From the NCBI RefSeq assembly GCF_000023865.1, contig NC_013159.1, forward strand, positions 1,638,001-1,702,000: DNA of 64,000 nt, written 5' to 3'. A program made the translations under genes and the position numbers. This document shows positions 1 to 64,000 of the stretch, in pieces. Every line of letters starts with the position of its first letter. Position 1 is the stretch's first letter. The notes beneath the pieces are model-generated. The model was given only the letters and a program-made list of their open reading frames with translations. It ran no database searches and was not told the origin of the DNA. This DNA is from Saccharomonospora viridis DSM 43017 (GTDB taxonomy: Bacteria > Actinomycetota > Actinomycetes > Mycobacteriales > Pseudonocardiaceae).

Positions 1-1396
1 CACCTTTGTGGTACTGGCCTGTGGAGTGCAGGAAACGCGGCCCCCACCCGAACGTCGTCTGCTTGCCCGTCCGTCGGGCGAATTCGCTGCGAAGCACGGT
101 GGCGGAGGCGTCGTCGAGTCGGTCCAGATACGCCTGTACCGCGAGGTAGCCGCCGTCGGCGACATCGCTGACGAACTCGCGCAGCACGTCCGTGAGCGTG
201 CCCGTCCTCGCTTTGTCCACCGGCCCGTACACCTCGACGGGGCCGATCACGGCCGCCGGTTCCTCGGTGCTGGTCAGCGCCTGCGGGTTGTCCAACAGCG
301 CTCTCGCGGCCTTCTTCGCGGCCTCGACGTCGGGCTGGTCGAACGGGTTGATCCGCAGCAGCCTCCCCACCACCGCGACCGCGTACTCCCACAGCAGGAA
401 CTGTGCGCCGAGCGAACCCGTGACGGCGACGGCGGAGGCCCCGGTCGCCGGTCCCACCGCTACGGGGGTGGCGTCGGCTCCGGCGTCCGCGAAGCCGGGG
501 GCGTCGGGGCTTTCGACGACCACGGGCAGCAGTCCGGTGCCCTGTTTACCCGTGGACTCGGCGATGAGCTGTTCGGCCCAGTCGCCGAACCCGGTGATGC
601 CGGAACCGGTGTCGGCGAGCACCACCTTCTCGGCCCCGCCCGCGTGGGCCGCGCCGAGTGCCGCCGCCAAGCGCAACGCGGGGTTGTCCGGGGAATCGGT
701 CGACAGCTGCCCCGCCACACTCGCCGCCTGGTCGAGCAGGCGAGCCACGTCCGCGCCCGCCAGCCCGGCGGGGACGAGACCGAACGCGGACAGCGCCGAG
801 TAGCGGCCACCCACGTGGGGGTCGGCGAGGAAGACCCTGCGGTACCCCTCCGCGGAGGCCAGTTCGGCCAGTGGCGAGCCCGGGTCGGTGACCACGATCA
901 TCCTGCTGGCCGCGTCGATCCCGGCATCGGCGAACGCCTCGGCGAAGATGCGCCGATGGCTGTCCGTCTCCACCGTCGTGCCCGATTTCGACGACACCAC
1001 GAGCACGGTGCGTTCCAGGTCGCCGGCGAGAGCGTCGGCGACCTGGCCGGGATCGGTGGTGTCCAGCACCGTCAACGCCACTTTCTCGGTGGAGGCGATG
1101 ACCTCGGGAGCGAGTGACGAACCACCCATCCCGGCGAGGACGACGCGGTCGAGTCCCTCGGCACGCAGCTCGGTCCGCAACGACTCGACCTCGCCGATCA
1201 ACGGCCGCGAGCTTCTGTGTAGCGCGGTCCACGCCAGCCGGATCGACGCCTCGGCCTCGGCCTCTGGCCCCCACAGTGTGGCGTCCTGCGCGGTCAGCTT
1301 CGAAGCCACACCGTCGGAGACGAGTTCGTCCAGCAGTTGCCGGGCCGATTCGGCGAGGACGGAATCGGTGATCTCGACTGTCGTGCGATCCGCCAT
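1..1396 (-). CDS. pgi: Glucose-6-phosphate isomerase, 3' end cut by window
   Basis: Interconverts glucose 6-phosphate and fructose 6-phosphate in the cytoplasm, linking glycolysis to the pentose phosphate genes next door. About 465 codons are visible and the C-terminus runs off the left edge. The frame starts [13 protein letters not shown] and contains the SIS-domain signatures AGMGGSSLAPEV and SSKSGTTVET, then LHSTGQYHKG at the edge, as in actinobacterial Pgi proteins. Its ATG shares one base with the stop codon of tal (TGATG), so the two are probably translationally coupled in a tkt-tal-pgi operon. Identity is confident; the length of the missing part is not known. Confidence 0.93.
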   Translation of the reverse strand, partial: MADRTTVEITDSVLAESARQLLDELVSDGVASKLTAQDATLWGPEAEAEASIRLAWTALHRSSRPLIGEVESLRTELRAEGLDRVVLAGMGGSSLAPEVIASTEKVALTVLDTTDPGQVADALAGDLERTVLVVSSKSGTTVETDSHRRIFAEAFADAGIDAASRMIVVTDPGSPLAELASAEGYRRVFLADPHVGGRYSALSAFGLVPAGLAGADVARLLDQAASVAGQLSTDSPDNPALRLAAALGAAHAGGAEKVVLADTGSGITGFGDWAEQLIAESTGKQGTGLLPVVVESPDAPGFADAGADATPVAVGPATGASAVAVTGSLGAQFLLWEYAVAVVGRLLRINPFDQPDVEAAKKAARALLDNPQALTSTEEPAAVIGPVEVYGPVDKARTGTLTDVLREFVSDVADGGYLAVQAYLDRLDDASATVLRSEFARRTGKQTTFGWGPRFLHSTGQYHKG

Positions 1397-2517
1397 CAGC
1401 TCTGCACCTTCGCCGACTCGAGTTGGCTCCGGACCGTGTCGAGCAGCTCCGCCCACGACTTCTCGAACTTCTCCACACCCTCGTCCTCGAGCGTGCGGAA
1501 CACGTCGTTGACGTCGATGCCGACCGCGGTGACCCGGTCGAACACCTGCTGGGCCTGCTCGGCGGTGCCTGTCACCGTGTCGCCGTGGATGTCGGCGTGA
1601 TCGGCGACGGCCTCCAGGGTCTTCTCCGGCATCGTGTTGACCGTGTTCGCGACGACGAGTTCGTCCACGTAACGAGTGTCGGAGTATTCGGGGTTCTTCA
1701 CACCCGTGGACGCCCACAACGGACGCTGTGGATTCGCACCGGCCTGCTTGAGCGCCGCCCAACGCTCACTGGCGAACTTCTCCTGGTAGGCGGCGTAGGC
1801 GAGACGGGCGTTGGCGAGGGCGGCCTCACCACGCAGCGCCAGCGCTTCGTCGGTTCCGATGGCCTCCAGCCGCTTGTCCACCTCCGAGTCCACTCGCGAG
1901 ACGAAGAACGAGGCCACGGACTGGATGCTCGACAGATCGTGTCCGGCTTCCTTGGCCTGCTCCAGCCCGGCGAAGAACGCGTCGATCACGGCGCGGTAAC
2001 GCTCCACCGAGAAGATCAGTGTGACGTTGACGCTGATCCCGGCCGCGAGTGTCCTCGTGATGGCGGGCAACCCCTCCTCGGTGGCCGGGATCTTGACGAA
2101 GATGTTGGGCCGGTCCACCGCGCGCCACAGTTCCTCGGCCTCGACCACGGTCTTCTCGGTGTCCCGGGCCAACCCGGGGTCCACCTCGATCGATACGCGA
2201 CCGTCCAAACCGTTCGTCGCGGTGTAGACGTCCCGCAGGAGGTCCGCGGCCTCACGCACGTCGCTGGTGGTCAGTTCCCGTACGGCGGTGTGGACGTCCG
2301 CGCCCCGCGCCGCCAGCTCCCGCAGCTGTTCGTCGTACGCCTCACTGCGAGACAACGCGTTGGCGAAGATCGTCGGGTTGGTGGTGATCCCCACGACGTG
2401 CTTGTCGCGGATCAGCCCTGCCAGGTAGCCCGACCGCAGTCGGTCGCGCGACAGGTCGTCGAGCCAGATCGATACGCCCGCTTCGGACAGCTGAGCCAGC
2501 CTGTCGGTGTTGCCCAT
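1396..2517 (-). CDS. tal: Transaldolase
   Basis: Transfers a dihydroxyacetone unit between sugar phosphates in the non-oxidative pentose phosphate pathway. The 373-residue product has the N-terminal [12 protein letters not shown] strand, and the Schiff-base lysine is expected at K142 in [11 protein letters not shown]. The C-terminal [20 protein letters not shown] stretch is also typical. The start is the ATG before GNTDRLAQL; the frame stays open 24 codons further upstream, but those residues do not resemble the family. It sits between tkt (105 bp upstream) and pgi (1-base overlap), so it is most likely co-transcribed with both. Confidence 0.95.
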
Positions 2518-2549
2518 GACGTCATCCCTCTTCTCGTTGCGGCTTCTTA

Positions 2550-2592
2550 CGGGTGGGGCGCCGCCGCGGCGGTCGTGTCGACGCCCCACCCG
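2550..2592 (-). terminator. GC-rich hairpin between tkt and tal
   Basis: An 11-bp perfect inverted repeat (CGGGTGGGGCG / CGCCCCACCCG) surrounds a 21-base loop that itself contains a short GC palindrome. It lies between the tkt stop and the tal start, with no T-run after it. It could be a partial terminator or an mRNA-processing/stability hairpin that sets different levels of tkt and tal; which one cannot be told from sequence. Confidence 0.5.
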
Positions 2593-2622
2593 TCGATTTG
2601 CGCTGCTGTGCTGTGCTCGGGA

Positions 2623-4722
2623 TCAGCTCTTCGCCTTCGCCAGCGACCGACGGGCGGCCTCCACCACGGCTTCGGTGGTGAACCCGAACTTCTCGAACAA
2701 CGTGTTGTAGTCCGCCGAGGCGCCGAACTGCTCGATCGAGATGATCTCGCCCGCCTCGCCCGCGAACCGGTACCACGGCTGGGCCGTCCCGGCCTCGACG
2801 ATGACGCGGGCCTTGACGGTCGGGGGGAGAACCGCGTCGCGGTACTCCTGGTCCTGCCGGTCGAACCACTCCACGCACGGCATCGACACCACGCTGGCGG
2901 GCACTCCCTCGGCTTCGAGCACCTTGCGGGCCTCCACCGCGAGCTGCACCTCCGAGCCCGTGGCGATCAGCACGACCTCGGGGGAGCCGTTGGAGGCCTC
3001 GGCCAGCACGTAGCCGCCCTTGGCGACGCCTTCGGCGCTGGTGCCCTCCAGCACCGGCACGTTCTGTCGGGTCAGTGCCAGGCCCGTGGGGTTGTGGACG
3101 TCCTCCAGCGCCGCCTTCCACGCCGCGGCCGTTTCGTTGGCGTCGGCGGGGCGAACGACGTTCAGACCGGGGATCGCGCGCAGCGAGGCCAACTGTTCGA
3201 CCGGCTGGTGGGTGGGCCCGTCCTCACCGAGGCCGATCGAATCGTGCGTCCACACGTAGATCACGGGGGCCTTCATCAGCGCCGCGAGGCGGACGGAAGG
3301 CCGCATGTAGTCGCTGAAGATGAGGAACGTGGCGCCGTAGGGGCGGGTGCCTCCGTGGAGGGCGATGCCGTTGAGGATCGCGCCCATCGCGTGTTCACGC
3401 ACCCCGAAGTGCAGGTTCCTGCCGTAGGGGTGGGCGGTGAACATGTCGGTGGAGGCGCTTTCGGGGCCGAACGAGTCCGAGTTCTTGATGAGGGTGTTGT
3501 TGCTCTCGGCCAGGTCGGCGGAGCCACCCCACAGTTCGGGCAGCGCATCGCCGATGGCGTTGAGGACCTCCCCGGACGCCTTCCGGGTCGCAAGACCCTT
3601 CGGGTCGGGTTCCCAGCTCGGGAGCTTCTCGGCCCACCCCTCGGGAAGCGAGCGGGTCCGGAGCCGGTCGGCGAGCTCCTTCCGCTCCGGGTTGGCCTGC
3701 GCCCAGGCGTCGAAGGCCTGCTGCCACTGCTCGCGAGCGGCACGTGCACGCTCCTTCACCTTGCGGGTGTGGGCGAGCACCTCGTCGTCGATGTGGAAGC
3801 TGACCTTGGGGTCGAAGCCGAGGATCTCCTTGACGGCGGCCACCTCGTCGGCGCCGAGCGCAGCGCCGTGGGCCTTACCGGTGTTCATCTTGTTCGGCGC
3901 TGGATAGCCGATCACGGTGCGCAGCACGATGAACGACGGCCGGGTGGTCTCGGCCTTCGCGGCCTCGATGGCCTGCTCGAAGGCCGCGACGTCCTCGCCG
4001 CCCTCGACGACCTGGACGTGCCAGCCGTACGCCTCGTAACGCTTGGCGGTGTCCTCGGAGAAGGCGATGTTGGTGTCGTCCTCGATGGAGATCTTGTTGT
4101 CGTCGTAGATGACGATCAGATTGCCGAGTTCCTGCCGGCCCGCCAAAGACGACGCCTCGGCCGTCACGCCCTCCTGGATGTCACCGTCGGAGGCGATCAC
4201 GTAGATGTGGTGGTCGAACGGGCTTTCCCCCTGCGGGGTGTCCGGGTCGAGCAGCCCACGCTCCCGGCGGGCCGCCATGGCCATACCCACGGCGTTGGCC
4301 AACCCCTGACCCAGCGGTCCCGTCGTGGTCTCCACACCCGGGGTGTGGCGGTACTCCGGGTGGCCGGGTGTCTTCGACCCCCACTTACGAAGCTGCTTGA
4401 TGTCCTCCATCTCCAGGCCGTAGCCGGCGAGGAACAGCTGGAGGTACAGCGTGAGGCTGCTGTGTCCGGCCGAGAGGATGAACCGGTCCCGGGCCGGCCA
4501 CTCCGGATCCGCGGGGTCATGGCGCATGATGCGCTGGAACAAGGAGTACGCCACCGGCGCCAAGCTCATGGCTGTGCCGGGGTGTCCGCTGCCACAGTGT
4601 TCGACGGCGTCGGCCGCCAGCACGCGGATCGTGTCCACCGCGCGGGTGTCCAGATCCGTCCAGTCGGCCGGGTAGTTCCGACGCAACAGTGGGTTGTTCT
4701 CCGTAGCGGCAATCTCCGACAC
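2623..4722 (-). CDS. tkt: Transketolase
   Basis: Thiamine diphosphate- and Mg-dependent transfer of two-carbon ketol units in the pentose phosphate pathway. The 699-residue product has normal family length. It shows the N-terminal GSGHPGTAMSLAPVAY motif, the ThDP-binding run beginning ASDGDIQEG and ending in DDNK, and the pyrimidine-domain motif FGVREHAMGAI with its catalytic glutamate. First gene of the minus-strand tkt-tal-pgi cluster. A 372-bp gap separates it from the divergent ctaB. Confidence 0.96.
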   Translation of the reverse strand: MSEIAATENNPLLRRNYPADWTDLDTRAVDTIRVLAADAVEHCGSGHPGTAMSLAPVAYSLFQRIMRHDPADPEWPARDRFILSAGHSSLTLYLQLFLAGYGLEMEDIKQLRKWGSKTPGHPEYRHTPGVETTTGPLGQGLANAVGMAMAARRERGLLDPDTPQGESPFDHHIYVIASDGDIQEGVTAEASSLAGRQELGNLIVIYDDNKISIEDDTNIAFSEDTAKRYEAYGWHVQVVEGGEDVAAFEQAIEAAKAETTRPSFIVLRTVIGYPAPNKMNTGKAHGAALGADEVAAVKEILGFDPKVSFHIDDEVLAHTRKVKERARAAREQWQQAFDAWAQANPERKELADRLRTRSLPEGWAEKLPSWEPDPKGLATRKASGEVLNAIGDALPELWGGSADLAESNNTLIKNSDSFGPESASTDMFTAHPYGRNLHFGVREHAMGAILNGIALHGGTRPYGATFLIFSDYMRPSVRLAALMKAPVIYVWTHDSIGLGEDGPTHQPVEQLASLRAIPGLNVVRPADANETAAAWKAALEDVHNPTGLALTRQNVPVLEGTSAEGVAKGGYVLAEASNGSPEVVLIATGSEVQLAVEARKVLEAEGVPASVVSMPCVEWFDRQDQEYRDAVLPPTVKARVIVEAGTAQPWYRFAGEAGEIISIEQFGASADYNTLFEKFGFTTEAVVEAARRSLAKAKS

Positions 4723-5094
4723 TGAACTTGGCTCCCTGAGATCTCACACGTTTGCTGTTCACTGACCCGGTTACCCGGCGGTGGCCGTCACAGTCGATCT
4801 TAATCGATCCTGAACCCGATGTGCCGGTCGTCTCGTCAATGGCTGACAAGGGTCGGTGCCCACGAGAACCGACGACGGGGTATCGGCCGATCCGGTGATC
4901 AGCCTAGTCCACGCGGATGGGTGGATCGGTGGTCGCCGCGATAGCGTGTGACGGTGTCGATGGGCGCGCTAAACGGTGACGTAGGTCCCGTGAGTGGGTG
5001 CCGCTGGGCGCTTCCGCGTCCCGTCCTACTACGATCCGTCAAGGTACTGCGTCCATGCTGACGCTGAAGACGAATCCAAGGCACAGGGAGCGAG
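4723..5094. promoter_or_regulatory. Divergent tkt/ctaB intergenic region
   Basis: No gene was found in these 372 bases. The stretch must hold the minus-strand promoter of tkt and the plus-strand promoter of ctaB. A possible plus-strand -10 hexamer TACGAT lies at 5030-5035, and a possible minus-strand -10 TAAGAT near 4800. Neither has a convincing -35 box. AGGGAG at 5084-5089 is the likely ctaB ribosome binding site. Confidence 0.4.
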
Positions 5095-6075
5095 ATGTCG
5101 TTGGTGAACGCTGTGCATGGGCGCAGTGAGCACACCAGCGCCGTGCATCCCACTGGCGAGTCCCCAGCTGGTGGCCGGCGAGGTTTGCGTGAGGTCATCG
5201 GCGCGTACGCCGCGCTCGCCAAGCCGCGGGTGATCGAGCTGCTGTTGGTCACCACGATCCCCGCGATGTTCCTGGCCGGTCGGGAGATTCCGTCACCGTG
5301 GCTGGTTCTGGCCACCCTCGTGGGTGGAACGATGGCCGCGGGTAGCGCGAACGCGTTGAACTGCGTCATCGACGCCGACATCGACAAGGTCATGAACCGG
5401 ACCCGGCGGCGGCCGTTGGTGCGGGACTCGGTGCCGAGGCGCAACGCGCTCGTCTTCGGCATCGCGCTCGGTCTGATCTCCTTCGGGCTGCTCTATGTGA
5501 CGGTGAACCTGCTCGCCGCTGTGCTGGCGGTCGCCACGATCCTGTTCTACATCTTCGTCTACACGCTGTTGCTCAAGCGGCGTACGCCGCAGAACGTCGT
5601 GTGGGGCGGTGCGGCGGGCTGCATGCCGGTGGTCATCGGCTGGGCCGCCGTCACGGGCACGGTGGAATGGCCCGCCTTCGTCATGTTCGGCGTCATCTTC
5701 TTCTGGACCCCACCGCACACGTGGGCCCTGGCCATGCGGTACCGCGAGGACTACGAACGCGCCGGCGTGCCCATGCTGCCCGTCGTGGCGACACCGAAGC
5801 ACGTGGCCAAGCAGATCGTCGTCTACTCGTGGGTGATGGTGGCGTGGACCCTGCTGCTCGTCCCGGCGACGAGCTGGCTGTACGCGGCCTTCGCCTTGCT
5901 GGCGGGTGCATGGTTCCTCTTCTACGCGCACCGGCTCTACGCCTCCGTGGCGCGGGGTGAGAAGACCAAGCCGATGGCGCTGTTCCACCGGTCGAACACC
6001 TATCTGATGGTCGTCTTCGTCGCGCTCGCCGTGGACGCCGCGATCGGTCTGCCCGTGTTCGGCTTCCCTTTCTAG
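5095..6075 (+). CDS. ctaB: Protoheme IX farnesyltransferase (heme O synthase)
   Basis: Attaches a farnesyl group to protoheme IX to give heme O, the precursor of the heme A used by the aa3 cytochrome oxidase. The 326-residue polytopic membrane protein belongs to the UbiA family. The first Asp-rich motif [19 protein letters not shown] and the second [12 protein letters not shown] are intact, and the spacing of hydrophobic segments fits about nine membrane spans. ATG at 5095 follows AGGGAG by five bases. The partner enzyme CtaA is encoded near 15.4-16.4 kb. Its TAG stop lies inside a 10-bp tandem duplication (6071-6090). Confidence 0.95.
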
Positions 6076-6237
6076 GGTTATCTAGGGTTATCGGAGAGTC
6101 ACCCGGGCCGCCGATGGCGCGGTCCGGGAATCACCGCCTTTTTCCGTCCGTTACCTCTCGGCTGAATCCGTCCTTCGACCGCGAAAGTGGGGCCGTCTGT
6201 GTCCGTGTCCCCGCATCACCGGGAACCCGACAGCACA

Positions 6238-8679
6238 ATGCCGTTCGATCGCAAGACGACGTTCGACAGCAAAACCGCAGAACAGACCCGGCCGGGTTCG
6301 GCCGGTACGTCGGCGTCCGGCAAGTCCGCCGACATCGCCGCTGAGCAGGCGTATGTGTCGACGCTCTACGACCGGCTCGACGCCGAACGCGAACTCGTCG
6401 AGCGCCGACTCACCGAAGCTTTGCGCAGCCCTGGGGAAACACCGCAGGCCGCGGCGGAACGTGAGGCCGCCAGCGCGGCTCACAGTGAACGGCTGGCTCA
6501 GCTCAAAGCGGTGGAGCAGGGGCTGTGTTTCGGCCGGCTCGACTTCGTGGACGGCCATGACGGGGACTCCCCGATCTACATCGGGCGCCTGGGCCTGTTC
6601 GACGAGGACGACGACTACCGACCGTTGCTGGTGGACTGGCGTGCGCCCGTAGCCCGGCCGTTCTACCTCGCCACGGCCGCATCCCCACAGGGAGTGCGGC
6701 GCCGCAGGCACATCCGCACGTTGAGCCGGCGAGTGGTCGGATTGGACGACGAGGTGCTGGATCTCAGTGCGGACGAGCACAGCAACCACCTCGGTCTGGC
6801 GGGCGAGGCCGCGCTCCTGGCCGCGCTCGAACGTCGGCGCACCGGTGAGATGTCCGACATCGTCGCGACCATCCAGGCCGAGCAGGACCGCATCATCCGC
6901 GCCGAGCTGCCCGGCGTGCTCGTCGTGCAGGGAGGTCCCGGCACCGGTAAGACCGCCGTCGCTTTGCACCGGGCCGCCTACCTGCTCTACACGTATCGGC
7001 GGCAGCTGACCACACGTGGTGTGCTCGTCGTGGGACCCAACAGCACGTTCCTGCGCTACATCGGACAGGTGCTGCCGTCCCTGGGGGAGACCGGTGTGTT
7101 GCTCGCCACCATCGGTGAGCTGTTCCCCGGACTGTCCGCCACGGGCGTCGACACGCCGGAGGCGGCCGAGGTCAAAGGCCGCATCACGATGGCGGACGTC
7201 CTCGCCCAGGCCGTCCGGGATCGGCAGATCGTGCCCGAGGACACCTGGGAGGTGACCGTCGAGGACGGGGATGTGCTGGTCATCGACCGCCATATGTGCG
7301 AGCGCGCCAGGGCGAAGGCGCGAGCCACACTGCGCCCCCACAACCTCGCGAGGCGGGTGTTCGTGGACCAGCTGCTCGATGCGTTGGCCGAACAGGTGGC
7401 CCAGCGGCTGGAGTCGAACGTGCTCGATGACCTGCCCGAGATCCCGTTGACGGAGGACGAGGAGGACAGCGGGCCGATGCTCGACACCCGCGACCTCGCC
7501 ACGATCCGCCAGGAGTTGGCCGAGGACACGCACGTGCAGGCCGCCCTGCAGGAGCTGTGGCCCAAGCTCACTCCGCAGGAGCTGCTCAGCGACCTGCTCA
7601 CCTCGGAGGAGCGGCTGGCCTCGGCCGCGGACGGGTTGCTGGACGAGGCGGAGTGGAGGGCCCTGCTGCGTCGGCCCGGATCCCTCTGGACGCCTGCGGA
7701 CGTGCCTTTGCTGGACGAACTGGCCGAGCTCCTCGGTGAGGACGACACCGAGGCCCGTGCCCGCAGGGAGCGGCAGCGCCGGGAGGAGCGCGCCTACGCC
7801 GAGGGTGTGCTCCACGTGTTGGAACAGGACGACGAGATCATCGACGAGGAGGTCGTGCGAGTGCGCGACGTCCTCGACGCGGAACTGCTGGCCGAACGGC
7901 AGGAGGCCAGCAGCGGTCTCAGTGCCGCTCAGCGCGCGGCGTTGGACCGGTCGTGGACGTTCGGGCACGTCATCGTCGACGAGGCGCAGGAGCTGTCGGA
8001 GATGGACTGGCGGCTGCTGATGCGCCGGTGTCCGACTCGGTCGATGACCCTGGTGGGGGACGTGTCTCAGACGAGTTCACCCGCCGGTACGTCGTCGTGG
8101 GAGAACGTGCTGCGCCCGTATGTCGGCGATCGCTGGCGATTGCGGGAACTCACGGTGAATTACCGCACACCCGCCGAGATCATGGAGTTGGCCTCGGCCG
8201 TGCTCGCCGACATCGACCCCGAGCTACCGGCGCCCACGTCCGTGCGGGAGACGGGAGTCGCCCCGTGGCAGCGTTCCACGAGCCCGGACGACGTCGCCGC
8301 CGATGTCCGTCGATGGGTGGAGGAGGAGCTGGCGGCGCTGGACCGCGAGCGTGGTGGTGGCACCCTGGCCGTGCTGTGCCCGGACTCCCTGGAAGGAAGG
8401 TTGGCGGCCGAACTGGCCGAAACACGTGACGCTGCGGGATCCGACGACACCGATGACAATCCCAGAGTGTCGGTACTCACAGTGGACAGGGCCAAGGGGT
8501 TGGAGTTCGATGTCGTGATCGTGGTCGCACCTCACGAGATCGCGACCGCTTCGCCACGGGGGAAGAACGACCTGTACGTGGCGCTCACACGGGCCACCCA
8601 ACGGCTCGGCGTCGTCCACACCGCACCACCGTTGCCCGCTCTCTCAGGCGAGCAAAAGTCCGCGTCGACGTCCGGATAA
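6238..8679 (+). CDS. HelD-like UvrD/Rep-type ATPase
   Basis: Superfamily 1 helicase-like protein of the HelD group, whose studied members bind RNA polymerase and help release it from DNA or nucleic acids. The 813-residue product has a charged N-terminal coiled-coil arm, Walker A GGPGTGKTAVALH near residue 232, a Walker B-like VIVDEAQELSEMDW motif, and C-terminal helicase motifs LTVDRAKGLEFDVVIV and YVALTRATQRLGVVHT. A GTG at 6187 would extend the N-terminus by 17 residues; the ATG at 6238 was preferred, but spacing to a purine-rich site is poor for both. The RNA polymerase link is family knowledge, not visible here. Confidence 0.82.
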   Translation: MPFDRKTTFDSKTAEQTRPGSAGTSASGKSADIAAEQAYVSTLYDRLDAERELVERRLTEALRSPGETPQAAAEREAASAAHSERLAQLKAVEQGLCFGRLDFVDGHDGDSPIYIGRLGLFDEDDDYRPLLVDWRAPVARPFYLATAASPQGVRRRRHIRTLSRRVVGLDDEVLDLSADEHSNHLGLAGEAALLAALERRRTGEMSDIVATIQAEQDRIIRAELPGVLVVQGGPGTGKTAVALHRAAYLLYTYRRQLTTRGVLVVGPNSTFLRYIGQVLPSLGETGVLLATIGELFPGLSATGVDTPEAAEVKGRITMADVLAQAVRDRQIVPEDTWEVTVEDGDVLVIDRHMCERARAKARATLRPHNLARRVFVDQLLDALAEQVAQRLESNVLDDLPEIPLTEDEEDSGPMLDTRDLATIRQELAEDTHVQAALQELWPKLTPQELLSDLLTSEERLASAADGLLDEAEWRALLRRPGSLWTPADVPLLDELAELLGEDDTEARARRERQRREERAYAEGVLHVLEQDDEIIDEEVVRVRDVLDAELLAERQEASSGLSAAQRAALDRSWTFGHVIVDEAQELSEMDWRLLMRRCPTRSMTLVGDVSQTSSPAGTSSWENVLRPYVGDRWRLRELTVNYRTPAEIMELASAVLADIDPELPAPTSVRETGVAPWQRSTSPDDVAADVRRWVEEELAALDRERGGGTLAVLCPDSLEGRLAAELAETRDAAGSDDTDDNPRVSVLTVDRAKGLEFDVVIVVAPHEIATASPRGKNDLYVALTRATQRLGVVHTAPPLPALSGEQKSASTSG

Positions 8680-8689
8680 GGTGTCAATC

Positions 8690-9259
8690 ATGCGCAACGC
8701 TGGCAAGATCATCACCGTGGCGGCCGTCGCCGCGGCGCTCACGGCGTGCTCCCCTCCGAGCGAGCAGCCCTCGGACCTGCCGCCGGGAGCCGATCCCACC
8801 ACCTCGGCCCAGCCTTCGCCGACGACCCAGCAGGGCAAGGCCTGCACGGCCGAGGACATCGAGGCGACACCGTCGGGCAACGCAGAGGGCTACGAGGTCA
8901 CCATCCCGCGGGACTGCGAGGCGCCGACCGAGTTGCTGACCCGGGAGTTGCAGCCCGGAAACGGACCCGCCGCCAAGTCCGGGGACGAGCTCGACGTGGA
9001 CTACATGATCGTCGCGTGGTCGGACGGGCAGGTGAAGGAGAACTCCTTCGGTGAGCTGGGCACCCTGAGTGTGCAGCTCGGCGAGGACCAGCCGGGGTTC
9101 CAAGGGTGGGACGAGGCGTTGCAGGGCGCCCAGCAGGGCTCGCAGCATCTGATCGTCGTCCCGGAGAACATGAGTTTCGCTCAGGAGAGCAACCACCCAC
9201 TGTACGGTGAGACCCTCGTGGTGGTCGCCGAAGTTGTGGACATAGCGCAGGTACCGTGA
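8690..9259 (+). CDS. FKBP-type peptidyl-prolyl isomerase lipoprotein
   Basis: Predicted surface lipoprotein of 189 residues. A short basic start and a hydrophobic stretch end in the lipobox LTAC (Cys20), followed by a Pro/Ser/Thr-rich linker and a C-terminal FKBP fold (about residues 85-188, from GNGPAAKSGDELDVDYM to VVVAEVVDI). Several binding-pocket positions of classical FKBPs are changed: the usual Phe-Asp after DG is replaced by Lys-Glu in SDGQVKENSF. Isomerase activity may therefore be weak or absent and a chaperone role is possible. ATG 8690 is used; a GTG nine bases upstream is also open. It lies 10 bp after the helD-like stop, so is probably co-transcribed with it. Confidence 0.8.
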   Translation: MRNAGKIITVAAVAAALTACSPPSEQPSDLPPGADPTTSAQPSPTTQQGKACTAEDIEATPSGNAEGYEVTIPRDCEAPTELLTRELQPGNGPAAKSGDELDVDYMIVAWSDGQVKENSFGELGTLSVQLGEDQPGFQGWDEALQGAQQGSQHLIVVPENMSFAQESNHPLYGETLVVVAEVVDIAQVP

Positions 9260-9270
9260 CAACCACCGGT

Positions 9271-9312
9271 GTCGTGAGTGGACGAGCACGGCGTGTCACG
9301 TCCACTCACGAC
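9271..9312. terminator. Convergent terminator hairpin
   Basis: A perfect 14-bp inverted repeat (GTCGTGAGTGGACG / CGTCCACTCACGAC, 9271-9284 and 9299-9312) with a 14-base loop. It sits between two convergent genes, the FKBP lipoprotein and quinone oxidoreductase, and could terminate both transcripts. There is no T-tract on either side, which is common for actinobacterial terminators. Confidence 0.75.
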
Positions 9313-9339
9313 CCGAGTGTTCCGGTTCTTCTCGGCGTA

Positions 9340-10311
9340 TCAGGGCAGGAGCAACAGTTTGCCCGTGGTGCGCCGCCCCTGCAGGTCCTCGTGGGCCTTC
9401 CTGGCGTCGGTCAGCGGGTAACGCCCACCGATACGGACGTCGAGCTTCCCTTCCGTCAAAGCGTCGAACAACTCACCGACCCGCCACTCCAGTTCCTGTC
9501 GGGTGCGCGTGTAGTCGCCGGTCTTCGGACGGGTCAAAAACAGTGATCCGCCCTTGTTGAGGCGTTGTGGGTCGATCGGGGGCACGGGGCCGCTGGCGGC
9601 TCCGAACAGGGCCAACAGTCCCCGGGGACGCAGACAGTCCAAGCTGCCCTCGTAGGTGGACGCGCCCACCCCGTCGTAGACGACGTCGACACCCTCACCG
9701 CGGGTGAAGGCGCGCGTGGCCTCGACGAAGTCCCGCTCGGTGTAGCGGATGACCTCGTCGGCGCCCGCCTCCCGGGCCAGCCGTTCCTTCTCCGGGGTCG
9801 ACACGGTGCCGATGACGGTGGCCCCTCGGGCCTTCGCCAACTGGGTCAGCAGGAGTCCGACCCCACCCGCCGCCGCGTGGACCAACACGGTCTCGCCCTC
9901 ACTCACCGGATGCGTGGAGGAGACGAGGTAGTGAGCCGTGATCCCCTGCAACATCACGGCCGCGGCCGTCTCCTCGGACACTGCTTCCGGGAGTTTCACC
10001 ACCATGTCCGCGGGTACGACCGCTCGCTGTGCGTAGCCGCCGGGAGCGTCCTGCCATGCGACGCGATCGCCCACGGACAGTTCGGTGACCTCACTACCCA
10101 CCTCGATGACTCGGCCCGCGCCTTCGACCCCCAGGGTGTACGGCAGGGGCACCTGGTAGATGCCGCTGCGCTGATAGGTGTCGATGTAGTTCACCCCGGC
10201 AGCAGCCACATCGATCAGGACTTCCCGCGGCCCTGGGCTGCCGACCTCGACGTCGGCGACGTCGAGGACCTCCGGTCCGCCTGTCCGCTCGATGCGAATC
10301 GCCGTGACCAT
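9340..10311 (-). CDS. qor: NADPH:quinone oxidoreductase (zeta-crystallin type)
   Basis: Zinc-independent medium-chain dehydrogenase/reductase of 323 residues, predicted to reduce quinones with NADPH. The GroES-like N-terminal domain includes GVNYIDTYQRSGIY and VEGAGRVIEVG. The Rossmann motif HAAAGGVGLLLTQLAK sits near residue 145. No catalytic or structural zinc cysteines are present, which separates it from alcohol dehydrogenases. The same gene occurs at this place in mycobacteria (qor, Rv1454c). It is monocistronic, with a divergent transporter upstream 187 bp away. Confidence 0.9.
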   Translation of the reverse strand: MVTAIRIERTGGPEVLDVADVEVGSPGPREVLIDVAAAGVNYIDTYQRSGIYQVPLPYTLGVEGAGRVIEVGSEVTELSVGDRVAWQDAPGGYAQRAVVPADMVVKLPEAVSEETAAAVMLQGITAHYLVSSTHPVSEGETVLVHAAAGGVGLLLTQLAKARGATVIGTVSTPEKERLAREAGADEVIRYTERDFVEATRAFTRGEGVDVVYDGVGASTYEGSLDCLRPRGLLALFGAASGPVPPIDPQRLNKGGSLFLTRPKTGDYTRTRQELEWRVGELFDALTEGKLDVRIGGRYPLTDARKAHEDLQGRRTTGKLLLLP

Positions 10312-10498
10312 GGCTGTCCTCCTTGCGAAGCTGCACCCACCCCGTACGTGGTGCTCGTGTGTCGTTCAATCAACACGATCTCGTTGCGCCGGTCATGTCG
10401 ATGCCGCGGGGGTACCCTGGAGAGGATGGCGCGCTTCACCGCGTGACGTGATCCATGCTCGCGCGAGGTCCCGACGCTGGTCTGCAACGTGGTAATTC

Positions 10499-11419
10499 GT
10501 GGTACTTCCCGTCGTTCTCGGCTTCACCGCAGCGTTTCTGTTCGCCGCGTCGGCCGCTTTGCAACGCCGCGCGGTACTGCACGCTGCGCATTCCGACCCC
10601 GCGCGTAAGGCCGCCACGCACCGGTTGCCGGTGCTGTGGCTTTTCCGGCGGTTGCTGAGGCAACGGGTGTGGTTGCTGGGGTGGATCACCAACCTCTGTG
10701 GCTTCTGTTCCCAGGCGGCGGCGTTGCACTTCGGTTCGGTGGCCTTGGTGCAGCCGCTGCTGGTGACCCAGCTGTTGTTCGCGCTCCCCATGGCGTCGGC
10801 GGCCGTGCGACAGTGGCCGTCGCTGCGGGACTGGCTCTCCGCGGGGGCGATCAGCGGCGGCGTGGCGTTGTTCTTGTCCGCGGAAAGAGCCGCTCCGTTG
10901 GAGGGCGCGGCCGACCGGAGTCGGTTACTGCTGGCCGTGGGGGTGGCGGCGGTCACCGTCATCGCGTTACTGCAGCTTGCGCAACGACGGGGACCGTTGG
11001 CCTACAGTGCGCTGATCGCCGCGTCGGCGGGCATCTGCTACGCGATGAGTGCAGCCATGATCAAGGTGACGACGGACAGCCTGCTCACCAGGGGCGTGGC
11101 CGCGACCGCTCTGGACTGGCCCGGCTACCTGATCGCGGTCACGACGTTCTCCGGGCTGGTGCTCGGTCACCAGGCGTACGGTTCGGGATCGCTGTCGGTC
11201 GCCGTGGCGGTGATGTCGATCGTGAACCCCGCGGCGAGTTTCGCGTTGGGACTGTTGGCGTTCGATGTCACACCCGTGGCCGGTCCGGGTCCACTGGCCG
11301 CTGTGGCCGTTTCCGGTGTGCTGCTGGCCGTGGGAGCGTTCGGCCTCGCCCATTCGCCTGCCGTGCGCTTGGAGACGCGTACCACAGCGAAGCAGGGTGT
11401 TTACCCCCATCCGGGGTAG
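10499..11419 (+). CDS. DMT-superfamily (EamA-like) membrane transporter
   Basis: Integral membrane protein of 306 residues with about nine to ten hydrophobic segments, organised as two related halves as in drug/metabolite transporters. Recognisable parts are LPVVLGFTAAFLFAASAALQ at the N-terminus, a central segment LQLAQRRGPLAYSALIAASA and a late SLSVAVAVMSIVNPAASFAL. The substrate is unknown. The start is a GTG at 10499 with no clear ribosome binding site. Its position after qor matches mycobacterial Rv1455, but I cannot tell whether the two proteins are related. Confidence 0.65.
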   Translation: MVLPVVLGFTAAFLFAASAALQRRAVLHAAHSDPARKAATHRLPVLWLFRRLLRQRVWLLGWITNLCGFCSQAAALHFGSVALVQPLLVTQLLFALPMASAAVRQWPSLRDWLSAGAISGGVALFLSAERAAPLEGAADRSRLLLAVGVAAVTVIALLQLAQRRGPLAYSALIAASAGICYAMSAAMIKVTTDSLLTRGVAATALDWPGYLIAVTTFSGLVLGHQAYGSGSLSVAVAVMSIVNPAASFALGLLAFDVTPVAGPGPLAAVAVSGVLLAVGAFGLAHSPAVRLETRTTAKQGVYPHPG

Positions 11420-11524
11420 TGTTTCTGACAGGGACCAGGTGAGTGAGCCATCCTGATGAGGGACACGCCCGCCTGGTGTCCTGCCGAATCCCCGGCCTGG
11501 CCCCGACCCGAAAGAGTCCCTATC

Positions 11525-12220
11525 GTGTCTCAGCTCGTATCGGCGCCGTCCCCCGAACGGCAGATGGTCATCGAGATCCCACACTTGCGGGCCACGATCA
11601 CCCGTGCCGTCGTCCTGGCTTTGGAGACGGCTGTCGTACCCACGCTGCTGTTCATGCTGTTGCTGAACGTGGCCGGTCTCGTCCCCGGGGTGTTGGCGGT
11701 CCTCGGCTGGAGTGCTTTCGTCATCGGCCTACGCAGGCTCATGCGGCGCGAGGTGCCCCACACGCTGCTGCTGTGCACAGGCATGCTCATGGCCAGAGCG
11801 CTGTTCGCGCTCGTCACCTCCAGTGCCGTGGTGTACGTGCTACAGCCGGTGGTGGGTTCGGTGTTCATGTTCCTGCTGTTCGTCGGCAGCGCCGCTTTCG
11901 GTAAGCCCATCACCGCCCGCCTGGCGCGCGATTTCGTGCACTTGCCCGCCGAGTTGTTCGCGCACCGCCGGGTGCGGAAAGTGTTCGTCAACGTGGCGCT
12001 CATGTGGGGCGGTTCGCGCCTGCTGGACGCCGCCATGACGCTGGGCTTCCTGCAGTGGAGCATCGATGCCGGGCTGCTGTCCCGGGGTGTGTTCAGCAGT
12101 CTGCTCACCGCTTTGACCATCGCCGCCTGCGCCGGACACGGTTGGCGCGCGCTGCGTAACCTGCCCGACGTCACCTTGAGGTTCGCCCGCAAGCCCGTGG
12201 CCCAAGCCGCCTCCGGCTGA
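11525..12220 (+). CDS. VC0807-like polytopic membrane protein, function unknown
   Basis: Membrane protein of about 231 residues with five or six hydrophobic segments, e.g. VVPTLLFMLLLNVAGLVPG and VVGSVFMFLLFVGSAAFGKP. It resembles proteins labelled VC0807 family, for which no function is known. The GTG at 11525 was chosen because a GAAAGAG stretch lies just upstream and the residues after it (SQLVSAPSPERQMV) lead naturally into the first membrane segment. An ATG at 11456 would add 23 residues of Pro/Trp-rich sequence. The family assignment is tentative. Confidence 0.6.
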   Translation: MSQLVSAPSPERQMVIEIPHLRATITRAVVLALETAVVPTLLFMLLLNVAGLVPGVLAVLGWSAFVIGLRRLMRREVPHTLLLCTGMLMARALFALVTSSAVVYVLQPVVGSVFMFLLFVGSAAFGKPITARLARDFVHLPAELFAHRRVRKVFVNVALMWGGSRLLDAAMTLGFLQWSIDAGLLSRGVFSSLLTALTIAACAGHGWRALRNLPDVTLRFARKPVAQAASG

Positions 12221-12292
12221 GCTGGTGGGCGGGATTCCCTCCGTCGACGTCGCCCACGGGCAGCACCGCTTGCCGCGTGGTATACGAAGAAA

Positions 12293-13432
12293 GTGCTCAC
12301 GGCAGGGTTGGTGACGAACACCACCCCACGTGCGGCCGGTCGGTCTCCCCGCCGTCGGCGCCCGAGGTGGTGGGTCGAGCTCCTGCTCGGACTGGCCCTG
12401 TTCGGCGTGTACGCGCTGTTGGGCGCGCTGTCGTTGCCCGGACACGAACGTCGGGCGTTCGTGCACGGTGAGGACATTCTCGCCGTGCAGCGCATGCTGC
12501 ACACCGACTTCGAACGGTCGGTGAACCATTGGCTGGCCGACCAGGGCTGGTTGATGGTCGTAGCGAACTACGAGTACGCGTTCGGTTACCTCCTCGTCAC
12601 ACTCGTGGCGCTGGTGTGGCTGTATCGACGTAGGCCCCGGCACTACCCGTGGGCGCGGGACGTGTTCGCGATCTCGACCCTGCTCGCGATCCTGTGCTTC
12701 TGGCTGTATCCGGTGGCCCCACCGCGACTGCTGCCCGACGCCGGCTTCATCGACACCGTGCGATTGGGGGGCACGTGGGGATCGTGGGGTTCGCCGATGG
12801 TCGAGGGGGCCAATCAACTCGCCGCGATGCCCTCGTTGCACATCGGCTGGGCTTTGTGGGTGGCCGTGACCCTGTTCCGAAGCGGCGCGGCGTGGTGGGC
12901 GCGCATCGCCAGCATCGGGCACGTGTTGGTGACGTTCACGGTGATCGTCGCCACCGGTAACCACTATTGGCTCGATGCGCTCGGTGGTGCCGTCGTGGTG
13001 GGGATCGGTGTTCTGGCCGCGGACCTCGCCCGGGGCAAACCGGTGATGTGGGACGCTTCCGCTTCCAGGAGACTGTGGCGACGCGGCCGCCCCGCATACA
13101 CTGGCGCCGTGACTGACACCGCAACCGACGCCAAGACCCCCGTTCCTCCGAAGGCCGCCCAGCTCGCCGCCGCGCGCACGTTCGCCGCCGAACACGGCAA
13201 GCCGGTGAAGGCGGTCGTTCAGCGTATCGGTCGTGCCGGAGCCAGGGTGCTGCTCGTCGGTGGTGACGGCGCCCTCGGCGATGTCGTGGTCCCGAGCGTG
13301 GAGACCGGGGAAGCGCTGATCGAGGCGGTGGAGGGGCTCGAGCGTTCCGAATGGGACGCCGACACCGTGGCCGCCACCGTGATCGGTCCTGAGCACCGCA
13401 GGAGGATGGCCGGCCCGCTGGCGCGCCGTTGA
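12293..13432 (+). CDS. PAP2-superfamily membrane protein fused to an uncharacterised C-terminal domain
   Basis: The N-terminal part (residues 1-270) is a polytopic PAP2/inositol-phosphotransferase-like lipid phosphatase. A PPRLLPD stretch, the PSLHIGWALW motif (in place of PSGH) and the TGNHYWLDALGG motif (His-x3-Asp) form the usual catalytic triad region. From residue 273 (VTDTATDAKTP) a soluble 107-residue domain follows in the same frame without a stop codon; it contains KAVVQRIGRAGARVLLVGGDG and ends EHRRRMAGPLARR. A leaderless-type -10 (TACACT) sits six bases before an in-frame GTG at 13109, so this domain may also be made alone. The TATACG 6 bases before the GTG at 12293 suggests the long form is leaderless too. 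The end overlaps the next gene by four bases. Confidence 0.7.
   Translation: MLTAGLVTNTTPRAAGRSPRRRRPRWWVELLLGLALFGVYALLGALSLPGHERRAFVHGEDILAVQRMLHTDFERSVNHWLADQGWLMVVANYEYAFGYLLVTLVALVWLYRRRPRHYPWARDVFAISTLLAILCFWLYPVAPPRLLPDAGFIDTVRLGGTWGSWGSPMVEGANQLAAMPSLHIGWALWVAVTLFRSGAAWWARIASIGHVLVTFTVIVATGNHYWLDALGGAVVVGIGVLAADLARGKPVMWDASASRRLWRRGRPAYTGAVTDTATDAKTPVPPKAAQLAAARTFAAEHGKPVKAVVQRIGRAGARVLLVGGDGALGDVVVPSVETGEALIEAVEGLERSEWDADTVAATVIGPEHRRRMAGPLARR
13097..13111 (+). promoter_or_regulatory. Possible internal leaderless promoter and start
   Basis: TACACT (13097-13102) lies six bases upstream of an in-frame GTG (13109), the geometry of actinobacterial leaderless transcripts where the -10 box is immediately followed by the start codon. 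It falls exactly at the junction between the membrane PAP2 domain and the C-terminal soluble domain. No convincing -35 element is visible. Confidence 0.4.
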
Positions 13433-14301
13433 CGGCTCAGGTCATCTTCGCCGGATGCCGGGAACTGCCGCGGGGCAGCGGTGATGAGCGTGCCGTCGGC
13501 CCGGCGCTCGCGGCCGTCGGGGTCGAGCTGCATTGGGCGGCGTGGGACGACCCGAACGTCGATTTCAGTGCCGCCGATCTCGTGGTGCTTCGGGCCACCT
13601 GGGACTACGCGCGGCGTCGGGACGATTTCCTCGCGTGGTGCGACTCCGTGCCGACGCTACGCAATTCGGCGGCCGTGGCGCGGTGGAACACCCACAAGCG
13701 CTACCTGCTGGACCTTGCCGATGCCGGTGTGCCGATAGTGCCGACCGAGCTTGTGCGAGTCGGTGACAGCCCGCGCTGGCCTGCGGGCGAGTTCGTGGTG
13801 AAACCCGCCGTCGGAGCCGGGTCGGTGGGGGCTCGCCGATTCGGACCGCGCCAGCACGGTCCTGCGGCAGAACACCTCGCCGCCCTGCACGCGGAGGGTC
13901 GGGAGGCGTTGATACAGCCGTATCAACGGGACGTGGATGCGCGTGGCGAGATCGCGCTCGTGTTCTTCGGAGGCGTGTACTCGCACGCGTTCACGAAGGC
14001 GGCCATGCTCGTGGCCCCGGACCTGGACGGTTCGGGGTTGTTCGTTGCGGAGAAGCTCGCGGCGGCCGAGCCGGGACCCGACTTCCGCGGGCTTGCCGAG
14101 GACACGCTCGACGCGGCGGTCGCCTTGTTGGGTCTCACGAGGGCCGACCTGTTGTACGCCAGGGTGGATGTGGTGACCGGCGAAGACGGTGCGCCCGCTG
14201 TGCTGGAGTTGGAGCTGACGGAACCGTCTCTCGGGTTCGCCCAGGCCGATCCCGCCGCTCCGCTGCGCTTCGCTTCCGCCGTCCGCGGCCAGCTGTCCTA
14301 G
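13429..14301 (+). CDS. ATP-grasp domain protein
   Basis: Protein of 290 residues with an ATP-grasp ligase fold. A nucleotide-binding Lys occurs in GEFVVKPAVGAGSVGARRF, an acidic stretch in LIQPYQRDVDARGEIALVFF, and a metal-binding C-terminal segment in APAVLELELTEPSLGF. It resembles the RimK/glutathione-synthetase-like group that joins an amine to a carboxylate; the substrate is unknown. The likely start is a TTG overlapping the stop of the PAP2 fusion gene (TTGA), implying coupled translation and related roles. The stop is 37 bp from the convergent desaturase. Confidence 0.75.
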   Translation: MTAQVIFAGCRELPRGSGDERAVGPALAAVGVELHWAAWDDPNVDFSAADLVVLRATWDYARRRDDFLAWCDSVPTLRNSAAVARWNTHKRYLLDLADAGVPIVPTELVRVGDSPRWPAGEFVVKPAVGAGSVGARRFGPRQHGPAAEHLAALHAEGREALIQPYQRDVDARGEIALVFFGGVYSHAFTKAAMLVAPDLDGSGLFVAEKLAAAEPGPDFRGLAEDTLDAAVALLGLTRADLLYARVDVVTGEDGAPAVLELELTEPSLGFAQADPAAPLRFASAVRGQLS

Positions 14302-14338
14302 ACCGGACGCCGGCCGCGATGGCCGTCGTCGATGTCGC

Positions 14339-15295
14339 CTACGCCGCCGGTACGGCGCGTTTGGCGGCGATTCGTTCCGGTTTGGGCCAGCGCACGTTGT
14401 GCGCCCACCCCAACTTCTCGAAGATCCAGATCAGTCGCGCGGAGATGTCGATCTGACCGCGCAGGACACCGTGTCGGGCGCAGGTCGGGTCGGCGTGGTG
14501 GCTGTTGTGCCAGGACTCACCCATCGACAGGATCGCCAGAGGCCAGAAGTTCGTGGCCTTGTCCCTGCTGGTGAACGGGCGTTCACCCACCAGATGACAG
14601 ATCGAGTTCACCGACCACGTGACGTGGTGGGAGAACGCGATACGCACGAGTCCGGCCCAGAAGAAGGCCGTCACCGCACCCCACCACGACCACGTGATGA
14701 GCCCGCCGAGCAGGGTGGGCAGTGCGAGGCTCAGCACGATCCACAGCCAGAAGTAACGGTTGACGACCTGCAGGTCCTTGTCGGACAACAGGTCGGGTGC
14801 GAACCGCTCGTAGTTCGTGACCTCGCGTTTGAACATCCAACCCATGTGCGCGTGCCAGAAACCACGCAGCAGCGCCCACGGTGAGGTGCCGAACAACCAC
14901 GGGGAATGCGGATCGCCCTCTTTGTCGGCGAAGGCGTGGTGCCGGCGATGGCTCGCCACCCAGAAGAGCACCGAACCCTGCACGGCCATGCTGCCGGCGA
15001 TGGCGAGAGCGATGCGTAAGGGCCTGGTGGTCTTGAACGCTCCGTGCGTGAAGTAGCGGTGATAGCCGACGGTGACGCCGAGTGTGCCGATGGTGTAGAA
15101 CACCGCGGCGAGCGCGAGGTCCACCCAGGTCAACCCCCACCCCCACGCGAAGGGGATCGCCGCGACCAGCGCGACGAACGGGATCAACAGGAATGTCTTC
15201 AACACGATCATCTGTGCGGTGGAGCGTTCGTGCCCGACAAGGGGCTTCGGCCCGGTGCGTCGTCCGGTGGACGTGGGCATGGTGCTGCTGCTCAT
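14339..15295 (-). CDS. Acyl-CoA / acyl-lipid delta-9-type fatty acid desaturase
   Basis: Membrane-bound di-iron desaturase of 318 residues that introduces a double bond into long-chain acyl groups. All three histidine boxes are present: HRYFTH, HRRHH and HNSHH. They are separated by paired hydrophobic segments (LLIPFVALVAAIPFAWGWGL and FWLWIVLSLALPTLLGGL). The ATG before SSSTMPTSTGR is chosen; seven extra codons upstream are open. It may be co-transcribed from ctaA (142 bp upstream) or from its own promoter. It would control membrane fluidity. Confidence 0.92.
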   Translation of the reverse strand: MSSSTMPTSTGRRTGPKPLVGHERSTAQMIVLKTFLLIPFVALVAAIPFAWGWGLTWVDLALAAVFYTIGTLGVTVGYHRYFTHGAFKTTRPLRIALAIAGSMAVQGSVLFWVASHRRHHAFADKEGDPHSPWLFGTSPWALLRGFWHAHMGWMFKREVTNYERFAPDLLSDKDLQVVNRYFWLWIVLSLALPTLLGGLITWSWWGAVTAFFWAGLVRIAFSHHVTWSVNSICHLVGERPFTSRDKATNFWPLAILSMGESWHNSHHADPTCARHGVLRGQIDISARLIWIFEKLGWAHNVRWPKPERIAAKRAVPAA

Positions 15296-15437
15296 GGTGT
15301 GACTGGGACCTCGCATCGCAGAAAGGGAGAACGGGTGATAAGGATCCCGAACTCAGTGCAGCACAGCGTAGCGGCGAGCGCATGCGGGCCGAAGACCGTG
15401 TTGGGTGACCCGGGACGGGGTTGCCCAGCAGCGGGTA

Positions 15438-16409
15438 TCAGGCCGCGCCGACAGTGTGTCGTTCGGGCGCGGGAACCGTGCTCACGACCGGACCCCGGTC
15501 CCGAGCGGCACACCACAGGGCGGCGGTGGCGACGATTATCAGCATCGAGCCGAGCACGTGCAGCGAGACTAGGGCCTCCGGGATGCCGAGCCGGTACTGG
15601 ACGACGCCCAGCACACCCTGAGCGAGCGCGATGACCCACACGGTGGTGTAGTGCAGCCACAGCTTCTTCTCGACCCTCGCCCGGTACCACTGGACGCCCA
15701 GGACCACGAGCACGGCGAGGAAGAGGTAGAGGAATGCGGCGTGGATCCTCGTGAGGGTCTCGATCGGGGCGTCGAAACGTTCGACGTCGGGGTCTCCGCC
15801 GTGTGGGCCGGCGCCGGTGACCACGGTGCCCGCTATGAGCAAGCCGGCCAGGGAGGCCACGAGGACTCCGAGCACGGGGCGGCTGGAGTGGGGGACGCGT
15901 GGTCGCGGTGGTTGGTCGCCTTCGGTGAAGGCACGCAGGAGTATGACCGCCATCCACACCAGGACGGTGGTGGGGAGGAAGTGCAGTGCGACGATCCACC
16001 AGAGCAGATCGGTGAGCACGGTGATGCCACCGATCACGGCCTGCGCGACGACTCCCGCGGGCATGACCCACGCCAGCCGGAGGAGGCGTTTGCGGCTCGG
16101 GTGGTCGAGGTAGATCCGCCAGGCCGCGAGCACGCACAGGGCCGCGACGAACACCACGACGACGGTGAGCATGCGGTTGCCGTACTCGATCCACTGGTTG
16201 AGCGTGGCGTACTCGGGGTGCTCGATGGGGACCATGCTCCCGGGAAAGCACTGCGGCCAGGTGGGGCAGCCGAGGCCGGACCCGGTCACGCGCACGATGG
16301 AACCGGTGACCCCGATCCCGGCCTGCGTGATGATGGCGGCGATGGCGAGAGCTCGCTGCAGAGCCTGCGAGGGGTACGGCAAGCGGCCGACGAGCGAAGA
16401 CAACTGCAC
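15438..16409 (-). CDS. ctaA: Heme A synthase (COX15/CtaA)
   Basis: Oxidises the C8 methyl of heme O to the formyl of heme A for cytochrome aa3 oxidase, completing the pathway begun by CtaB. The 323-residue membrane protein has about eight spans. It carries the conserved N-terminal GSIVRVTGSGLGCPTWPQCF with the paired cysteine region, heme-ligand histidines in the segments IVALHFLP and LTRIHAAFLY, and SLHVLGSML near the C-terminus. The GTG codon before QLSSLVGRL is the best start; the open frame further upstream is made of the tandem repeat described separately. Same position as in mycobacteria (Rv1456c). Confidence 0.93.
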   Translation of the reverse strand: MQLSSLVGRLPYPSQALQRALAIAAIITQAGIGVTGSIVRVTGSGLGCPTWPQCFPGSMVPIEHPEYATLNQWIEYGNRMLTVVVVFVAALCVLAAWRIYLDHPSRKRLLRLAWVMPAGVVAQAVIGGITVLTDLLWWIVALHFLPTTVLVWMAVILLRAFTEGDQPPRPRVPHSSRPVLGVLVASLAGLLIAGTVVTGAGPHGGDPDVERFDAPIETLTRIHAAFLYLFLAVLVVLGVQWYRARVEKKLWLHYTTVWVIALAQGVLGVVQYRLGIPEALVSLHVLGSMLIIVATAALWCAARDRGPVVSTVPAPERHTVGAA

Positions 16410-16423
16410 GACACAAGATAGTA

Positions 16424-16560
16424 GTAGCCACGCGCAGCGTGTCCTCTTGGGCGGTGGTGGGTGACGGGTGGGGGTAGCCACGCGCAGCGTGTCCTCTTGG
16501 GCGGTGGTGGGTGACGGGTGGGGGTAGCCACGCGCAGCGTGTCTTTTCGGCCGGTGGCGG
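16424..16560. repeat. 50-bp tandem repeat, about 2.7 copies
   Basis: Units begin with GTAGCCACGCGCAGCGTGTC at 16424, 16474 and 16524. The first two copies are identical over 50 bp; the third keeps the first 25 bases and then diverges. Each unit holds a small hairpin (CACGC-GCA-GCGTG). The array fills much of the 262-bp gap between the ABC permease stop and the ctaA start, both on the minus strand, so it lies in the ctaA leader or promoter region. Confidence 0.9.
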
Positions 16561-16671
16561 CCGAAGAGATGGCAGCCGGCGGTTCGCGCACGATGCCGAC
16601 GACCGTGACGCCGCCGGCGGGCGCGGATGAACCACGGATGAGTCCCGATCGGCCGCGTGCCCGACCGGTGG

Positions 16672-17478
16672 TTACGTCAGCTTGGTCGTGCGCGTGGCCA
16701 GGACGGTGGCGGCCGCGGCCCACGCGACGAGCACCGCCACCGGTGTCCACGTGAGCGCGCCGTGGGCCAGTGCGTTGTGCAGTCCGTCGGCGAGGGCGGC
16801 CGACGGGAGGTAAGAAACGACGGTGCCGAGCGCGCCGGGCAGCGTGTCCGGTCCCACCACGATGCCGCCCGCGAGCAGCAGCATGAACCACACGATGTTG
16901 GCCAGGGCGAGCACGGCCTCCGCCCGCAACGCGCCGCCCAACAGCACGCCGAGCGCGCCGAAACTGACCGTGCCCACCACGAGGAGCAGCACCGCCGCAC
17001 CGATCCCGGACGCGGTGGGGGACCAGCCGAGAGCGATCGCGATGCCGCCCAGCACGGCGGCCTGCACGGTCACCACCACCAGTGCGGCGACGAGTTTGCC
17101 GGCCACGAGCAGCCATCGGGGGAGGGCGGTGGCCGCGAGTCGTTTGAGCACCCCGTAACGGCGGTCGAAACCGAGTGCGATGGCTTGCCCGGTGAACGCC
17201 GAGGACATCACGGCCAGGGCGAGGATGCGAGGGGCCACCCAGTCCACACGGTGGTGGACGTCGTCCGGCACGGGAACGACGTCCAACGTGCTCATCCCCA
17301 CCAGCAGCGCGATCGGGATGAGGAGGGTGAGCAGGACCTGCTCACCGTGGCGCAGGGTGAGTCCGATCTCGGTACGGGCGTGGGTGAACAGCATCCGCCC
17401 GATGCGGCCGCGCCCGGGCGCGGGGACGAAGATGCCGGGGGCGAACCGCGGTTGGTCTGAGGCGCGGGTCGTGGTCAC
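16672..17478 (-). CDS. ABC-2 type exporter permease
   Basis: Membrane component of 268 residues with about six hydrophobic segments (for instance VLLTLLIPIALLVGMSTLDV and GTVSFGALGVLLGGALRAEA), of the ABC-2 type that moves drugs or lipids outward. The GTG start overlaps the stop of the ATPase gene by four bases (GTGA), so the two are coupled. The order ctaA-permease-ATPase-mptB is the same as Rv1456c-Rv1459c in M. tuberculosis, which hints at a role in heme or oxidase assembly or in cell-envelope export. The substrate is unknown. Confidence 0.85.
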   Translation of the reverse strand: MTTTRASDQPRFAPGIFVPAPGRGRIGRMLFTHARTEIGLTLRHGEQVLLTLLIPIALLVGMSTLDVVPVPDDVHHRVDWVAPRILALAVMSSAFTGQAIALGFDRRYGVLKRLAATALPRWLLVAGKLVAALVVVTVQAAVLGGIAIALGWSPTASGIGAAVLLLVVGTVSFGALGVLLGGALRAEAVLALANIVWFMLLLAGGIVVGPDTLPGALGTVVSYLPSAALADGLHNALAHGALTWTPVAVLVAWAAAATVLATRTTKLT

Positions 17479-18410
17479 GCGCGTAGCTCCCGTCCGGTGA
17501 GTTCGAGGAAGACTTCCTCCAGATCCCGTTTGCCGACATGCAGCTCTTCCGCGAGCACACCCTGCTGGGCGCACCATGACGTCACCGTGGAGATCACCTG
17601 CGGATTCACCGCGCCGTACACCCGGTAGACGCCGGGGGAGGACTCCTTGACGAGGTAGCCCTCGGGCAACGCGGCGGCGAGCAGGTCGGTGTCGAGGCCC
17701 GGTCGTGCGCGGAACCGAAGCTGTGCGTCCTCGGCGTGCTCGGCGGTGAGGGAGCTCGGCGAACCCGAGGCGATCGCTCGACCGCCGTCGACGATCACCA
17801 CCGTGTCGGCCAGTGCCTCGGCCTCCTCCATGAGGTGTGTGGTGAGCAGCACGCTCACGCCGTCGGCGCGCAGGGCGGTGAGCAGATCCCACACCAGGCG
17901 TCGGGCCTGGGGATCCATGCCGGCCGTCGGTTCGTCGAGGAACACCAGCTCCGGACGCCCGACGAGAGCGCACGCCAGCGACAACCGTTGCTGCTGTCCC
18001 CCGGACAGTCGCTTGAACGGGACGCGGCGCACGTCCGAGAGGCCGAGCACGTCGAGCAGCCACGCCGGGTCCAGGGGGTTGGCGGCGCACGACGCCACGA
18101 GCCGGAGCATCTCCTCGGCGCGGACGCCGGGGTAGGCTCCCCCGCCCTGAGGCATGACGCCGATCTTCGGGCGCAGCGCGGCTCCGTCGCGTACAGGGTC
18201 GAGGCCGAGGACCCGTACGGTGCCCTCGTCGGGGCGTTGGAAGCCTTCGCAGATCTCGACGGTGGTCGTCTTGCCCGCTCCGTTGGGACCGAGCAGGGCG
18301 AGCACTGTGGCTCGGGGCATCGTCAAGTCGAGGCCGGAAACGGCCGTGACGGCGCCGAACCGTTTCACCAGCCCGGTGATTTCGACGGCCGTTGCGTTCA
18401 CAACTGACAA
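17475..18410 (-). CDS. ABC exporter ATP-binding protein
   Basis: ATPase of 311 residues with Walker A LGPNGAGKTTTVEI, Q-loop VMPQGGGAYPG, signature LSGGQQQRLSLA, Walker B LVFLDEPTAGMDP and switch histidine in LLTTHLMEEAE. The C-terminal 80 residues carry the extension common in DrrA/CcmA-like exporters. It partners the overlapping permease gene. It begins 15 bp from the mptB stop, so it is probably in one minus-strand transcript with mptB upstream and the permease downstream. Confidence 0.9.
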   Translation of the reverse strand: MSVVNATAVEITGLVKRFGAVTAVSGLDLTMPRATVLALLGPNGAGKTTTVEICEGFQRPDEGTVRVLGLDPVRDGAALRPKIGVMPQGGGAYPGVRAEEMLRLVASCAANPLDPAWLLDVLGLSDVRRVPFKRLSGGQQQRLSLACALVGRPELVFLDEPTAGMDPQARRLVWDLLTALRADGVSVLLTTHLMEEAEALADTVVIVDGGRAIASGSPSSLTAEHAEDAQLRFRARPGLDTDLLAAALPEGYLVKESSPGVYRVYGAVNPQVISTVTSWCAQQGVLAEELHVGKRDLEEVFLELTGRELRA

Positions 18411-18425
18411 GGGTAGACGCGCCGG

Positions 18426-20039
18426 TCAGCGCTCAGTCTTCGGCCTTTCGAGGCGACTGAGGAAGCCGGGGAGTCCGGGCAGCGGTGGAAGACGCAGTAT
18501 CGGGGCGCGCCGCCAGGTGATCAGGACGGCGAGCACGATGACGATCGCCGCCGCGACGTATGCCTGGTGGAGGATGAAGGAGCGGCCGTCGAACGGGCTG
18601 CCCGGTGGTGAGATGACCATGGCCAGTACGGCGCTCACCGCGGTGGCGACGTTGCGGAACCGGGAGGTTCCCGCCGCCGCGGCCAGGGGGATCACCGCCC
18701 ACAGCAGCCACCACGGTTGCATCGAGACGTGCAACATCATGAACGCGCCGAGCGAGACCCCCAGTCCGATGAGCGGGCGGTAGCGCCAGTGGAAGCTGTC
18801 CCACAGGAATTTGACGGTCACCGCGCCCGCCACCGCGTAACCGAGTACGGACAGGATGGCGATGATGGACCCGGTGTGGTTGCCGAGGCCGAGTACGACA
18901 CCGAACACACCGCCGAGTTGACCGAGTTCGGCGGCCGGGGAGACCCAGCTCCACACCTTCGAAGGCGTGTCGAGCGCGCTGATCCAGCCGAGGCCGAGAC
19001 CGGTGGCGAAACCGATCGCGAGCGTCACCGTGACGAAGACGACGAGCATCAGCACGGCCGCGGCGGCGAGATCGGCGATACGCCCTTTCCCGCGTCGGGC
19101 GATCATCACGCCGAAGAACCCGAGTGCCACGATGGCGTGGATCTTCACCATCGCCGCTAGTGAGATCACCACGGCGCCGAGCACGATGAAGGTCAGTTCA
19201 CCCTTGGCGCGGGGTGGAGGGGGCTCCCCTTTCACACGCACGGCCAGTCGGCGCATCCCGAGTTCCAGGCCTGCGAGCATGAGGCCGATGGCGAGCGACT
19301 CGTTGTGAGCGCCCGCCACGAGGTGGAACAGCACGAGGGGGTTGGCCGCGCCCAGCCAGAGCGCCGTGCCGGGCGCCACACCGCAGCGGCGGGCCAGCCG
19401 GGGCAAGGCCCAGACGATGAGACCGAATCCGACGAGCGCCACCAGCCGTTGCAGCAGGACGCCCACGGCCACGTTGGTGCCCGCGATGCCGGTCAGCCAG
19501 CTGCCGATCTCCAGAAACAGCGGCCCGTACGGGGCGGGGGTGTCGCGCCACATGTTGGACACGCCGGAGGTGAACGGGTCCGCCACGCCCAACGCCTCGG
19601 CGGGACCGAGGGCGTACGGGTCGAAGCCGCGTCGGACGATCTCGCTCTGGGCGAGATAGCTGTAGACGTCCCGGGAGAACAGGGGCGGGATGACCATCAG
19701 CGGCAGCACCCAGGGCAGGAGGGTGCGCAGCACCTGGCCCTGGGTGGCGATGCGGTCGCGGCCCGGCCTGGCGAACCGGCCCAGCCACAGCCACGCGATC
19801 ACCATCATTCCCATGCCGGTGTACGCGATCGCCACCGAAACGGTGGGAATGCGGGTGAACAAACGGAGTACCGGTATCTCCAGCACCGGGTTGAGGACCG
19901 GTGCCGCTCCGGCGCCGAGTGAACCGAACGCCAGAAGTAGCGCTCCGACGATGCCGAAACGTTGCACAACCCCCAGCGCGCGGGTCTCATCGGCGTCGAG
20001 CGGTTCCGTCCGCCCGGAGTTGGCCGGTGAGCGTGTCAT
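18426..20039 (-). CDS. mptB: Polyprenol-phosphomannose-dependent alpha-1,6-mannosyltransferase
   Basis: GT-C type membrane glycosyltransferase of 537 residues with more than ten hydrophobic segments, acting on the outer face of the membrane to extend the alpha-1,6-mannan core of lipoglycans. The first loop motif FSRDVYSYLAQSEIVRRGFD includes the acidic residue typical of the family; AGAHNESLAIGLMLAGLE and SMQPWWLLWAVIPLAA are also recognisable. ATG before TRSPANSGR is preceded by AGGGCGGG. Located next to the ABC exporter and divergent from sufR, exactly as Rv1459c in M. tuberculosis. Confidence 0.88.
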   Translation of the reverse strand: MTRSPANSGRTEPLDADETRALGVVQRFGIVGALLLAFGSLGAGAAPVLNPVLEIPVLRLFTRIPTVSVAIAYTGMGMMVIAWLWLGRFARPGRDRIATQGQVLRTLLPWVLPLMVIPPLFSRDVYSYLAQSEIVRRGFDPYALGPAEALGVADPFTSGVSNMWRDTPAPYGPLFLEIGSWLTGIAGTNVAVGVLLQRLVALVGFGLIVWALPRLARRCGVAPGTALWLGAANPLVLFHLVAGAHNESLAIGLMLAGLELGMRRLAVRVKGEPPPPRAKGELTFIVLGAVVISLAAMVKIHAIVALGFFGVMIARRGKGRIADLAAAAVLMLVVFVTVTLAIGFATGLGLGWISALDTPSKVWSWVSPAAELGQLGGVFGVVLGLGNHTGSIIAILSVLGYAVAGAVTVKFLWDSFHWRYRPLIGLGVSLGAFMMLHVSMQPWWLLWAVIPLAAAAGTSRFRNVATAVSAVLAMVISPPGSPFDGRSFILHQAYVAAAIVIVLAVLITWRRAPILRLPPLPGLPGFLSRLERPKTER

Positions 20040-20147
20040 GATCCCGCCCTTGCCCACAATCACGGTGGTGAGCGTATCGACTCCCCATGTCGCGTGAGTC
20101 GGGTCACTCGGTCATGGAGCGCCTTTGCCGCCCTCACGGAAATACGA

Positions 20148-20162
20148 CACAATTATGTTGTG
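20148..20162 (+). promoter_or_regulatory. Candidate SufR operator at the sufR start
   Basis: CACAA-TTATG-TTGTG, a 15-bp element with perfect 5-bp arms, overlaps the GTG start of sufR. A possible -10 (TACGAC, 20143-20148) lies just before it, so bound repressor would block RNA polymerase or the start. Autoregulation by SufR from a palindrome near its own start is known for other members; that this palindrome is the site is inference. Confidence 0.45.
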
Positions 20163-20969
20163 AAAAAGCAGGGGACGTCCGGACAGCGCGGCGGCAAGCC
20201 ATCCGCCGTGTCGGCTGCCCCTGCGCACGTGACGGCCGAGGGTAGAACCCGACACGAGATCGCCCGGCTTCTGCTGGAGCAGGGACCGCTGTCGGCCGTG
20301 GCCGTCGCTGAACAGTTGGGCATCAGTGCCACGGCGGTGCGTCGCCATCTCGATGTGCTGGTAGCCGACAACGAGGCACAGACGCGCCAAGCCCCCCGCA
20401 AGGGGCGTCGAGGCCGCGGTAGACCCGCCAAGCTGTTCCTGCTCACCGAGCAGGGTAGGGCCCGGTTCGGGCACGCCTACGACGACCTTGCCGTCGCGGC
20501 CATTCGGTTCCTCGCCGAGCACGCCGGGGAGCAAGCCGTCAGGGCGTTCGCGCAGCGGCGGGTGTCGGCGCTCGTGGGGCCGTATCGAGAAGCCGTGACG
20601 CGGCACTCGGGCACGACCTCGAGAGCCGAGGCTTTGGCCAACGCTCTCACCAGGGAGGGCTACGCTGCGTCGACCCGCATGGTGAGAACACCGGGAACGG
20701 CCGCGGCGACGGGTGCGCAACTGTGCCAGCATCACTGTCCGGTCGCGCACGTGGCAGCTGAGTTCCCGCAGCTGTGCGAGGCGGAGACCGCGGCATTCGC
20801 CGAGCTGCTCGGTACACACGTGCAGCGGCTGGCGACGATCGCACGCGGCGACGCCGCGTGTACCACGCACGTACCCGCCGACCCGGTGGGTAGTGAAGGG
20901 AGACGTCGGCACACGTTGCAGAACGTGGACGTTGACAGTGCAACCTCGAACGGAGGGACATCCGCATGA
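20160..20969 (+). CDS. sufR: SUF operon iron-sulfur repressor
   Basis: Senses Fe-S status and represses the following suf genes when its cluster is intact. The 269-residue product has an ArsR/DeoR-like winged helix (residues about 30-95, [17 protein letters not shown] as the recognition region). The C-terminal cluster-binding Cys189, Cys193 and Cys206 lie in [22 protein letters not shown] at 20160 is chosen because a palindrome and promoter-like elements end there; an upstream GTG at 20094 lies too close to mptB. The stop overlaps sufB by four bases (ATGA). Confidence 0.9.
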
Positions 20970-22414
20970 CTGCCGCTGCCGAGCAGCGCAATCCCACCAC
21001 CGAGCCGCTGAGCCAGGAAGAGACCATTGAGTCTCTGGGCAAGTACGCGTTCGGCTGGGCCGACCCCGACCCCGCGGGGGCGAGCGCGCGCCGAGGACTG
21101 AACGAAGAGGTCGTCCGCGACATCTCCGCGAAGAAGTCCGAACCGGACTGGATGCTCGAAACCCGACTGAAGGCGCTCAAGCTGTTCGAGCGCAAGCCGA
21201 TGCCGAACTGGGGCGCCGACCTGTCGGGCATCGACTTCGACAACATCAAGTACTTCGTACGGTCCACCGAGAAGCAGGCCACGAGCTGGGACGAGCTTCC
21301 GCCGGACATCAAGAACACCTACGACAAGCTCGGCATCCCGGAGGCGGAGAAGCAGCGCCTCATCGCCGGTGTGGCCGCGCAGTACGAGTCGGAGGTCGTC
21401 TACCACCAGATCCGCGAGGACCTGGAGAAGCAGGGCGTCATCTTCCTGGACACCGACACCGGCCTCAAGGAGCACCCGGAGCTGTTCAAGGAGTACTTCG
21501 GCTCCGTCATCCCGGCGGGTGACAACAAGTTCTCCGCGCTGAACACGGCCGTGTGGTCGGGCGGATCGTTCATCTACGTGCCGCCGGGCGTCCACGTCGA
21601 CATCCCGCTGCAGGCCTACTTCCGGATCAACACCGAGAACATGGGCCAGTTCGAGCGGACGCTGATCATCGTCGACGAGGGTGCCTACGTGCACTACGTC
21701 GAGGGGTGCACCGCTCCGATCTACAAATCGGACTCGCTGCACTCGGCCGTGGTCGAGATCATCGTGAAGAAGGGTGCCCGCTGCCGCTACACGACGATCC
21801 AGAACTGGTCGAACAACGTCTACAACCTGGTCACCAAGCGGGCCAAGGCCGAAGAGGGCGCCACCATGGAGTGGATCGACGGCAACATCGGCTCCAAGGT
21901 GACGATGAAGTACCCGTCGGTGTTCCTCATGGGCGAGCACGCCAAGGGTGAGGTCCTCTCGGTCGCGTTCGCCGGTGAGGGGCAGCACCAGGACGCGGGT
22001 GCGAAGATGGAGCACCTGGCGCCGAACACGTCCTCGACGATCGTGTCCAAGTCGGTCGCACGCGGCGGTGGCCGTACCTCGTACCGCGGCCTGGTGAGGG
22101 TCGCCAAGCGGGCGCACAACTCCAAGTCCAATGTCGAGTGTGACGCGCTGCTGGTGGACACGATCTCGCGCTCGGACACCTACCCCTACGTCGACATCCG
22201 CAACGACGAGGTGTCCATGGGCCACGAGGCCACGGTGTCCAAGGTCAGCGAGGACCAGCTCTTCTACCTGATGTCGCGAGGCCTCAGCGAGGAAGAGGCC
22301 ATGGCCATGGTGGTGCGCGGGTTCGTCGAGCCCATCGCGCGTGAGCTGCCGATGGAATACGCGCTCGAACTGAACCGCCTGATCGAACTGCAGATGGAAG
22401 GAAGCGTCGGCTGA
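20966..22414 (+). CDS. sufB: Fe-S cluster scaffold subunit SufB
   Basis: Forms the SufBCD scaffold on which Fe-S clusters are built; SufB receives sulfur from SufS/SufU. The 482-residue product has the normal family length and the conserved core [40 protein letters not shown] and [16 protein letters not shown]. It is uninterrupted: there is no intein, unlike the M. tuberculosis homologue. It starts inside the sufR stop codon and is followed after one base by sufD. Confidence 0.97.
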
Positions 22415-22415
22415 G

Positions 22416-23591
22416 ATGACAGTGGCCGAGAACAACGCTGGCGCCACCGCGGCCGCGGCGGAAGCGGTGGTGCCGGCCCTGAGCCGTGGGGAACGGTTCA
22501 CCTCCTACGACGTCCAGGCCTTCGAGGTGCCCAGCGGGCGGGAAGAGAACTGGCGGTTCACCCCGCTCAAGCGGTTGCGCGGGTTGCACGACGGCACCGC
22601 GGCCGCCACGGGCGAGGTCAAGATCGACGCGGAGACCGCGCCCGAGGTCACGGTGGAGACGGTCGGGCGGGACGACGCGCGACTCGGCGAGGCGGGTGTC
22701 CCCAGCGACCGGATCGCGGCGCAGGCGTACTCCTCGTTCCAGACGGCGACCGTGGTGACCGTGCCCAAGAACACCAAGGCCTCCAAGCCTTCGGTGGTGC
22801 GGGTGAACGGCCCCGGTGAGGGCAAGACGGCCTACGGACACCTGCAGGTCCGTGCCGAGCCGTTCGCCGAAGCGGCGGTCGTGCTCGACCACGTCGGTTC
22901 CGGCACCTACGCCGACAACGTCGAGTTCGTCATCGGTGACGGCGCTCAGCTCACCGTGGTGAGCGTGCAGGACTGGGCGGACGACGCCGTGCACGTCTCC
23001 GAACAGCACCTGCGTTTGGGGCGGGACGCGCGACTCAAGCACATCGTCGTCACCCTCAGCGGCGATCTGGTGCGGGTGAGCCCGACGGCCACGTTCGCCG
23101 GACCCGGCGGTGACGTCGAGATGCTCGGGCTGTACTTCGCCGATGCGGGACAACACCAGGAACACCGGCTGTTCGTGGACCACGCGGTGCCCCACTGCTC
23201 GTCCAACGTGCTCTACAAGGGCGCGTTGCAGGGCGACGACGCGCGTACGGTCTGGATCGGTGACGTGCTGATCCGGGCGGCCGCGGAAGGCACCGAGACG
23301 TTCGAGCTCAACCGCAACCTGGTGCTCACCGACGGTGCTCGCGCCGACTCGGTGCCGAACCTGGAGATCGAGACGGGCGAGATCGCCAAGGCGGGCCACG
23401 CCAGCACAACGGGAAGGTTCGACGACGAGCAGCTGTTCTATCTGCAGTCTCGGGGAATCGAGGAGGAAGAGGCGCGCAGGTTGGTCGTGCGTGGCTTCTT
23501 CTACGAGATCCTCATGAAGATCGACATTCCTGAGGTGCGTGAGCGGCTCGAAGCCGCGATCGAGGACGAACTGCAGGCGATCGGCGCCTGA
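22416..23591 (+). CDS. sufD: Fe-S cluster assembly protein SufD
   Basis: SufB paralogue that completes the SufBC2D scaffold and is needed for iron acquisition. Its 391 residues share the beta-helix core with SufB. Markers are [19 protein letters not shown] near the start, [19 protein letters not shown] and [20 protein letters not shown] near the C-terminus, where the histidines are conserved. ATG lies one base after the sufB stop, so translation is coupled. Confidence 0.95.
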
Positions 23592-23634
23592 ACCACCCGA
23601 AGCTTCCCGCTACCGAAGAAAGAAACGAAGAAGC

Positions 23635-25728
<2,094 letters not shown>

Positions 25729-25729
<1 letters not shown>

Positions 25730-26181
25730 TGGATCTGGAATCCATGTACCAGGAGATCATCCTGGACCACTACAAGAATCCGCACGCCCGTGGGCTGCGG
25801 GAGCCATACGATGCTGAGTCCTTCCAGGTGAACCCCACCTGTGGGGATGAGGTGACCCTGCGGGTTCGCCTCGACGGTGACACCGTCGCCGATGTGTCCT
25901 ACGAAGGGCAGGGTTGCTCGATCAGTCAGGCGTCGACCTCGGTGCTGACGGACCTCGTGATCGGACGTTCGGTCGACGAGGCGTTGGCGAAGCTCGAGGC
26001 GTTCACCGAGCTGATGCAGGGCCGTGGGGAAGTCGAACCCGACGAGGACGTGTTGGAGGACGGCGTCGCGTTCGCCGGTGTGGCGAAATACCCCGCCCGA
26101 GTGAAATGTGCCTTGCTCGGTTGGATGGCTTTCAAGGACGCTGTGGGCAGGACGTCGACCAGTGAGGTGACATCACCATGA
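25729..26181 (+). CDS. sufU: Zinc-dependent sulfurtransferase SufU
   Basis: Accepts sulfur from SufS by Zn-ligand exchange and delivers it to SufB. The 150-residue IscU-fold protein retains the Zn ligands Cys38 and Asp40 (NPTCGDEV), Cys63 (EGQGCSISQAS) and Cys127 (VKCALLGW), and the 18-21 residue insertion that separates SufU from IscU. Starts within the sufS stop (TGATG) and ends overlapping the next gene by four bases. Confidence 0.95.
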
Positions 26182-26582
26182 CCGAAACCGAGACGCCCGA
26201 GCACCGTGAGGGACGTACGGCGGCGGACCTGCCGGAGCAGGCGCAGTCCGCTCCCAACGGAGACGTGGCCAAGATCGAGGACATCGAAGAGGCCATGCGC
26301 GACGTCGTGGACCCCGAGCTGGGGATCAACGTCGTCGACCTCGGACTCGTCTACGACATCCGAGTGGACGAGGACAACACGGCCACCATCGACATGACGT
26401 TGACCTCGGCCGCGTGTCCGCTGACCGACGTCATCGAGGACCAGACGGCATCGGTGCTGACCGGGCCGAACGGGGTGGTGAAGGACTACCGGATCAACTG
26501 GGTCTGGATGCCGCCGTGGGGCCCGGAGAAGATCACTGAGGAGGGTCGGGAGCAGTTGAGGGCGCTGGGCTTCACAGTCTGA
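26178..26582 (+). CDS. sufT: SufT-like MIP18 (DUF59) metal-sulfur assembly factor
   Basis: Small acidic protein of 134 residues. The first 30 are low-complexity, followed by a DUF59 domain: IEEAMRDVVDPELGINVVDL, MTLTSAACPLTD with the conserved Cys, and NWVWMPPWGPEKITEEGRE at the end. Homologues assist maturation of Fe-S proteins. Last gene of the SUF operon (overlap ATGA with sufU), followed by a strong terminator. M. tuberculosis has the same gene at the same position (Rv1466). Confidence 0.92.
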   Translation: MTETETPEHREGRTAADLPEQAQSAPNGDVAKIEDIEEAMRDVVDPELGINVVDLGLVYDIRVDEDNTATIDMTLTSAACPLTDVIEDQTASVLTGPNGVVKDYRINWVWMPPWGPEKITEEGREQLRALGFTV

Positions 26583-26610
26583 GCCCTCGGCCACAGCTTC
26601 TTCGGCAACG

Positions 26611-26660
26611 ACCGCGGGCACGTCGACGGGTTTCCATCCGTCGACGTGCCCGCGGTTTTT
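26611..26660 (+). terminator. Intrinsic terminator of the SUF operon
   Basis: A perfect 19-bp stem (26611-26629 with 26638-26656; arm ACCGCGGGCACGTCGACGG) and 8-base loop are followed directly by TTTT. This is the clearest rho-independent terminator in the window. It lies 28 bases after the last SUF stop codon and 50 bases before the end of the convergent serine hydrolase gene. Confidence 0.95.
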
Positions 26661-26710
26661 CCGTGTCCACCCGCAGGGGCTGCCGGCCCCGGCGGGTCAG
26701 GGCCGGCGGG

Positions 26711-27814
26711 TCAGGGCCGGTGGTTCAGGCAGGCGTGGAGGGCTGCGAGGAGACGGTTCGCGCGGTCGTCGGTGTCCTCCGGTCGCATTTCGGCGGGGAG
26801 GAACGAGAAGCCCACCTCCGCTTCCGGCCATGCGCCGTGCCGTCCTCCGCCCGCCCCGGAATGCCCGAAGGCGACCTGTGCGGGGCCGTACGTTCCGATC
26901 GGGTCGGGCAGCTCGAAACCGAGACCGAAGTGCACGGGTCGGTCGTTGATGGCGTCGATACCCTCGGCCCACGTGCGTGTGGCCCGGTGCAGCGCGGCCT
27001 GCGGTACCAACGAACCTCCGGCAAGCAGGTCGTAGAACGTGGCCATGGCGCGTGCCGAACCCACCCCGCTTCCGGCCGCCAGTTCCGCGCGCCGATACCG
27101 TTCCGAGTTGATCACCTCGTCCGAGCCCAGCAGGGCACCGTACATGCGGTCGACGATCTTTCGGCGTTCCTCGTCCTGCAGGAACGTGCTGATGCGGTAG
27201 TCGGGCGCACGGACCAGGCGTGCGACACGGGCGTCGACCTCGGGTGGTGTGCCGAGATACAGGTCCAACCCGTAAGGCCGCGCGAACGACTCACGAAGAT
27301 GAGCGGCGACCGAACGACCGGTGGCCCGGCGGATCAACGCGTCGGCGAGATAACCGTAAGTGATCGCGTGGTAGGCGACGCGGGTTCCGGGTGTCCACAG
27401 TGGTTCTTGATTCGCGAGGATCCGTTCCGCCGAAGCGGTGTCCAGGAAGTCGTGTTCACCGTCTACATAGGGCAATCCTGCGGTGTGTGACAGTACATGG
27501 GACACGCGTACGTCGTCACGTCGGAACTCGGGCCAGTGCTTCTGCGCCGGAGCGTCAGGGTCCAATACAGACGAACATTTCGCCGCGACCGCGGCGGTGA
27601 TCCCCTTGGTCCCGGAGAACAGCACGCAGACCGTGTCCGACGACCACGGCCGTCCGGAGACGGGGTCGGCGATCCCGCCCCAAAGATCCACCAGTGTCTC
27701 GCCACGCCGCACCACCGCGAAAGCGGCTCCGGCTCGACTGTCGGCGATGATGTCGTCGAACACGTCGCGGACCTCTTCGAATCCTCGACGAACCGTTCCG
27801 TGTGTGGTGTTCAT
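26711..27814 (-). CDS. Serine hydrolase of the beta-lactamase/esterase EstB type
   Basis: Penicillin-binding-fold hydrolase of 367 residues with no obvious signal peptide, so probably cytoplasmic. The nucleophile motif Ser-x-x-Lys is SGTK in VLFSGTKGITAAV, the second-motif Tyr is in AYHAITYGYLADALI, and a conserved FGHSGAGG lies near the C-terminus. Homologues hydrolyse short esters or amides. It is the last gene of the nine-gene operon and starts inside the ABC ATPase stop (ATGA). Given the operon, de-acylation of imported carnitine esters is a reasonable but unproven guess. The segment after SGTK (AAKCSSVLDPDAP) looks a few residues shorter than in most relatives. Confidence 0.8.
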   Translation of the reverse strand: MNTTHGTVRRGFEEVRDVFDDIIADSRAGAAFAVVRRGETLVDLWGGIADPVSGRPWSSDTVCVLFSGTKGITAAVAAKCSSVLDPDAPAQKHWPEFRRDDVRVSHVLSHTAGLPYVDGEHDFLDTASAERILANQEPLWTPGTRVAYHAITYGYLADALIRRATGRSVAAHLRESFARPYGLDLYLGTPPEVDARVARLVRAPDYRISTFLQDEERRKIVDRMYGALLGSDEVINSERYRRAELAAGSGVGSARAMATFYDLLAGGSLVPQAALHRATRTWAEGIDAINDRPVHFGLGFELPDPIGTYGPAQVAFGHSGAGGGRHGAWPEAEVGFSFLPAEMRPEDTDDRANRLLAALHACLNHRP

Positions 27815-29409
27815 GACGTCATCCTCGGGGTATTGGCCAGTAGTTCGCGCGTGTACGGATGCTGCGGAGCGGTCAGGACCTCCTCGACCGTGCCGCTTTC
27901 CACGATGCACCCGTCGCGCAGCACCGCGATGCGGTCGGCCACGTAACGGGCGAGGGCGATGTTGTGGGTGACGAACAACATCGCCATACCCAGTTCTTCG
28001 CGTAACGAGCACAGCAAATCGATGATCGACGCCTGCACCGACACGTCGAGGGCGGAGGTCACCTCGTCGCACAGCAGCACATCCGGCGTCGTGACGAGCG
28101 CGCGGGCGATGGCCGCACGTTGCCGCTCACCGCCGCTGAGCTGCCCGGGCAGCCGATCGGCCAGTTCCGGGGACAGTCGAACCCGTTCCAGCGTCGCCGC
28201 GACACGCTCACGGCGAGCGGAGCGGTCGAGATCCGTCAGCGTCCTCAGCGGTACTTCCACGGACTGTGCGATGGTGCGCCGCGGATTGAGCGAGGAGAAC
28301 GGACTTTGGAAGACATACTGCACTGCGCGTAACTGTTCGGCGGTGCGTTTGCGTGCCGATGCGGGCAGGGGCTGTCCTGCCAGTTCAACAGTGCCCTCGT
28401 AGTGGTCGGTCAGACCGGCCACGCATCGGGACAGCGTCGTCTTCCCCGAGCCGGACTCGCCGAGCAGCATGAGGCATTCACCGGGGTGGACCCGCAGCTC
28501 CACTGCCTGCAACACCTCCTTGTCGCCATAAGACACCGACAGTCCGGAGACCGACAAGGCGGTCTTGCGTTCAGAAGTCCCAGGCGACGTGATTTCGGCG
28601 TCGAGATGAGGGACCGCGCCGATCAGCTCGCGGGTGTACGGATGCGACGGATTGCGCAGCACCTCGTCCGCCGTCCCGGTCTCGACGATCTCGCCCTGGT
28701 ACATCACGGCGACACGATCGGCCACAGTAGACACGACTGCGAGGTCGTGCGTGATGTAGAGCGCGGCGACACCGTGCTGCGAGGCCAGTCGCGCGACGGT
28801 GCGCAACACCAGGGTCTGGGTCATCACATCGAGACCGGTGGTGGGTTCGTCGAGGACGACGACGCGCGGTCGGCACGCGAACGCCATCGCGATACCGACA
28901 CGTTGCTGCTGTCCGCCGGAGAGTTGATGTGGGTAACGTCGCTGGTATTCGGCGTCCCCGGGAAGCCCGACCTCGGTCAGGACCTCGGCCACCCGCGCGG
29001 CCCGCTCGGCATCGGAGTCGCCGTAGCCGTGGACGTCCAACACCTCACGGATCTGGACGCCGATGCGCAGGGCGGGGTTGAGCGACAACGCCGGGTCCTG
29101 CGGTACGTACGACACGACGCTGCCGCGGAATCGACGGCGGTCGTCCTCCGGCAAGGTCAGCAGATCCACGGCCTCGCCGTCGTGGGGCCGGGCCAGCACG
29201 GTGCCGCCGTCGTGGCGGAGCCCGCGCCGGACGTGGCCGAGCGCGGCCAGGCCCGCCGTGGTCTTCCCCGAGCCGGACTCGCCGACAAGTGCGAGCACCT
29301 CGCCCGGCGCGATGTCGTAGGACACGCCTTTGAGGACAGCGTCCCCGGCGAGTGTGGAGATCCGGAGATCGCTCACGACGAGTGCGTCGCGCAGACCGAC
29401 CTGTGTCAC
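27811..29409 (-). CDS. Dual-ATPase subunit of an oligopeptide-type ABC transporter
   Basis: A single 532-residue protein carries two complete ATPase domains (equivalents of DppD and DppF fused). First domain: Walker A VGESGSGKTTAGLA, signature LSGGQQQRVGIA, Walker B VVVLDEPTTGLD. Second domain: LGESGSGKTTLSRC, LSGGERQRAAIA and LLCDEVTSALD. Both end with the HPYTRELI/HPYTRELL motif of the peptide/nickel uptake family. The start is GTG (TQVGLRDAL) overlapping the permease stop by four bases. It energises the two permeases and binding protein upstream. Confidence 0.93.
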   Translation of the reverse strand: MTQVGLRDALVVSDLRISTLAGDAVLKGVSYDIAPGEVLALVGESGSGKTTAGLAALGHVRRGLRHDGGTVLARPHDGEAVDLLTLPEDDRRRFRGSVVSYVPQDPALSLNPALRIGVQIREVLDVHGYGDSDAERAARVAEVLTEVGLPGDAEYQRRYPHQLSGGQQQRVGIAMAFACRPRVVVLDEPTTGLDVMTQTLVLRTVARLASQHGVAALYITHDLAVVSTVADRVAVMYQGEIVETGTADEVLRNPSHPYTRELIGAVPHLDAEITSPGTSERKTALSVSGLSVSYGDKEVLQAVELRVHPGECLMLLGESGSGKTTLSRCVAGLTDHYEGTVELAGQPLPASARKRTAEQLRAVQYVFQSPFSSLNPRRTIAQSVEVPLRTLTDLDRSARRERVAATLERVRLSPELADRLPGQLSGGERQRAAIARALVTTPDVLLCDEVTSALDVSVQASIIDLLCSLREELGMAMLFVTHNIALARYVADRIAVLRDGCIVESGTVEEVLTAPQHPYTRELLANTPRMTS

Positions 29410-30242
29410 GACGTCACCTCCTTGTCGCGGCGCGCGGCCGCGGACGCCAGTGAATCGGTGATGAGGTTGGTGCCCACGGTCAGCACGGCGATCGCGAACA
29501 CCGGCAACAGCACCCCCCAGGGCTGGACGACGAGGGCGATGCGGTTCTCGTTGATCATCAGGCCCCAGTCGGCCGTGGGCGGCTGGATGCCGAGGCCGAG
29601 GAACGACAGCGAGGCGACGTATCCGATGGAGTAGGTCAGCCGCAGACCGAGCTCCACCATGAGAGGACCGGTGATGTTGGGCAGGATCTCCTGGAGCAAC
29701 ACCCGCCATCGAGGCATCGCGTACATCTCCGCGGCCCGGACGAAGTCGTGGCCCGCCACCGACGCCGTGGCCTGGCGCGCGACGCGGGCCACGCGGGGTG
29801 CGTGGGTGATCCCGATGACCACGACCAACAGCCAGCCCTGCGGTCCCAGCATGGCGATGGCGAGCAGGGCGAAGACCAGCTGCGGAAACGACAGCAGTAC
29901 GTCGTTGCCCCGCATGATCACGGTGTCGAGGACGCCACCCCGATACCCCGCCAGCATGCCGAGGGCCGTGCCGAGGACGACACCGAGTGCGGTGGCCAGT
30001 ACCGCGTACAGCAACAACATGTCCCCGCCGGCGAGGAACCGGGTCAGGACGTCACGGCCGAGGTTGTCGGTGCCGAGCTCGCCGGTGTCGGTGAACGGTT
30101 TGCCCGTGAACTCGCCGACCTCGTGGCCGGTGAGAAGGGGGCCGAGCCACGGTCCCAGGACCGCCACCACGAGTACCGCACCGGTGAGGACGAGCCCGAG
30201 TTTGGCCTGTGGTAGGGACAGTGCGCGACGGAACAGGCTCAT
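29406..30242 (-). CDS. ABC transporter permease (DppC-like)
   Basis: Inner-membrane permease of 278 residues with about six spans and an N-terminal segment that precedes a large extracytoplasmic loop (GHEVGEFTGKPFTDTGELGT). The cytoplasmic coupling (EAA) loop is around DFVRAAEMYAMPRWRVLLQE. DppC-type member of the peptide/opine/nickel family. Four-base overlaps link it to both neighbours, the DppB-like gene upstream and the dual ATPase downstream. Confidence 0.92.
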   Translation of the reverse strand: MSLFRRALSLPQAKLGLVLTGAVLVVAVLGPWLGPLLTGHEVGEFTGKPFTDTGELGTDNLGRDVLTRFLAGGDMLLLYAVLATALGVVLGTALGMLAGYRGGVLDTVIMRGNDVLLSFPQLVFALLAIAMLGPQGWLLVVVIGITHAPRVARVARQATASVAGHDFVRAAEMYAMPRWRVLLQEILPNITGPLMVELGLRLTYSIGYVASLSFLGLGIQPPTADWGLMINENRIALVVQPWGVLLPVFAIAVLTVGTNLITDSLASAAARRDKEVTS

Positions 30243-31195
30243 GAGGACACTCCCGTGCGTTGCTTGGGGTCGACGAGGACGCCGAGCACGTCGGCGATGA
30301 GGTTGACGACCACGTAGACACCCGCGATGAGCAGGGTGATCGCCTGGACCACTTCGACATCCCGGTTGTTGACCGCGTCGATCAGGGCCGCTCCGATGCC
30401 GGGGTAGCGGAACAGGAACTCGACCACCACTACGCCACCGGCGAGCCAGGCGAGCTGCAGCGCGATGACCTGCGCCACGGGACCGATCGCGTGTGGCAAC
30501 GCGTGTCGGGTGAGCACGACGCGTTCGGGCAGCCCCTTGAGCCGGGCCATCTCGACGTAGCCGCTGTCGAGGACCTCACTCATCGTCGCGCGCATCATAC
30601 GGGTGATGTACGGCGTGACGACCAGTGCGAGTGTGAGCACGGGTAGCACGAGTTGTTCGGGATGTGCCCACACGGGTTCGTCGGGCCGGGTCAACGTCAC
30701 CGAGGGCAGAACCCGGAACACGGTCGTCGACAGCACCACCACGAGCGCGACACCGATCACGAACTCGGGCAGGGCGGCGACGACGAGACTGAGCGCGGAC
30801 ACGGTGTGATCCGCGGTTCGACCCCGGCGCAGGGCACTCCACGTGCCGAGTAGCAACCCGGCCACGGTGCTCAGCACGGCGGCCGCGACGAGCAGCAGCC
30901 CGGAGGCGGGGATGCGATCCGCGAGCAGCTCGTTCACCGAGCCCTGCGTGGCCGTGGAAGTACCCAGATCACCGGTCAGCACTCCACCCAGCCAGTCGAG
31001 GTAACGCTGCCACACGGGGTCGTCGAGTCCGAGCTGCTCACGTAGCGCGGCGATGCGTTCAGGGGTTGCCTGTTGGCCGAGGATCGCCCGGGCCGGGTCA
31101 CCCGGCAGCAACAGGGTCGCCACGAACACCAGCAGGGTCACCGACCAGAGCACCACGATGCTGGCGAGCAGCCGGCGAAGGATCAATCGGGTCAC
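30239..31195 (-). CDS. ABC transporter permease (DppB-like)
   Basis: Permease of 318 residues with six predicted spans, the usual N-terminal ILRRLLASIVVLWSVTLLVF membrane anchor, a periplasmic-side loop, and the coupling motif YVEMARLKGLPERVVLTRHA. The start is GTG (VTRLILRR); the long open frame upstream belongs to a different reading frame of the binding protein gene. It ends overlapping the DppC-like gene by four bases. Confidence 0.92.
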   Translation of the reverse strand: MTRLILRRLLASIVVLWSVTLLVFVATLLLPGDPARAILGQQATPERIAALREQLGLDDPVWQRYLDWLGGVLTGDLGTSTATQGSVNELLADRIPASGLLLVAAAVLSTVAGLLLGTWSALRRGRTADHTVSALSLVVAALPEFVIGVALVVVLSTTVFRVLPSVTLTRPDEPVWAHPEQLVLPVLTLALVVTPYITRMMRATMSEVLDSGYVEMARLKGLPERVVLTRHALPHAIGPVAQVIALQLAWLAGGVVVVEFLFRYPGIGAALIDAVNNRDVEVVQAITLLIAGVYVVVNLIADVLGVLVDPKQRTGVSS

Positions 31196-31205
31196 ACGGG
31201 CCTCC

Positions 31206-32756
31206 TCAGCCGAGCCAGACGTCGCCGAACGAGTAACCGGACAGCGGCAGGCCCGTGCGATCGGGGACCAGGCCCGCGACGTACACCTGGTGGGCGTCGA
31301 CCTGGTTGACGAAGCCCCAGATGATGTTGCCGCCGCGCTCGTACTCGATGCGCTGTGCCTCATGCAACAGTTCGGTGCGCTCCGCCTCATCCAGGGTGCG
31401 ACGAGCACGGTCGACAAGATCCTGGAACTCGGCGTCGTCCCAGTGGGTCTCGTTGTACGGCGCGTCGGGTAATGCGCCTGAGGCCACCTGCGGCAGATAG
31501 TTGCGGGTGTACCAGAACGACTGGGCGAAGTCCCAGCTCAGATAGTTCTCCCCGAAGAAGGTGGTGGTGTCCAATCGTCGTAAGTGGACTGTTATTCCGG
31601 CCGCCTTGGCCTGTTGTTGGAAAACCTGCGCCGCTTCGACGGCGCCGGCCTGGATCGGCGCGGTCACCAGTTCCACCTCCAGCTGTGGGTGTCCGGCCTC
31701 GCGCAGCAGACTCCGAGCCTTGGCCAGATCCTGCCGCCGTTGGGGTAGGTGGGAGGCGTAGGCGGGGTCGAACGGCGCGTACAGGTCGTTTCCCACGCGG
31801 CCCTGTCCGCTGAGCACCTGGTTGACCATCTGTTCGCGGTCGACGACCAGCCGGAGTGCCTGGCGCACCCGGACATCGTCGAACGGCGGACGGTCCACCC
31901 GCATGGTGAACGGGAGCCAGGTGCCCGTCTCCGAACTGAGGATGCGCAGCCGATCGTCGCTGCGCAACACCTCCACCAACGCCATCGGTACCTGGTCGAT
32001 CGCATCCACTTGCGACGAAAGCAGCGCGTTGATGCGGGCGTCGTCCTCACCGAAGTTGATGAGGACGAGTTCGTCGAGATAAGGCCTGCCGGGGCGCCAG
32101 TAGTGTTCGTTGCGCACGAACACACTCTGCAAGCCGGGGGAGAACGACTGCACCCGGAACGGTCCCGTACCCACCGGCCGGTCGAGCGAGAAGTCCTCGG
32201 GCACGATGCCGAGCGAGTACTGGGCCAGGTAGTCGTCGAACACGCTGCACGGCTCGGAGAGCCGGAACTCCACGGTGCGGTCGCCGGTGGGTACCACCTC
32301 GTCGAGCATCGTGAGGCTGGCGGCGCCGCTCTTCGGATCGTCGGGGTCCATGATGCGTCGGAACGTGGCCCGCACGTCGGCCGGGGTGACCGGGCGGCCG
32401 TCGCAGAACCGAACGCCCTCGCGCAACGTCGCCGTCCACGTCATCGCGTCCTCGGACGAGGTGAGCGACTCGGCGAGCAGCATCTCGAGCTTGTAGTCGT
32501 GGTCACGGTAGACCAGCGGTTCGTACAGGTTGCGCACCCGAGCGATGTCGGGGTTGGTGGCGGGGATGTGGGGATCGAGTGTGTCGGAGGCGCCGCCGCC
32601 CGTGACCCCCACCCGAAGCCTCCCACCGCGGCGGGGCGGTCCGGTGGGTTCGGTGGCGGCGCTTGACGCACCGCCGCACGCGGCGAGCACCGGTGTCGCC
32701 GCGGTGGCCAGGGCACCGAGCAGGAAAGATCTTCTCTGTAGAGGTGTGTCAAACAA
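31206..32756 (-). CDS. Family 5 extracellular solute-binding lipoprotein
   Basis: Captures substrate outside the membrane for the ABC transporter. The 516-residue protein starts with an RRSFLLG twin-arginine-like motif and a lipobox LAAC (Cys27), so it is probably exported folded and lipidated. The body is SBP_bac_5: NLYEPLVYRDHDYKLEMLLA, WTATLREGVRFCDGRPVTPA and RQALRLVVDREQMVNQVL. Family 5 proteins mostly bind peptides, but also nickel, sugars and small cations. Starts 34 bp after the thioesterase stop, the largest gap within the operon. Confidence 0.92.
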   Translation of the reverse strand: MFDTPLQRRSFLLGALATAATPVLAACGGASSAATEPTGPPRRGGRLRVGVTGGGASDTLDPHIPATNPDIARVRNLYEPLVYRDHDYKLEMLLAESLTSSEDAMTWTATLREGVRFCDGRPVTPADVRATFRRIMDPDDPKSGAASLTMLDEVVPTGDRTVEFRLSEPCSVFDDYLAQYSLGIVPEDFSLDRPVGTGPFRVQSFSPGLQSVFVRNEHYWRPGRPYLDELVLINFGEDDARINALLSSQVDAIDQVPMALVEVLRSDDRLRILSSETGTWLPFTMRVDRPPFDDVRVRQALRLVVDREQMVNQVLSGQGRVGNDLYAPFDPAYASHLPQRRQDLAKARSLLREAGHPQLEVELVTAPIQAGAVEAAQVFQQQAKAAGITVHLRRLDTTTFFGENYLSWDFAQSFWYTRNYLPQVASGALPDAPYNETHWDDAEFQDLVDRARRTLDEAERTELLHEAQRIEYERGGNIIWGFVNQVDAHQVYVAGLVPDRTGLPLSGYSFGDVWLG

Positions 32757-32790
32757 CGTGGAGGAACTTCCGGTCAGGGCGGGAGCGGTA

Positions 32791-33225
32791 TCAACCGATA
32801 CCGCGTCCCGCGTAGTCGGGGACAGGTCGCTGGTAGCGCCGCAGCCGCGCTGCCACGTCGTCCGGGAACGGCGCGGCGCGGGCGTTCGCGACGTGCAAAG
32901 CGAGCAGTTCCTCGGTGGCGACGAGCGTGTCGCCGACGGTCATCTCGTGGCAGAACCGCAATTTCTTGTCCACCACGGAGATGACTTGGGTGGTCACGGT
33001 CAACTCGCTGCGGGGAGCGACCTCACGGAGATACCGCACGTGCGCTTCGACCGTGTAGAGGGAGCACCCCGTGTCGGCGCGGTAGCGTTCATCCATACCG
33101 ACCTTCTCCATGAGATGGTCGGTGGCGAAGCCGAACACCAGCACATAGAAGGCTTCGCTGAGGTGTCCATTGTAGTCGATCCACTCATCGCGAACGGTGG
33201 TGTGGTAGGTCAGTACTTCACCCAT
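32791..33225 (-). CDS. Hotdog thioesterase, predicted betainyl-CoA thioesterase
   Basis: Protein of 144 residues with a 4-hydroxybenzoyl-CoA thioesterase-like hotdog fold. The active-site region is VRDEWIDYNGHLSEAFYV, with Asp and Asn-Gly-His as in that family, and EAHVRYLREVAPRSEL is the next strand. In known carnitine-degradation loci a thioesterase of this kind releases glycine betaine from betainyl-CoA, and is sometimes fused to carnitine dehydrogenase. Here it overlaps the dehydrogenase gene by eight bases. Function rests mainly on that context. Confidence 0.8.
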   Translation of the reverse strand: MGEVLTYHTTVRDEWIDYNGHLSEAFYVLVFGFATDHLMEKVGMDERYRADTGCSLYTVEAHVRYLREVAPRSELTVTTQVISVVDKKLRFCHEMTVGDTLVATEELLALHVANARAAPFPDDVAARLRRYQRPVPDYAGRGIG

Positions 33226-34180
33226 CGTGTCCTTCCCGTAGTCGCCGTAACGCGCGTTGGATGGCGATCACCCCGCGATCGCGTTCGGCCACCAGATCGG
33301 CGAACGTCCGTCCGGCCGCTTCGGACTCACAGCCGGCCACCATGTCCTCGCGCAGCTGTTGAGTCAGTTCCGGCGCTTCGAGCCGGGTCCACGGTTCCTG
33401 CAACGAAGGTCCAAAGTGATCGAGCATGTGTGCCATGCCGCCCTCGCCACCTGCGAGGTGGAATGTCAGGCAAGGGCCCTGCACCGGCCAGCGCAGTCCC
33501 GGGCCGTCGGTGATCGCGGTGTCGATCTGCTCGGGGGTCGCCTCACCGTTCGCCACCATGTGCAGGGCCTCCCGCCACAGTGCCTCCTGGAGACGATTGG
33601 CGATGAACCCGGGCAGCTCGCGGTCCATGGTGATGACCGATTTGCCGACGTGCCGGTAGAAGTCGCTCGCCCAGTCGACCGCCCAACGTTCGGTCCGTTC
33701 ACCTCCGACGACCTCCACCAGCGGGATGAGGTACGGCGGATTGAACGGATGCCCCACGACGAGCCGTTCGGGCGTGGTCGCGTCGACCTGCATGTCCGTC
33801 ATGGCGAACCCCGAGGTCGACGATGCGATCACCACGCCGGATGCGGTGGCGGCGTCGATGTCGGCGAGCAGCCGCCGCTTCACCGACAAGGACTCCGGTG
33901 CGCTCTCCTGGACGAACCCGACCCCGTCGACGGCGTCGGCCAGGGTCGGGGCCACGGTGAGGTTGTCCAGGGAGGCGCCGTCGGCCAACCCCAGCTCCGT
34001 CAACGCGGGCCAGGCGGCCTCCACCAGTCGGGACAACCGTTCGGCCGAACCCTCACCCGGATCCCAGGCGCGGACGGCGTAGCCCCGGGCGAGGAAATGC
34101 GCGGCCCAGCCACCGCCGATGACACCGGTGGCGATGCACGCGATCGTCGTGACTTCCTGCGGGGGCGTCGCGGCGCTCAT
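33218..34180 (-). CDS. L-carnitine 3-dehydrogenase (predicted)
   Basis: NAD-dependent 3-hydroxyacyl-CoA-dehydrogenase-fold enzyme of 320 residues, predicted to oxidise L-carnitine to 3-dehydrocarnitine. The dinucleotide site is [19 protein letters not shown]; the first Gly of the GxGxxG motif is Ala here. Substrate-side markers are [31 protein letters not shown] and [18 protein letters not shown]. The choice of carnitine over other 3-hydroxy acids depends on its direct partners, a dehydrocarnitine-cleaving BKACE enzyme (overlap ATGA) and a betainyl-CoA-type thioesterase (8-base overlap). Confidence 0.82.
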
Positions 34181-35064
34181 CGCGCGGCCTTCAATCCGAG
34201 GATGCGGCGGGCCGTGTCCGGGCCGGCCACCGTCGCGCCGAGGTCCTCCACGATGCGTACCGCGCGCTCCACCAGTTGGCCGTTCGTGGCTTTGACCCCC
34301 TTGGACAGGTAGAGGTTGTCCTCCAGTCCCACACGGACGTGACCACCGCGCGACACGGACTCCGCCACCCAGGGCAGTTGGTGCCGGCCGATGGCGAACG
34401 ACGCCCATTGCGCGCCCTCGGGCAACATGTCGACCATCACCTGGAGCAGCTTCGGGTTCGGAGGGGCGCCGTACGGGATGCCCATGCACAGTTGGAACAG
34501 CGGCGGCGCGTCGATCAGCCCCTCCTCGACGAGCTTGGTGGCGAACCAGAGGTTCCCGGTGTCGAAGATCTCCAGCTCCGGTTTCACACCGAGTTCCTGG
34601 ATGCGCCGTGCCCCGACACGGAGCATGTCCGGGGTTGACACGTAGAGCTGGTTTCCCTCGCCGAAGTTGAGTGAACCGCAGTCGAGTGTGCAGATCTCGG
34701 GGAGTAATTCCTCGACGTGCGGGAGCCGGTCCAGGGCGTTCACGAGGTCGGTGCCGTCGACGGGTTTGAGTGGGTCCTCGCCGTCGAGCACGAGGTCACC
34801 GCCCATTCCGGCGGTGAGATTGAGTACGACATCCACTCCGGACTCGCGGATACGACGCACCACCTCCCGGTACAGTGTGACGTCCCGGGACCCCTGGCCC
34901 GTCTCGACGTCTCGCACATGGATGTGCACCACGGCCGCTCCGGCGTTCGCCGCCTCGATCGCGGAAGCGGCTATCTGCTCCGGTGTCACGGGGACGTGTT
35001 CGCTCTTGCCCACCGTGTCACCCGCGCCGGTCAACGCGCAGGTGATGATCACTTCGTTGTTCAT
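34177..35064 (-). CDS. BKACE-family beta-keto acid cleavage enzyme (3-dehydrocarnitine cleavage)
   Basis: Zinc enzyme of 295 residues of the DUF849/BKACE family, which condenses a beta-keto acid with acetyl-CoA and splits it to acetoacetate and a new CoA ester. Zn ligands His47 and His49 are in [12 protein letters not shown]; the catalytic region includes [24 protein letters not shown] and [12 protein letters not shown]. With carnitine dehydrogenase and a thioesterase in the same operon, the likely substrate is 3-dehydrocarnitine, giving acetoacetate and betainyl-CoA. Other amino-keto acids cannot be excluded. Overlaps both neighbours by four bases. Confidence 0.87.
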
Positions 35065-35924
35065 GGCCGCCTTTCGACGATGTTGTGTTCGATGAAGTCG
35101 TTGAGGTGTTGTCGCATGTGGTCCACCGAGCAGCCTCGTTTCCCGGTCAACACCTGGATGCCGAGTCCGTCGATGAGTGCGCTCAGCCTGGTGGCGAGTT
35201 CGTCGGCGTCCTGGTCTCGGAACACTCCCTGTTTCTGTCCGGTTCGGATGGTCATGGCGATGGTCTGGTACCAACGGTCGTAGGCGTCGTTGTACAGATC
35301 GCGGATCTTTGGGTTGAGCGTGCTTTCCGTCCACACCTGGAGCCACACCGACCACTCGTCGCGCAACAGCCCGGGAGTGGGCAATTGCAGTTCGACCAGC
35401 CGCACCAGCCGTTCCCGCGCGTCGGCGATGGTGTGCAGTTCGGCGACCTGTCGGTCGAAGGCCAGCTTGACGTTGCGTCGCAGCGCTTCCAGGAGGATGT
35501 CCTTCTTGCTGGGGAAGTGGTAGTGGATGGTCGCGTTGCTGGTGCCGAGTTCGCTGGCGATGTCATGGATGCGGACGTTGTGGTAACCACGGCGGGCGAT
35601 GAGACGCCACGCGGTTTCCAGGATCCGCCTTCGGGCTTCCGACTGGGGCTCTCCGGCCGGCGCGCTACGGGAACGCGCCGTCGGCGCGGGGACGGCGGCG
35701 ACGGTCCTGGCGTCGTCGCGGCCGTTGATCAGCCAGTTCACCGTCACGCCGGAGTGTTCCGCGATGCGGACGAGTTCGTGTGGGGAGAACCGGCGAGTCC
35801 CGTTGAGCGATTTGGACAGTTTGGACTCATCCAGTCCGATCGCGGCGGCGAATTCCCGTTGTGCGCCCGGCCGCGAGTGAATGAGACCGCGGACCCGTCG
35901 GCGTAGTTCGTCGCTCTCACTCAC
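35061..35924 (-). CDS. Regulator with N-terminal XRE-type HTH and C-terminal TetR domain
   Basis: Protein of 287 residues with two DNA-binding domains. Residues about 10-65 form a Cro/CI-like HTH ([20 protein letters not shown], then [21 protein letters not shown]). A 30-residue Ala/Pro/Arg linker follows, then a complete TetR/AcrR regulator from about residue 95 ([39 protein letters not shown]) with a BetI-like ligand domain. It is the first gene of the operon and shares ATGA with the BKACE gene, so it probably controls its own operon, perhaps in response to carnitine, a CoA ester or betaine. Confidence 0.85.
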
Positions 35925-36260
35925 GCGGATCGACCGTAGTGCTGTCTTGCGATTATCGCAAGAAGTTCTTTTCGGATGGTCTCAAACTTGTTGTCTGACA
36001 AGGGAATTTCACTGAAAATGGTCGGTCACTCAGTCAGTTCTCGGGTCGATCCGGGGTCGTGAAGGCGGTCGTGGGGCTCGCGCACCCCGGAATTCGGTGC
36101 GAGAACGGTCCGCCATGTGTGACCACACAAGGAGATCACGCATGGATCGGTTCGATGTACAAGTCGGACCTTTTTGTAACCGGGTGATGACCGAGAGTGG
36201 TGGTTCGTGGGTGGGGTGATACGGATTCGAGGAAATGGTGTTTCACGTAACGTGTTGGGC
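35925..36260. promoter_or_regulatory. Regulatory gap between carnitine-type operon and dNTPase gene
   Basis: About 336 bases without a gene. It contains the operator-like palindrome at 35945-35963 (separate entry), CTTGT-N6-ACAAG at 35988-36003, and an 11-bp palindrome CACGTAACGTG at 36244-36254 shortly before the dNTPase start. Transcription must run leftwards for the operon and rightwards for the dNTPase. Confidence 0.5.
35945..35963 (-). promoter_or_regulatory. Operator-like palindrome overlapping a -10 box
   Basis: TCTTGCGAT-T-ATCGCAAGA is a perfect palindrome with 9-bp arms and one central base, 21 bp upstream of the regulator start. Read on the minus strand it contains GATAAT (35957-35952), a good -10 hexamer. 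Size, symmetry and position fit a TetR-type operator for autorepression of the operon. Confidence 0.7.
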
Positions 36261-37835
36261 ATGGTGAGCGAGGTGAACCGTCCCGATCCCCGTGCTGCGC
36301 GACGGGACGAGGCAGCGGAAGCCGGTGGATTCGCGGAACTGTCCTCCAGCCCGTTTCGCGCCGATCGTGACCGGCTGGTGGCCTCGCCGTTCTTCGCTCG
36401 TCTGGCCGGGGTGACACAGGTGGTCAGCGCGGGTGGTTCCGCGTTGCTGCACAATCGCCTGACCCACAGTCTCAAGGTCGCTCAGGTGGCGCGGGCGATC
36501 GCCGAACGTATCTCCTCAGCGGAGAACTCCGCCGCACTCGTGGCCAAACTCGGCGGTTGTGACCCGGACGTCGCGGAAGCCGCCGCGCTCGGCCACGACC
36601 TGGGACACCCGCCGTTCGGCCATCTGGGGGAGCAGGTACTCGACCGCATCGCCCGACACCGTTACGGTTTGGCCGACGGGTTCGAGGGCAACGCCCAGAC
36701 GTTCCGCATCGTCACGACCACCGAGGTGGGGGGCCCGGTTCCGCGCGGTCTGAATCTCACGGCCGCCACCCGGGCCGCGCTGTTGAAGTACCCCTGGGCC
36801 CGGCTGCACCGGCCGCAACCCCACCCCTCGGAGCTGCCCGTGCCTCCACGCGGCGCTGCGGAACCGCCGCAGGCGCCCGGGTCGGGCTCGGCGAAGTTCT
36901 CCGCCTACTCCACCGAGCTGGCCGAACTGGAGGCCTGTCGGGCGCCGTTCGCCGGCAGGATCGAGTACTGGCAGCAGACGGTGGAGGCGTCGGTGATGGA
37001 CCTCGCCGACGACATCGCGTACGCCATTCACGACCTGCAGGACTTCCATCGCATCGGGGTGCTCCAGCACGCGGAGGTGGCGACTGAACTGGGCCATTGG
37101 CTCTCGCGCAGGGCCGAACTCGCCGCGTTGCCCGATGCGGAGCTGGCCGATCGGCACCGCCGACCGGGTCGTTCGCTGGAGAGTCTGCGCCGACACCTGC
37201 AGGTGAAGGACTCCTGGATCACCGATGCGGACGCGTTCGCCGAGGCGGTCGCCCGGGTGCGAGCCCAGCTCGTGGATGAGTTGCTGGGCATTCCCTTCGA
37301 CGGCTCGGTGGAGGCCGAACAAGCCACCGCCCGGTTCTCGGCGGGCTGGACCGCGCGACTGGTGGATGGCGTGGTCGTTACTCCGTCGCCCTCGCCGCGC
37401 ACCGGTCACGTGACGCTCGAGCCTCCGCAGTGGCACGAGGTCCAGGTGTTGAAGTTCGTGCACAAACGCTTCGTGCTGCAGCGCCCGGATCTGGCGCTGC
37501 ACCAACGCGGACAGGCGAGCCTCCTCGTCACGCTCGTGGACGCGTTGGACGCCTGGCTGACCGATCGTGAGGAAGTGTCTCGGCTACCGCGCAGACTCCA
37601 CGACCTCGTCGAACTCGCCCAAGAGGAGTATTCCGACCTCGCCGAGCACGCCCCGGAGCTGCTGATCGGCGCCACCGGGGAACCGGTGAGCGGGGCCGAC
37701 GCCGTGCGGTCGTTGGCCCGAGGCAGGGCGGTGATCGACTTCGTGGCCTCGCTCACGGACCGGCAGGCCGCGGCCATGCTGGACGCCATTTCCGGCCGTT
37801 CGGCGCAGCCGTGGTCGGAGCCGTCGGTGCTGTGA
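36261..37835 (+). CDS. dgt: dGTP triphosphohydrolase-like HD protein
   Basis: HD-domain dNTPase of about 524 residues that would hydrolyse dNTPs to nucleosides and triphosphate, helping set dNTP pools. Metal-binding and catalytic motifs are HNRLTHSLKVAQVARAI, ALGHDLGHPPFGHLGE and ASVMDLADDIAYAIHDLQDF. The ATG before VSEVNRPDP is chosen; GTG at 36207 or 36264 are alternatives, none with a good ribosome binding site. It stands alone between the carnitine-type operon and the acVLRF1 gene. Confidence 0.88.
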   Translation: MVSEVNRPDPRAARRDEAAEAGGFAELSSSPFRADRDRLVASPFFARLAGVTQVVSAGGSALLHNRLTHSLKVAQVARAIAERISSAENSAALVAKLGGCDPDVAEAAALGHDLGHPPFGHLGEQVLDRIARHRYGLADGFEGNAQTFRIVTTTEVGGPVPRGLNLTAATRAALLKYPWARLHRPQPHPSELPVPPRGAAEPPQAPGSGSAKFSAYSTELAELEACRAPFAGRIEYWQQTVEASVMDLADDIAYAIHDLQDFHRIGVLQHAEVATELGHWLSRRAELAALPDAELADRHRRPGRSLESLRRHLQVKDSWITDADAFAEAVARVRAQLVDELLGIPFDGSVEAEQATARFSAGWTARLVDGVVVTPSPSPRTGHVTLEPPQWHEVQVLKFVHKRFVLQRPDLALHQRGQASLLVTLVDALDAWLTDREEVSRLPRRLHDLVELAQEEYSDLAEHAPELLIGATGEPVSGADAVRSLARGRAVIDFVASLTDRQAAAMLDAISGRSAQPWSEPSVL

Positions 37836-37901
37836 CCCCTCGTCGGCCGAGGTGAGCGGCGTAATCTCGGCGCATCGTGGTACGGACGGATCGGAGTGCG
37901 G

Positions 37902-38570
37902 ATGGCGCGGAAGCGGCAGGCCCCGGGTGGTGGGACGGTCGTCGAGGTGGAACCCGAACGGTTGGGGCGTTGGTTCGACCGTTTCGCTGACCGTAACGAC
38001 GGGGTGGTTCAGACGGAGTTGTCGCCTCGCCAGGTCCGGGTCACCGGTGGTAACGGAGTCGTCGCCACGGTCCCGGTGCCGTTCGAGCCGCTTGCCGTCG
38101 AGCCCGACACCCGGTACGACGGGCTGGCCGTGGAGATGCTGGTCGAGCACATGGACAAGCCCCGCCGCATCGGACTGGTGCTGGTGCGTCTTGGCGCGCA
38201 CAGCGTGGGAGTGGCCGAAGCGGGGCGCGTCGTCGTGTCCCGCACCGATCGCCACCTGGTGCACGGTCGCAGCGCGGCGGGTGGTTGGTCGCAACAGCGG
38301 TTCGCCCGACGTCGCAGTGGACAGGCGCGGCAGGCGTTGCGCGCGGCCGCGGACGATGTCGTCGACGTGCTCGGGGGCCGGGTCGCGGAACTCGACGGTG
38401 TCGTGCTGGGAGGCGACCGCAGGGCGCTCGACGAGCTGCGCCAGGACCGCCGGTTGGCGGAGGTGTTCGCCAAGGCGGAGCCCCGGGTGCTCGACGTGGC
38501 GGAGCCGCGCAGGACGGTGCTGGACGACGCCGCCCGACGAGCCCGTTCGGTCGAGATCATGATCCGGTGA
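37902..38570 (+). CDS. acVLRF1-type peptidyl-tRNA hydrolase (release-factor-like)
   Basis: Actinobacterial member of the Vms1/eRF1-like release factor group, predicted to cut stalled peptidyl-tRNA during ribosome rescue. The 222-residue protein contains the Gly/Gln loop AAGGWSQQRFARRR (Gln131/132) that corresponds to the catalytic glutamine loop, after strands LVLVRLGAHSVGVAEAG. GGAG at 37893-37896 places the start at ATG 37902. Next gene downstream on the same strand is an ABC-F ATPase, another ribosome-linked family. Assignment is from motif recognition; activity is inferred. Confidence 0.78.
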   Translation: MARKRQAPGGGTVVEVEPERLGRWFDRFADRNDGVVQTELSPRQVRVTGGNGVVATVPVPFEPLAVEPDTRYDGLAVEMLVEHMDKPRRIGLVLVRLGAHSVGVAEAGRVVVSRTDRHLVHGRSAAGGWSQQRFARRRSGQARQALRAAADDVVDVLGGRVAELDGVVLGGDRRALDELRQDRRLAEVFAKAEPRVLDVAEPRRTVLDDAARRARSVEIMIR

Positions 38571-38711
38571 GCGGGACCACCGTCGACGGGGCGAACTGAC
38601 CCCGGAATCTACACTGGGGGTTTGTGGTCGTATGACTGGAGTAGGCGCGTTTGGCGCTGTCGTGTGTAACCGTTTCCCGACCACCACGTCCACACACCAC
38701 GGAGTTTCTCA

Positions 38712-40340
38712 GTGATCACCGCTACCGGGCTCGAACTGCGCGCCGGTTCACGCATCCTGCTGTCCGACACGACGCTGCGTGTCCAACCCGGCGACCGTAT
38801 TGGACTCGTCGGACGTAACGGAGCGGGTAAGACAACCACGCTGCGTGTACTCGCGGGGGAGAGCGACCCGTATGCGGGCGAGGTGACCCGTACCGCGGAG
38901 ATCGGCTACCTACCCCAGGACCCTCGTGAGGGTGATCTGGCGGTCACCGCCAAGGACCGGGTGTTGTCGGCGCGCGGGCTGGATGTGCTGCTCCGCGACA
39001 TGGAGAAGGCGCAGACCGAGATGGCCGAGTTGGCGGACGACACCGCGCGTGACAAGGCCGTGCGCCGTTACGGCCGGTTGGAGGAGCGTTTCGCGGCTCT
39101 GGGCGGGTACGCGGCTGAGAGTGAGGCCGCTCGGATCTGCTCCAACCTGGGCTTGGAGGACCGCGTCCTGCCGCAGCCGTTGCGGACGCTGTCCGGCGGG
39201 CAACGTCGTCGCGTGGAGTTGGCGCGCATCCTGTTCGCCGCCTCGGAGGCGGGCTCGGGAGGGAAGTCGGGCACCATTCTGCTGCTCGACGAGCCCACCA
39301 ACCATCTCGACGCGGACTCCATCACGTGGTTGCGAGGCTTCCTCAAATCCCACACCGGCGGTCTGGTCGTCATCAGCCACGACGTCGACCTGCTCGACGA
39401 GGTGGTCAACAAGGTGTGGTTCCTCGATGCCACGCGCGGCGAGCTCGACAGCTACAACATGAACTGGAAGCGCTATCTCGACGCGCGCGCCACCGATGAG
39501 AAACGGCGCCGGCGGGAACGCGCCAACGCCGAGAAGAAGGCCGCCGCATTGCAACAGCAGGCCGCCAAACTGGGGGCGAAGGCCACCAAGGCCGTCGCCG
39601 CGAAGAACATGGTGCGCAGGGCTGAGCAGATGCTGGCGAACCTCGAGGAGGAGCGACGGGCCGACAAGGTCGCGAACATCAGGTTCCCTGCTCCCGCGCC
39701 GTGCGGTCGGGTCCCGCTGACGGCGGAGAACCTGTCCAAGTCGTACGGCTCGCTGGAGGTCTTCACCGGGGTGGATCTCGCCGTGGACCGTGGTTCCCGG
39801 GTCGTCGTGCTCGGGCTCAACGGTGCGGGTAAGACCACGCTGCTGCGGCTGTTGGCCGGATTGGAGACGCCGGACACGGGACGAGTGGTCCCCGGTCACG
39901 GTCTGCGGTTGGGTTATTACGCCCAGGAGCACGAGACGTTGGACCACGACGCGACCGTGTGGGAGAACATCCGGCATCTGGCCCCGGACGCCGGTGCCCA
40001 GGAGTTGCGCAACCTCCTCGGCTCGTTCCTGTTCAGCGGTGAACAGCTCGATCAGCCCGCGAAAACACTTTCGGGTGGGGAGAAGACCCGGCTTGCGTTG
40101 GCGGCGCTGGTGTCGAGTGCGGCGAATGTGTTGTTGTTGGACGAACCGACGAACAACCTCGATCCGGCGAGCCGGGAGCAGGTGTTGGATGCATTGCGCC
40201 GATACGAAGGCGCTGTGGTTCTTGTGACACATGATCCGGGTGCGGTTGACGCGCTCCAACCCGAACGGGTGATCTTGCTTCCGGACGGCACAGAAGATCT
40301 GTGGTCCGACGATTATCGAGAACTGGTGGAACTCGCCTGA
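38712..40340 (+). CDS. ABC-F family ATPase (ribosome-associated)
   Basis: Soluble protein of 542 residues with two ATPase domains joined by a charged linker (about residues 245-330, rich in Lys/Arg/Ala: EKRRRRERANAEKKAAALQQ) and no membrane segment. This is the layout of ABC-F proteins, which act on translating ribosomes. Walker A motifs are VGRNGAGKTTTLRV and LGLNGAGKTTLLRL; signatures are LSGGQRRRVELA and LSGGEKTRLALA; Walker B motifs are ILLLDEPTNHLD and VLLLDEPTNNLD. The start is GTG with GGAG eight bases before. It matches Rv1473 of M. tuberculosis by position and size. Antibiotic protection cannot be judged from this. Confidence 0.9.
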   Translation: MITATGLELRAGSRILLSDTTLRVQPGDRIGLVGRNGAGKTTTLRVLAGESDPYAGEVTRTAEIGYLPQDPREGDLAVTAKDRVLSARGLDVLLRDMEKAQTEMAELADDTARDKAVRRYGRLEERFAALGGYAAESEAARICSNLGLEDRVLPQPLRTLSGGQRRRVELARILFAASEAGSGGKSGTILLLDEPTNHLDADSITWLRGFLKSHTGGLVVISHDVDLLDEVVNKVWFLDATRGELDSYNMNWKRYLDARATDEKRRRRERANAEKKAAALQQQAAKLGAKATKAVAAKNMVRRAEQMLANLEEERRADKVANIRFPAPAPCGRVPLTAENLSKSYGSLEVFTGVDLAVDRGSRVVVLGLNGAGKTTLLRLLAGLETPDTGRVVPGHGLRLGYYAQEHETLDHDATVWENIRHLAPDAGAQELRNLLGSFLFSGEQLDQPAKTLSGGEKTRLALAALVSSAANVLLLDEPTNNLDPASREQVLDALRRYEGAVVLVTHDPGAVDALQPERVILLPDGTEDLWSDDYRELVELA

Positions 40341-40711
40341 GTGAGTGCTGTTGTCGAAATATCCGGAGTTGAACGTCGTGTCTTGTTGCCGATCTTGACC
40401 CGATGTGCTCAAACGGTGATCAATTGATCACGAATGTCTGCCTGACCAGGCTTATTGCCACTCGGGCCACGAGAGTGCGGCACGGCACTCTTTCGGGTGG
40501 AGTGTGATGTGCCATCGATCGTGACAACAGTGGTCACGTTGACGCGTTCCGTCATTGTTCTCGCTACGGCAAGTACCGTATCGGACGTTTTCGTCGCCAT
40601 TCGAGCATGTTTTTTCGCTGTCGTCTGGCATTCCGCGGCTTAGTGTTCGATCATTGCCACGGCAGGGGCTGAATGTGGCCCGAAACATCAACGGGCGGAA
40701 GGTGGATTGAC
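40341..40711. promoter_or_regulatory. 371-bp gap upstream of the small HTH gene
   Basis: No gene recognised. Palindromes present: a perfect 16-bp GTGATCAATTGATCAC at 40416-40431; a hairpin AGAGTGC-N6-GCACTCT at 40472-40491 followed by TT, a plausible terminator of the ABC-F gene; and CGTGAC-N7-GTCACG at 40520-40538. GGAAGG near 40695 is the ribosome binding site of the next gene. AT content is higher than in flanking genes. Confidence 0.55.
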
Positions 40712-40921
40712 GTGGCAGACCTGAAGAAGGGTGCGCGCATCACCGGAAACACGCGCGAGAAGCTGGCCGCTGACCTGAAGAAGAAGTACGAGAAGGGGGC
40801 GAGCATCCGCGCTTTGGCCGAAGCGACGGGCCGCTCGTACGGCTTCGTTCACCGGGTTCTGTCGGAATCCGGGGTCCAGCTTCGAGGCCGGGGCGGTGCG
40901 ACGCGCGTCAAGAAGAAGTAA
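40712..40921 (+). CDS. Small helix-turn-helix protein
   Basis: A 69-residue, very basic protein with one HTH: LAADLKKKYEKGASIRALAE followed by ATGRSYGFVHRVLSES, then an Arg/Lys-rich tail. Counterparts are found in most actinobacteria next to the ABC-F gene (Rv1473A in M. tuberculosis). The target is unknown. GTG at 40712 is preceded by GGAAGG at good distance; further upstream codons lack that support. The last 14 bases overlap the 3' end of the convergent membrane protein gene. Confidence 0.85.
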   Translation: MADLKKGARITGNTREKLAADLKKKYEKGASIRALAEATGRSYGFVHRVLSESGVQLRGRGGATRVKKK

Positions 40922-42260
40922 GAGGGACGTGACCTTCGACGGTGTCGGAGTCGGGCTCGGTGGTGCTGAGGGGGACCCCGGCCCGACTCCGCAACACCAA
41001 CACCGCTCCCAGTAGCACGGAGACGTACACCAGATAGCCGAAGCGGGTGGCCGTCGTCAGCATGGTGAAGGCGGCAAGACCCACCGCTGTGCGCAGGGCC
41101 GCGTCGGCCGCTGTGCGTGGTGGAATGCGGATCAGCCAGATCAGCACGGCCAGACCCGCGGCGGCGAGGATGGTGAACGCAAGCACGGTACCGACGGTGC
41201 CGGTGCTGGCGAGGAGATGTCCCGGTAACGGGCTCGCGGCCGGTGACGCCACCGCTGCCAGCCCGGTCGGGAACAACAACACGTGCTCCACGAACGCGCG
41301 CGGGTCCACTACGAGCACGGGCACGGTCACCAGTAGTGATGCGGTGATGAACACCGCGGTGAAACGGGCCAGTGCGCGGACCCCGAGCCGTGTCGTGACG
41401 ACGAACGCGAGGACCACCACGGCGGGTGCCGCGATGAGTTTCGCGCTGGCCACCAGCGCGCAGACGATCGCCGACCAGATCGGACGATCCGCGGCGGCGA
41501 GTGCGGTGGCCAACACGATCAGGCCCACGATCGCCAGATCGGGACCCGCCGTCGTCGATGTCAGCGCCGTCAACGGGAACACGACCGCAAGTTGCGCCCC
41601 GCGCAGCGGTACGGAGGACACCCGCAGCAGTCGGAGGCTCGCGATGACGCAGACCGCGGCCACGACGAGGAACACCAGTCGCGCGTCGGTGAGCACATCG
41701 ATGACGGGGTGACCGTTCGAGAGGGCACGGGGTAGACCGAACACGGCCATGATCGGGCCGTACGGGGTGTAGTCGTAGACGTCGGGTGCGCGGCCGAGAC
41801 CGGCGATGTCCAGATAGGGCGTTCCCGTAGCCAGTAAGGTGCTCGCCGACCGTTCGATGACCCAAACCTCGGGCTGCGCGCTCCACAGGTTTTCGTCGTC
41901 GGTCCAGTCGCCTCCCGACACCTCCCGCCGTACGAGGAGTGTCACCAAAGGGGTGAGCATGCCCACGATCCCGATGGCGGCCACCCCCGTCCAACGAGAC
42001 CGCAGCCGTGACCGCGTGTGGTGTGCGGTGAGCAACAGCCAACAGGTGTGGGCCAGTGCCAGCGCGTACCCGACAACGGCGCAGGCGCCCCAGACCCGGA
42101 ATCCGAGGTGCTTGTCGGTCAGGGTCAGGACCAGTGCGTACGCGGCGCAGCCGAGATAGAGGGCGGCGTCGACGGCCAGGGGTCGCCGTGCCAACGCCAG
42201 GCGTGCCCGGTTCAGCGGACCCCGCGCCCGATGTCGATCCCCCCGTTCCCGTGTCCCCAT
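40908..42260 (-). CDS. Polytopic membrane protein, GT87/DUF2029-like mannosyltransferase candidate
   Basis: Integral membrane protein of 450 residues with about ten to twelve hydrophobic segments. The region after the fourth span, PYLDIAGLGRAPDVYDYTPYGP, resembles the acidic first loop of GT-C glycosyltransferases (DUF2029/GT87), which use polyprenol-phosphate sugars. No other catalytic motif is evident, so the enzyme role is a suggestion. ATG before GTRERGDRHRARG is used, although the frame continues open upstream across the promoter of the divergent exporter. Converges on the small HTH gene with a 14-base overlap. Confidence 0.65.
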   Translation of the reverse strand: MGTRERGDRHRARGPLNRARLALARRPLAVDAALYLGCAAYALVLTLTDKHLGFRVWGACAVVGYALALAHTCWLLLTAHHTRSRLRSRWTGVAAIGIVGMLTPLVTLLVRREVSGGDWTDDENLWSAQPEVWVIERSASTLLATGTPYLDIAGLGRAPDVYDYTPYGPIMAVFGLPRALSNGHPVIDVLTDARLVFLVVAAVCVIASLRLLRVSSVPLRGAQLAVVFPLTALTSTTAGPDLAIVGLIVLATALAAADRPIWSAIVCALVASAKLIAAPAVVVLAFVVTTRLGVRALARFTAVFITASLLVTVPVLVVDPRAFVEHVLLFPTGLAAVASPAASPLPGHLLASTGTVGTVLAFTILAAAGLAVLIWLIRIPPRTAADAALRTAVGLAAFTMLTTATRFGYLVYVSVLLGAVLVLRSRAGVPLSTTEPDSDTVEGHVPLTSS

Positions 42261-42413
42261 GACGTTCGAGACTACCGACGCCGTCGGCGCTGTCGGGGGC
42301 GGCGGGCAGAATCGGCCAGGGCAGGAAGACGCGTCCGAGGAACGTGGCGAGCCGACGCTGTCGCGCCGAACACGGGACTGTTGTGGCGAGATCGCGGAAG
42401 GGGCTGCTGTCGG

Positions 42414-44282
42414 ATGGACAACACGTGGTCGCTGTTGCGAGGGGCGATGAAGTCGGCCGACGCCCCGAGTGGGCTGCGCAAGGGGACGGTACGCCGGGTG
42501 GCTCGTTTCGCCCGCCCGCACTGGCGGCGATTGCTCGTGTTCCTCCTGATCACGGTGGTCACGGCCGTGCTGGCCGTGACCACACCTCTGCTGGCAGGTC
42601 GGGTGGTCGACGCCATCGTCGACGGGCGTTCCGTCTCGACGGTGGTGTGGCTGGCCGTGGCCATCGCGCTGATCGCCGTGGTGGACGCCGGGCTCGGACT
42701 CGCGGAACGGTGGCAGTCCGCGCACATCGGTGAGGGGCTCATCCTGGATCTGCGCAAAGCGGTGTTCGAGCACGTCCAGCGCATGCCGATCGCGTTCTTC
42801 CAACGCAGCCGCACCGGTGCGTTGGTGAGCAGGCTCAACAACGACGTCATCGGCGCGCAGCGGACCTTCACGGCCACGCTCTCCGGCTTGGTCACGAACG
42901 TCATCCAGTTGGTGCTCTCACTCGCGGTGATGCTGACCCTGTCGTGGCAGGTCACCCTGCTGGCGCTCGTGCTGTTGCCGATGTTCGTGCTGCCCGCGCG
43001 GAGGGTGGGCAGGCGGATGGCCACCTTGCAACGTGAGTCGGCCGAGCTCAACGCCGCCATGACCAACCAGATGACCGAGCGGTTCTCCGCGCCGGGCGCC
43101 ACGTTGGTGAAGTTGTTCGGCAGGCCGCGGGTCGAGGTCGAGGAGTTCGGCAGACGAGCGGGCCGCGTGCGGGACATCGGAGTGCGTACCGCCATGCTGA
43201 CCCGCTGGTTCATGACCAGCCTCACCCTGGTGTCGGCGTTGGCGCAGGCTCTCGTCTACGGCCTCGGGGGATGGCTGGCGCTGACGGGACGGATCGATGC
43301 GGGGACGGTCGTCGCGCTGGCGTTGCTGCTCACCCGCCTCTACACGCCGCTGACGGCGTTGGCGAACGCACGGGTGGACGTCATGACGGCCCTGGTCTCG
43401 TTTGAGCGGGTGTTCGAGATCCTGGACCTGCAGCCGATGATCACCGAACGTCGCGATCCCACGCCGATTCCGGAGGGCGGGGTGTCGGTGGAGTTCGACG
43501 ACGTACGGTTCGCCTATCCGCCGGCGGACGCCTTCTCCCTCGCCTCGCTCGAGGAAGTGTCCACTCTCGACGATCGAGGTGGGGAGCCGGTGCTGCACGG
43601 TGTGAGCTTCCGTGCCGAACCGGGGCAGATGGTGGCGCTCGTCGGGCCGTCCGGTGCGGGCAAGTCCACCATCGCCTCGCTGGTGGCACGGCTGTACGAC
43701 GTGGATTCCGGTGCCGTGCGGTTGTCCGGCGTGGATGTGCGGGACACCTCGTTCGCGGCACTGCGCAGTACCGTGGGATTCGTCACGCAGGACGGGCACC
43801 TGTTCCACGACACCATTCGGGCCAATCTCGCCTACGCGCGGCCTGAGGCCACCGACGCCGAGATCTGGGAGGTGCTGCGGCGTGCCCGACTGGAGGACCT
43901 CGTCCGCTCGCTGCCCGACGGGCTGGACACCGTGGTGGGCGAACGCGGCTACCGGCTTTCCGGTGGGGAGCGGCAACGGCTGACGATCGCGCGGTTGTTG
44001 CTCGCCCGTCCGCGCGTGGTGGTACTGGACGAGGCCACTGCCCACCTGGACTCCGAGTCCGAGGCCGCGGTCTCGGAGGCGTTGGCCGACGCGTTGCAAG
44101 GACGCACGGCGTTGGTCATCGCTCATCGGCTGTCCACGGTGCGTGCGGCCGACCAGATCCTCGTGATCGAGGACGGGCGTATCGTCGAGCGCGGTACGCA
44201 TTCCGAGTTGCTCGCCCACGGCGGCCGGTACGCCGAGCTGCACCGCACCCAGTTCGACCTCGGCGAACGGTCGGCGGCATGA
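42414..44282 (+). CDS. ABC exporter, fused permease-ATPase
   Basis: Half-transporter of 622 residues: an N-terminal six-span exporter domain (about residues 35-320, e.g. RLLVFLLITVVTAVLAVTTP) and a C-terminal ATPase with Walker A VGPSGAGKSTIASL, signature LSGGERQRLTIA and Walker B VVVLDEATAHLD. It would work as a homodimer exporting lipids, drugs or peptides. ATG 42414 is used; ATG 42447 is possible. The next gene, an alpha/beta hydrolase, starts inside its stop codon (ATGA), so the pair is coupled. Confidence 0.9.
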   Translation: MDNTWSLLRGAMKSADAPSGLRKGTVRRVARFARPHWRRLLVFLLITVVTAVLAVTTPLLAGRVVDAIVDGRSVSTVVWLAVAIALIAVVDAGLGLAERWQSAHIGEGLILDLRKAVFEHVQRMPIAFFQRSRTGALVSRLNNDVIGAQRTFTATLSGLVTNVIQLVLSLAVMLTLSWQVTLLALVLLPMFVLPARRVGRRMATLQRESAELNAAMTNQMTERFSAPGATLVKLFGRPRVEVEEFGRRAGRVRDIGVRTAMLTRWFMTSLTLVSALAQALVYGLGGWLALTGRIDAGTVVALALLLTRLYTPLTALANARVDVMTALVSFERVFEILDLQPMITERRDPTPIPEGGVSVEFDDVRFAYPPADAFSLASLEEVSTLDDRGGEPVLHGVSFRAEPGQMVALVGPSGAGKSTIASLVARLYDVDSGAVRLSGVDVRDTSFAALRSTVGFVTQDGHLFHDTIRANLAYARPEATDAEIWEVLRRARLEDLVRSLPDGLDTVVGERGYRLSGGERQRLTIARLLLARPRVVVLDEATAHLDSESEAAVSEALADALQGRTALVIAHRLSTVRAADQILVIEDGRIVERGTHSELLAHGGRYAELHRTQFDLGERSAA

Positions 44283-44989
44283 GTCGGGAAGCAGCGAAGC
44301 GGCGCCCCACGCTGTCCACCCTGCCCGCGCGGACCCCGGAACCGAGGGCCGTGGCGCTTGTGTTGCACGGTGGTGCCGAGTACGGCGCCGAGATCGTCAG
44401 ACCGTGGCGGTTGGCGTATCTGCGGATGGTGCCGGTGGCGCATGCGATCTGGGCGGCGGGGTCGCGGCTCGGCCTGGAGGTGCGGATACTGCGCAACCGC
44501 GTGCGAGGCTGGAACGAGCCCGAACGCCATCCGGTGCACGACGCCCGGTGGGCGCTGGAGACCCTCAGGTCTGAACGACCGGGCCTGCCGATCGCGCTGG
44601 TAGGCCATTCGATGGGGGGACGTGTGGCGCTGCGGGTGTGCGCCGACGAGGCGGTACGCGGCGTGTGTGCGTTCGCACCGTGGACGCCGCGCGACGAACC
44701 GGTCGAATCCGTGACCGGTCGGAGTGTGGTGATCGCCCACGGCGCGCTCGATCGGGTGACCCCGCCCGAGGATTCCTACCGATACGCCGAACGTGCCGAC
44801 GCCCACGCCGCGCGGCTGATCCGCTTCGAGGTCACCGCGGAGAACCACGCGCTGCTGCGTAGGCCGACGTTGTGGAACAGGCTGGCCGCGGAGTTCTCGA
44901 TGCAGGTCACGGGATTGGTTCCGCCACACGGCCTGTTGGAGCGCGCGTTCGCGCGAGAGTCACCCGAACGCTGGCGCCTGCCACTGTGA
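44279..44989 (+). CDS. Alpha/beta hydrolase
   Basis: Protein of 236 residues with an alpha/beta-hydrolase core. The oxyanion-side HGGAEYGAE stretch comes first, the nucleophile elbow is VGHSMGGRVAL, the likely acid Asp is in VIAHGALDRVTPPEDSY, and the His is in VTAENHALLRRP. No signal peptide, so cytoplasmic. Overlaps the exporter gene by four bases, suggesting that they share a substrate, but nothing in the sequence names it. Confidence 0.82.
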   Translation: MSREAAKRRPTLSTLPARTPEPRAVALVLHGGAEYGAEIVRPWRLAYLRMVPVAHAIWAAGSRLGLEVRILRNRVRGWNEPERHPVHDARWALETLRSERPGLPIALVGHSMGGRVALRVCADEAVRGVCAFAPWTPRDEPVESVTGRSVVIAHGALDRVTPPEDSYRYAERADAHAARLIRFEVTAENHALLRRPTLWNRLAAEFSMQVTGLVPPHGLLERAFARESPERWRLPL

Positions 44990-45151
44990 ACACGACCGAC
45001 ACGAGGTGATAAGCGACAAGGCAACCACATGGCCGGAACAACCTGATCGGGGGATAGCGCGTCTACGCCACAGAGGCATGCGGTTAGGTATGCGCGCAGC
45101 AGTACGAGACAGGCGCGTACAGGACAGGCGCGCGGAGCGATCGGAGTGGCC

Positions 45152-46321
45152 ATGACTTACGGCAGGCACCAGGGTGGGCATCGGCCACCGCCTCCAGGCC
45201 GTCGGCCGCCACGCGGCCCCAGGCAGCATCAACAGGCACGGATGATGCCCGTACCGGGCAGTGAACGGGCACGGCAGGCACCGCGCCGACCGCAGTCCAC
45301 TCGGGTGGCGCCTCCACCCGCGCAGCCGCCCCCGCCCGCACCCCGACGGCCGACTTCCGGAGGGCGTCCGCGTCGCAGGCGGTGGTCGTTCGGCAAGGTG
45401 CTGTTGAGTCTGTTGCTGGTGTTCCTGCTGTTCGTCGGCGTCGTGTGGTTCTATCTGGACTCCTCCATCAACCGCATCGACGCCCTGCCCGACTACGAGG
45501 GCAGGCCGGCGGCCGGTGAGGGCACGAACTGGCTGCTTGTCGGTTCGGACTCCCGTGAGGGGCTCGACGAGGAGCGGATGGCGGAACTGTCGACCGGCGA
45601 TACGGGCGGCAAGCGTACCGACACGATCATGATCGCCCACATCCCGGACAACGACACGCCTCCGACGTTGCTCAGCCTGCCGCGTGACTCACGGGTCGAG
45701 ATTCCCGGACATGGGGTCAACAAGATCAACGCCGCGTTCTCGTTCGGTGGTGCTCCCCTGCTGGTGAGAACGGTGGAGCAGGCCACAGGGCTGCGCATCG
45801 ATCACTACGCCGAGATCGGTTTCGGTGGCTTCGCCGAGGTGGTGGATGCCATCGGCGGCGTCGAAATGGACATTCCGGAAGAAATGCGCGACACCAAGAC
45901 CGGGATCGTCATCCCCGCGGGCACGCAGATCCTGGACGGCGCGCAGGCACTCGGTTTCGTCCGCATGCGTTACAGCGAGGCCACACCTCGGTCGGACCTT
46001 GACCGGGTGGCCAACCAGCGGAAATTCATCGGTGCGTTGGCGAGTGAGATCGCGAGCCCGGCCACGTTGCTCAACCCGTTCGACGTCTTCCCGCTACTCG
46101 GTGCCGTGCCGGACGCGCTCACGCTCGACGAGGACGATCATCTGCACCACCTGGTGGCGTTGGCGTGGGCGATGCGGGGGATCGGCGGCGGGGGAGTGGT
46201 CACCACCACCGTGCCTGTCACCTCCGCCTCGGCCGAGAACTGGGATCCGGCGAAGTCGGAGGCGTTGTTCGAGGCGTTGCGCACCGACTCGCCGATCCCG
46301 GAGGAAGTCCTCATGGAGTGA
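45152..46321 (+). CDS. LytR-CpsA-Psr (LCP) family cell-wall ligase
   Basis: Anchored protein of 389 residues that likely transfers polymer (arabinogalactan or similar glycan) from a lipid carrier to peptidoglycan outside the membrane. It has a cytoplasmic Pro/Arg/Gln-rich tail of 78 residues, one membrane span (82-101), and an LCP domain: LLVGSDSREGLDEE, GKRTDTIMIAHI, LLSLPRDSRVEIPGHG, GFVRMRYSEATPRSDLDRV. These contain the conserved Arg/Asp residues that bind pyrophosphate. GGAG at 45143-45146 points to ATG 45152. A 15-bp tandem duplication (GACAGGCGCG at 45108 and 45123) lies in the leader. Confidence 0.9.
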   Translation: MTYGRHQGGHRPPPPGRRPPRGPRQHQQARMMPVPGSERARQAPRRPQSTRVAPPPAQPPPPAPRRPTSGGRPRRRRWSFGKVLLSLLLVFLLFVGVVWFYLDSSINRIDALPDYEGRPAAGEGTNWLLVGSDSREGLDEERMAELSTGDTGGKRTDTIMIAHIPDNDTPPTLLSLPRDSRVEIPGHGVNKINAAFSFGGAPLLVRTVEQATGLRIDHYAEIGFGGFAEVVDAIGGVEMDIPEEMRDTKTGIVIPAGTQILDGAQALGFVRMRYSEATPRSDLDRVANQRKFIGALASEIASPATLLNPFDVFPLLGAVPDALTLDEDDHLHHLVALAWAMRGIGGGGVVTTTVPVTSASAENWDPAKSEALFEALRTDSPIPEEVLME

Positions 46322-46760
46322 GCCTCGGTGTCGGCTGGGGAGGCCGTCCTGCGATCGGGCCTTCCACGACCGTGACACCGGGTCGGGGACCGGGCGGGGC
46401 TTGCCGGTCGCGTCGATCGCGACGAACGTCGACTGAGCGGTCGCGACCTCCGTCCGCGGCCCCGAGGTGTTCCATCGTTCGGAGGCCACCCTGACGGCGG
46501 TGGTCATCGAAGTCCGCCCGACCCGCTCCGATTCGGCGTGCACGCTGAGCGGGTCACCGGCTCGTACCGGGGGCGCGGAAGGTCATCCGGTCCACCGACG
46601 CGGTCACCGCGGGCCGCCGACGTGACGGGCCGCGGCGGCCGTGGCATCGTCGATCAGCTTCATCACCACACCGCCGTGGATGGTGCCGTACAGGTTGATG
46701 TCACCCTCGCTCATGATGTGAGCGAGGGTGACCTGGGAATCGTCCGCGGCGGGATGACAC
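46311..46760 (-). pseudogene. Frame-broken acyl-CoA thioesterase (hotdog, YciA/BFIT-like)
   Basis: Reading the minus strand gives a clear acyl-CoA hydrolase, but split across frames. VTLAHIMSEGDINLYGTIHG and GVVMKLIDDATAAAAARHVG come first, then a TGA in that frame; AVTASVDRMTFRAP continues in a second frame; VRAGDPLSVHAESERVGRTS and later AQSTFVAIDATGKPRPVP return to the first. Each switch falls in a C-run (GGCCCGCGG lacks one C, GCGCCCCCGG has one too many). Two further one-base shifts are needed to join a GTG start at 46760 and a stop at 46311. Either decay or homopolymer sequencing errors would explain this. It lies directly downstream of a cobalamin riboswitch and converges on the LCP gene. 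Confidence 0.8.
46700..46732 (-). repeat. Perfect 14-bp stem near the 5' end of the thioesterase
   Basis: GTCACCCTCGCTCA at 46700-46713 pairs with TGAGCGAGGGTGAC at 46719-46732 around a 5-base loop. It lies about 50 bases downstream of the riboswitch, inside the codons for VTLAHIMSEGD. No T-run follows. It could serve as the expression-platform hairpin, or be a chance result of coding constraints. Confidence 0.6.
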
Positions 46761-46781
46761 TGTGCGCGTGGGCGCGCACGG

Positions 46782-46991
46782 GCAGCGGGCAGGTCTTCGG
46801 ACTCGTAGGCGTGTTCGATCGCTTCCGGAAGGTCGAAGGACGGACGCTACCGGCCGTCGCTTCCCAGGCCGGAGGCCCAGTGCTCTATGACGGCGGTCGT
46901 TTCCCACTCACCGCTGCGAGGCAGTCCCGGACTCACACCGGGCTCCCTCTTGCGACGCCCCGAGGGGCGACCCCACTGCCGAACCCACTGC
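46782..46991 (-). ncRNA. Cobalamin (adenosylcobalamin) riboswitch
   Basis: Read on the minus strand, all main marks of an actinobacterial B12 riboswitch are present. Closing stem P1 pairs GCAGTGGG (46991-46984) with CCCGCTGC (46789-46782). The P3 region is AGCCCGGTGTGAGTCCGGGA, followed by CTCGCAGCGGTGAG, GACCGCCGTC, then CTGGGAAGCGACGGCCGGTA. The B12 box GAGTCCGAAGACCTGCC lies at 46804-46788. A 7-bp hairpin (46762-46779) follows two bases after P1. The only gene downstream on this strand is the broken thioesterase. The bcp gene ends about 100 bp upstream. Confidence 0.93.
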
Positions 46992-47092
46992 GCACCTCAC
47001 CTTACGTCGTGGGGCCGAGGTTCCGGCGGTCCACTCACACCGCCCACACCGAGTCGGAACACCGTTGCGGTGCCCTGCCACGGGCGCGGTGG

Positions 47093-47551
47093 TCAGGCTC
47101 CCTTCCGGGCACGCAGCACGTCCAGTGCCTTGTCGGCGTGGACGGACATGCGGAACTCGCTGCGGATGACGGCGAGGATCGTGCGATCGGTGTCGATCAC
47201 GAACGTATGCCGTTTGGTGCGCAACGGGCCGAAGCCACGGCGCACCCCGAACTGTGCCGCCACGGTGCCGTCGACGTCCGACAGCAGTGGGAAGCCGATC
47301 CCGTGGGCCTCGGAGAAGTGGCGCTGTCTGTCCACAGGGTCCGGGCTGACGCCCACCGGCTGCGCGCCGAGTTCCGCGAACTCCGAGGCCAGATCCCGGA
47401 AGTGGCATGTCTCTGCGGTGCAGCCGGGCGTCATGGCCGCGGGATAGAAGAACAACACGACAGGCCCGGACCGCAGGAGTTCGGATAGCCGTCGCGGCTC
47501 GCCGTCGTCGTCGGGGAGGGTGAAATCCGGTGCGCGGTCCTTCTGCTTCAT
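47093..47551 (-). CDS. bcp: Thiol peroxidase of the Bcp/PrxQ type
   Basis: Peroxiredoxin of 152 residues that reduces hydrogen peroxide and organic hydroperoxides. The peroxidatic Cys and a second Cys five residues later are in the motif MTPGCTAETCHFRDL, as in the atypical two-Cys PrxQ group; APDFTLPDDDGEP and GVSPDPVDRQRHF are further markers. The start overlaps the stop of the GGDEF/EAL-like gene upstream (ATGA), an unusual coupling. Confidence 0.93.
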   Translation of the reverse strand: MKQKDRAPDFTLPDDDGEPRRLSELLRSGPVVLFFYPAAMTPGCTAETCHFRDLASEFAELGAQPVGVSPDPVDRQRHFSEAHGIGFPLLSDVDGTVAAQFGVRRGFGPLRTKRHTFVIDTDRTILAVIRSEFRMSVHADKALDVLRARKGA

Positions 47552-49413
47552 GATCGTCCTTGTTCCTTCGCTCCCGCGAGCATCGAGCGGACCTCGGCTG
47601 CGCCGACTTCCTCGCCGAACAGTTTGCCGCGCCCCGCGATGATGCCGAGTTCGGCGAGCCGGCGTGCGTGTTCGGTGCTGTGCACCCCGTCGGCACCGAC
47701 GCGGGTGATGCCGAGTTCGCGGGCCCGACTCAACAACATGGAAAGGTGCCGGTGGGCGCTGTGACCACTGTCGTCGTCCTCGGCGAGTGCGTCGATCAGC
47801 GAACCCGAGACGATGAGGAATCCGACGGGCAGTCGATGCTGGTGGATCAGCTCGAGGTCGGCTGCGCCGGACACCGCCAGGGTGATCTTGACGTTGAGCT
47901 CGGCGAGCACCGACAACGTCTCCAGCACCTCGCCCCGCGGGTCGGTGAGCGCGATGCTGTCGGTGCAGATCCGGAGTTTGTTCGGCGGTAGCCCGGTGCG
48001 TTCCAGCTCGGTACGGACGATGCACACCAGATTCGGGTCGATGGCGAAGCGGGTGGGCAACCGCACGCACAGGTCGGGTGCGTTGGTGAACTCCTGGTGC
48101 CATACGGCGGCATCGGCCATGGACTGGGTGAGCACCAGCTGCCCCAGTGCCGGGGTCATGCCCGTGACGTCGGCCAGCGCGGAGAAGTCGGCGGGACGCA
48201 AAAGACCGTAGTCGGGATGGTTCCAGCGCAACACGGCGTTGACCACCGCGATCTGGTTGCTGCCGTCGAGCTTGACGGTCGGTTCGTAGTCGACCTCGAA
48301 CTGGCCGTTCTCCAGACCACCGCCGATCGCGGCACCGATGCTGTAACGTCGCCGGTCCCGGTCGTGCAGCTCCCGTTCGAAGAACATCCATTGGGCCTTG
48401 CCGTTCTCCTTGGCCCGGTGCAGCGTGATCTCGGCCGCGCGATGCAGCTCCTCACGGGTGTGGCCGGCGGCCTCGGTGACCACGATGCCGACACTGACGT
48501 TGACACCGATGCCTTTGCCCTCCACGTAGACCGGTTCGGCCAGTTCACGCATCGTGTCCTCGACGAGGTCGACCACGTTGGTGTTGTCGAACTCGCCTCG
48601 GAGCAGGACCGCGAAGCCGTCGCCGGAGAGCCGCGCCACCACCGCGTCATGGGGCATGAACTGGGCCTCCAGCTTGCGGGCGACCTGTCGCAACACCTCG
48701 TCGCCCGCGCCGGGGCCGAGTCCGTCGTTGATGACGCGGAAGCCGTCGATGTCGAGGTAGATCAGGGCGATGCGTTCCCCGGTGGTCCCGGCGAGCATCA
48801 TGTCGAGTTTGCTCTCGAAGTGATACGCGTTCGGCAAGCCCGTGAGTGGATCCTGCACGTTCTGTCTGCGCAGGGTCTCACCGAGCAGGTCGAGCTCGTT
48901 GATGTCTTCGAGCATCAGCACGGGGTGGGGCATGCCGTCGGGCCCGCCTTCGACGGTGGCGACGGTCACGCGGGCGCGGAGTGTGCCGTCCTTCGCGTGG
49001 ATGACCGTGAGTCGTTCCTGACGCGGTCGTCGCCCCGGCAGCGTGATCTCGGCCAGGGCTGCCGCGAGTGCCTTCGCGTCGCTCGGCGTGGCGGCAAGTG
49101 AGGTGAGGGGTTGTCCGATGAGGTCGGAGCGGGTGTACTCGAGCAACTGGACGAACGCGGGGTTGACGTCGCGGATGGTGCCGTCGGCGTCCCCGAGCAC
49201 CACGCCGATCGGCGCGGCGGCGTAGAGGTCGATGAAACGACGAGCGGCGGCGTCCCGCTCCGCCTGCGCCTCGGCCTGTGCCTCCTGCGCGACCGCGAGC
49301 AGTACGGACTCCAGGGTCTCCGCGGGAAGTTTGGCTCCCTCGGCCTCGGCCAGACGCGCCGCCCAGCGACGCGCGATGCCAGCTGGCCCTGGTGTGTCAC
49401 CAGGCTCCTGCAC
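47548..49413 (-). CDS. PAS-GGDEF-EAL protein with degenerate catalytic motifs
   Basis: Cytoplasmic protein of 621 residues: a short helical N-terminus, a PAS domain (about 60-170, AAPIGVVLGDADGTIRDVNP), a GGDEF domain and an EAL domain. The GGDEF signature is SGDGF at residues 263-267, so both Gly and Glu of the cyclase site are altered. The EAL position reads NAV in VVNAVLRWNHP (392-394), losing the metal-binding Glu. It is therefore unlikely to make or break cyclic di-GMP and may act as a sensor or effector. GTG start with GAGG upstream. Overlaps bcp by four bases. Confidence 0.85.
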   Translation of the reverse strand: MQEPGDTPGPAGIARRWAARLAEAEGAKLPAETLESVLLAVAQEAQAEAQAERDAAARRFIDLYAAAPIGVVLGDADGTIRDVNPAFVQLLEYTRSDLIGQPLTSLAATPSDAKALAAALAEITLPGRRPRQERLTVIHAKDGTLRARVTVATVEGGPDGMPHPVLMLEDINELDLLGETLRRQNVQDPLTGLPNAYHFESKLDMMLAGTTGERIALIYLDIDGFRVINDGLGPGAGDEVLRQVARKLEAQFMPHDAVVARLSGDGFAVLLRGEFDNTNVVDLVEDTMRELAEPVYVEGKGIGVNVSVGIVVTEAAGHTREELHRAAEITLHRAKENGKAQWMFFERELHDRDRRRYSIGAAIGGGLENGQFEVDYEPTVKLDGSNQIAVVNAVLRWNHPDYGLLRPADFSALADVTGMTPALGQLVLTQSMADAAVWHQEFTNAPDLCVRLPTRFAIDPNLVCIVRTELERTGLPPNKLRICTDSIALTDPRGEVLETLSVLAELNVKITLAVSGAADLELIHQHRLPVGFLIVSGSLIDALAEDDDSGHSAHRHLSMLLSRARELGITRVGADGVHSTEHARRLAELGIIAGRGKLFGEEVGAAEVRSMLAGAKEQGRS

Positions 49414-49785
49414 TTCTCACCTCGCACAGTGTGGACGACGAACTGGCCTGTTCGGGTTCCGCGTCATGGACATTTCCGGACCGCGGTCCGGAACCCTGCC
49501 ACCGCATCATGCAATGAGCATCTTGTCCACCGCCTGGAAGGGTGGTTTAGTCGCATGGTCGGAGATGATCGGTGCTACTCTCCGTACAGCTTTGTGCAAA
49601 CCCACCGACGGGCCAGGACACGGAGGGCAGGCGCGTCCTGCCCTCCGTGTCCTGGCCCGAAGACCCGATCGTGCAGCCTACCGACCGGTTGCGGTGACGC
49701 AAACCGAGACGACCGCGCACACGGTGAGAACCGCCGAAGTACCCGAGGACGGGAGCAAGGCGGTCCCCACCGTGCGTGTTCAGGA
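49414..49785. other. Gap between nrdB and the GGDEF/EAL-like gene
   Basis: 372 bases without a recognised gene; both flanking genes are on the minus strand. It holds the long nrdB-side hairpin at 49610-49658 and must contain the promoter of the GGDEF/EAL-like gene between 49414 and 49600. No clear -35/-10 pair could be picked. Confidence 0.5.
49610..49658 (-). terminator. 22-bp perfect hairpin after nrdB
   Basis: Arms 49610-49631 and 49637-49658 are perfectly complementary over 22 bp (GGGCCAGGACACGGAGGGC and onward) with a 5-base loop CGCGT. It lies 128 bp downstream of the nrdB stop on the same strand. No T-tract follows, but the stability makes it a likely terminator of the nrdA-nrdB transcript. 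Confidence 0.85.
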
Positions 49786-50835
49786 TCAGTCCCAAGCCAA
49801 CGCGGCACCGCTGCGATAGTCGGTCACACGGGTCTCGAAGAAGTTCTTCTCCTTACGCAGGTCGATGACCTCCGACATCCATGGGAACGGATTCTCCCGC
49901 TCTCCGAACACCGGGTCCAAGCCGAGCTGGGCGGCTCTGCGGTCGGTGATGAAGTGCATGTACTGTTCGCACAGTTCCGCCGACAACCCCAGCATCGGGC
50001 GTGGCATGGTGTCGTGGGCGTAGGCCACTTCGAGCTCGCACGCCTCGACGAGCATGTCGCGCACCTGCTGCTGGAACTCCGGCGTCCACAGGTGTGGGTT
50101 CTCGGCCTTGATCTGGTTGATGCAGTCGACGCCGAAGTTCAAGTGGATCGACTCATCGCGCAGGATGTACTGATATTGCTCGGCGATGCCCACCATCTTG
50201 TTCCTCCTGCCCAACGACAGGACCTGCGCGAACCCGGTGTAGAACCACATACCTTCGAACACGACGTAGAACGCGACGAGATCGCGCAAAAACTCCTGGT
50301 CGGCCTCCATCGTGCCGGTGGTGAAGTTGGGGTCCTCCAGATTGCGGGTGTACCGCAACGCCCACGAGTCCTTGTTCGCGATCGACGGCACCTCGCGGTA
50401 GGCGTTGAACAGTTCGCCCTCGTCAAGGCCGAGACTGACGCAGATGTACTGGAACGTGTGGGTGTGCACGGCTTCCTCGAACGCCTGCCGTAACAGGTAC
50501 TGGCGGCACTCGGGGTTCGTCAGGTGCCGGTACACGGCCAGGACCAGGTTGTTGGCCACCAACGACTCGGCGGTCGCGAAGAACCCGAGGTTGCGTTTGA
50601 GCATCAACCGTTCGTCGTCGGTGAGTCCGTCGGGCGACTTCCACAGCGCGATGTCGGCCTGCATCGAGACCTCCGTGGGCATCCAGTGGTTGTCACAGCC
50701 CGCGAGGTACTTCTCCCACGCCCAGCCGTACTTCATCGGCAGTAGCTGGTTGACGTCGGCCCGCGCGTTGATCATGGCTTTGTCGTCCACGTTCACGCGT
50801 GCGGCGCCGAAGTCGAGGGTGAGGTTCCGGTTCAA
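49786..50835 (-). CDS. nrdB: Ribonucleotide reductase small subunit, class Ic-like (Phe at radical site)
   Basis: R2 subunit that supplies the oxidising equivalent to NrdA for dNTP synthesis. The 349-residue ferritin-fold protein keeps the metal ligands: Glu90 ([12 protein letters not shown]), Glu121 and His124 ([11 protein letters not shown]), Glu in [10 protein letters not shown], and Glu/His in [10 protein letters not shown]. At the position of E. coli Tyr122 there is Phe128. The Glu90/Phe128 pair is that of class Ic enzymes such as Chlamydia NrdB, which use a Mn/Fe cofactor rather than a tyrosyl radical. The C-terminal Tyr in VTDYRSGAA is retained. The start is a TTG preceded by AGGAAGGA, 30 bp after nrdA. 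Confidence 0.92.
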
Positions 50836-50865
50836 CGAGAATCCTTCCTGGATGATCGATCGCGG

Positions 50866-53319
50866 TCACTGGCAGGCTTCGCAGTCGGGGTCGTCGATCC
50901 GACAGGCCGCGGCCGCGCCCGAAGCGTCGGCAGGCACGGCGGGTACGGCGGGGGCGACGGCGTTGAGCCGCCCGTCGGTTCCGCGCAGCGTGCTCTTCTC
51001 CACCTGGGTCGCAGCGCGGGAGCGCAGGTAGTAGGTGGTCTTGAGGCCGCGGCGCCAGGCGTGTCGGTACAGCGCGTCGAGGGCACGTCCACTCGGTTCG
51101 GCGAGATAGAGGTTGAGCGACTGTGCTTGGTCGATCCACTTCTGCCGGCGTGCGGCCGCGTCGACGAGCCACCGGCTGTCGAACTCGAACGCGGTCGCGT
51201 AGAGCTTCTTGAGCTCCTCCGGCACCCGTTCGATGGGACCGAGTACGCCGTCGTGCAGCTTCAGTTCGACGACCATGCGCTCGTCCCACAGACCACGCCG
51301 CTTGAGGTCACGCACGAGGTACGGGTTCACCACGGTGAACTCGCCGGACATGTTCGATTTGACGAACAGGTTCGAGAACAGGGGCTCGATGGACTGTCCG
51401 ACACCGCAGATGTTGGAGATGGTGGCGGTGGGAGCGATCGCCAGCACGTTGGAGTTACGCATCCCGACCGTGCGCACCCGCTCCCGAAGCGCATCCCAGT
51501 CCAGTGTGGATGAGGTGTCGATGTCGAGCTCATCCTCGCCCCGGGCCTCGGCCAGCAGGCGTAACGAGTCCAACGGGAGGATTCCTCGGCTCCACAGCGA
51601 TCCGTCGAACGACGGATATGCTCCCCGTTCCCCGGCGAGCTCCACGGAGGCCGAGATCGCGTGGTAGCTCAGCACCTCCATGCTGCGATCGGCGAATTCG
51701 ACGGCCTCATCCGAGGCCTGGGGGATGCCCAATTCGAACAACGCGTCGGTGAAACCCATCAGGCCCAGGCCCACGGGGCGGTGTCGTAGGTTCGACCGCC
51801 TCGCCTCCGGAACCGTGTAGAAGTTGATGTCGATCACGTTGTCGAGCATCCGGACCGCCGTGCGCACCGTCTTGCGCAGCGCCTCGACGTCCAGTCCGTC
51901 CTTGCCGATGTGTCGGGCGAGGTTGACCGAGCCCAGGTTGCACACGGCGATCTCGTCGGGGCTGGTGTTGAGGGTGATCTCCGTGCACAGGTTCGACGAA
52001 TGCACCACGCCTGCGTGCTGTTGGGGTGACCGCAGATTGCACGGGTCCTTGAACGTGATCCACGGATGGCCGGTCTCGAACAGCATGGTGAGCATGCGAC
52101 GCCACAGCTGTGTGGCGCTCACCCGACGGAACACGCGGATCTGTCCGGCGTCGGCGGCCTTCTCGTAGGCCCGGTAGCGTTCGGCGAACGCCGTGCCGTA
52201 GAGATCATGTAGGTCGGGGACCTCGTCGGGGGAGAAGAGAGTCCACTGTGCGTCGGCCTCCACCCGGCGGAGGAACTCGTCGGGCACCCAGTTGGCGGTG
52301 TTCATGTCGTGGGTGCGCCTGCGGTCGTCGCCGGTGTTCTTGCGCAGTTCGAGGAATTCCTCGATGTCGATGTGCCAGGTCTCCAGGTAGGCGCACGCGG
52401 CGCCTTTGCGTTTACCGCCTTGGTTCACCGCGACCGTCGTGTCGTTGGCGATCTTGAGGAACGGTACGACGCCCTGTGACTTGCCGCCGGTGCCCCGGAT
52501 ATGGGCGCCGAGTCCCCGGACCGGCGTCCAGTCGTTGCCGAGCCCCCCGGAGTACTTTGCCAGCAGCGCGTTGTTGCGGTATCCGGTGAAAATGGACTCG
52601 AGGTCGTCGGAGACCGTGGTCAGAAAGCAGGACGACAGCTGTGGTCGCCGGGTGCCGGCGTTGAACAGTGTCGGGGTGGACGTCATGAAACGCAGCGTGG
52701 ACAGCAGCTCGTAGAACTCGACGGCCCTGGTGTCCCGTTCCGGTTCCCGAATGGCCAGGCCCATCGCCACGCGCATGAAGAACGCCTGCGGCAGCTCGAA
52801 GCGGATGCCCGCGTGCGGGTCGCGCAGCAGGTACCGGTCGTACAACGTCTGTAGTCCGAGCAGACCCAGGTCGAGATCTCGTTCAGGGCGTAGTGCCGCG
52901 GCGAGGATGTCGAGATCGAAAGCCGCCAACTCCTCGTCGAGCAGCTGGAGATCGATCCCGCGGCGCAGGTAGTCCCGGAAGTAGTCGGCGTAGCCGGCCG
53001 CCATCTCCGCGTAGTCCGGTTGCCGGGGCTCGTCGGCGAGGTAGCTGGTGGCCTCACCGCGCAGCAAGTCCAGGAGCAGCCGAGCCGCCACGAACGAGTA
53101 GTTGGGTTCACGTTCCACCAAGGTGCGAGCGGCCATGATCTGCGCGAGAGCCAGTTCGTCGGCGCGGATGCCGTCGTAGACGTTGCGCTTCAGTTCCGCG
53201 AGGACCGCCTCGGCCGATGTGTCCGGCAGGCCTGCGACGGCCTCCCGGACGACTCGGTGTACCCGCTCCCAGGGGATCGGCCCGGCGGTGGAGCGGGACG
53301 GGGCGACTTCCACTGACAT
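50866..53319 (-). CDS. nrdA: Ribonucleotide reductase large subunit
   Basis: Catalytic alpha subunit of 817 residues that reduces ribonucleoside diphosphates. Active-site residues are present: Cys in QLSSCFLTTVSDD, the Cys/Glu pair in SSNLCTEITLNTS, Cys in IAVCNLGSVNLAR, and a C-terminal redox pair in CEACQ. The N-terminus starts SVEVAPSRSTAGPIPWERVH and lacks the usual first half of an ATP-cone (no VxKRDG-type strand), so dATP activity control may be absent. ATG before SVEVAP is preceded by GGAG. Forms an operon with nrdB; the leader has a large hairpin and two NrdR-like boxes. Confidence 0.94.
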   Translation of the reverse strand: MSVEVAPSRSTAGPIPWERVHRVVREAVAGLPDTSAEAVLAELKRNVYDGIRADELALAQIMAARTLVEREPNYSFVAARLLLDLLRGEATSYLADEPRQPDYAEMAAGYADYFRDYLRRGIDLQLLDEELAAFDLDILAAALRPERDLDLGLLGLQTLYDRYLLRDPHAGIRFELPQAFFMRVAMGLAIREPERDTRAVEFYELLSTLRFMTSTPTLFNAGTRRPQLSSCFLTTVSDDLESIFTGYRNNALLAKYSGGLGNDWTPVRGLGAHIRGTGGKSQGVVPFLKIANDTTVAVNQGGKRKGAACAYLETWHIDIEEFLELRKNTGDDRRRTHDMNTANWVPDEFLRRVEADAQWTLFSPDEVPDLHDLYGTAFAERYRAYEKAADAGQIRVFRRVSATQLWRRMLTMLFETGHPWITFKDPCNLRSPQQHAGVVHSSNLCTEITLNTSPDEIAVCNLGSVNLARHIGKDGLDVEALRKTVRTAVRMLDNVIDINFYTVPEARRSNLRHRPVGLGLMGFTDALFELGIPQASDEAVEFADRSMEVLSYHAISASVELAGERGAYPSFDGSLWSRGILPLDSLRLLAEARGEDELDIDTSSTLDWDALRERVRTVGMRNSNVLAIAPTATISNICGVGQSIEPLFSNLFVKSNMSGEFTVVNPYLVRDLKRRGLWDERMVVELKLHDGVLGPIERVPEELKKLYATAFEFDSRWLVDAAARRQKWIDQAQSLNLYLAEPSGRALDALYRHAWRRGLKTTYYLRSRAATQVEKSTLRGTDGRLNAVAPAVPAVPADASGAAAACRIDDPDCEACQ

Positions 53320-53345
53320 GTGACGACTCCAAAAAGGGTGCACGA

Positions 53346-53381
53346 GACCGGCTCGCGGGCACCTTGCCCGCGAGTGCGGTC
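53346..53381 (-). repeat. Leader hairpin before nrdA
   Basis: CTCGCGGGCA (53352-53361) pairs with TGCCCGCGAG (53365-53374) around a 3-base loop, and the stem is extended by GACCG/CGGTC after a small bulge, about 15 bp in all. On the minus strand it is followed nine bases later by TTTTT and then the nrdA ribosome binding site. It may be an attenuator in the nrdA leader, or a terminator for the monooxygenase transcript upstream. Confidence 0.65.
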
Positions 53382-53414
53382 GGTGTTCGGTTGTACTCAG
53401 CTCTTGGCGATTGG

Positions 53415-53462
53415 AGTCTACATGTAGTGGTGTTTGAGATTTTGGAACCCAAGATATGGGCG
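53415..53462 (-). promoter_or_regulatory. Tandem NrdR boxes of nrdA
   Basis: AGTCTACATGTAGTGG (53415-53430) and ACCCAAGATATGGGCG (53447-53462) both resemble the NrdR consensus (C-w-A-t-A-T-a-T-w-G core). Their centres are 32 bp apart, close to three helical turns, the spacing known for NrdR pairs. They lie about 95-145 bp before the nrdA start. Repression by the NrdR-ATP/dATP complex is the expected control. Confidence 0.75.
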
Positions 53463-53504
53463 TGTCGCTGGGAGGTGGCCGAGGTGAGGTCGTCGTGTGG
53501 CTCG

Positions 53505-55082
53505 CTAGCCGGCCCCGGTGGGCGCGTCGAACGTCGGGTCGAGCGCTGCGTCGGATGCCGCATCGGGTGCTGTGTCAGGCGCCGCGGTGGGTGGCGTGTC
53601 GGAGGGGGTGCCTGGTGTGGGATGGATCCGGATGACGTGGAAATCGGCCGGATCCAGTCGGCGGGTGCGCCAGCGATACTCCGATGTCCGGCCCGGCCAG
53701 TTGGACACCACGCGCCCTTGGGCATTGCGGTACCAACTGCTGCAGCGGGTCCACACCGAGCGGGTGAGTCGGCTCTGGACCTCGTCGTCCCATCGCTGTT
53801 CGGCCTCGGTCCGTACGTCGAGGTAATGGTCGGGGCGGGCGAGGAGGAACTGAACGGCGCTACGGATGTAGCGGGCCTGGCTTTCCAGCATGTATATGAT
53901 CGATCCGCCGCCGAGATTGGTGTTGGGGCCGTACATCAAGAACAGATTCGGGAAGCCGGGCACGGTGATCCCGAGATGGGCCCGCGCGCCTTCCTTCCAG
54001 GCTTCGGACAAGGACCGCCCGTTGAGTCCTCGCACGGTGATGGAGGCGAGGAGATCCGTGGCCGCGAAGCCCGTTCCGTAGACGATGACATCGACTTCGT
54101 GCACTGTGCCGTCGACCGTGCGAATGCCCTTCGGGGTCACCGCGTCGATGCGTTCGGTGATGACGTCCACAGTGGATGAAGTGAGCGCGGGATAGTAGTC
54201 GTTGCTGAACAGGACTCGCTTGCAGCCGAGTGCATAATCGGGAGTGAGTTTCTTGCGCAACACCGGGTCCGCGACCTGCTTCCGTAGGTGTCGACGGGCC
54301 TGGAAATAAAACAGTGGAGTGAAGAACTGCCAACGGGAGAGGCATTCCTGAGCGAACTCGGTGTACAGCCAGAATCCGAGACGGTCGGCTTTCTGCAGGA
54401 TCGGCAGTGCGCGCAACAGTCGGTGTTGCCTCGGGGTGTAGACGCGGTCGCGTCTGGGCAGAACGTAGGGGGCGCTGCGTTGGAAAACCGCCACCGACGC
54501 CGCTTCCCGTTGTAAGAAGGGTACGAATTGGACTGCGCTGGCGCCGGTGCCGATCACGGCGACGCGTTTGCCGGAAAGGTCGCAATCGTGGTTCCACCGT
54601 GCCGAGTGGAACGAGACCCCGGTGAACGTGTCGATACCCGGGATCGACGGATACACCGGTTGGGACAACTGGCCCGTGGCCGGAATCAACACCCGTGTGA
54701 GATAGGTCGTGCCATCGGCGGTGCGCACACGCCACCGTGCGATATCCGGATCGAACTCGGCCGAGACGACCTTGCTGCGGAAGCGCACCAGACCGAGCAC
54801 GCCGAACCTGCGAGCCACCTGTCGGAGATAAGCGAGGATGTCCGGTTGCAGTGCATAGCGTCGCGGCCACTGGGTATTGGGGGCGAACGAGAACGAGTAC
54901 AGCGGTGAAGGCACGTCACAGCCGGCGCCGGGGTAGGTGTTCTCCCGCCACACCCCGCCCACGTCGTCCGCCGCTTCCAACACGACGACGTCGTGGATCC
55001 CCGCGCGGCGAAGCTCGATCGCCGTGGCGACACCTCCGAACCCGGCACCGATGATGAGCACGGTGGTGTTGATGATCTCCAT
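53505..55082 (-). CDS. Flavin-containing Baeyer-Villiger-type monooxygenase
   Basis: FAD/NADPH monooxygenase of 525 residues. FAD motif: VLIIGAGFGGVATAIELRRA. NADPH motif: VAVIGTGASAVQFVPFL. The stretch GVSFHSARWNHDCDLSGKRV matches the FxGxxxHxxxW fingerprint region in modified form, and VIVYGTGFAATD is the C-terminal flavoprotein motif. The last 30 residues are an Asp/Ala/Thr/Pro-rich tail (TAAPDTAPDAASDAALDPTF) with no similarity to the family. ATG start at 55082. Divergent from an AraC-type regulator 74 bp away, the arrangement of mymA-virS in M. tuberculosis, so that regulator probably controls it. Confidence 0.88.
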   Translation of the reverse strand: MEIINTTVLIIGAGFGGVATAIELRRAGIHDVVVLEAADDVGGVWRENTYPGAGCDVPSPLYSFSFAPNTQWPRRYALQPDILAYLRQVARRFGVLGLVRFRSKVVSAEFDPDIARWRVRTADGTTYLTRVLIPATGQLSQPVYPSIPGIDTFTGVSFHSARWNHDCDLSGKRVAVIGTGASAVQFVPFLQREAASVAVFQRSAPYVLPRRDRVYTPRQHRLLRALPILQKADRLGFWLYTEFAQECLSRWQFFTPLFYFQARRHLRKQVADPVLRKKLTPDYALGCKRVLFSNDYYPALTSSTVDVITERIDAVTPKGIRTVDGTVHEVDVIVYGTGFAATDLLASITVRGLNGRSLSEAWKEGARAHLGITVPGFPNLFLMYGPNTNLGGGSIIYMLESQARYIRSAVQFLLARPDHYLDVRTEAEQRWDDEVQSRLTRSVWTRCSSWYRNAQGRVVSNWPGRTSEYRWRTRRLDPADFHVIRIHPTPGTPSDTPPTAAPDTAPDAASDAALDPTFDAPTGAG

Positions 55083-55156
55083 GCTCCCGGAAGGTAGAGC
55101 CGTCGAGTGGTTCGTTCCAGGTCCGCCGGGGACAGGAAATTGATATTTTCGGACAC

Positions 55157-56122
55157 ATGGTCGACTGGGACTTCCCCCGTGGCGTCGCGAGCATCGCGCT
55201 GCTGGTGGAGTTCGCCGCCGAACGAGGAATCCCGGCCGACGTGGTACTCGACGGCAGCGGCGTCGACATCGCCACCGTGCGGGATCCGCTCGCGCAGGTG
55301 GAAGCGCGCCAGGAACTGGCGGTGATACGCAACCTTCTTGCACATTGCGCCGCGGATCCGGCCGAACTCGGACACGAGGTCGGCTGTCGATACCACGCCA
55401 CGGCGTACGGTATCTGGGGTTTCGCGGTCCTCAGCAGCCGGACGGTCGGCGATGCGATGCGCCTGGCGCTGCGCTACGTGGAACTGACCTACGTGTTCTG
55501 TGCCCCCGAATTACGGCTGGAAGGCGACCTCGCCGCCCTGCACTGGCGTACCACCGGGGTGCCGGTCGACGTCCGCCCGTTCCTGTTGGCCCGGGACGTC
55601 GCGGCGAGCCGCACCCTGATCGTGGAACTGCTGGGGGTGCGACCGGACTTCGATCCGGTCAACGCCGTCATCAGCCTGCCGCGCGCGCTGCTCGACCGGC
55701 GCATGCCCCAGGCCAACGATCACACGGCCGCGGTATGCGAACAACAGTGTCGCGAGTTGTTGGCGAAGCGGCGGGAACGCGGCGGTACGGCACGGCGAGT
55801 CCGCGACCGACTGTTGGCCACCGACGGACTCCACACGGACATGGACACCGTGGCGGCCGAACTCGCGATGACGGCGCGGACGTTGCGGCGACGACTGGCC
55901 GCCGAGGGAACCAGCTATCGCGCACTGGTCGACGAGGTGCGACAGACCCTGGCCGAGGAACTGCTGGCCACCCGCTCGTTGTCGGTCGAGCAGGTGGCCT
56001 ATCGCCTCGGCTACGGCGACGCGGCCAGTTTCGTCCGCGCGTTCACCCGGTGGAAGGGGGTCCCTCCCGGCAGGTACGCGCGGTCCGGCCGGCCGGGGAG
56101 GCGTGACCCAGCGACGCGGTGA
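55157..56122 (+). CDS. AraC-family transcriptional regulator (VirS/OruR-like)
   Basis: Regulator of 321 residues with an N-terminal arabinose-binding-like sensor domain (residues about 15-205) and a C-terminal double HTH: VAAELAMTARTLRRRLAAEG, then VEQVAYRLGYGDAASFVRAF, with KGVPPGRYAR closing the domain. VirS of M. tuberculosis has this architecture and activates a divergent monooxygenase operon. The 74-bp spacer shared with the monooxygenase gene fits that model here. ATG at 55157. Confidence 0.88.
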   Translation: MVDWDFPRGVASIALLVEFAAERGIPADVVLDGSGVDIATVRDPLAQVEARQELAVIRNLLAHCAADPAELGHEVGCRYHATAYGIWGFAVLSSRTVGDAMRLALRYVELTYVFCAPELRLEGDLAALHWRTTGVPVDVRPFLLARDVAASRTLIVELLGVRPDFDPVNAVISLPRALLDRRMPQANDHTAAVCEQQCRELLAKRRERGGTARRVRDRLLATDGLHTDMDTVAAELAMTARTLRRRLAAEGTSYRALVDEVRQTLAEELLATRSLSVEQVAYRLGYGDAASFVRAFTRWKGVPPGRYARSGRPGRRDPATR

Positions 56123-56207
56123 GCACCGAGACGGAGTCGCCAGATGCGCACGGAAGATTCTGGACGAGGCTTGATCTCCAGTATGGTCGAGGTTCGACGA
56201 TGGCAGG

Positions 56208-56837
56208 GTGACTACTGAGGGAATCATCCTGATCGATGCGTGGGAGTTGCCTGAGGACCGGATCGACGAGTCCGTCGCACGCTGGCGGGAGCGCGTGGGG
56301 CTCATCCACACCGCCCCCGGTTTCCGGAGCGCGCGATTACATCGCAGACTGTCTCGAAAGTCCCGGCTCGGCCTGGTCAATGTGGCGCACTGGGATGACA
56401 TCGAAGCCCGGGACAGGGCGCTTTCCCATCCCGGCTTCGTCGCTTCGGCGGCCACCGCGGCCGGTTACGCCACCGTGCACGGCGGTTGGTACCACGTGGC
56501 GGCCGAGGTCCGCTCGACGCGAGTCGGTTCGGGTGAGGGGTCGGGAATCACCGTCATCGAGGCCGTTCAACTGCCCGCCGAGCGGGTCGACGAAGCGGTA
56601 TCGCGCTGGCTCGGCCGCGCGGAGTCGATGAGTGACCTCCCCGGCCACCAGGACAACCGGCTGCACCGTGCTGTGGACGCGGACACTCGTTTCCAGTTGG
56701 TCGGCATCGCACGGTGGGACAGCCTCGAGGCATGGGGGGCGGCGAACGACGACCCCCGGCTCCGGCAACGTCTGCCCGACTTCCCCGACTTCGCCGCCGT
56801 CGACACCGCGGCCTTCCAGGTCGTTGCCGAGTTCTGA
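56208..56837 (+). CDS. Two-domain ABM-like (dimeric alpha-beta barrel) protein
   Basis: Protein of 209 residues built from two homologous halves: IILIDAWELPEDRIDESVAR onward (residues 5-95) and ITVIEAVQLPAERVDEAVSR onward (about 113-205). Each looks like an antibiotic-biosynthesis-monooxygenase/stress-responsive ferredoxin-like barrel, which normally works as a homodimer; here the dimer would be made within one chain. No catalytic residues can be named. GTG at 56208 is the start. Same strand as the AraC regulator, 85 bp after it. Confidence 0.7.
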   Translation: MTTEGIILIDAWELPEDRIDESVARWRERVGLIHTAPGFRSARLHRRLSRKSRLGLVNVAHWDDIEARDRALSHPGFVASAATAAGYATVHGGWYHVAAEVRSTRVGSGEGSGITVIEAVQLPAERVDEAVSRWLGRAESMSDLPGHQDNRLHRAVDADTRFQLVGIARWDSLEAWGAANDDPRLRQRLPDFPDFAAVDTAAFQVVAEF

Positions 56838-56879
56838 GCACGGGGCGAGCCGGTCATGGACCGGGACCCAAGGATGATC

Positions 56880-56926
56880 AAGGGGTGTCGACGCCTGTCC
56901 GTCGTGGACCGACATCGACACCCCTT
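56880..56926. terminator. Bidirectional terminator between ABM protein and lysS
   Basis: AAGGGGTGTCGA (56880-56891) pairs with TCGACACCCCTT (56915-56926), 12 bp perfect, and the loop contains a further GTCC/GGAC pairing. A short T-run follows on the plus strand (CCCCTTTCC). It lies between convergent genes and can serve both. Confidence 0.8.
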
Positions 56927-56972
56927 TCCGAGTCCGCCCGAATCCCTTCGCCGAAGGCCGAGCCGAACCCGG

Positions 56973-58472
56973 TCAGACGGGCTTGACCATCGGGAACAGG
57001 ATGGTTTCGCGGATGCCCTTACCGGTGAAGGCCATCAACAGCCGGTCGATACCCATACCCACGCCGACGGTCGGTGGCATGCCGTATTCCAAAGCACGCA
57101 GGAAGTCCTCGTCGAGCTGCATGGCCTCCGGATCGCCGTCCGCGGCCAGCAGGGACTGTTCGGTGAGGCGCCTGCGCTGCTCCACCGGGTCGATCAGCTC
57201 GGAGAAGCAGGTCCCCAGCTCCATGCCGAAGCCGATGAGATCCCACTTCTCCACCAGCAACGGGTCGTCGCGGTGCTGGCGGGTGAGCGGGCTGGTCTCC
57301 AACGGGTAGTCCCGCACGAACGTGGGCTGGATCAACGTGTGCTCGACCAGCTCCTCGAACAGGTGCTCCACGAGCTTGCCCGGCCCCCAGGACGGATCCC
57401 AGCTGATGTCGCGGTCATCGGCGTGTCGACGCAGTACCTCGATGGGGGTACGCGGGGTGATCTCGGCGTCGAGGGCTTCCGACACCGACCCGTACAGCGT
57501 GATCTGCGGCCAGTCACCGCTTAGATCGACCTCGCCGTACTTGGGGTTGCGCACGACCGTGTCACCGAAGACGGCCTCGGCCGCACGACGCATGAGGTCC
57601 TGGGTGACCCCCATGCCGTCGTTGTAGTCGCCGTAGGCCATGTACCACTCCAGCATCGTGAACTCGGGGTTGTGCGTGGAGTCGGCGCCCTCGTTCCGGA
57701 AGGACCGGTTGATCTCGAAGACCTTCTCCATCCCGCCGACCACGAGTCGCTTGAGGAACAGCTCGGGGGCGATACGCAGGTAGAGGTCGAGATCGTAGGC
57801 ATTGATGTGCGTGGTGAACGGACGTGCCGTCGCCCCACCGTGCACCAGGTGGAGCATCGGGGTCTCCACCTCGAGGAACCCACGCTCCAACAGCCCCGAA
57901 CGCAGCGCCTGGAGTGTGGCGGCCCGGTGCCGCACCATCTGCCGGGCCTCGGGGTTGACGATCAGGTCGACGTAGCGCTGCCGGACCCGGGCCTCCGGGT
58001 CGGTCAGACCCTTGTGCTTCTCGGGCAGGGGGCGTAGTGCCTTGGACGTCAGCCGCCACTCGTCGACCAGCACCGACAGCTCGCCACGCTTGGACGTGAT
58101 GACCTCGCCGGTGACACCGACGTGGTCGCCGAGATCGATGTCACTCTTCCAGGACTGGAGAGACTCGGCCCCCACTTTGTCGAGCGACAGCATGATCTGG
58201 ATCTGGCCGGAGGCGTCGCGGATGGTGGCGAAGCACAGCTTGCCGCCCGTGCGGTACAGCATCACTCGGCCGGTGATCGAGACGCGCTCGCCGGTGTGGT
58301 GGTCGGGTTCCAGGTCCCCGTGGCGTTCGCGGACCTGGCCGATCGTGGTGGTCCTGGGGTATCCGACGGGGTAGGGGTCGACGCCCGAGGCGCGCAGCCG
58401 CTCCAGCTTCTCTCGCCGGATGCGCATCTGCTCGGGCAGGTCCTCGTGGAAATCGTCCAGCGCGTCACTCAC
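56973..58472 (-). CDS. lysS: Lysyl-tRNA synthetase, class II
   Basis: Charges tRNA-Lys. The 499-residue product has an N-terminal OB-fold anticodon-binding domain (VSITGRVMLYRTGGKLCFAT region) and the class II catalytic core: motif 1 around GFLEVETPMLH, motif 2 FEINRSFRNEGADSTHNPEF, motif 3 GVGMGIDRLLMAFTG. The GTG before SDALDDFHEDLP is preferred; an upstream ATG at 58511 would add 13 residues. Monocistronic, with a terminator downstream. Confidence 0.96.
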   Translation of the reverse strand: MSDALDDFHEDLPEQMRIRREKLERLRASGVDPYPVGYPRTTTIGQVRERHGDLEPDHHTGERVSITGRVMLYRTGGKLCFATIRDASGQIQIMLSLDKVGAESLQSWKSDIDLGDHVGVTGEVITSKRGELSVLVDEWRLTSKALRPLPEKHKGLTDPEARVRQRYVDLIVNPEARQMVRHRAATLQALRSGLLERGFLEVETPMLHLVHGGATARPFTTHINAYDLDLYLRIAPELFLKRLVVGGMEKVFEINRSFRNEGADSTHNPEFTMLEWYMAYGDYNDGMGVTQDLMRRAAEAVFGDTVVRNPKYGEVDLSGDWPQITLYGSVSEALDAEITPRTPIEVLRRHADDRDISWDPSWGPGKLVEHLFEELVEHTLIQPTFVRDYPLETSPLTRQHRDDPLLVEKWDLIGFGMELGTCFSELIDPVEQRRRLTEQSLLAADGDPEAMQLDEDFLRALEYGMPPTVGVGMGIDRLLMAFTGKGIRETILFPMVKPV

Positions 58473-58507
58473 GGCGACGAGTCTATCTGCCCAGTTGAGG
58501 CGGTGTT

Positions 58508-59143
58508 TCACCGCCGGGTGCTGCCGAAGAGCAGGCGCGCGTCACACAGGTGCGCGCTGGCCAGGGGGCGGCGCCCGGCGAGATAACCGAGCGGGCCGTG
58601 TGGGTTCACCGTCCAGGTGGCCGAGGCGAACCGGGCCCGCATACGCGCCCGCACCGGGCTCGGCCACGGCCGTCCCGAGACGGATTGGATGATCGTGAAC
58701 GCGGCCCGGGTGGCGGGACCGACCGGGCCACGTGGGGTGAACGACGCCGTGGCGATCCACTCCCCGTGGGCGGAGGCCGAGGCGGTGAATCCGTCGGAGC
58801 GGTCGAGTTCGAAGACGGCCGACTCCTTGGGGATGCCCCACAGCTCGCGGCCACCGGCCCGGGACGCTTCGTTGTCCACCCAGATCTCGGTGATGCTGGC
58901 CGCCAGTGCGGACCTGAAGCGTCGTTCGGGCCGCGTCGCGACCGTGGCGAGCAGTTCGTGGTAGCTCAACTGTCCCGGCGGGGTGTAGTCGATCCACGCC
59001 GTGACCACCACGGCCCTGCCACCGATCATGAGGGGGCTGACCACGTCGGGCACGCGGGGCAGCGCTCTGCGGGGCACCGACCACACCGATACGAACGCCT
59101 CGCCGGCGAGTCGCCACGGTTCGTCGGGGTAAGCGGCACTCAT
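58508..59143 (-). CDS. Acetoacetate decarboxylase-family protein
   Basis: Protein of 211 residues with the acetoacetate decarboxylase fold. The expected Schiff-base lysine lies in GRELWGIPKESAVFEL, and the preceding ITEIWVDNEASRAGG matches the strand that packs on the active site. Members decarboxylate acetoacetate or act on related keto acids. It overlaps the enoyl-CoA hydratase gene by four bases (ATGA), and thus belongs to the catabolic cluster where acetoacetate could be an end product. Confidence 0.8.
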   Translation of the reverse strand: MSAAYPDEPWRLAGEAFVSVWSVPRRALPRVPDVVSPLMIGGRAVVVTAWIDYTPPGQLSYHELLATVATRPERRFRSALAASITEIWVDNEASRAGGRELWGIPKESAVFELDRSDGFTASASAHGEWIATASFTPRGPVGPATRAAFTIIQSVSGRPWPSPVRARMRARFASATWTVNPHGPLGYLAGRRPLASAHLCDARLLFGSTRR

Positions 59144-60015
59144 GCGTCGTCCTTTCGGACCCAGGGCAGGAAGTCGGGCAGGTCGTCCGGCACGCGCAGG
59201 GTGAAGTTCGGCGGACGCTTCTGCAGGAAGGACAGTACCCCCTCGACGGCGTCCGGGTTGTTCGGAACGCTGCCGATCAAGCGGGAGTTCAGGGCGTGGA
59301 CCGGAATCGGGGAGTCCACAGCAGACATCCGATACAGCAGTTGCCGGGTGACGGCCACCGACACCGGCGCGGTGGTGGAGACGAGCTCGGCCGCCAGCGT
59401 GTACGCCGAGTCGAGTAACGCGTCCGGCTCGTGCACGCTGTGGACCAGTCCGGCGGCGAGCGCCTCGTCGGCGCCGAAGACGCGACCGCTGACCATCCAG
59501 TCCAGTGCCCGCCCCATACCCACAAGACGGGGCAGGAACCATGCCGAGGCGCCTTCGGGGTAGATACCGCGACGCACGAAGACGAACCCGAAGCGCGCGT
59601 CGGTGGCTGCCAGGCGGTAGTCGGCCGCCAGGGTGATGGTGATCCCCCCGCCGATCGCCGCACCGTGCAACGCGGCGATGATCGGTTTGTTCGACGCGAA
59701 CATACGGCGGGACACGCGGCCGGCGGGCTCCTGCCACGCGGCGTCGGGACCGGTGTCGGCGTCGAAGTCGAACCCACCCTGGCTCAGGTCGGCGCCGACG
59801 CAGAAGTCACGGCCGTTGGCGGTGAGCACCACGACCCGCACGTCGTGATCGTGGTCGGCACGCGTGAGGGCGTCAGTGAGTTCGTCGGCCATGGTGACGG
59901 TGTAGCCGTTGCGGGCTTCGGGCCGGTTGAGGGTGATGGTCGCGATCCGATCGGCGACCCGGTAGGTGATCTGGGTGTAGTCGGTACCGTCGCCGTCGTC
60001 GACATGGTTGGCCAC
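59140..60015 (-). CDS. Enoyl-CoA hydratase/isomerase family protein
   Basis: Crotonase-fold enzyme of 291 residues. Oxyanion-hole and active-site regions are DFCVGADLSQGG, ALHGAAIGGGITITLAADYR and FVFVRRGIYPEGASAWFLPR, with one catalytic Glu kept (in YPEG) while the first Glu position is Gly in GAAIGGGI. The most likely start is GTG (VANHVDDGDGTDY) at 60015; earlier in-frame codons lie in the divergent promoter. In atu-type pathways a crotonase hydrates an isohexenylglutaconyl-CoA intermediate; here the substrate is unproven. Confidence 0.85.
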   Translation of the reverse strand: MANHVDDGDGTDYTQITYRVADRIATITLNRPEARNGYTVTMADELTDALTRADHDHDVRVVVLTANGRDFCVGADLSQGGFDFDADTGPDAAWQEPAGRVSRRMFASNKPIIAALHGAAIGGGITITLAADYRLAATDARFGFVFVRRGIYPEGASAWFLPRLVGMGRALDWMVSGRVFGADEALAAGLVHSVHEPDALLDSAYTLAAELVSTTAPVSVAVTRQLLYRMSAVDSPIPVHALNSRLIGSVPNNPDAVEGVLSFLQKRPPNFTLRVPDDLPDFLPWVRKDDA

Positions 60016-60186
60016 GCTGTCTCCCGAGGTCTCCAGCCGTCTCGTCCCCGCCGGAACATTGGACCAGAGTCGCTGGCGTTGACATAGCGCCAACAGAATG
60101 AAAAAAATCAGGCACGCTTGATTGTTCTCCGTATGTGGTGCCACTCTGATGCGGCGGCGCCGATGCCGCTGCGAGGAGGTGGGCAC
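60016..60186. promoter_or_regulatory. Divergent promoter region of the acyl-CoA cluster
   Basis: Between the enoyl-CoA hydratase (minus) and TIGR03084 gene (plus). A TTGACA at 60079-60084 is a good plus-strand -35, although the AT-rich run that follows has no clear -10. TGGCG-N9-CGCCA (60074-60092) overlaps it and may bind a regulator. GAGGAGG at about 60172-60178 is the ribosome binding site of the plus-strand gene. Confidence 0.45.
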
Positions 60187-61002
60187 GTGGCGGACGTCAG
60201 TGCGATCGTGCGGGACCTGGACGCCGAAGGCGACGAAGTCGACGCGCTGGTCGCCGAACTCGATGAGTGGGAGTGGGCGCTGCCGACCCCCGCACCGGGA
60301 TGGACGATCGCCCATCAGATCGCCCATTTGGCGTGGACCGACGACAAAGCGCTCCTCGCCCTACGGGAACCGGAACGGTTCGTCCGCGAAAGCATCGACC
60401 CGTCCGCTGTGGACGAAAACGGGGACAGTGTCGTCGATCGGAGCGCCGCACAGGGTGCGTCACGACCCATCGCGGAGCTGCTGCGGTCCTGGCGGCGGCG
60501 ACGTGCGGAATTGAGCGCGGCCCTGATCGCCGCGCCGCCGGGGACCCGACTGCCGTGGTTCGGTCCGCCCATGAGCGTGGCGTCGATGGCCTCGGCGAGG
60601 TTGATGGAGACATGGGCGCACGGACAGGACATCGCCGACGTGCTCGGGGTACGACGCAGTCCGACCGCGCGGTTGTGGCACGTGGCCCGGCTCGGCGTGC
60701 GCACCCGCGATTTCGCCTTCGCATCGCACGGACTGACGGTGCCGGACGAGGAGTTCCGCGTCGAACTCACCGCACCCGACGGCGGTACGTGGGCCTTCGG
60801 GCCGAAGGAGGCGACCCAGCGGGTCACCGGTGACGCGCATCAGTTCTGCCTCGTGGTGACCCAACGTGCGCACGTGCTCGACACCGAGCTTCGGGCGGAA
60901 GGGGAGCAGGCCGCGACGTGGCTGACGATCGCGCAGGCGTTCGCGGGCCCACCCGGTAGGGGACGTGCTGCGGAACGGACCACCGGAAGGACCGTCTCGT
61001 GA
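60187..61002 (+). CDS. TIGR03084-type DinB/mycothiol-dependent isomerase-like protein
   Basis: Protein of 271 residues of the TIGR03084 group, related to mycothiol-dependent maleylpyruvate isomerases. The four-helix N-terminal domain has APGWTIAHQIAHLAWTDDKA and MASARLMETWAHGQDIADVL, with His residues placed as for metal binding. The GTG at 60187 follows GAGGAGG with good spacing. It heads the plus-strand operon and overlaps the AtuA-like gene by four bases (GTGA). Its reaction is not known to me. Confidence 0.82.
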   Translation: MADVSAIVRDLDAEGDEVDALVAELDEWEWALPTPAPGWTIAHQIAHLAWTDDKALLALREPERFVRESIDPSAVDENGDSVVDRSAAQGASRPIAELLRSWRRRRAELSAALIAAPPGTRLPWFGPPMSVASMASARLMETWAHGQDIADVLGVRRSPTARLWHVARLGVRTRDFAFASHGLTVPDEEFRVELTAPDGGTWAFGPKEATQRVTGDAHQFCLVVTQRAHVLDTELRAEGEQAATWLTIAQAFAGPPGRGRAAERTTGRTVS

Positions 61003-62684
61003 TCAGGATCGGCAACGCGTCCGGTTTCTACGGTGATCGGTTCTCGGCCGTGCGCGACATGCTCACCGGTGGCCCCCTCGACGTGCTCACCGGCGACTAC
61101 CTCGCCGAACTGACCATGCTCATCCTCGGCAGGGACCGACTGAAGGACCCCTGTCGGGGGTATGCCACGACGTTTCTGCGGCAGCTGGAGGACAGCCTCG
61201 GCCTGGCCGTCGACGCGGGCGTCAAGGTGGTCACCAACGCGGGCGGGCTCAACCCGGCCGGACTGGCCCAGCAGCTACGCGATCTCGCGCAGCGTCTCGG
61301 TATCGAGGTCACCGTGGCACACGTGGAGGGCGACGACCTCGTCTTTCGTGCCGAGGAACTCGGACTCGGCCACCCGGTCACGGCCAACGCCTACCTCGGC
61401 GCGTTCGGCATCGCCGAATGTCTGCGGGCCGGAGCCGACGTGGTGGTCACCGGTCGGGTCACCGACGCCTCGCTCGTGGTGGGACCCGCCGTCGCGCGCT
61501 TCGGGTGGCGGCCGTCCGATCACGACGCACTCGCCGGGGCCGTGGTGGCCGGACACGTCCTGGAATGCGGAGCGCAGGCCACCGGCGGCAATTACGCGTT
61601 CTTCACCGAGCACCGACTCGGACTCCCCGGGTTCCCCATCGCGGAGATCGAGGAGGACGGTTCCAGCGTCATCACCAAACACGAGGGCACCGGCGGTGCG
61701 GTCACCGTCGACACCGTCACCGCGCAGCTGCTGTACGAGATCGCCGGTCCCCGCTACGCCGGGCCCGACGTCACGACCCGGTTCGACACGATCCACCTGA
61801 CTCAGGACGGGCCCGACCGGGTACGGATCAGCGGAGTGCGCGGGGAACCACCCCCACCGCGGCTGAAGGTGGGGTGCACGACCCTCGGCGGACACCGCAA
61901 CGAGGTGACGTTCGTCCTCACCGGACTCGAGATCGAGGCCAAAGCGGAGCTGGTGCGGAAACAGTTCGAAGCGGCACTCGGTGACCGGATCCCCCGCTCG
62001 ATGCGCTGGACCCTGGCGCGCACCGACCACGTCGACGCCGACACCGAGGAGACCGCGAGTGCTCTGCTGCACTGCGCGGTCAGTGATCCGGATCCCGACC
62101 TCGTGGGACGGTCGTTCAGCGGTGCGGCCGTCGAGCTCGGGTTGTCGAGTTATCCCGGTTTCCACCTCACCGCGCCACCGTCGAAGGCCAGTCCCTACGG
62201 CGTGTTCTCCGACGCCTTCGTACCCGCCGAGGCGGTACCGCACGTGGCGGTGCTGCCCGACGGACGCCGCGTGGACATCCGTCCACCCGAACACACGCGG
62301 GAACTCGTCGGGGTAGCCGAACCCCCACTACCTGAGCCGTTGCCCGAGGGACCCACCCGCCGGGTACCGCTGGGCACGATCGTGGGTGCCCGCAGTGGCG
62401 ACAAGGGCGGCGACGCCAACCTCGGCCTGTGGGTGCGCACACCCGAGGCGTGGCGGTGGTTGGCGCACGCGATCACCGTCGACACCGTGCGTGAGTTGTT
62501 GCCCGAAGTCGCCGACCTCCCCGTCCGACGGTTCCTGCTGCCGAACCTGTGGGCCGTCAACGTGGTCGTGGAGGGGATCCTCGGCGCGGGTGTGGCGTCG
62601 CGGGCGCGGTTCGATCCACAGGCGAAGGCACTCGGCGAGTGGTTGCGCAGCCGTGTCGTGGAGGTACCGGAGGTGTTGCTGTGA
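60999..62684 (+). CDS. AtuA-family (DUF1446) acyclic terpene utilisation protein
   Basis: Protein of 561 residues of the DUF1446/AtuA family: IRIGNASGFYGDRFSAVRDM at the start, VVTNAGGLNPAGLAQQL, VVVTGRVTDASLVVGPA and ECGAQATGGNYAFF, then a C-terminal domain beginning VPLGTIVGARSGDKGGDANL. AtuA is required for growth on citronellol and geraniol in pseudomonads, but its reaction is not established. The GTG start and the stop each overlap a neighbour by four bases, so it is cotranslated with TIGR03084 and acyl-CoA dehydrogenase genes. Confidence 0.88.
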   Translation: MIRIGNASGFYGDRFSAVRDMLTGGPLDVLTGDYLAELTMLILGRDRLKDPCRGYATTFLRQLEDSLGLAVDAGVKVVTNAGGLNPAGLAQQLRDLAQRLGIEVTVAHVEGDDLVFRAEELGLGHPVTANAYLGAFGIAECLRAGADVVVTGRVTDASLVVGPAVARFGWRPSDHDALAGAVVAGHVLECGAQATGGNYAFFTEHRLGLPGFPIAEIEEDGSSVITKHEGTGGAVTVDTVTAQLLYEIAGPRYAGPDVTTRFDTIHLTQDGPDRVRISGVRGEPPPPRLKVGCTTLGGHRNEVTFVLTGLEIEAKAELVRKQFEAALGDRIPRSMRWTLARTDHVDADTEETASALLHCAVSDPDPDLVGRSFSGAAVELGLSSYPGFHLTAPPSKASPYGVFSDAFVPAEAVPHVAVLPDGRRVDIRPPEHTRELVGVAEPPLPEPLPEGPTRRVPLGTIVGARSGDKGGDANLGLWVRTPEAWRWLAHAITVDTVRELLPEVADLPVRRFLLPNLWAVNVVVEGILGAGVASRARFDPQAKALGEWLRSRVVEVPEVLL

Positions 62685-63835
62685 CGGGGAACGATCCCTT
62701 CGCCACGCCCGAGCGGCGCACGTTGCGCCAGACCGTGCGCCGGTTCGTGACCGCCGAGATCCTGCCGCACCTGGACGAATGGGAACGCGCCGGGGAACTG
62801 CCGCGCGAGTTGCACGCCAAAGCCGCCGAACTGGGACTGCTGGGGGTGTCGTTCCCCGAGTCCGTGGGCGGTTCGGGCGGTGACATCGTGGACGCCCTCA
62901 CGGTCGTCGAGGAGGTCCACCTCGCCGGTGGTTCGGGTGGAGTGGTCGCGTCGCTGTTCACCGGTGGCATCGCCCTGCCGCACATCGTGGCCGCGGGGGA
63001 TCGGTGGCAGATCGACCGGTGGGTGCGACCCACCCTGGCGGGCAAGACCATCGGGGCGTTGGCGATCACCGAACCCGACGGGGGGTCGGACGTGGCGTCG
63101 TTGCGGACCACGGCGGTGCGCGACGGCGACCACTACGTCGTCAACGGGGCGAAGACGTTCATCACCTCCGGTTGCCGCGCCGACTTCGTCACCACCGCCG
63201 TGCGGACGGGACAGCCCGGGGCGCACGGGCTTTCCCTGCTGGTGATCGAGAAGGGTACGCCCGGCTTCTTTGTGAGCCGCAGGTTGGAGAAGATGGGCTG
63301 GCACTGTTCCGACACCGCCGAATTGTCGTTCGACGACGTGCGGGTTCCCGCCTCGCATCTGGTGGGGGCCGAGAACAGCGCTTTCGGCCAGATCGCCACA
63401 CAGTTCGTCGCCGAGCGGCTCACATTGGCCGTGCAGGCGTACGCCACCGCGCAACGCGCGCTGGAGCGCACGGTGGAGTGGTGCCGGCTGCGGGAGACGT
63501 TCGGCAGGCCGTTGATCTCGCGGCAGACCGTGCAGCACACGCTCGCCGAGATGGCCCGGCGTATCGACGTCGCCCGCACCTATGTCCGCCAGGTGGCGGC
63601 ACGCCATGCCGCGGGTGAGGAAGTGATCGCCCAGACGTGCTTCGCCAAGAACACCGCCGTCGAAGCGGGGTCATGGGTCGTCGACAAGGCCGTTCAACTC
63701 CACGGGGGACTCGGGTATTCACGTGAGTCCGAAGTGGAGCGTCATTATCGGGACATGCGCATCCTCGGTATCGGCGGTGGCGCCACTGAGATCATGACGA
63801 CGTTGGCGGCCAAGCGGCTCGGGTTCACCTCATGA
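62681..63835 (+). CDS. Acyl-CoA dehydrogenase
   Basis: FAD enzyme of 384 residues that introduces an alpha-beta double bond into an acyl-CoA. Typical motifs: ALAITEPDGGSDVASLRTTA, KTFITSGCRADF, FGRPLISRQTVQHTLAEMA and the C-terminal QLHGGLGYSRESEVERHYRD, followed by GGATEIM. The catalytic base is expected near the GYSRESEVER segment or the 250s as in citronellyl/isovaleryl types; this cannot be settled here. GTG start overlapping the AtuA stop (GTGA), stop overlapping the carboxyltransferase start. Confidence 0.93.
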   Translation: MTGNDPFATPERRTLRQTVRRFVTAEILPHLDEWERAGELPRELHAKAAELGLLGVSFPESVGGSGGDIVDALTVVEEVHLAGGSGGVVASLFTGGIALPHIVAAGDRWQIDRWVRPTLAGKTIGALAITEPDGGSDVASLRTTAVRDGDHYVVNGAKTFITSGCRADFVTTAVRTGQPGAHGLSLLVIEKGTPGFFVSRRLEKMGWHCSDTAELSFDDVRVPASHLVGAENSAFGQIATQFVAERLTLAVQAYATAQRALERTVEWCRLRETFGRPLISRQTVQHTLAEMARRIDVARTYVRQVAARHAAGEEVIAQTCFAKNTAVEAGSWVVDKAVQLHGGLGYSRESEVERHYRDMRILGIGGGATEIMTTLAAKRLGFTS

Positions 63836-64000
63836 CGATTTTGAAATCCATTGTGGACACAAATGATCCACGGTACCTCGGTTATCGGGCGGCCATGCTG
63901 GACAAGCTCGCCGAGATCGAGGCCGAACACGCCAAAGCCGTGGCCGGGGGTGGACGGAAGTACGTCGAAAGACACCGGCGGCGCGGCAAACTGCTCGTAC
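63832..64000 (+). CDS. Acyl-CoA carboxylase carboxyltransferase (beta) subunit, 5' end only
   Basis: The first 56 codons are visible before the window ends. The product starts TILKSIVDTNDPRYLGYRAA and reaches KYVERHRRRGKLLV, the N-terminal signature of biotin-dependent acyl-CoA carboxylase beta subunits (methylcrotonyl-, geranyl- or propionyl-CoA types). ATG overlaps the acyl-CoA dehydrogenase stop by four bases. A biotin carboxylase gene is expected further right. Confidence 0.85.
   Translation, partial: MTILKSIVDTNDPRYLGYRAAMLDKLAEIEAEHAKAVAGGGRKYVERHRRRGKLLV

Follow-up and report, generated by a model that had tools for sequence, protein, structure and literature searches.

The DNA considered here is a window of 64,000 nucleotides from Saccharomonospora viridis DSM 43017 (the whole stretch analysed), in which a cobalamin riboswitch aptamer stands, on the minus strand, in front of the remains of a thioesterase gene. 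The features that enter the argument are as follows, in window coordinates:

38712-40340, strand not given: ABC-F-like ATPase frame, recognized by eye
45146..46321, plus strand: gene of the LytR_cpsA_psr family (PF03816), convergent, ending just past the thioesterase remnant
46367..46747, minus strand (G000:C1:1684367-1684747): what is left of a gene for a hotdog (4HBT) acyl-CoA thioesterase; its frame is broken, with two in-frame TGA codons and three separate frame readings
46748..46770, minus strand: junction where relatives have a switching hairpin, a ribosome-binding site and the thioesterase start codon, a segment that the window lacks (from comparison with the leaders of G090, G111 and streptomycete loci)
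46771..46991, minus strand: cobalamin riboswitch aptamer (RF00174; 75.3 bits, full model), its own expression platform gone
47093..47551, minus strand: AhpC/TSA-type peroxiredoxin gene (PF00578), the upstream neighbour, outside the switch
47548-49413, strand not given: gene for a PAS-GGDEF-EAL protein, as read in the window

Only one Rfam match in the 64 kb window reaches the gathering score, namely that of the aptamer to the Cobalamin family (RF00174) at 46771-46991, which scores 75.3 bits where 31.5 is the gathering score, spans the complete model (1-189) and has an E value of 2.3e-17 in a 15 kb search. The initial annotation, which had called an adenosylcobalamin riboswitch on the minus strand at 46782-46991, is thereby upheld, its interval being correct to within 11 bases, as is its remark that a gene pair it called nrdAB has no such element of its own (no riboswitch was found there at the gathering score). 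Its description of the B12 box as ‘exact-looking’ was too generous: the window reads AGCACTG against an Rfam consensus of gCCACUG, and in the relatives compared the GCACTG core recurs, following an A, C or G. By the curated gathering score the aptamer is a member of RF00174, whereas the hairpin P13 that should precede the start codon as expression platform is missing from the window; membership does not by itself establish a working switch, and cobalamin binding and gene control are here putative. Cobalamin riboswitches are common, being present in all 120 genomes of a family sample, and the S. viridis genome (G000) has four RF00174 matches above the cut-off, the window aptamer among them; a fifth match (25.7 bits) falls below the cut-off and was left out of the analysis. 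The L5 loop has a T in the window aptamer (46771-46991) and in that of a second Saccharomonospora genome, G062 (L037, 8695-8922), both hairpin-less, and a C in the other aptamers that show this stretch, a difference from which no conclusion is drawn because two genomes are too few.

The thioesterase remnant that had been reported downstream is indeed present at 46367-46747, where it is 73% identical to an intact relative across residues 14-141 of 144, and its DNA is 87% identical, over 372 bases, to the intact gene of another member of the genus (G090). Of 12 Saccharomonospora genomes, four have an intact thioesterase (G090, G111, G124 and G126, in each case behind the riboswitch, that of G124 being L045/L126), two have a broken one (G000 and G062) and six show no close match, although completeness is only 82-83% in three of these six. 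The peroxiredoxin gene, the riboswitch and the thioesterase follow one another in G090 and G062 with nothing between them, and about 3 kb separates peroxiredoxin from riboswitch in G111 and likewise in G124 and G126; comparison with close relatives, which had been proposed as a check, thus finds the thioesterase to be the gene that follows the riboswitch. A PAS-GGDEF-EAL gene also lies upstream of the peroxiredoxin gene in G090, G062 and G111. The G062 thioesterase has lost its N-terminal part, and the two lesions are not nested (the window retains coding sequence missing in G062, and G062 retains leader missing in the window), so that they are taken as separate losses.

Since hairpin, ribosome-binding site and start are missing from the window and the frame behind them is broken, the aptamer is read as an orphan relic. 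The expectation that such an orphan would decay faster was not borne out, its divergence from the G090 aptamer being no faster than that of other members of the genus, those with an intact target included (identity to G090 is 83.9% for the window, 83.7% for G062, 86.5% for G111 and G124, and 84.3% for G126); the conservation of aptamer and remnant fits a recent loss and carries no sign of selection either way. An aptamer that still scores 75.3 bits and diverges no faster than in relatives might instead be no relic and now control a non-coding or antisense transcript running into the convergent LytR_cpsA_psr gene, near the 3' end of which the remnant stops, and non-coding transcripts under B12 control are known in other systems. 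That explanation is nonetheless very unlikely: no consensus match was found in 46200-47200 for sigma-70-type promoters or T-tailed terminators, the known expression platform is missing, and recent loss explains the conservation equally well in view of a remnant so similar to the G090 gene.

The pairing of riboswitch and thioesterase reaches well beyond the genus. A scan of named genomes yielded 79 loci (43 actinobacterial, 36 non-actinobacterial), and in 34 of the 43 actinobacterial loci (16 of 17, 13 of 17 and 5 of 9 by scanned set) the matched stretch is immediately preceded, on its own strand, by a cobalamin riboswitch that ends no more than about 300 bases from it. Five loci (L071, L073, L076, L077 and L079) have the order riboswitch, metE (the gene for cobalamin-independent methionine synthase), thioesterase. 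The riboswitch is absent in four: L056, where a stretch of 691 bases that includes the thioesterase duplicates L055 at 99.7% identity but without most of the aptamer; L081, in which a truncated metE precedes the thioesterase; L083, a divergent relative; and L113, a fragment. No riboswitch was found before the thioesterase in any of the nine non-actinobacterial loci scanned (L086-L094, of the 36). Additional switches were seen at two loci, L067 (3664-7209) having a tandem pair of cobalamin riboswitches that precede the thioesterase and, directly behind it, metE, respectively, and L085 (432-1722) having a second one that lies some 3 kb away from the unit, ahead of a gene for a periplasmic binding protein (PF01497).

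These loci bear upon the proposal that the riboswitch first served another gene, since deleted (a loss already considered in the initial annotation), and that the thioesterase is an accidental neighbour. The five loci with metE in between make it possible that metE was the ancestral first gene in some lineages, and the metE of G000 lies elsewhere, behind a different riboswitch. However, relatives have the thioesterase next (or, in a minority, metE and then the thioesterase), it stands directly behind the riboswitch in most of the actinobacterial loci, nothing intervenes at the same locus in G090 and G062, and a search of relatives for some other lost downstream gene found none, all of which leaves a deleted target very unlikely. 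Neighbouring genes vary between most loci, and the riboswitch with its thioesterase recurs in differing surroundings; the gene finder behind the neighbour clustering, a crude one based on codon bias, overlooked even the thioesterase at 13 of 43 loci (cluster 0 = 30), and silence from that clustering therefore means little.

The unit is patchy in its occurrence: in an evenly drawn sample of 394 Streptomycetaceae genomes, which partly overlaps the 43-locus set, 22 have the thioesterase at E 1e-50 or better. A riboswitch lies upstream in 20 of these 22 (L165, 16 of the 20 loci of one set, and L217, L219 and L220, the last three on longer stretches), with metE between riboswitch and thioesterase in L217 and L219 (the metE of L219 being in two reading frames); it is absent in two (L208/L216, and L211/L218, where the thioesterase is behind a truncated metE). 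Distant homologs are widespread, with 100 of 394 class genomes matching at E 1e-25 or better, and below 1e-50 G369 alone appears in the class sample besides the genome of the window; other class homologs are 42-60% identical among the matches listed, the window's genome and one G369 copy excepted. Ordinary paralogs had a riboswitch in none of 19 cases, with about 1.5 kb scanned on each side, and the sole locus of the same 20-locus scan with the special thioesterase (L165) has one.

In a protein tree built on few columns, for which the program issued a warning, the Saccharomonospora copies fall within a Streptomycetaceae clade (support 100/97), and a homolog from another genus of the window's own family, G047, falls outside it (support 100/99, again on few columns), a placement that fits a transfer of the riboswitch-thioesterase unit between families. 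G047 itself (L040, 7581-8499, minus strand) has a riboswitch of 65.7 bits before its divergent, 62% identical thioesterase, so the association may predate the recent spread. The hairpin core shared by the other leaders was not found at that locus, and no riboswitch was found at the related G001 locus (L041).

In relatives the stretch that joins the aptamer to the start codon contains a shared short hairpin, the loop of which holds the ribosome-binding site. Its core motif is present in 33 of the 34 adjacent loci (the exception being L082) and before metE in L067, L073, L077 and L079; L071 has none and L076 a variant. The hairpin was examined in an alignment of 32 rows (21 distinct) and 26 columns, the rows having been picked by the core motif, from which were omitted identical copies over those columns (L052, L056, L058, L061, L063, L064, L066, L112, L126, L127, L036 and L038), L076 (different loop), L071 and L082 (no pattern match), and the Saccharomonospora metE leaders, in which the loop is one base shorter (L144, L145, L148-L150, L152, L157-L159, L163 and L164). 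Pairing is possible in 92.1% of cells, against at most 57.1% in slid versions; at three pairs both partners change, and the outer pairs covary. The observed covariation score and percentage of paired cells were equalled by none of 500 shuffles, and the count of cells changed on both sides by two, the other two of the five measures being not unusual (88 and 206 of 500). Because rows were picked by the core motif, the inner three pairs were hardly free to vary, and the information in the test sits in the outer three, which in the Saccharomonospora rows are partly broken.

When the 3' part of the G090 leader was folded alone, the end of the aptamer paired with the 5' arm of the hairpin, a predicted fold that suggests two competing states of the leader. 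Hairpin P13 and an L5-L13 contact are described in PMC9600662; candidate kissing pairs between the L5 loop and the hairpin loop, judged by eye, were unconvincing beyond three bases. In the proposed mechanism, binding of cobalamin would favour the hairpin that directly precedes the start codon and encloses the ribosome-binding site in its loop, and the thioesterase of the relatives, like metE, would be produced under B12 shortage. The shared hairpin with its enclosed ribosome-binding site and covarying outer pairs indicates that B12 probably shuts translation, the level at which control is presumed to act, and the direction (repression by B12) is inferred by analogy from the riboswitch class.

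The cobalamin riboswitch is genuine and very likely has the thioesterase as its native target; in relatives it most likely serves as an off-switch, and what survives in the genome of the window is best read as an orphan relic. The suggestion in the initial annotation that B12 controls thioester metabolism survives as the likely state in relatives, where the pairing recurs in differing neighbourhoods, but such control cannot work in S. viridis itself, which lacks the segment that bears hairpin, ribosome-binding site and start and has no unbroken thioesterase frame.

The intact G090 protein belongs to the 4HBT profile family (PF03061, 78 bits against a cut-off of 20.6, 7e-22), its nearest solved relatives being cytosolic acyl-CoA thioester hydrolases (E 9e-34) and bacterial acyl-CoA hydrolases, and it is accordingly a 4HBT thioesterase for which acyl-CoA hydrolysis is predicted. 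It shares this fold family with such enzymes as YciA and the mammalian cytosolic acyl-CoA hydrolase (ACOT7), but it scores 65.9 bits against a cut-off of 162 with the YciA model (NCBIfam NF007970) and is for that reason not filed as YciA, from which it also differs in being encoded, as part of the unit, behind a B12 riboswitch. Two neighbour families recur beside the unit in 7 of 43 loci (L051 at 4422-8377, L054, L055, L062, L064, L084 and L113); Pfam searches on some of their members gave a ScfR-type regulator (L051, L054 and L084) and isocitrate lyase (L051, L055, L062 and L084), and malate synthase was seen beside the unit in L051. The ethylmalonyl-CoA pathway includes a B12-dependent mutase. 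The Paracoccus regulator RamB, of the ScfR family, binds CoA esters of that pathway and controls the glyoxylate cycle, according to PMC10370305. These neighbours, with RamB as a precedent, point to the clearing of stalled CoA esters as the likeliest single role, and we tentatively suggest that the thioesterase might release CoA bound in esters which accumulate once B12-dependent acyl-CoA mutases are without cofactor; literature searches on ethylmalonyl-CoA, cobalamin, thioesterase and YciA found no paper.

S. viridis has also lost metE, which survives as broken fragments behind another cobalamin riboswitch (L002; L156 4184-4972, minus strand, in the region G000:C1 3820680-3821256). The N-terminal domain (PF08267) is represented by two fragments in G000 and is near-whole in the other 11 genomes of the genus; the catalytic domain (PF01717) is matched in G000 by distant paralogs alone (64.7 and 51.6 bits) and with at least 484 bits in 10 of the 12 genomes, the twelfth, G121, being 82% complete. 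By tblastn, the broken pieces of the G000 gene correspond to roughly the first 210 of 761 residues. The methylmalonyl-CoA-mutase family and the MetH activation domain are matched in all 12 genomes, with one stop in each match in one of these two match sets (12 of 12 genomes), which probably reflects a run past the end of the gene.

GC-rich sequence is prone to errors and one wrong base can break a frame, but it is extremely unlikely that the living strain has an intact thioesterase and that the break is a sequencing or assembly error, since the genome is a single contig of 4,308,349 bases rated 100% complete, more than one lesion is involved (ribosome-binding site and start segment gone, frame broken), metE is wrecked too, and the thioesterase of G062 is damaged in another way, by a lesion that does not nest with this one. 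A steady supply of B12 may have made such backup genes dispensable in S. viridis, a species reported as a main cobalamin supplier in compost (PMC10480208). Loss of thioesterase and of metE is not coupled across the genus, because G062 has a broken thioesterase and an intact metE; the N-terminal domain of metE is matched in each of the six genomes that have no close thioesterase, and from a single genome no link between the two losses can be established.

Among the closest known systems is the RF00174 riboswitch before metE, which is of the same aptamer family, has the hairpin core in common in L067, L073, L077 and L079, and in five loci serves metE and the thioesterase together. The difference is that the target here is a thioesterase and not an isozyme of a B12-dependent enzyme, and that in the window both platform and target are broken. 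The gene classes given for B12 riboswitches in PMC3766115 are B12 synthesis, transport of B12 or its precursors, cobalt transport, and isozymes of B12-dependent enzymes; the switch family is the same, but a thioesterase fits none of these four. No paper describing the pairing was found in the open-licence literature searched, and an earlier mention may exist elsewhere.

These comparisons suggest that an acyl-CoA thioesterase would join the genes switched on under B12 shortage. It is quite possible, though somewhat less likely than not, that some actinobacteria meet such shortage both by replacing an enzyme (metE) and by clearing stalled substrates, a riboswitch-controlled thioesterase releasing CoA from the esters held up at methylmalonyl-, ethylmalonyl- or isobutyryl-CoA mutase, that the unit moves between lineages, and that S. 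viridis has lost both parts. If this is true, the response to B12 shortage would have a CoA-ester side, and an otherwise anonymous thioesterase would gain a physiological context; the window adds a natural case of loss, in which thioesterase and metE, each behind a riboswitch, are broken in an organism reported to supply B12 (PMC10480208).
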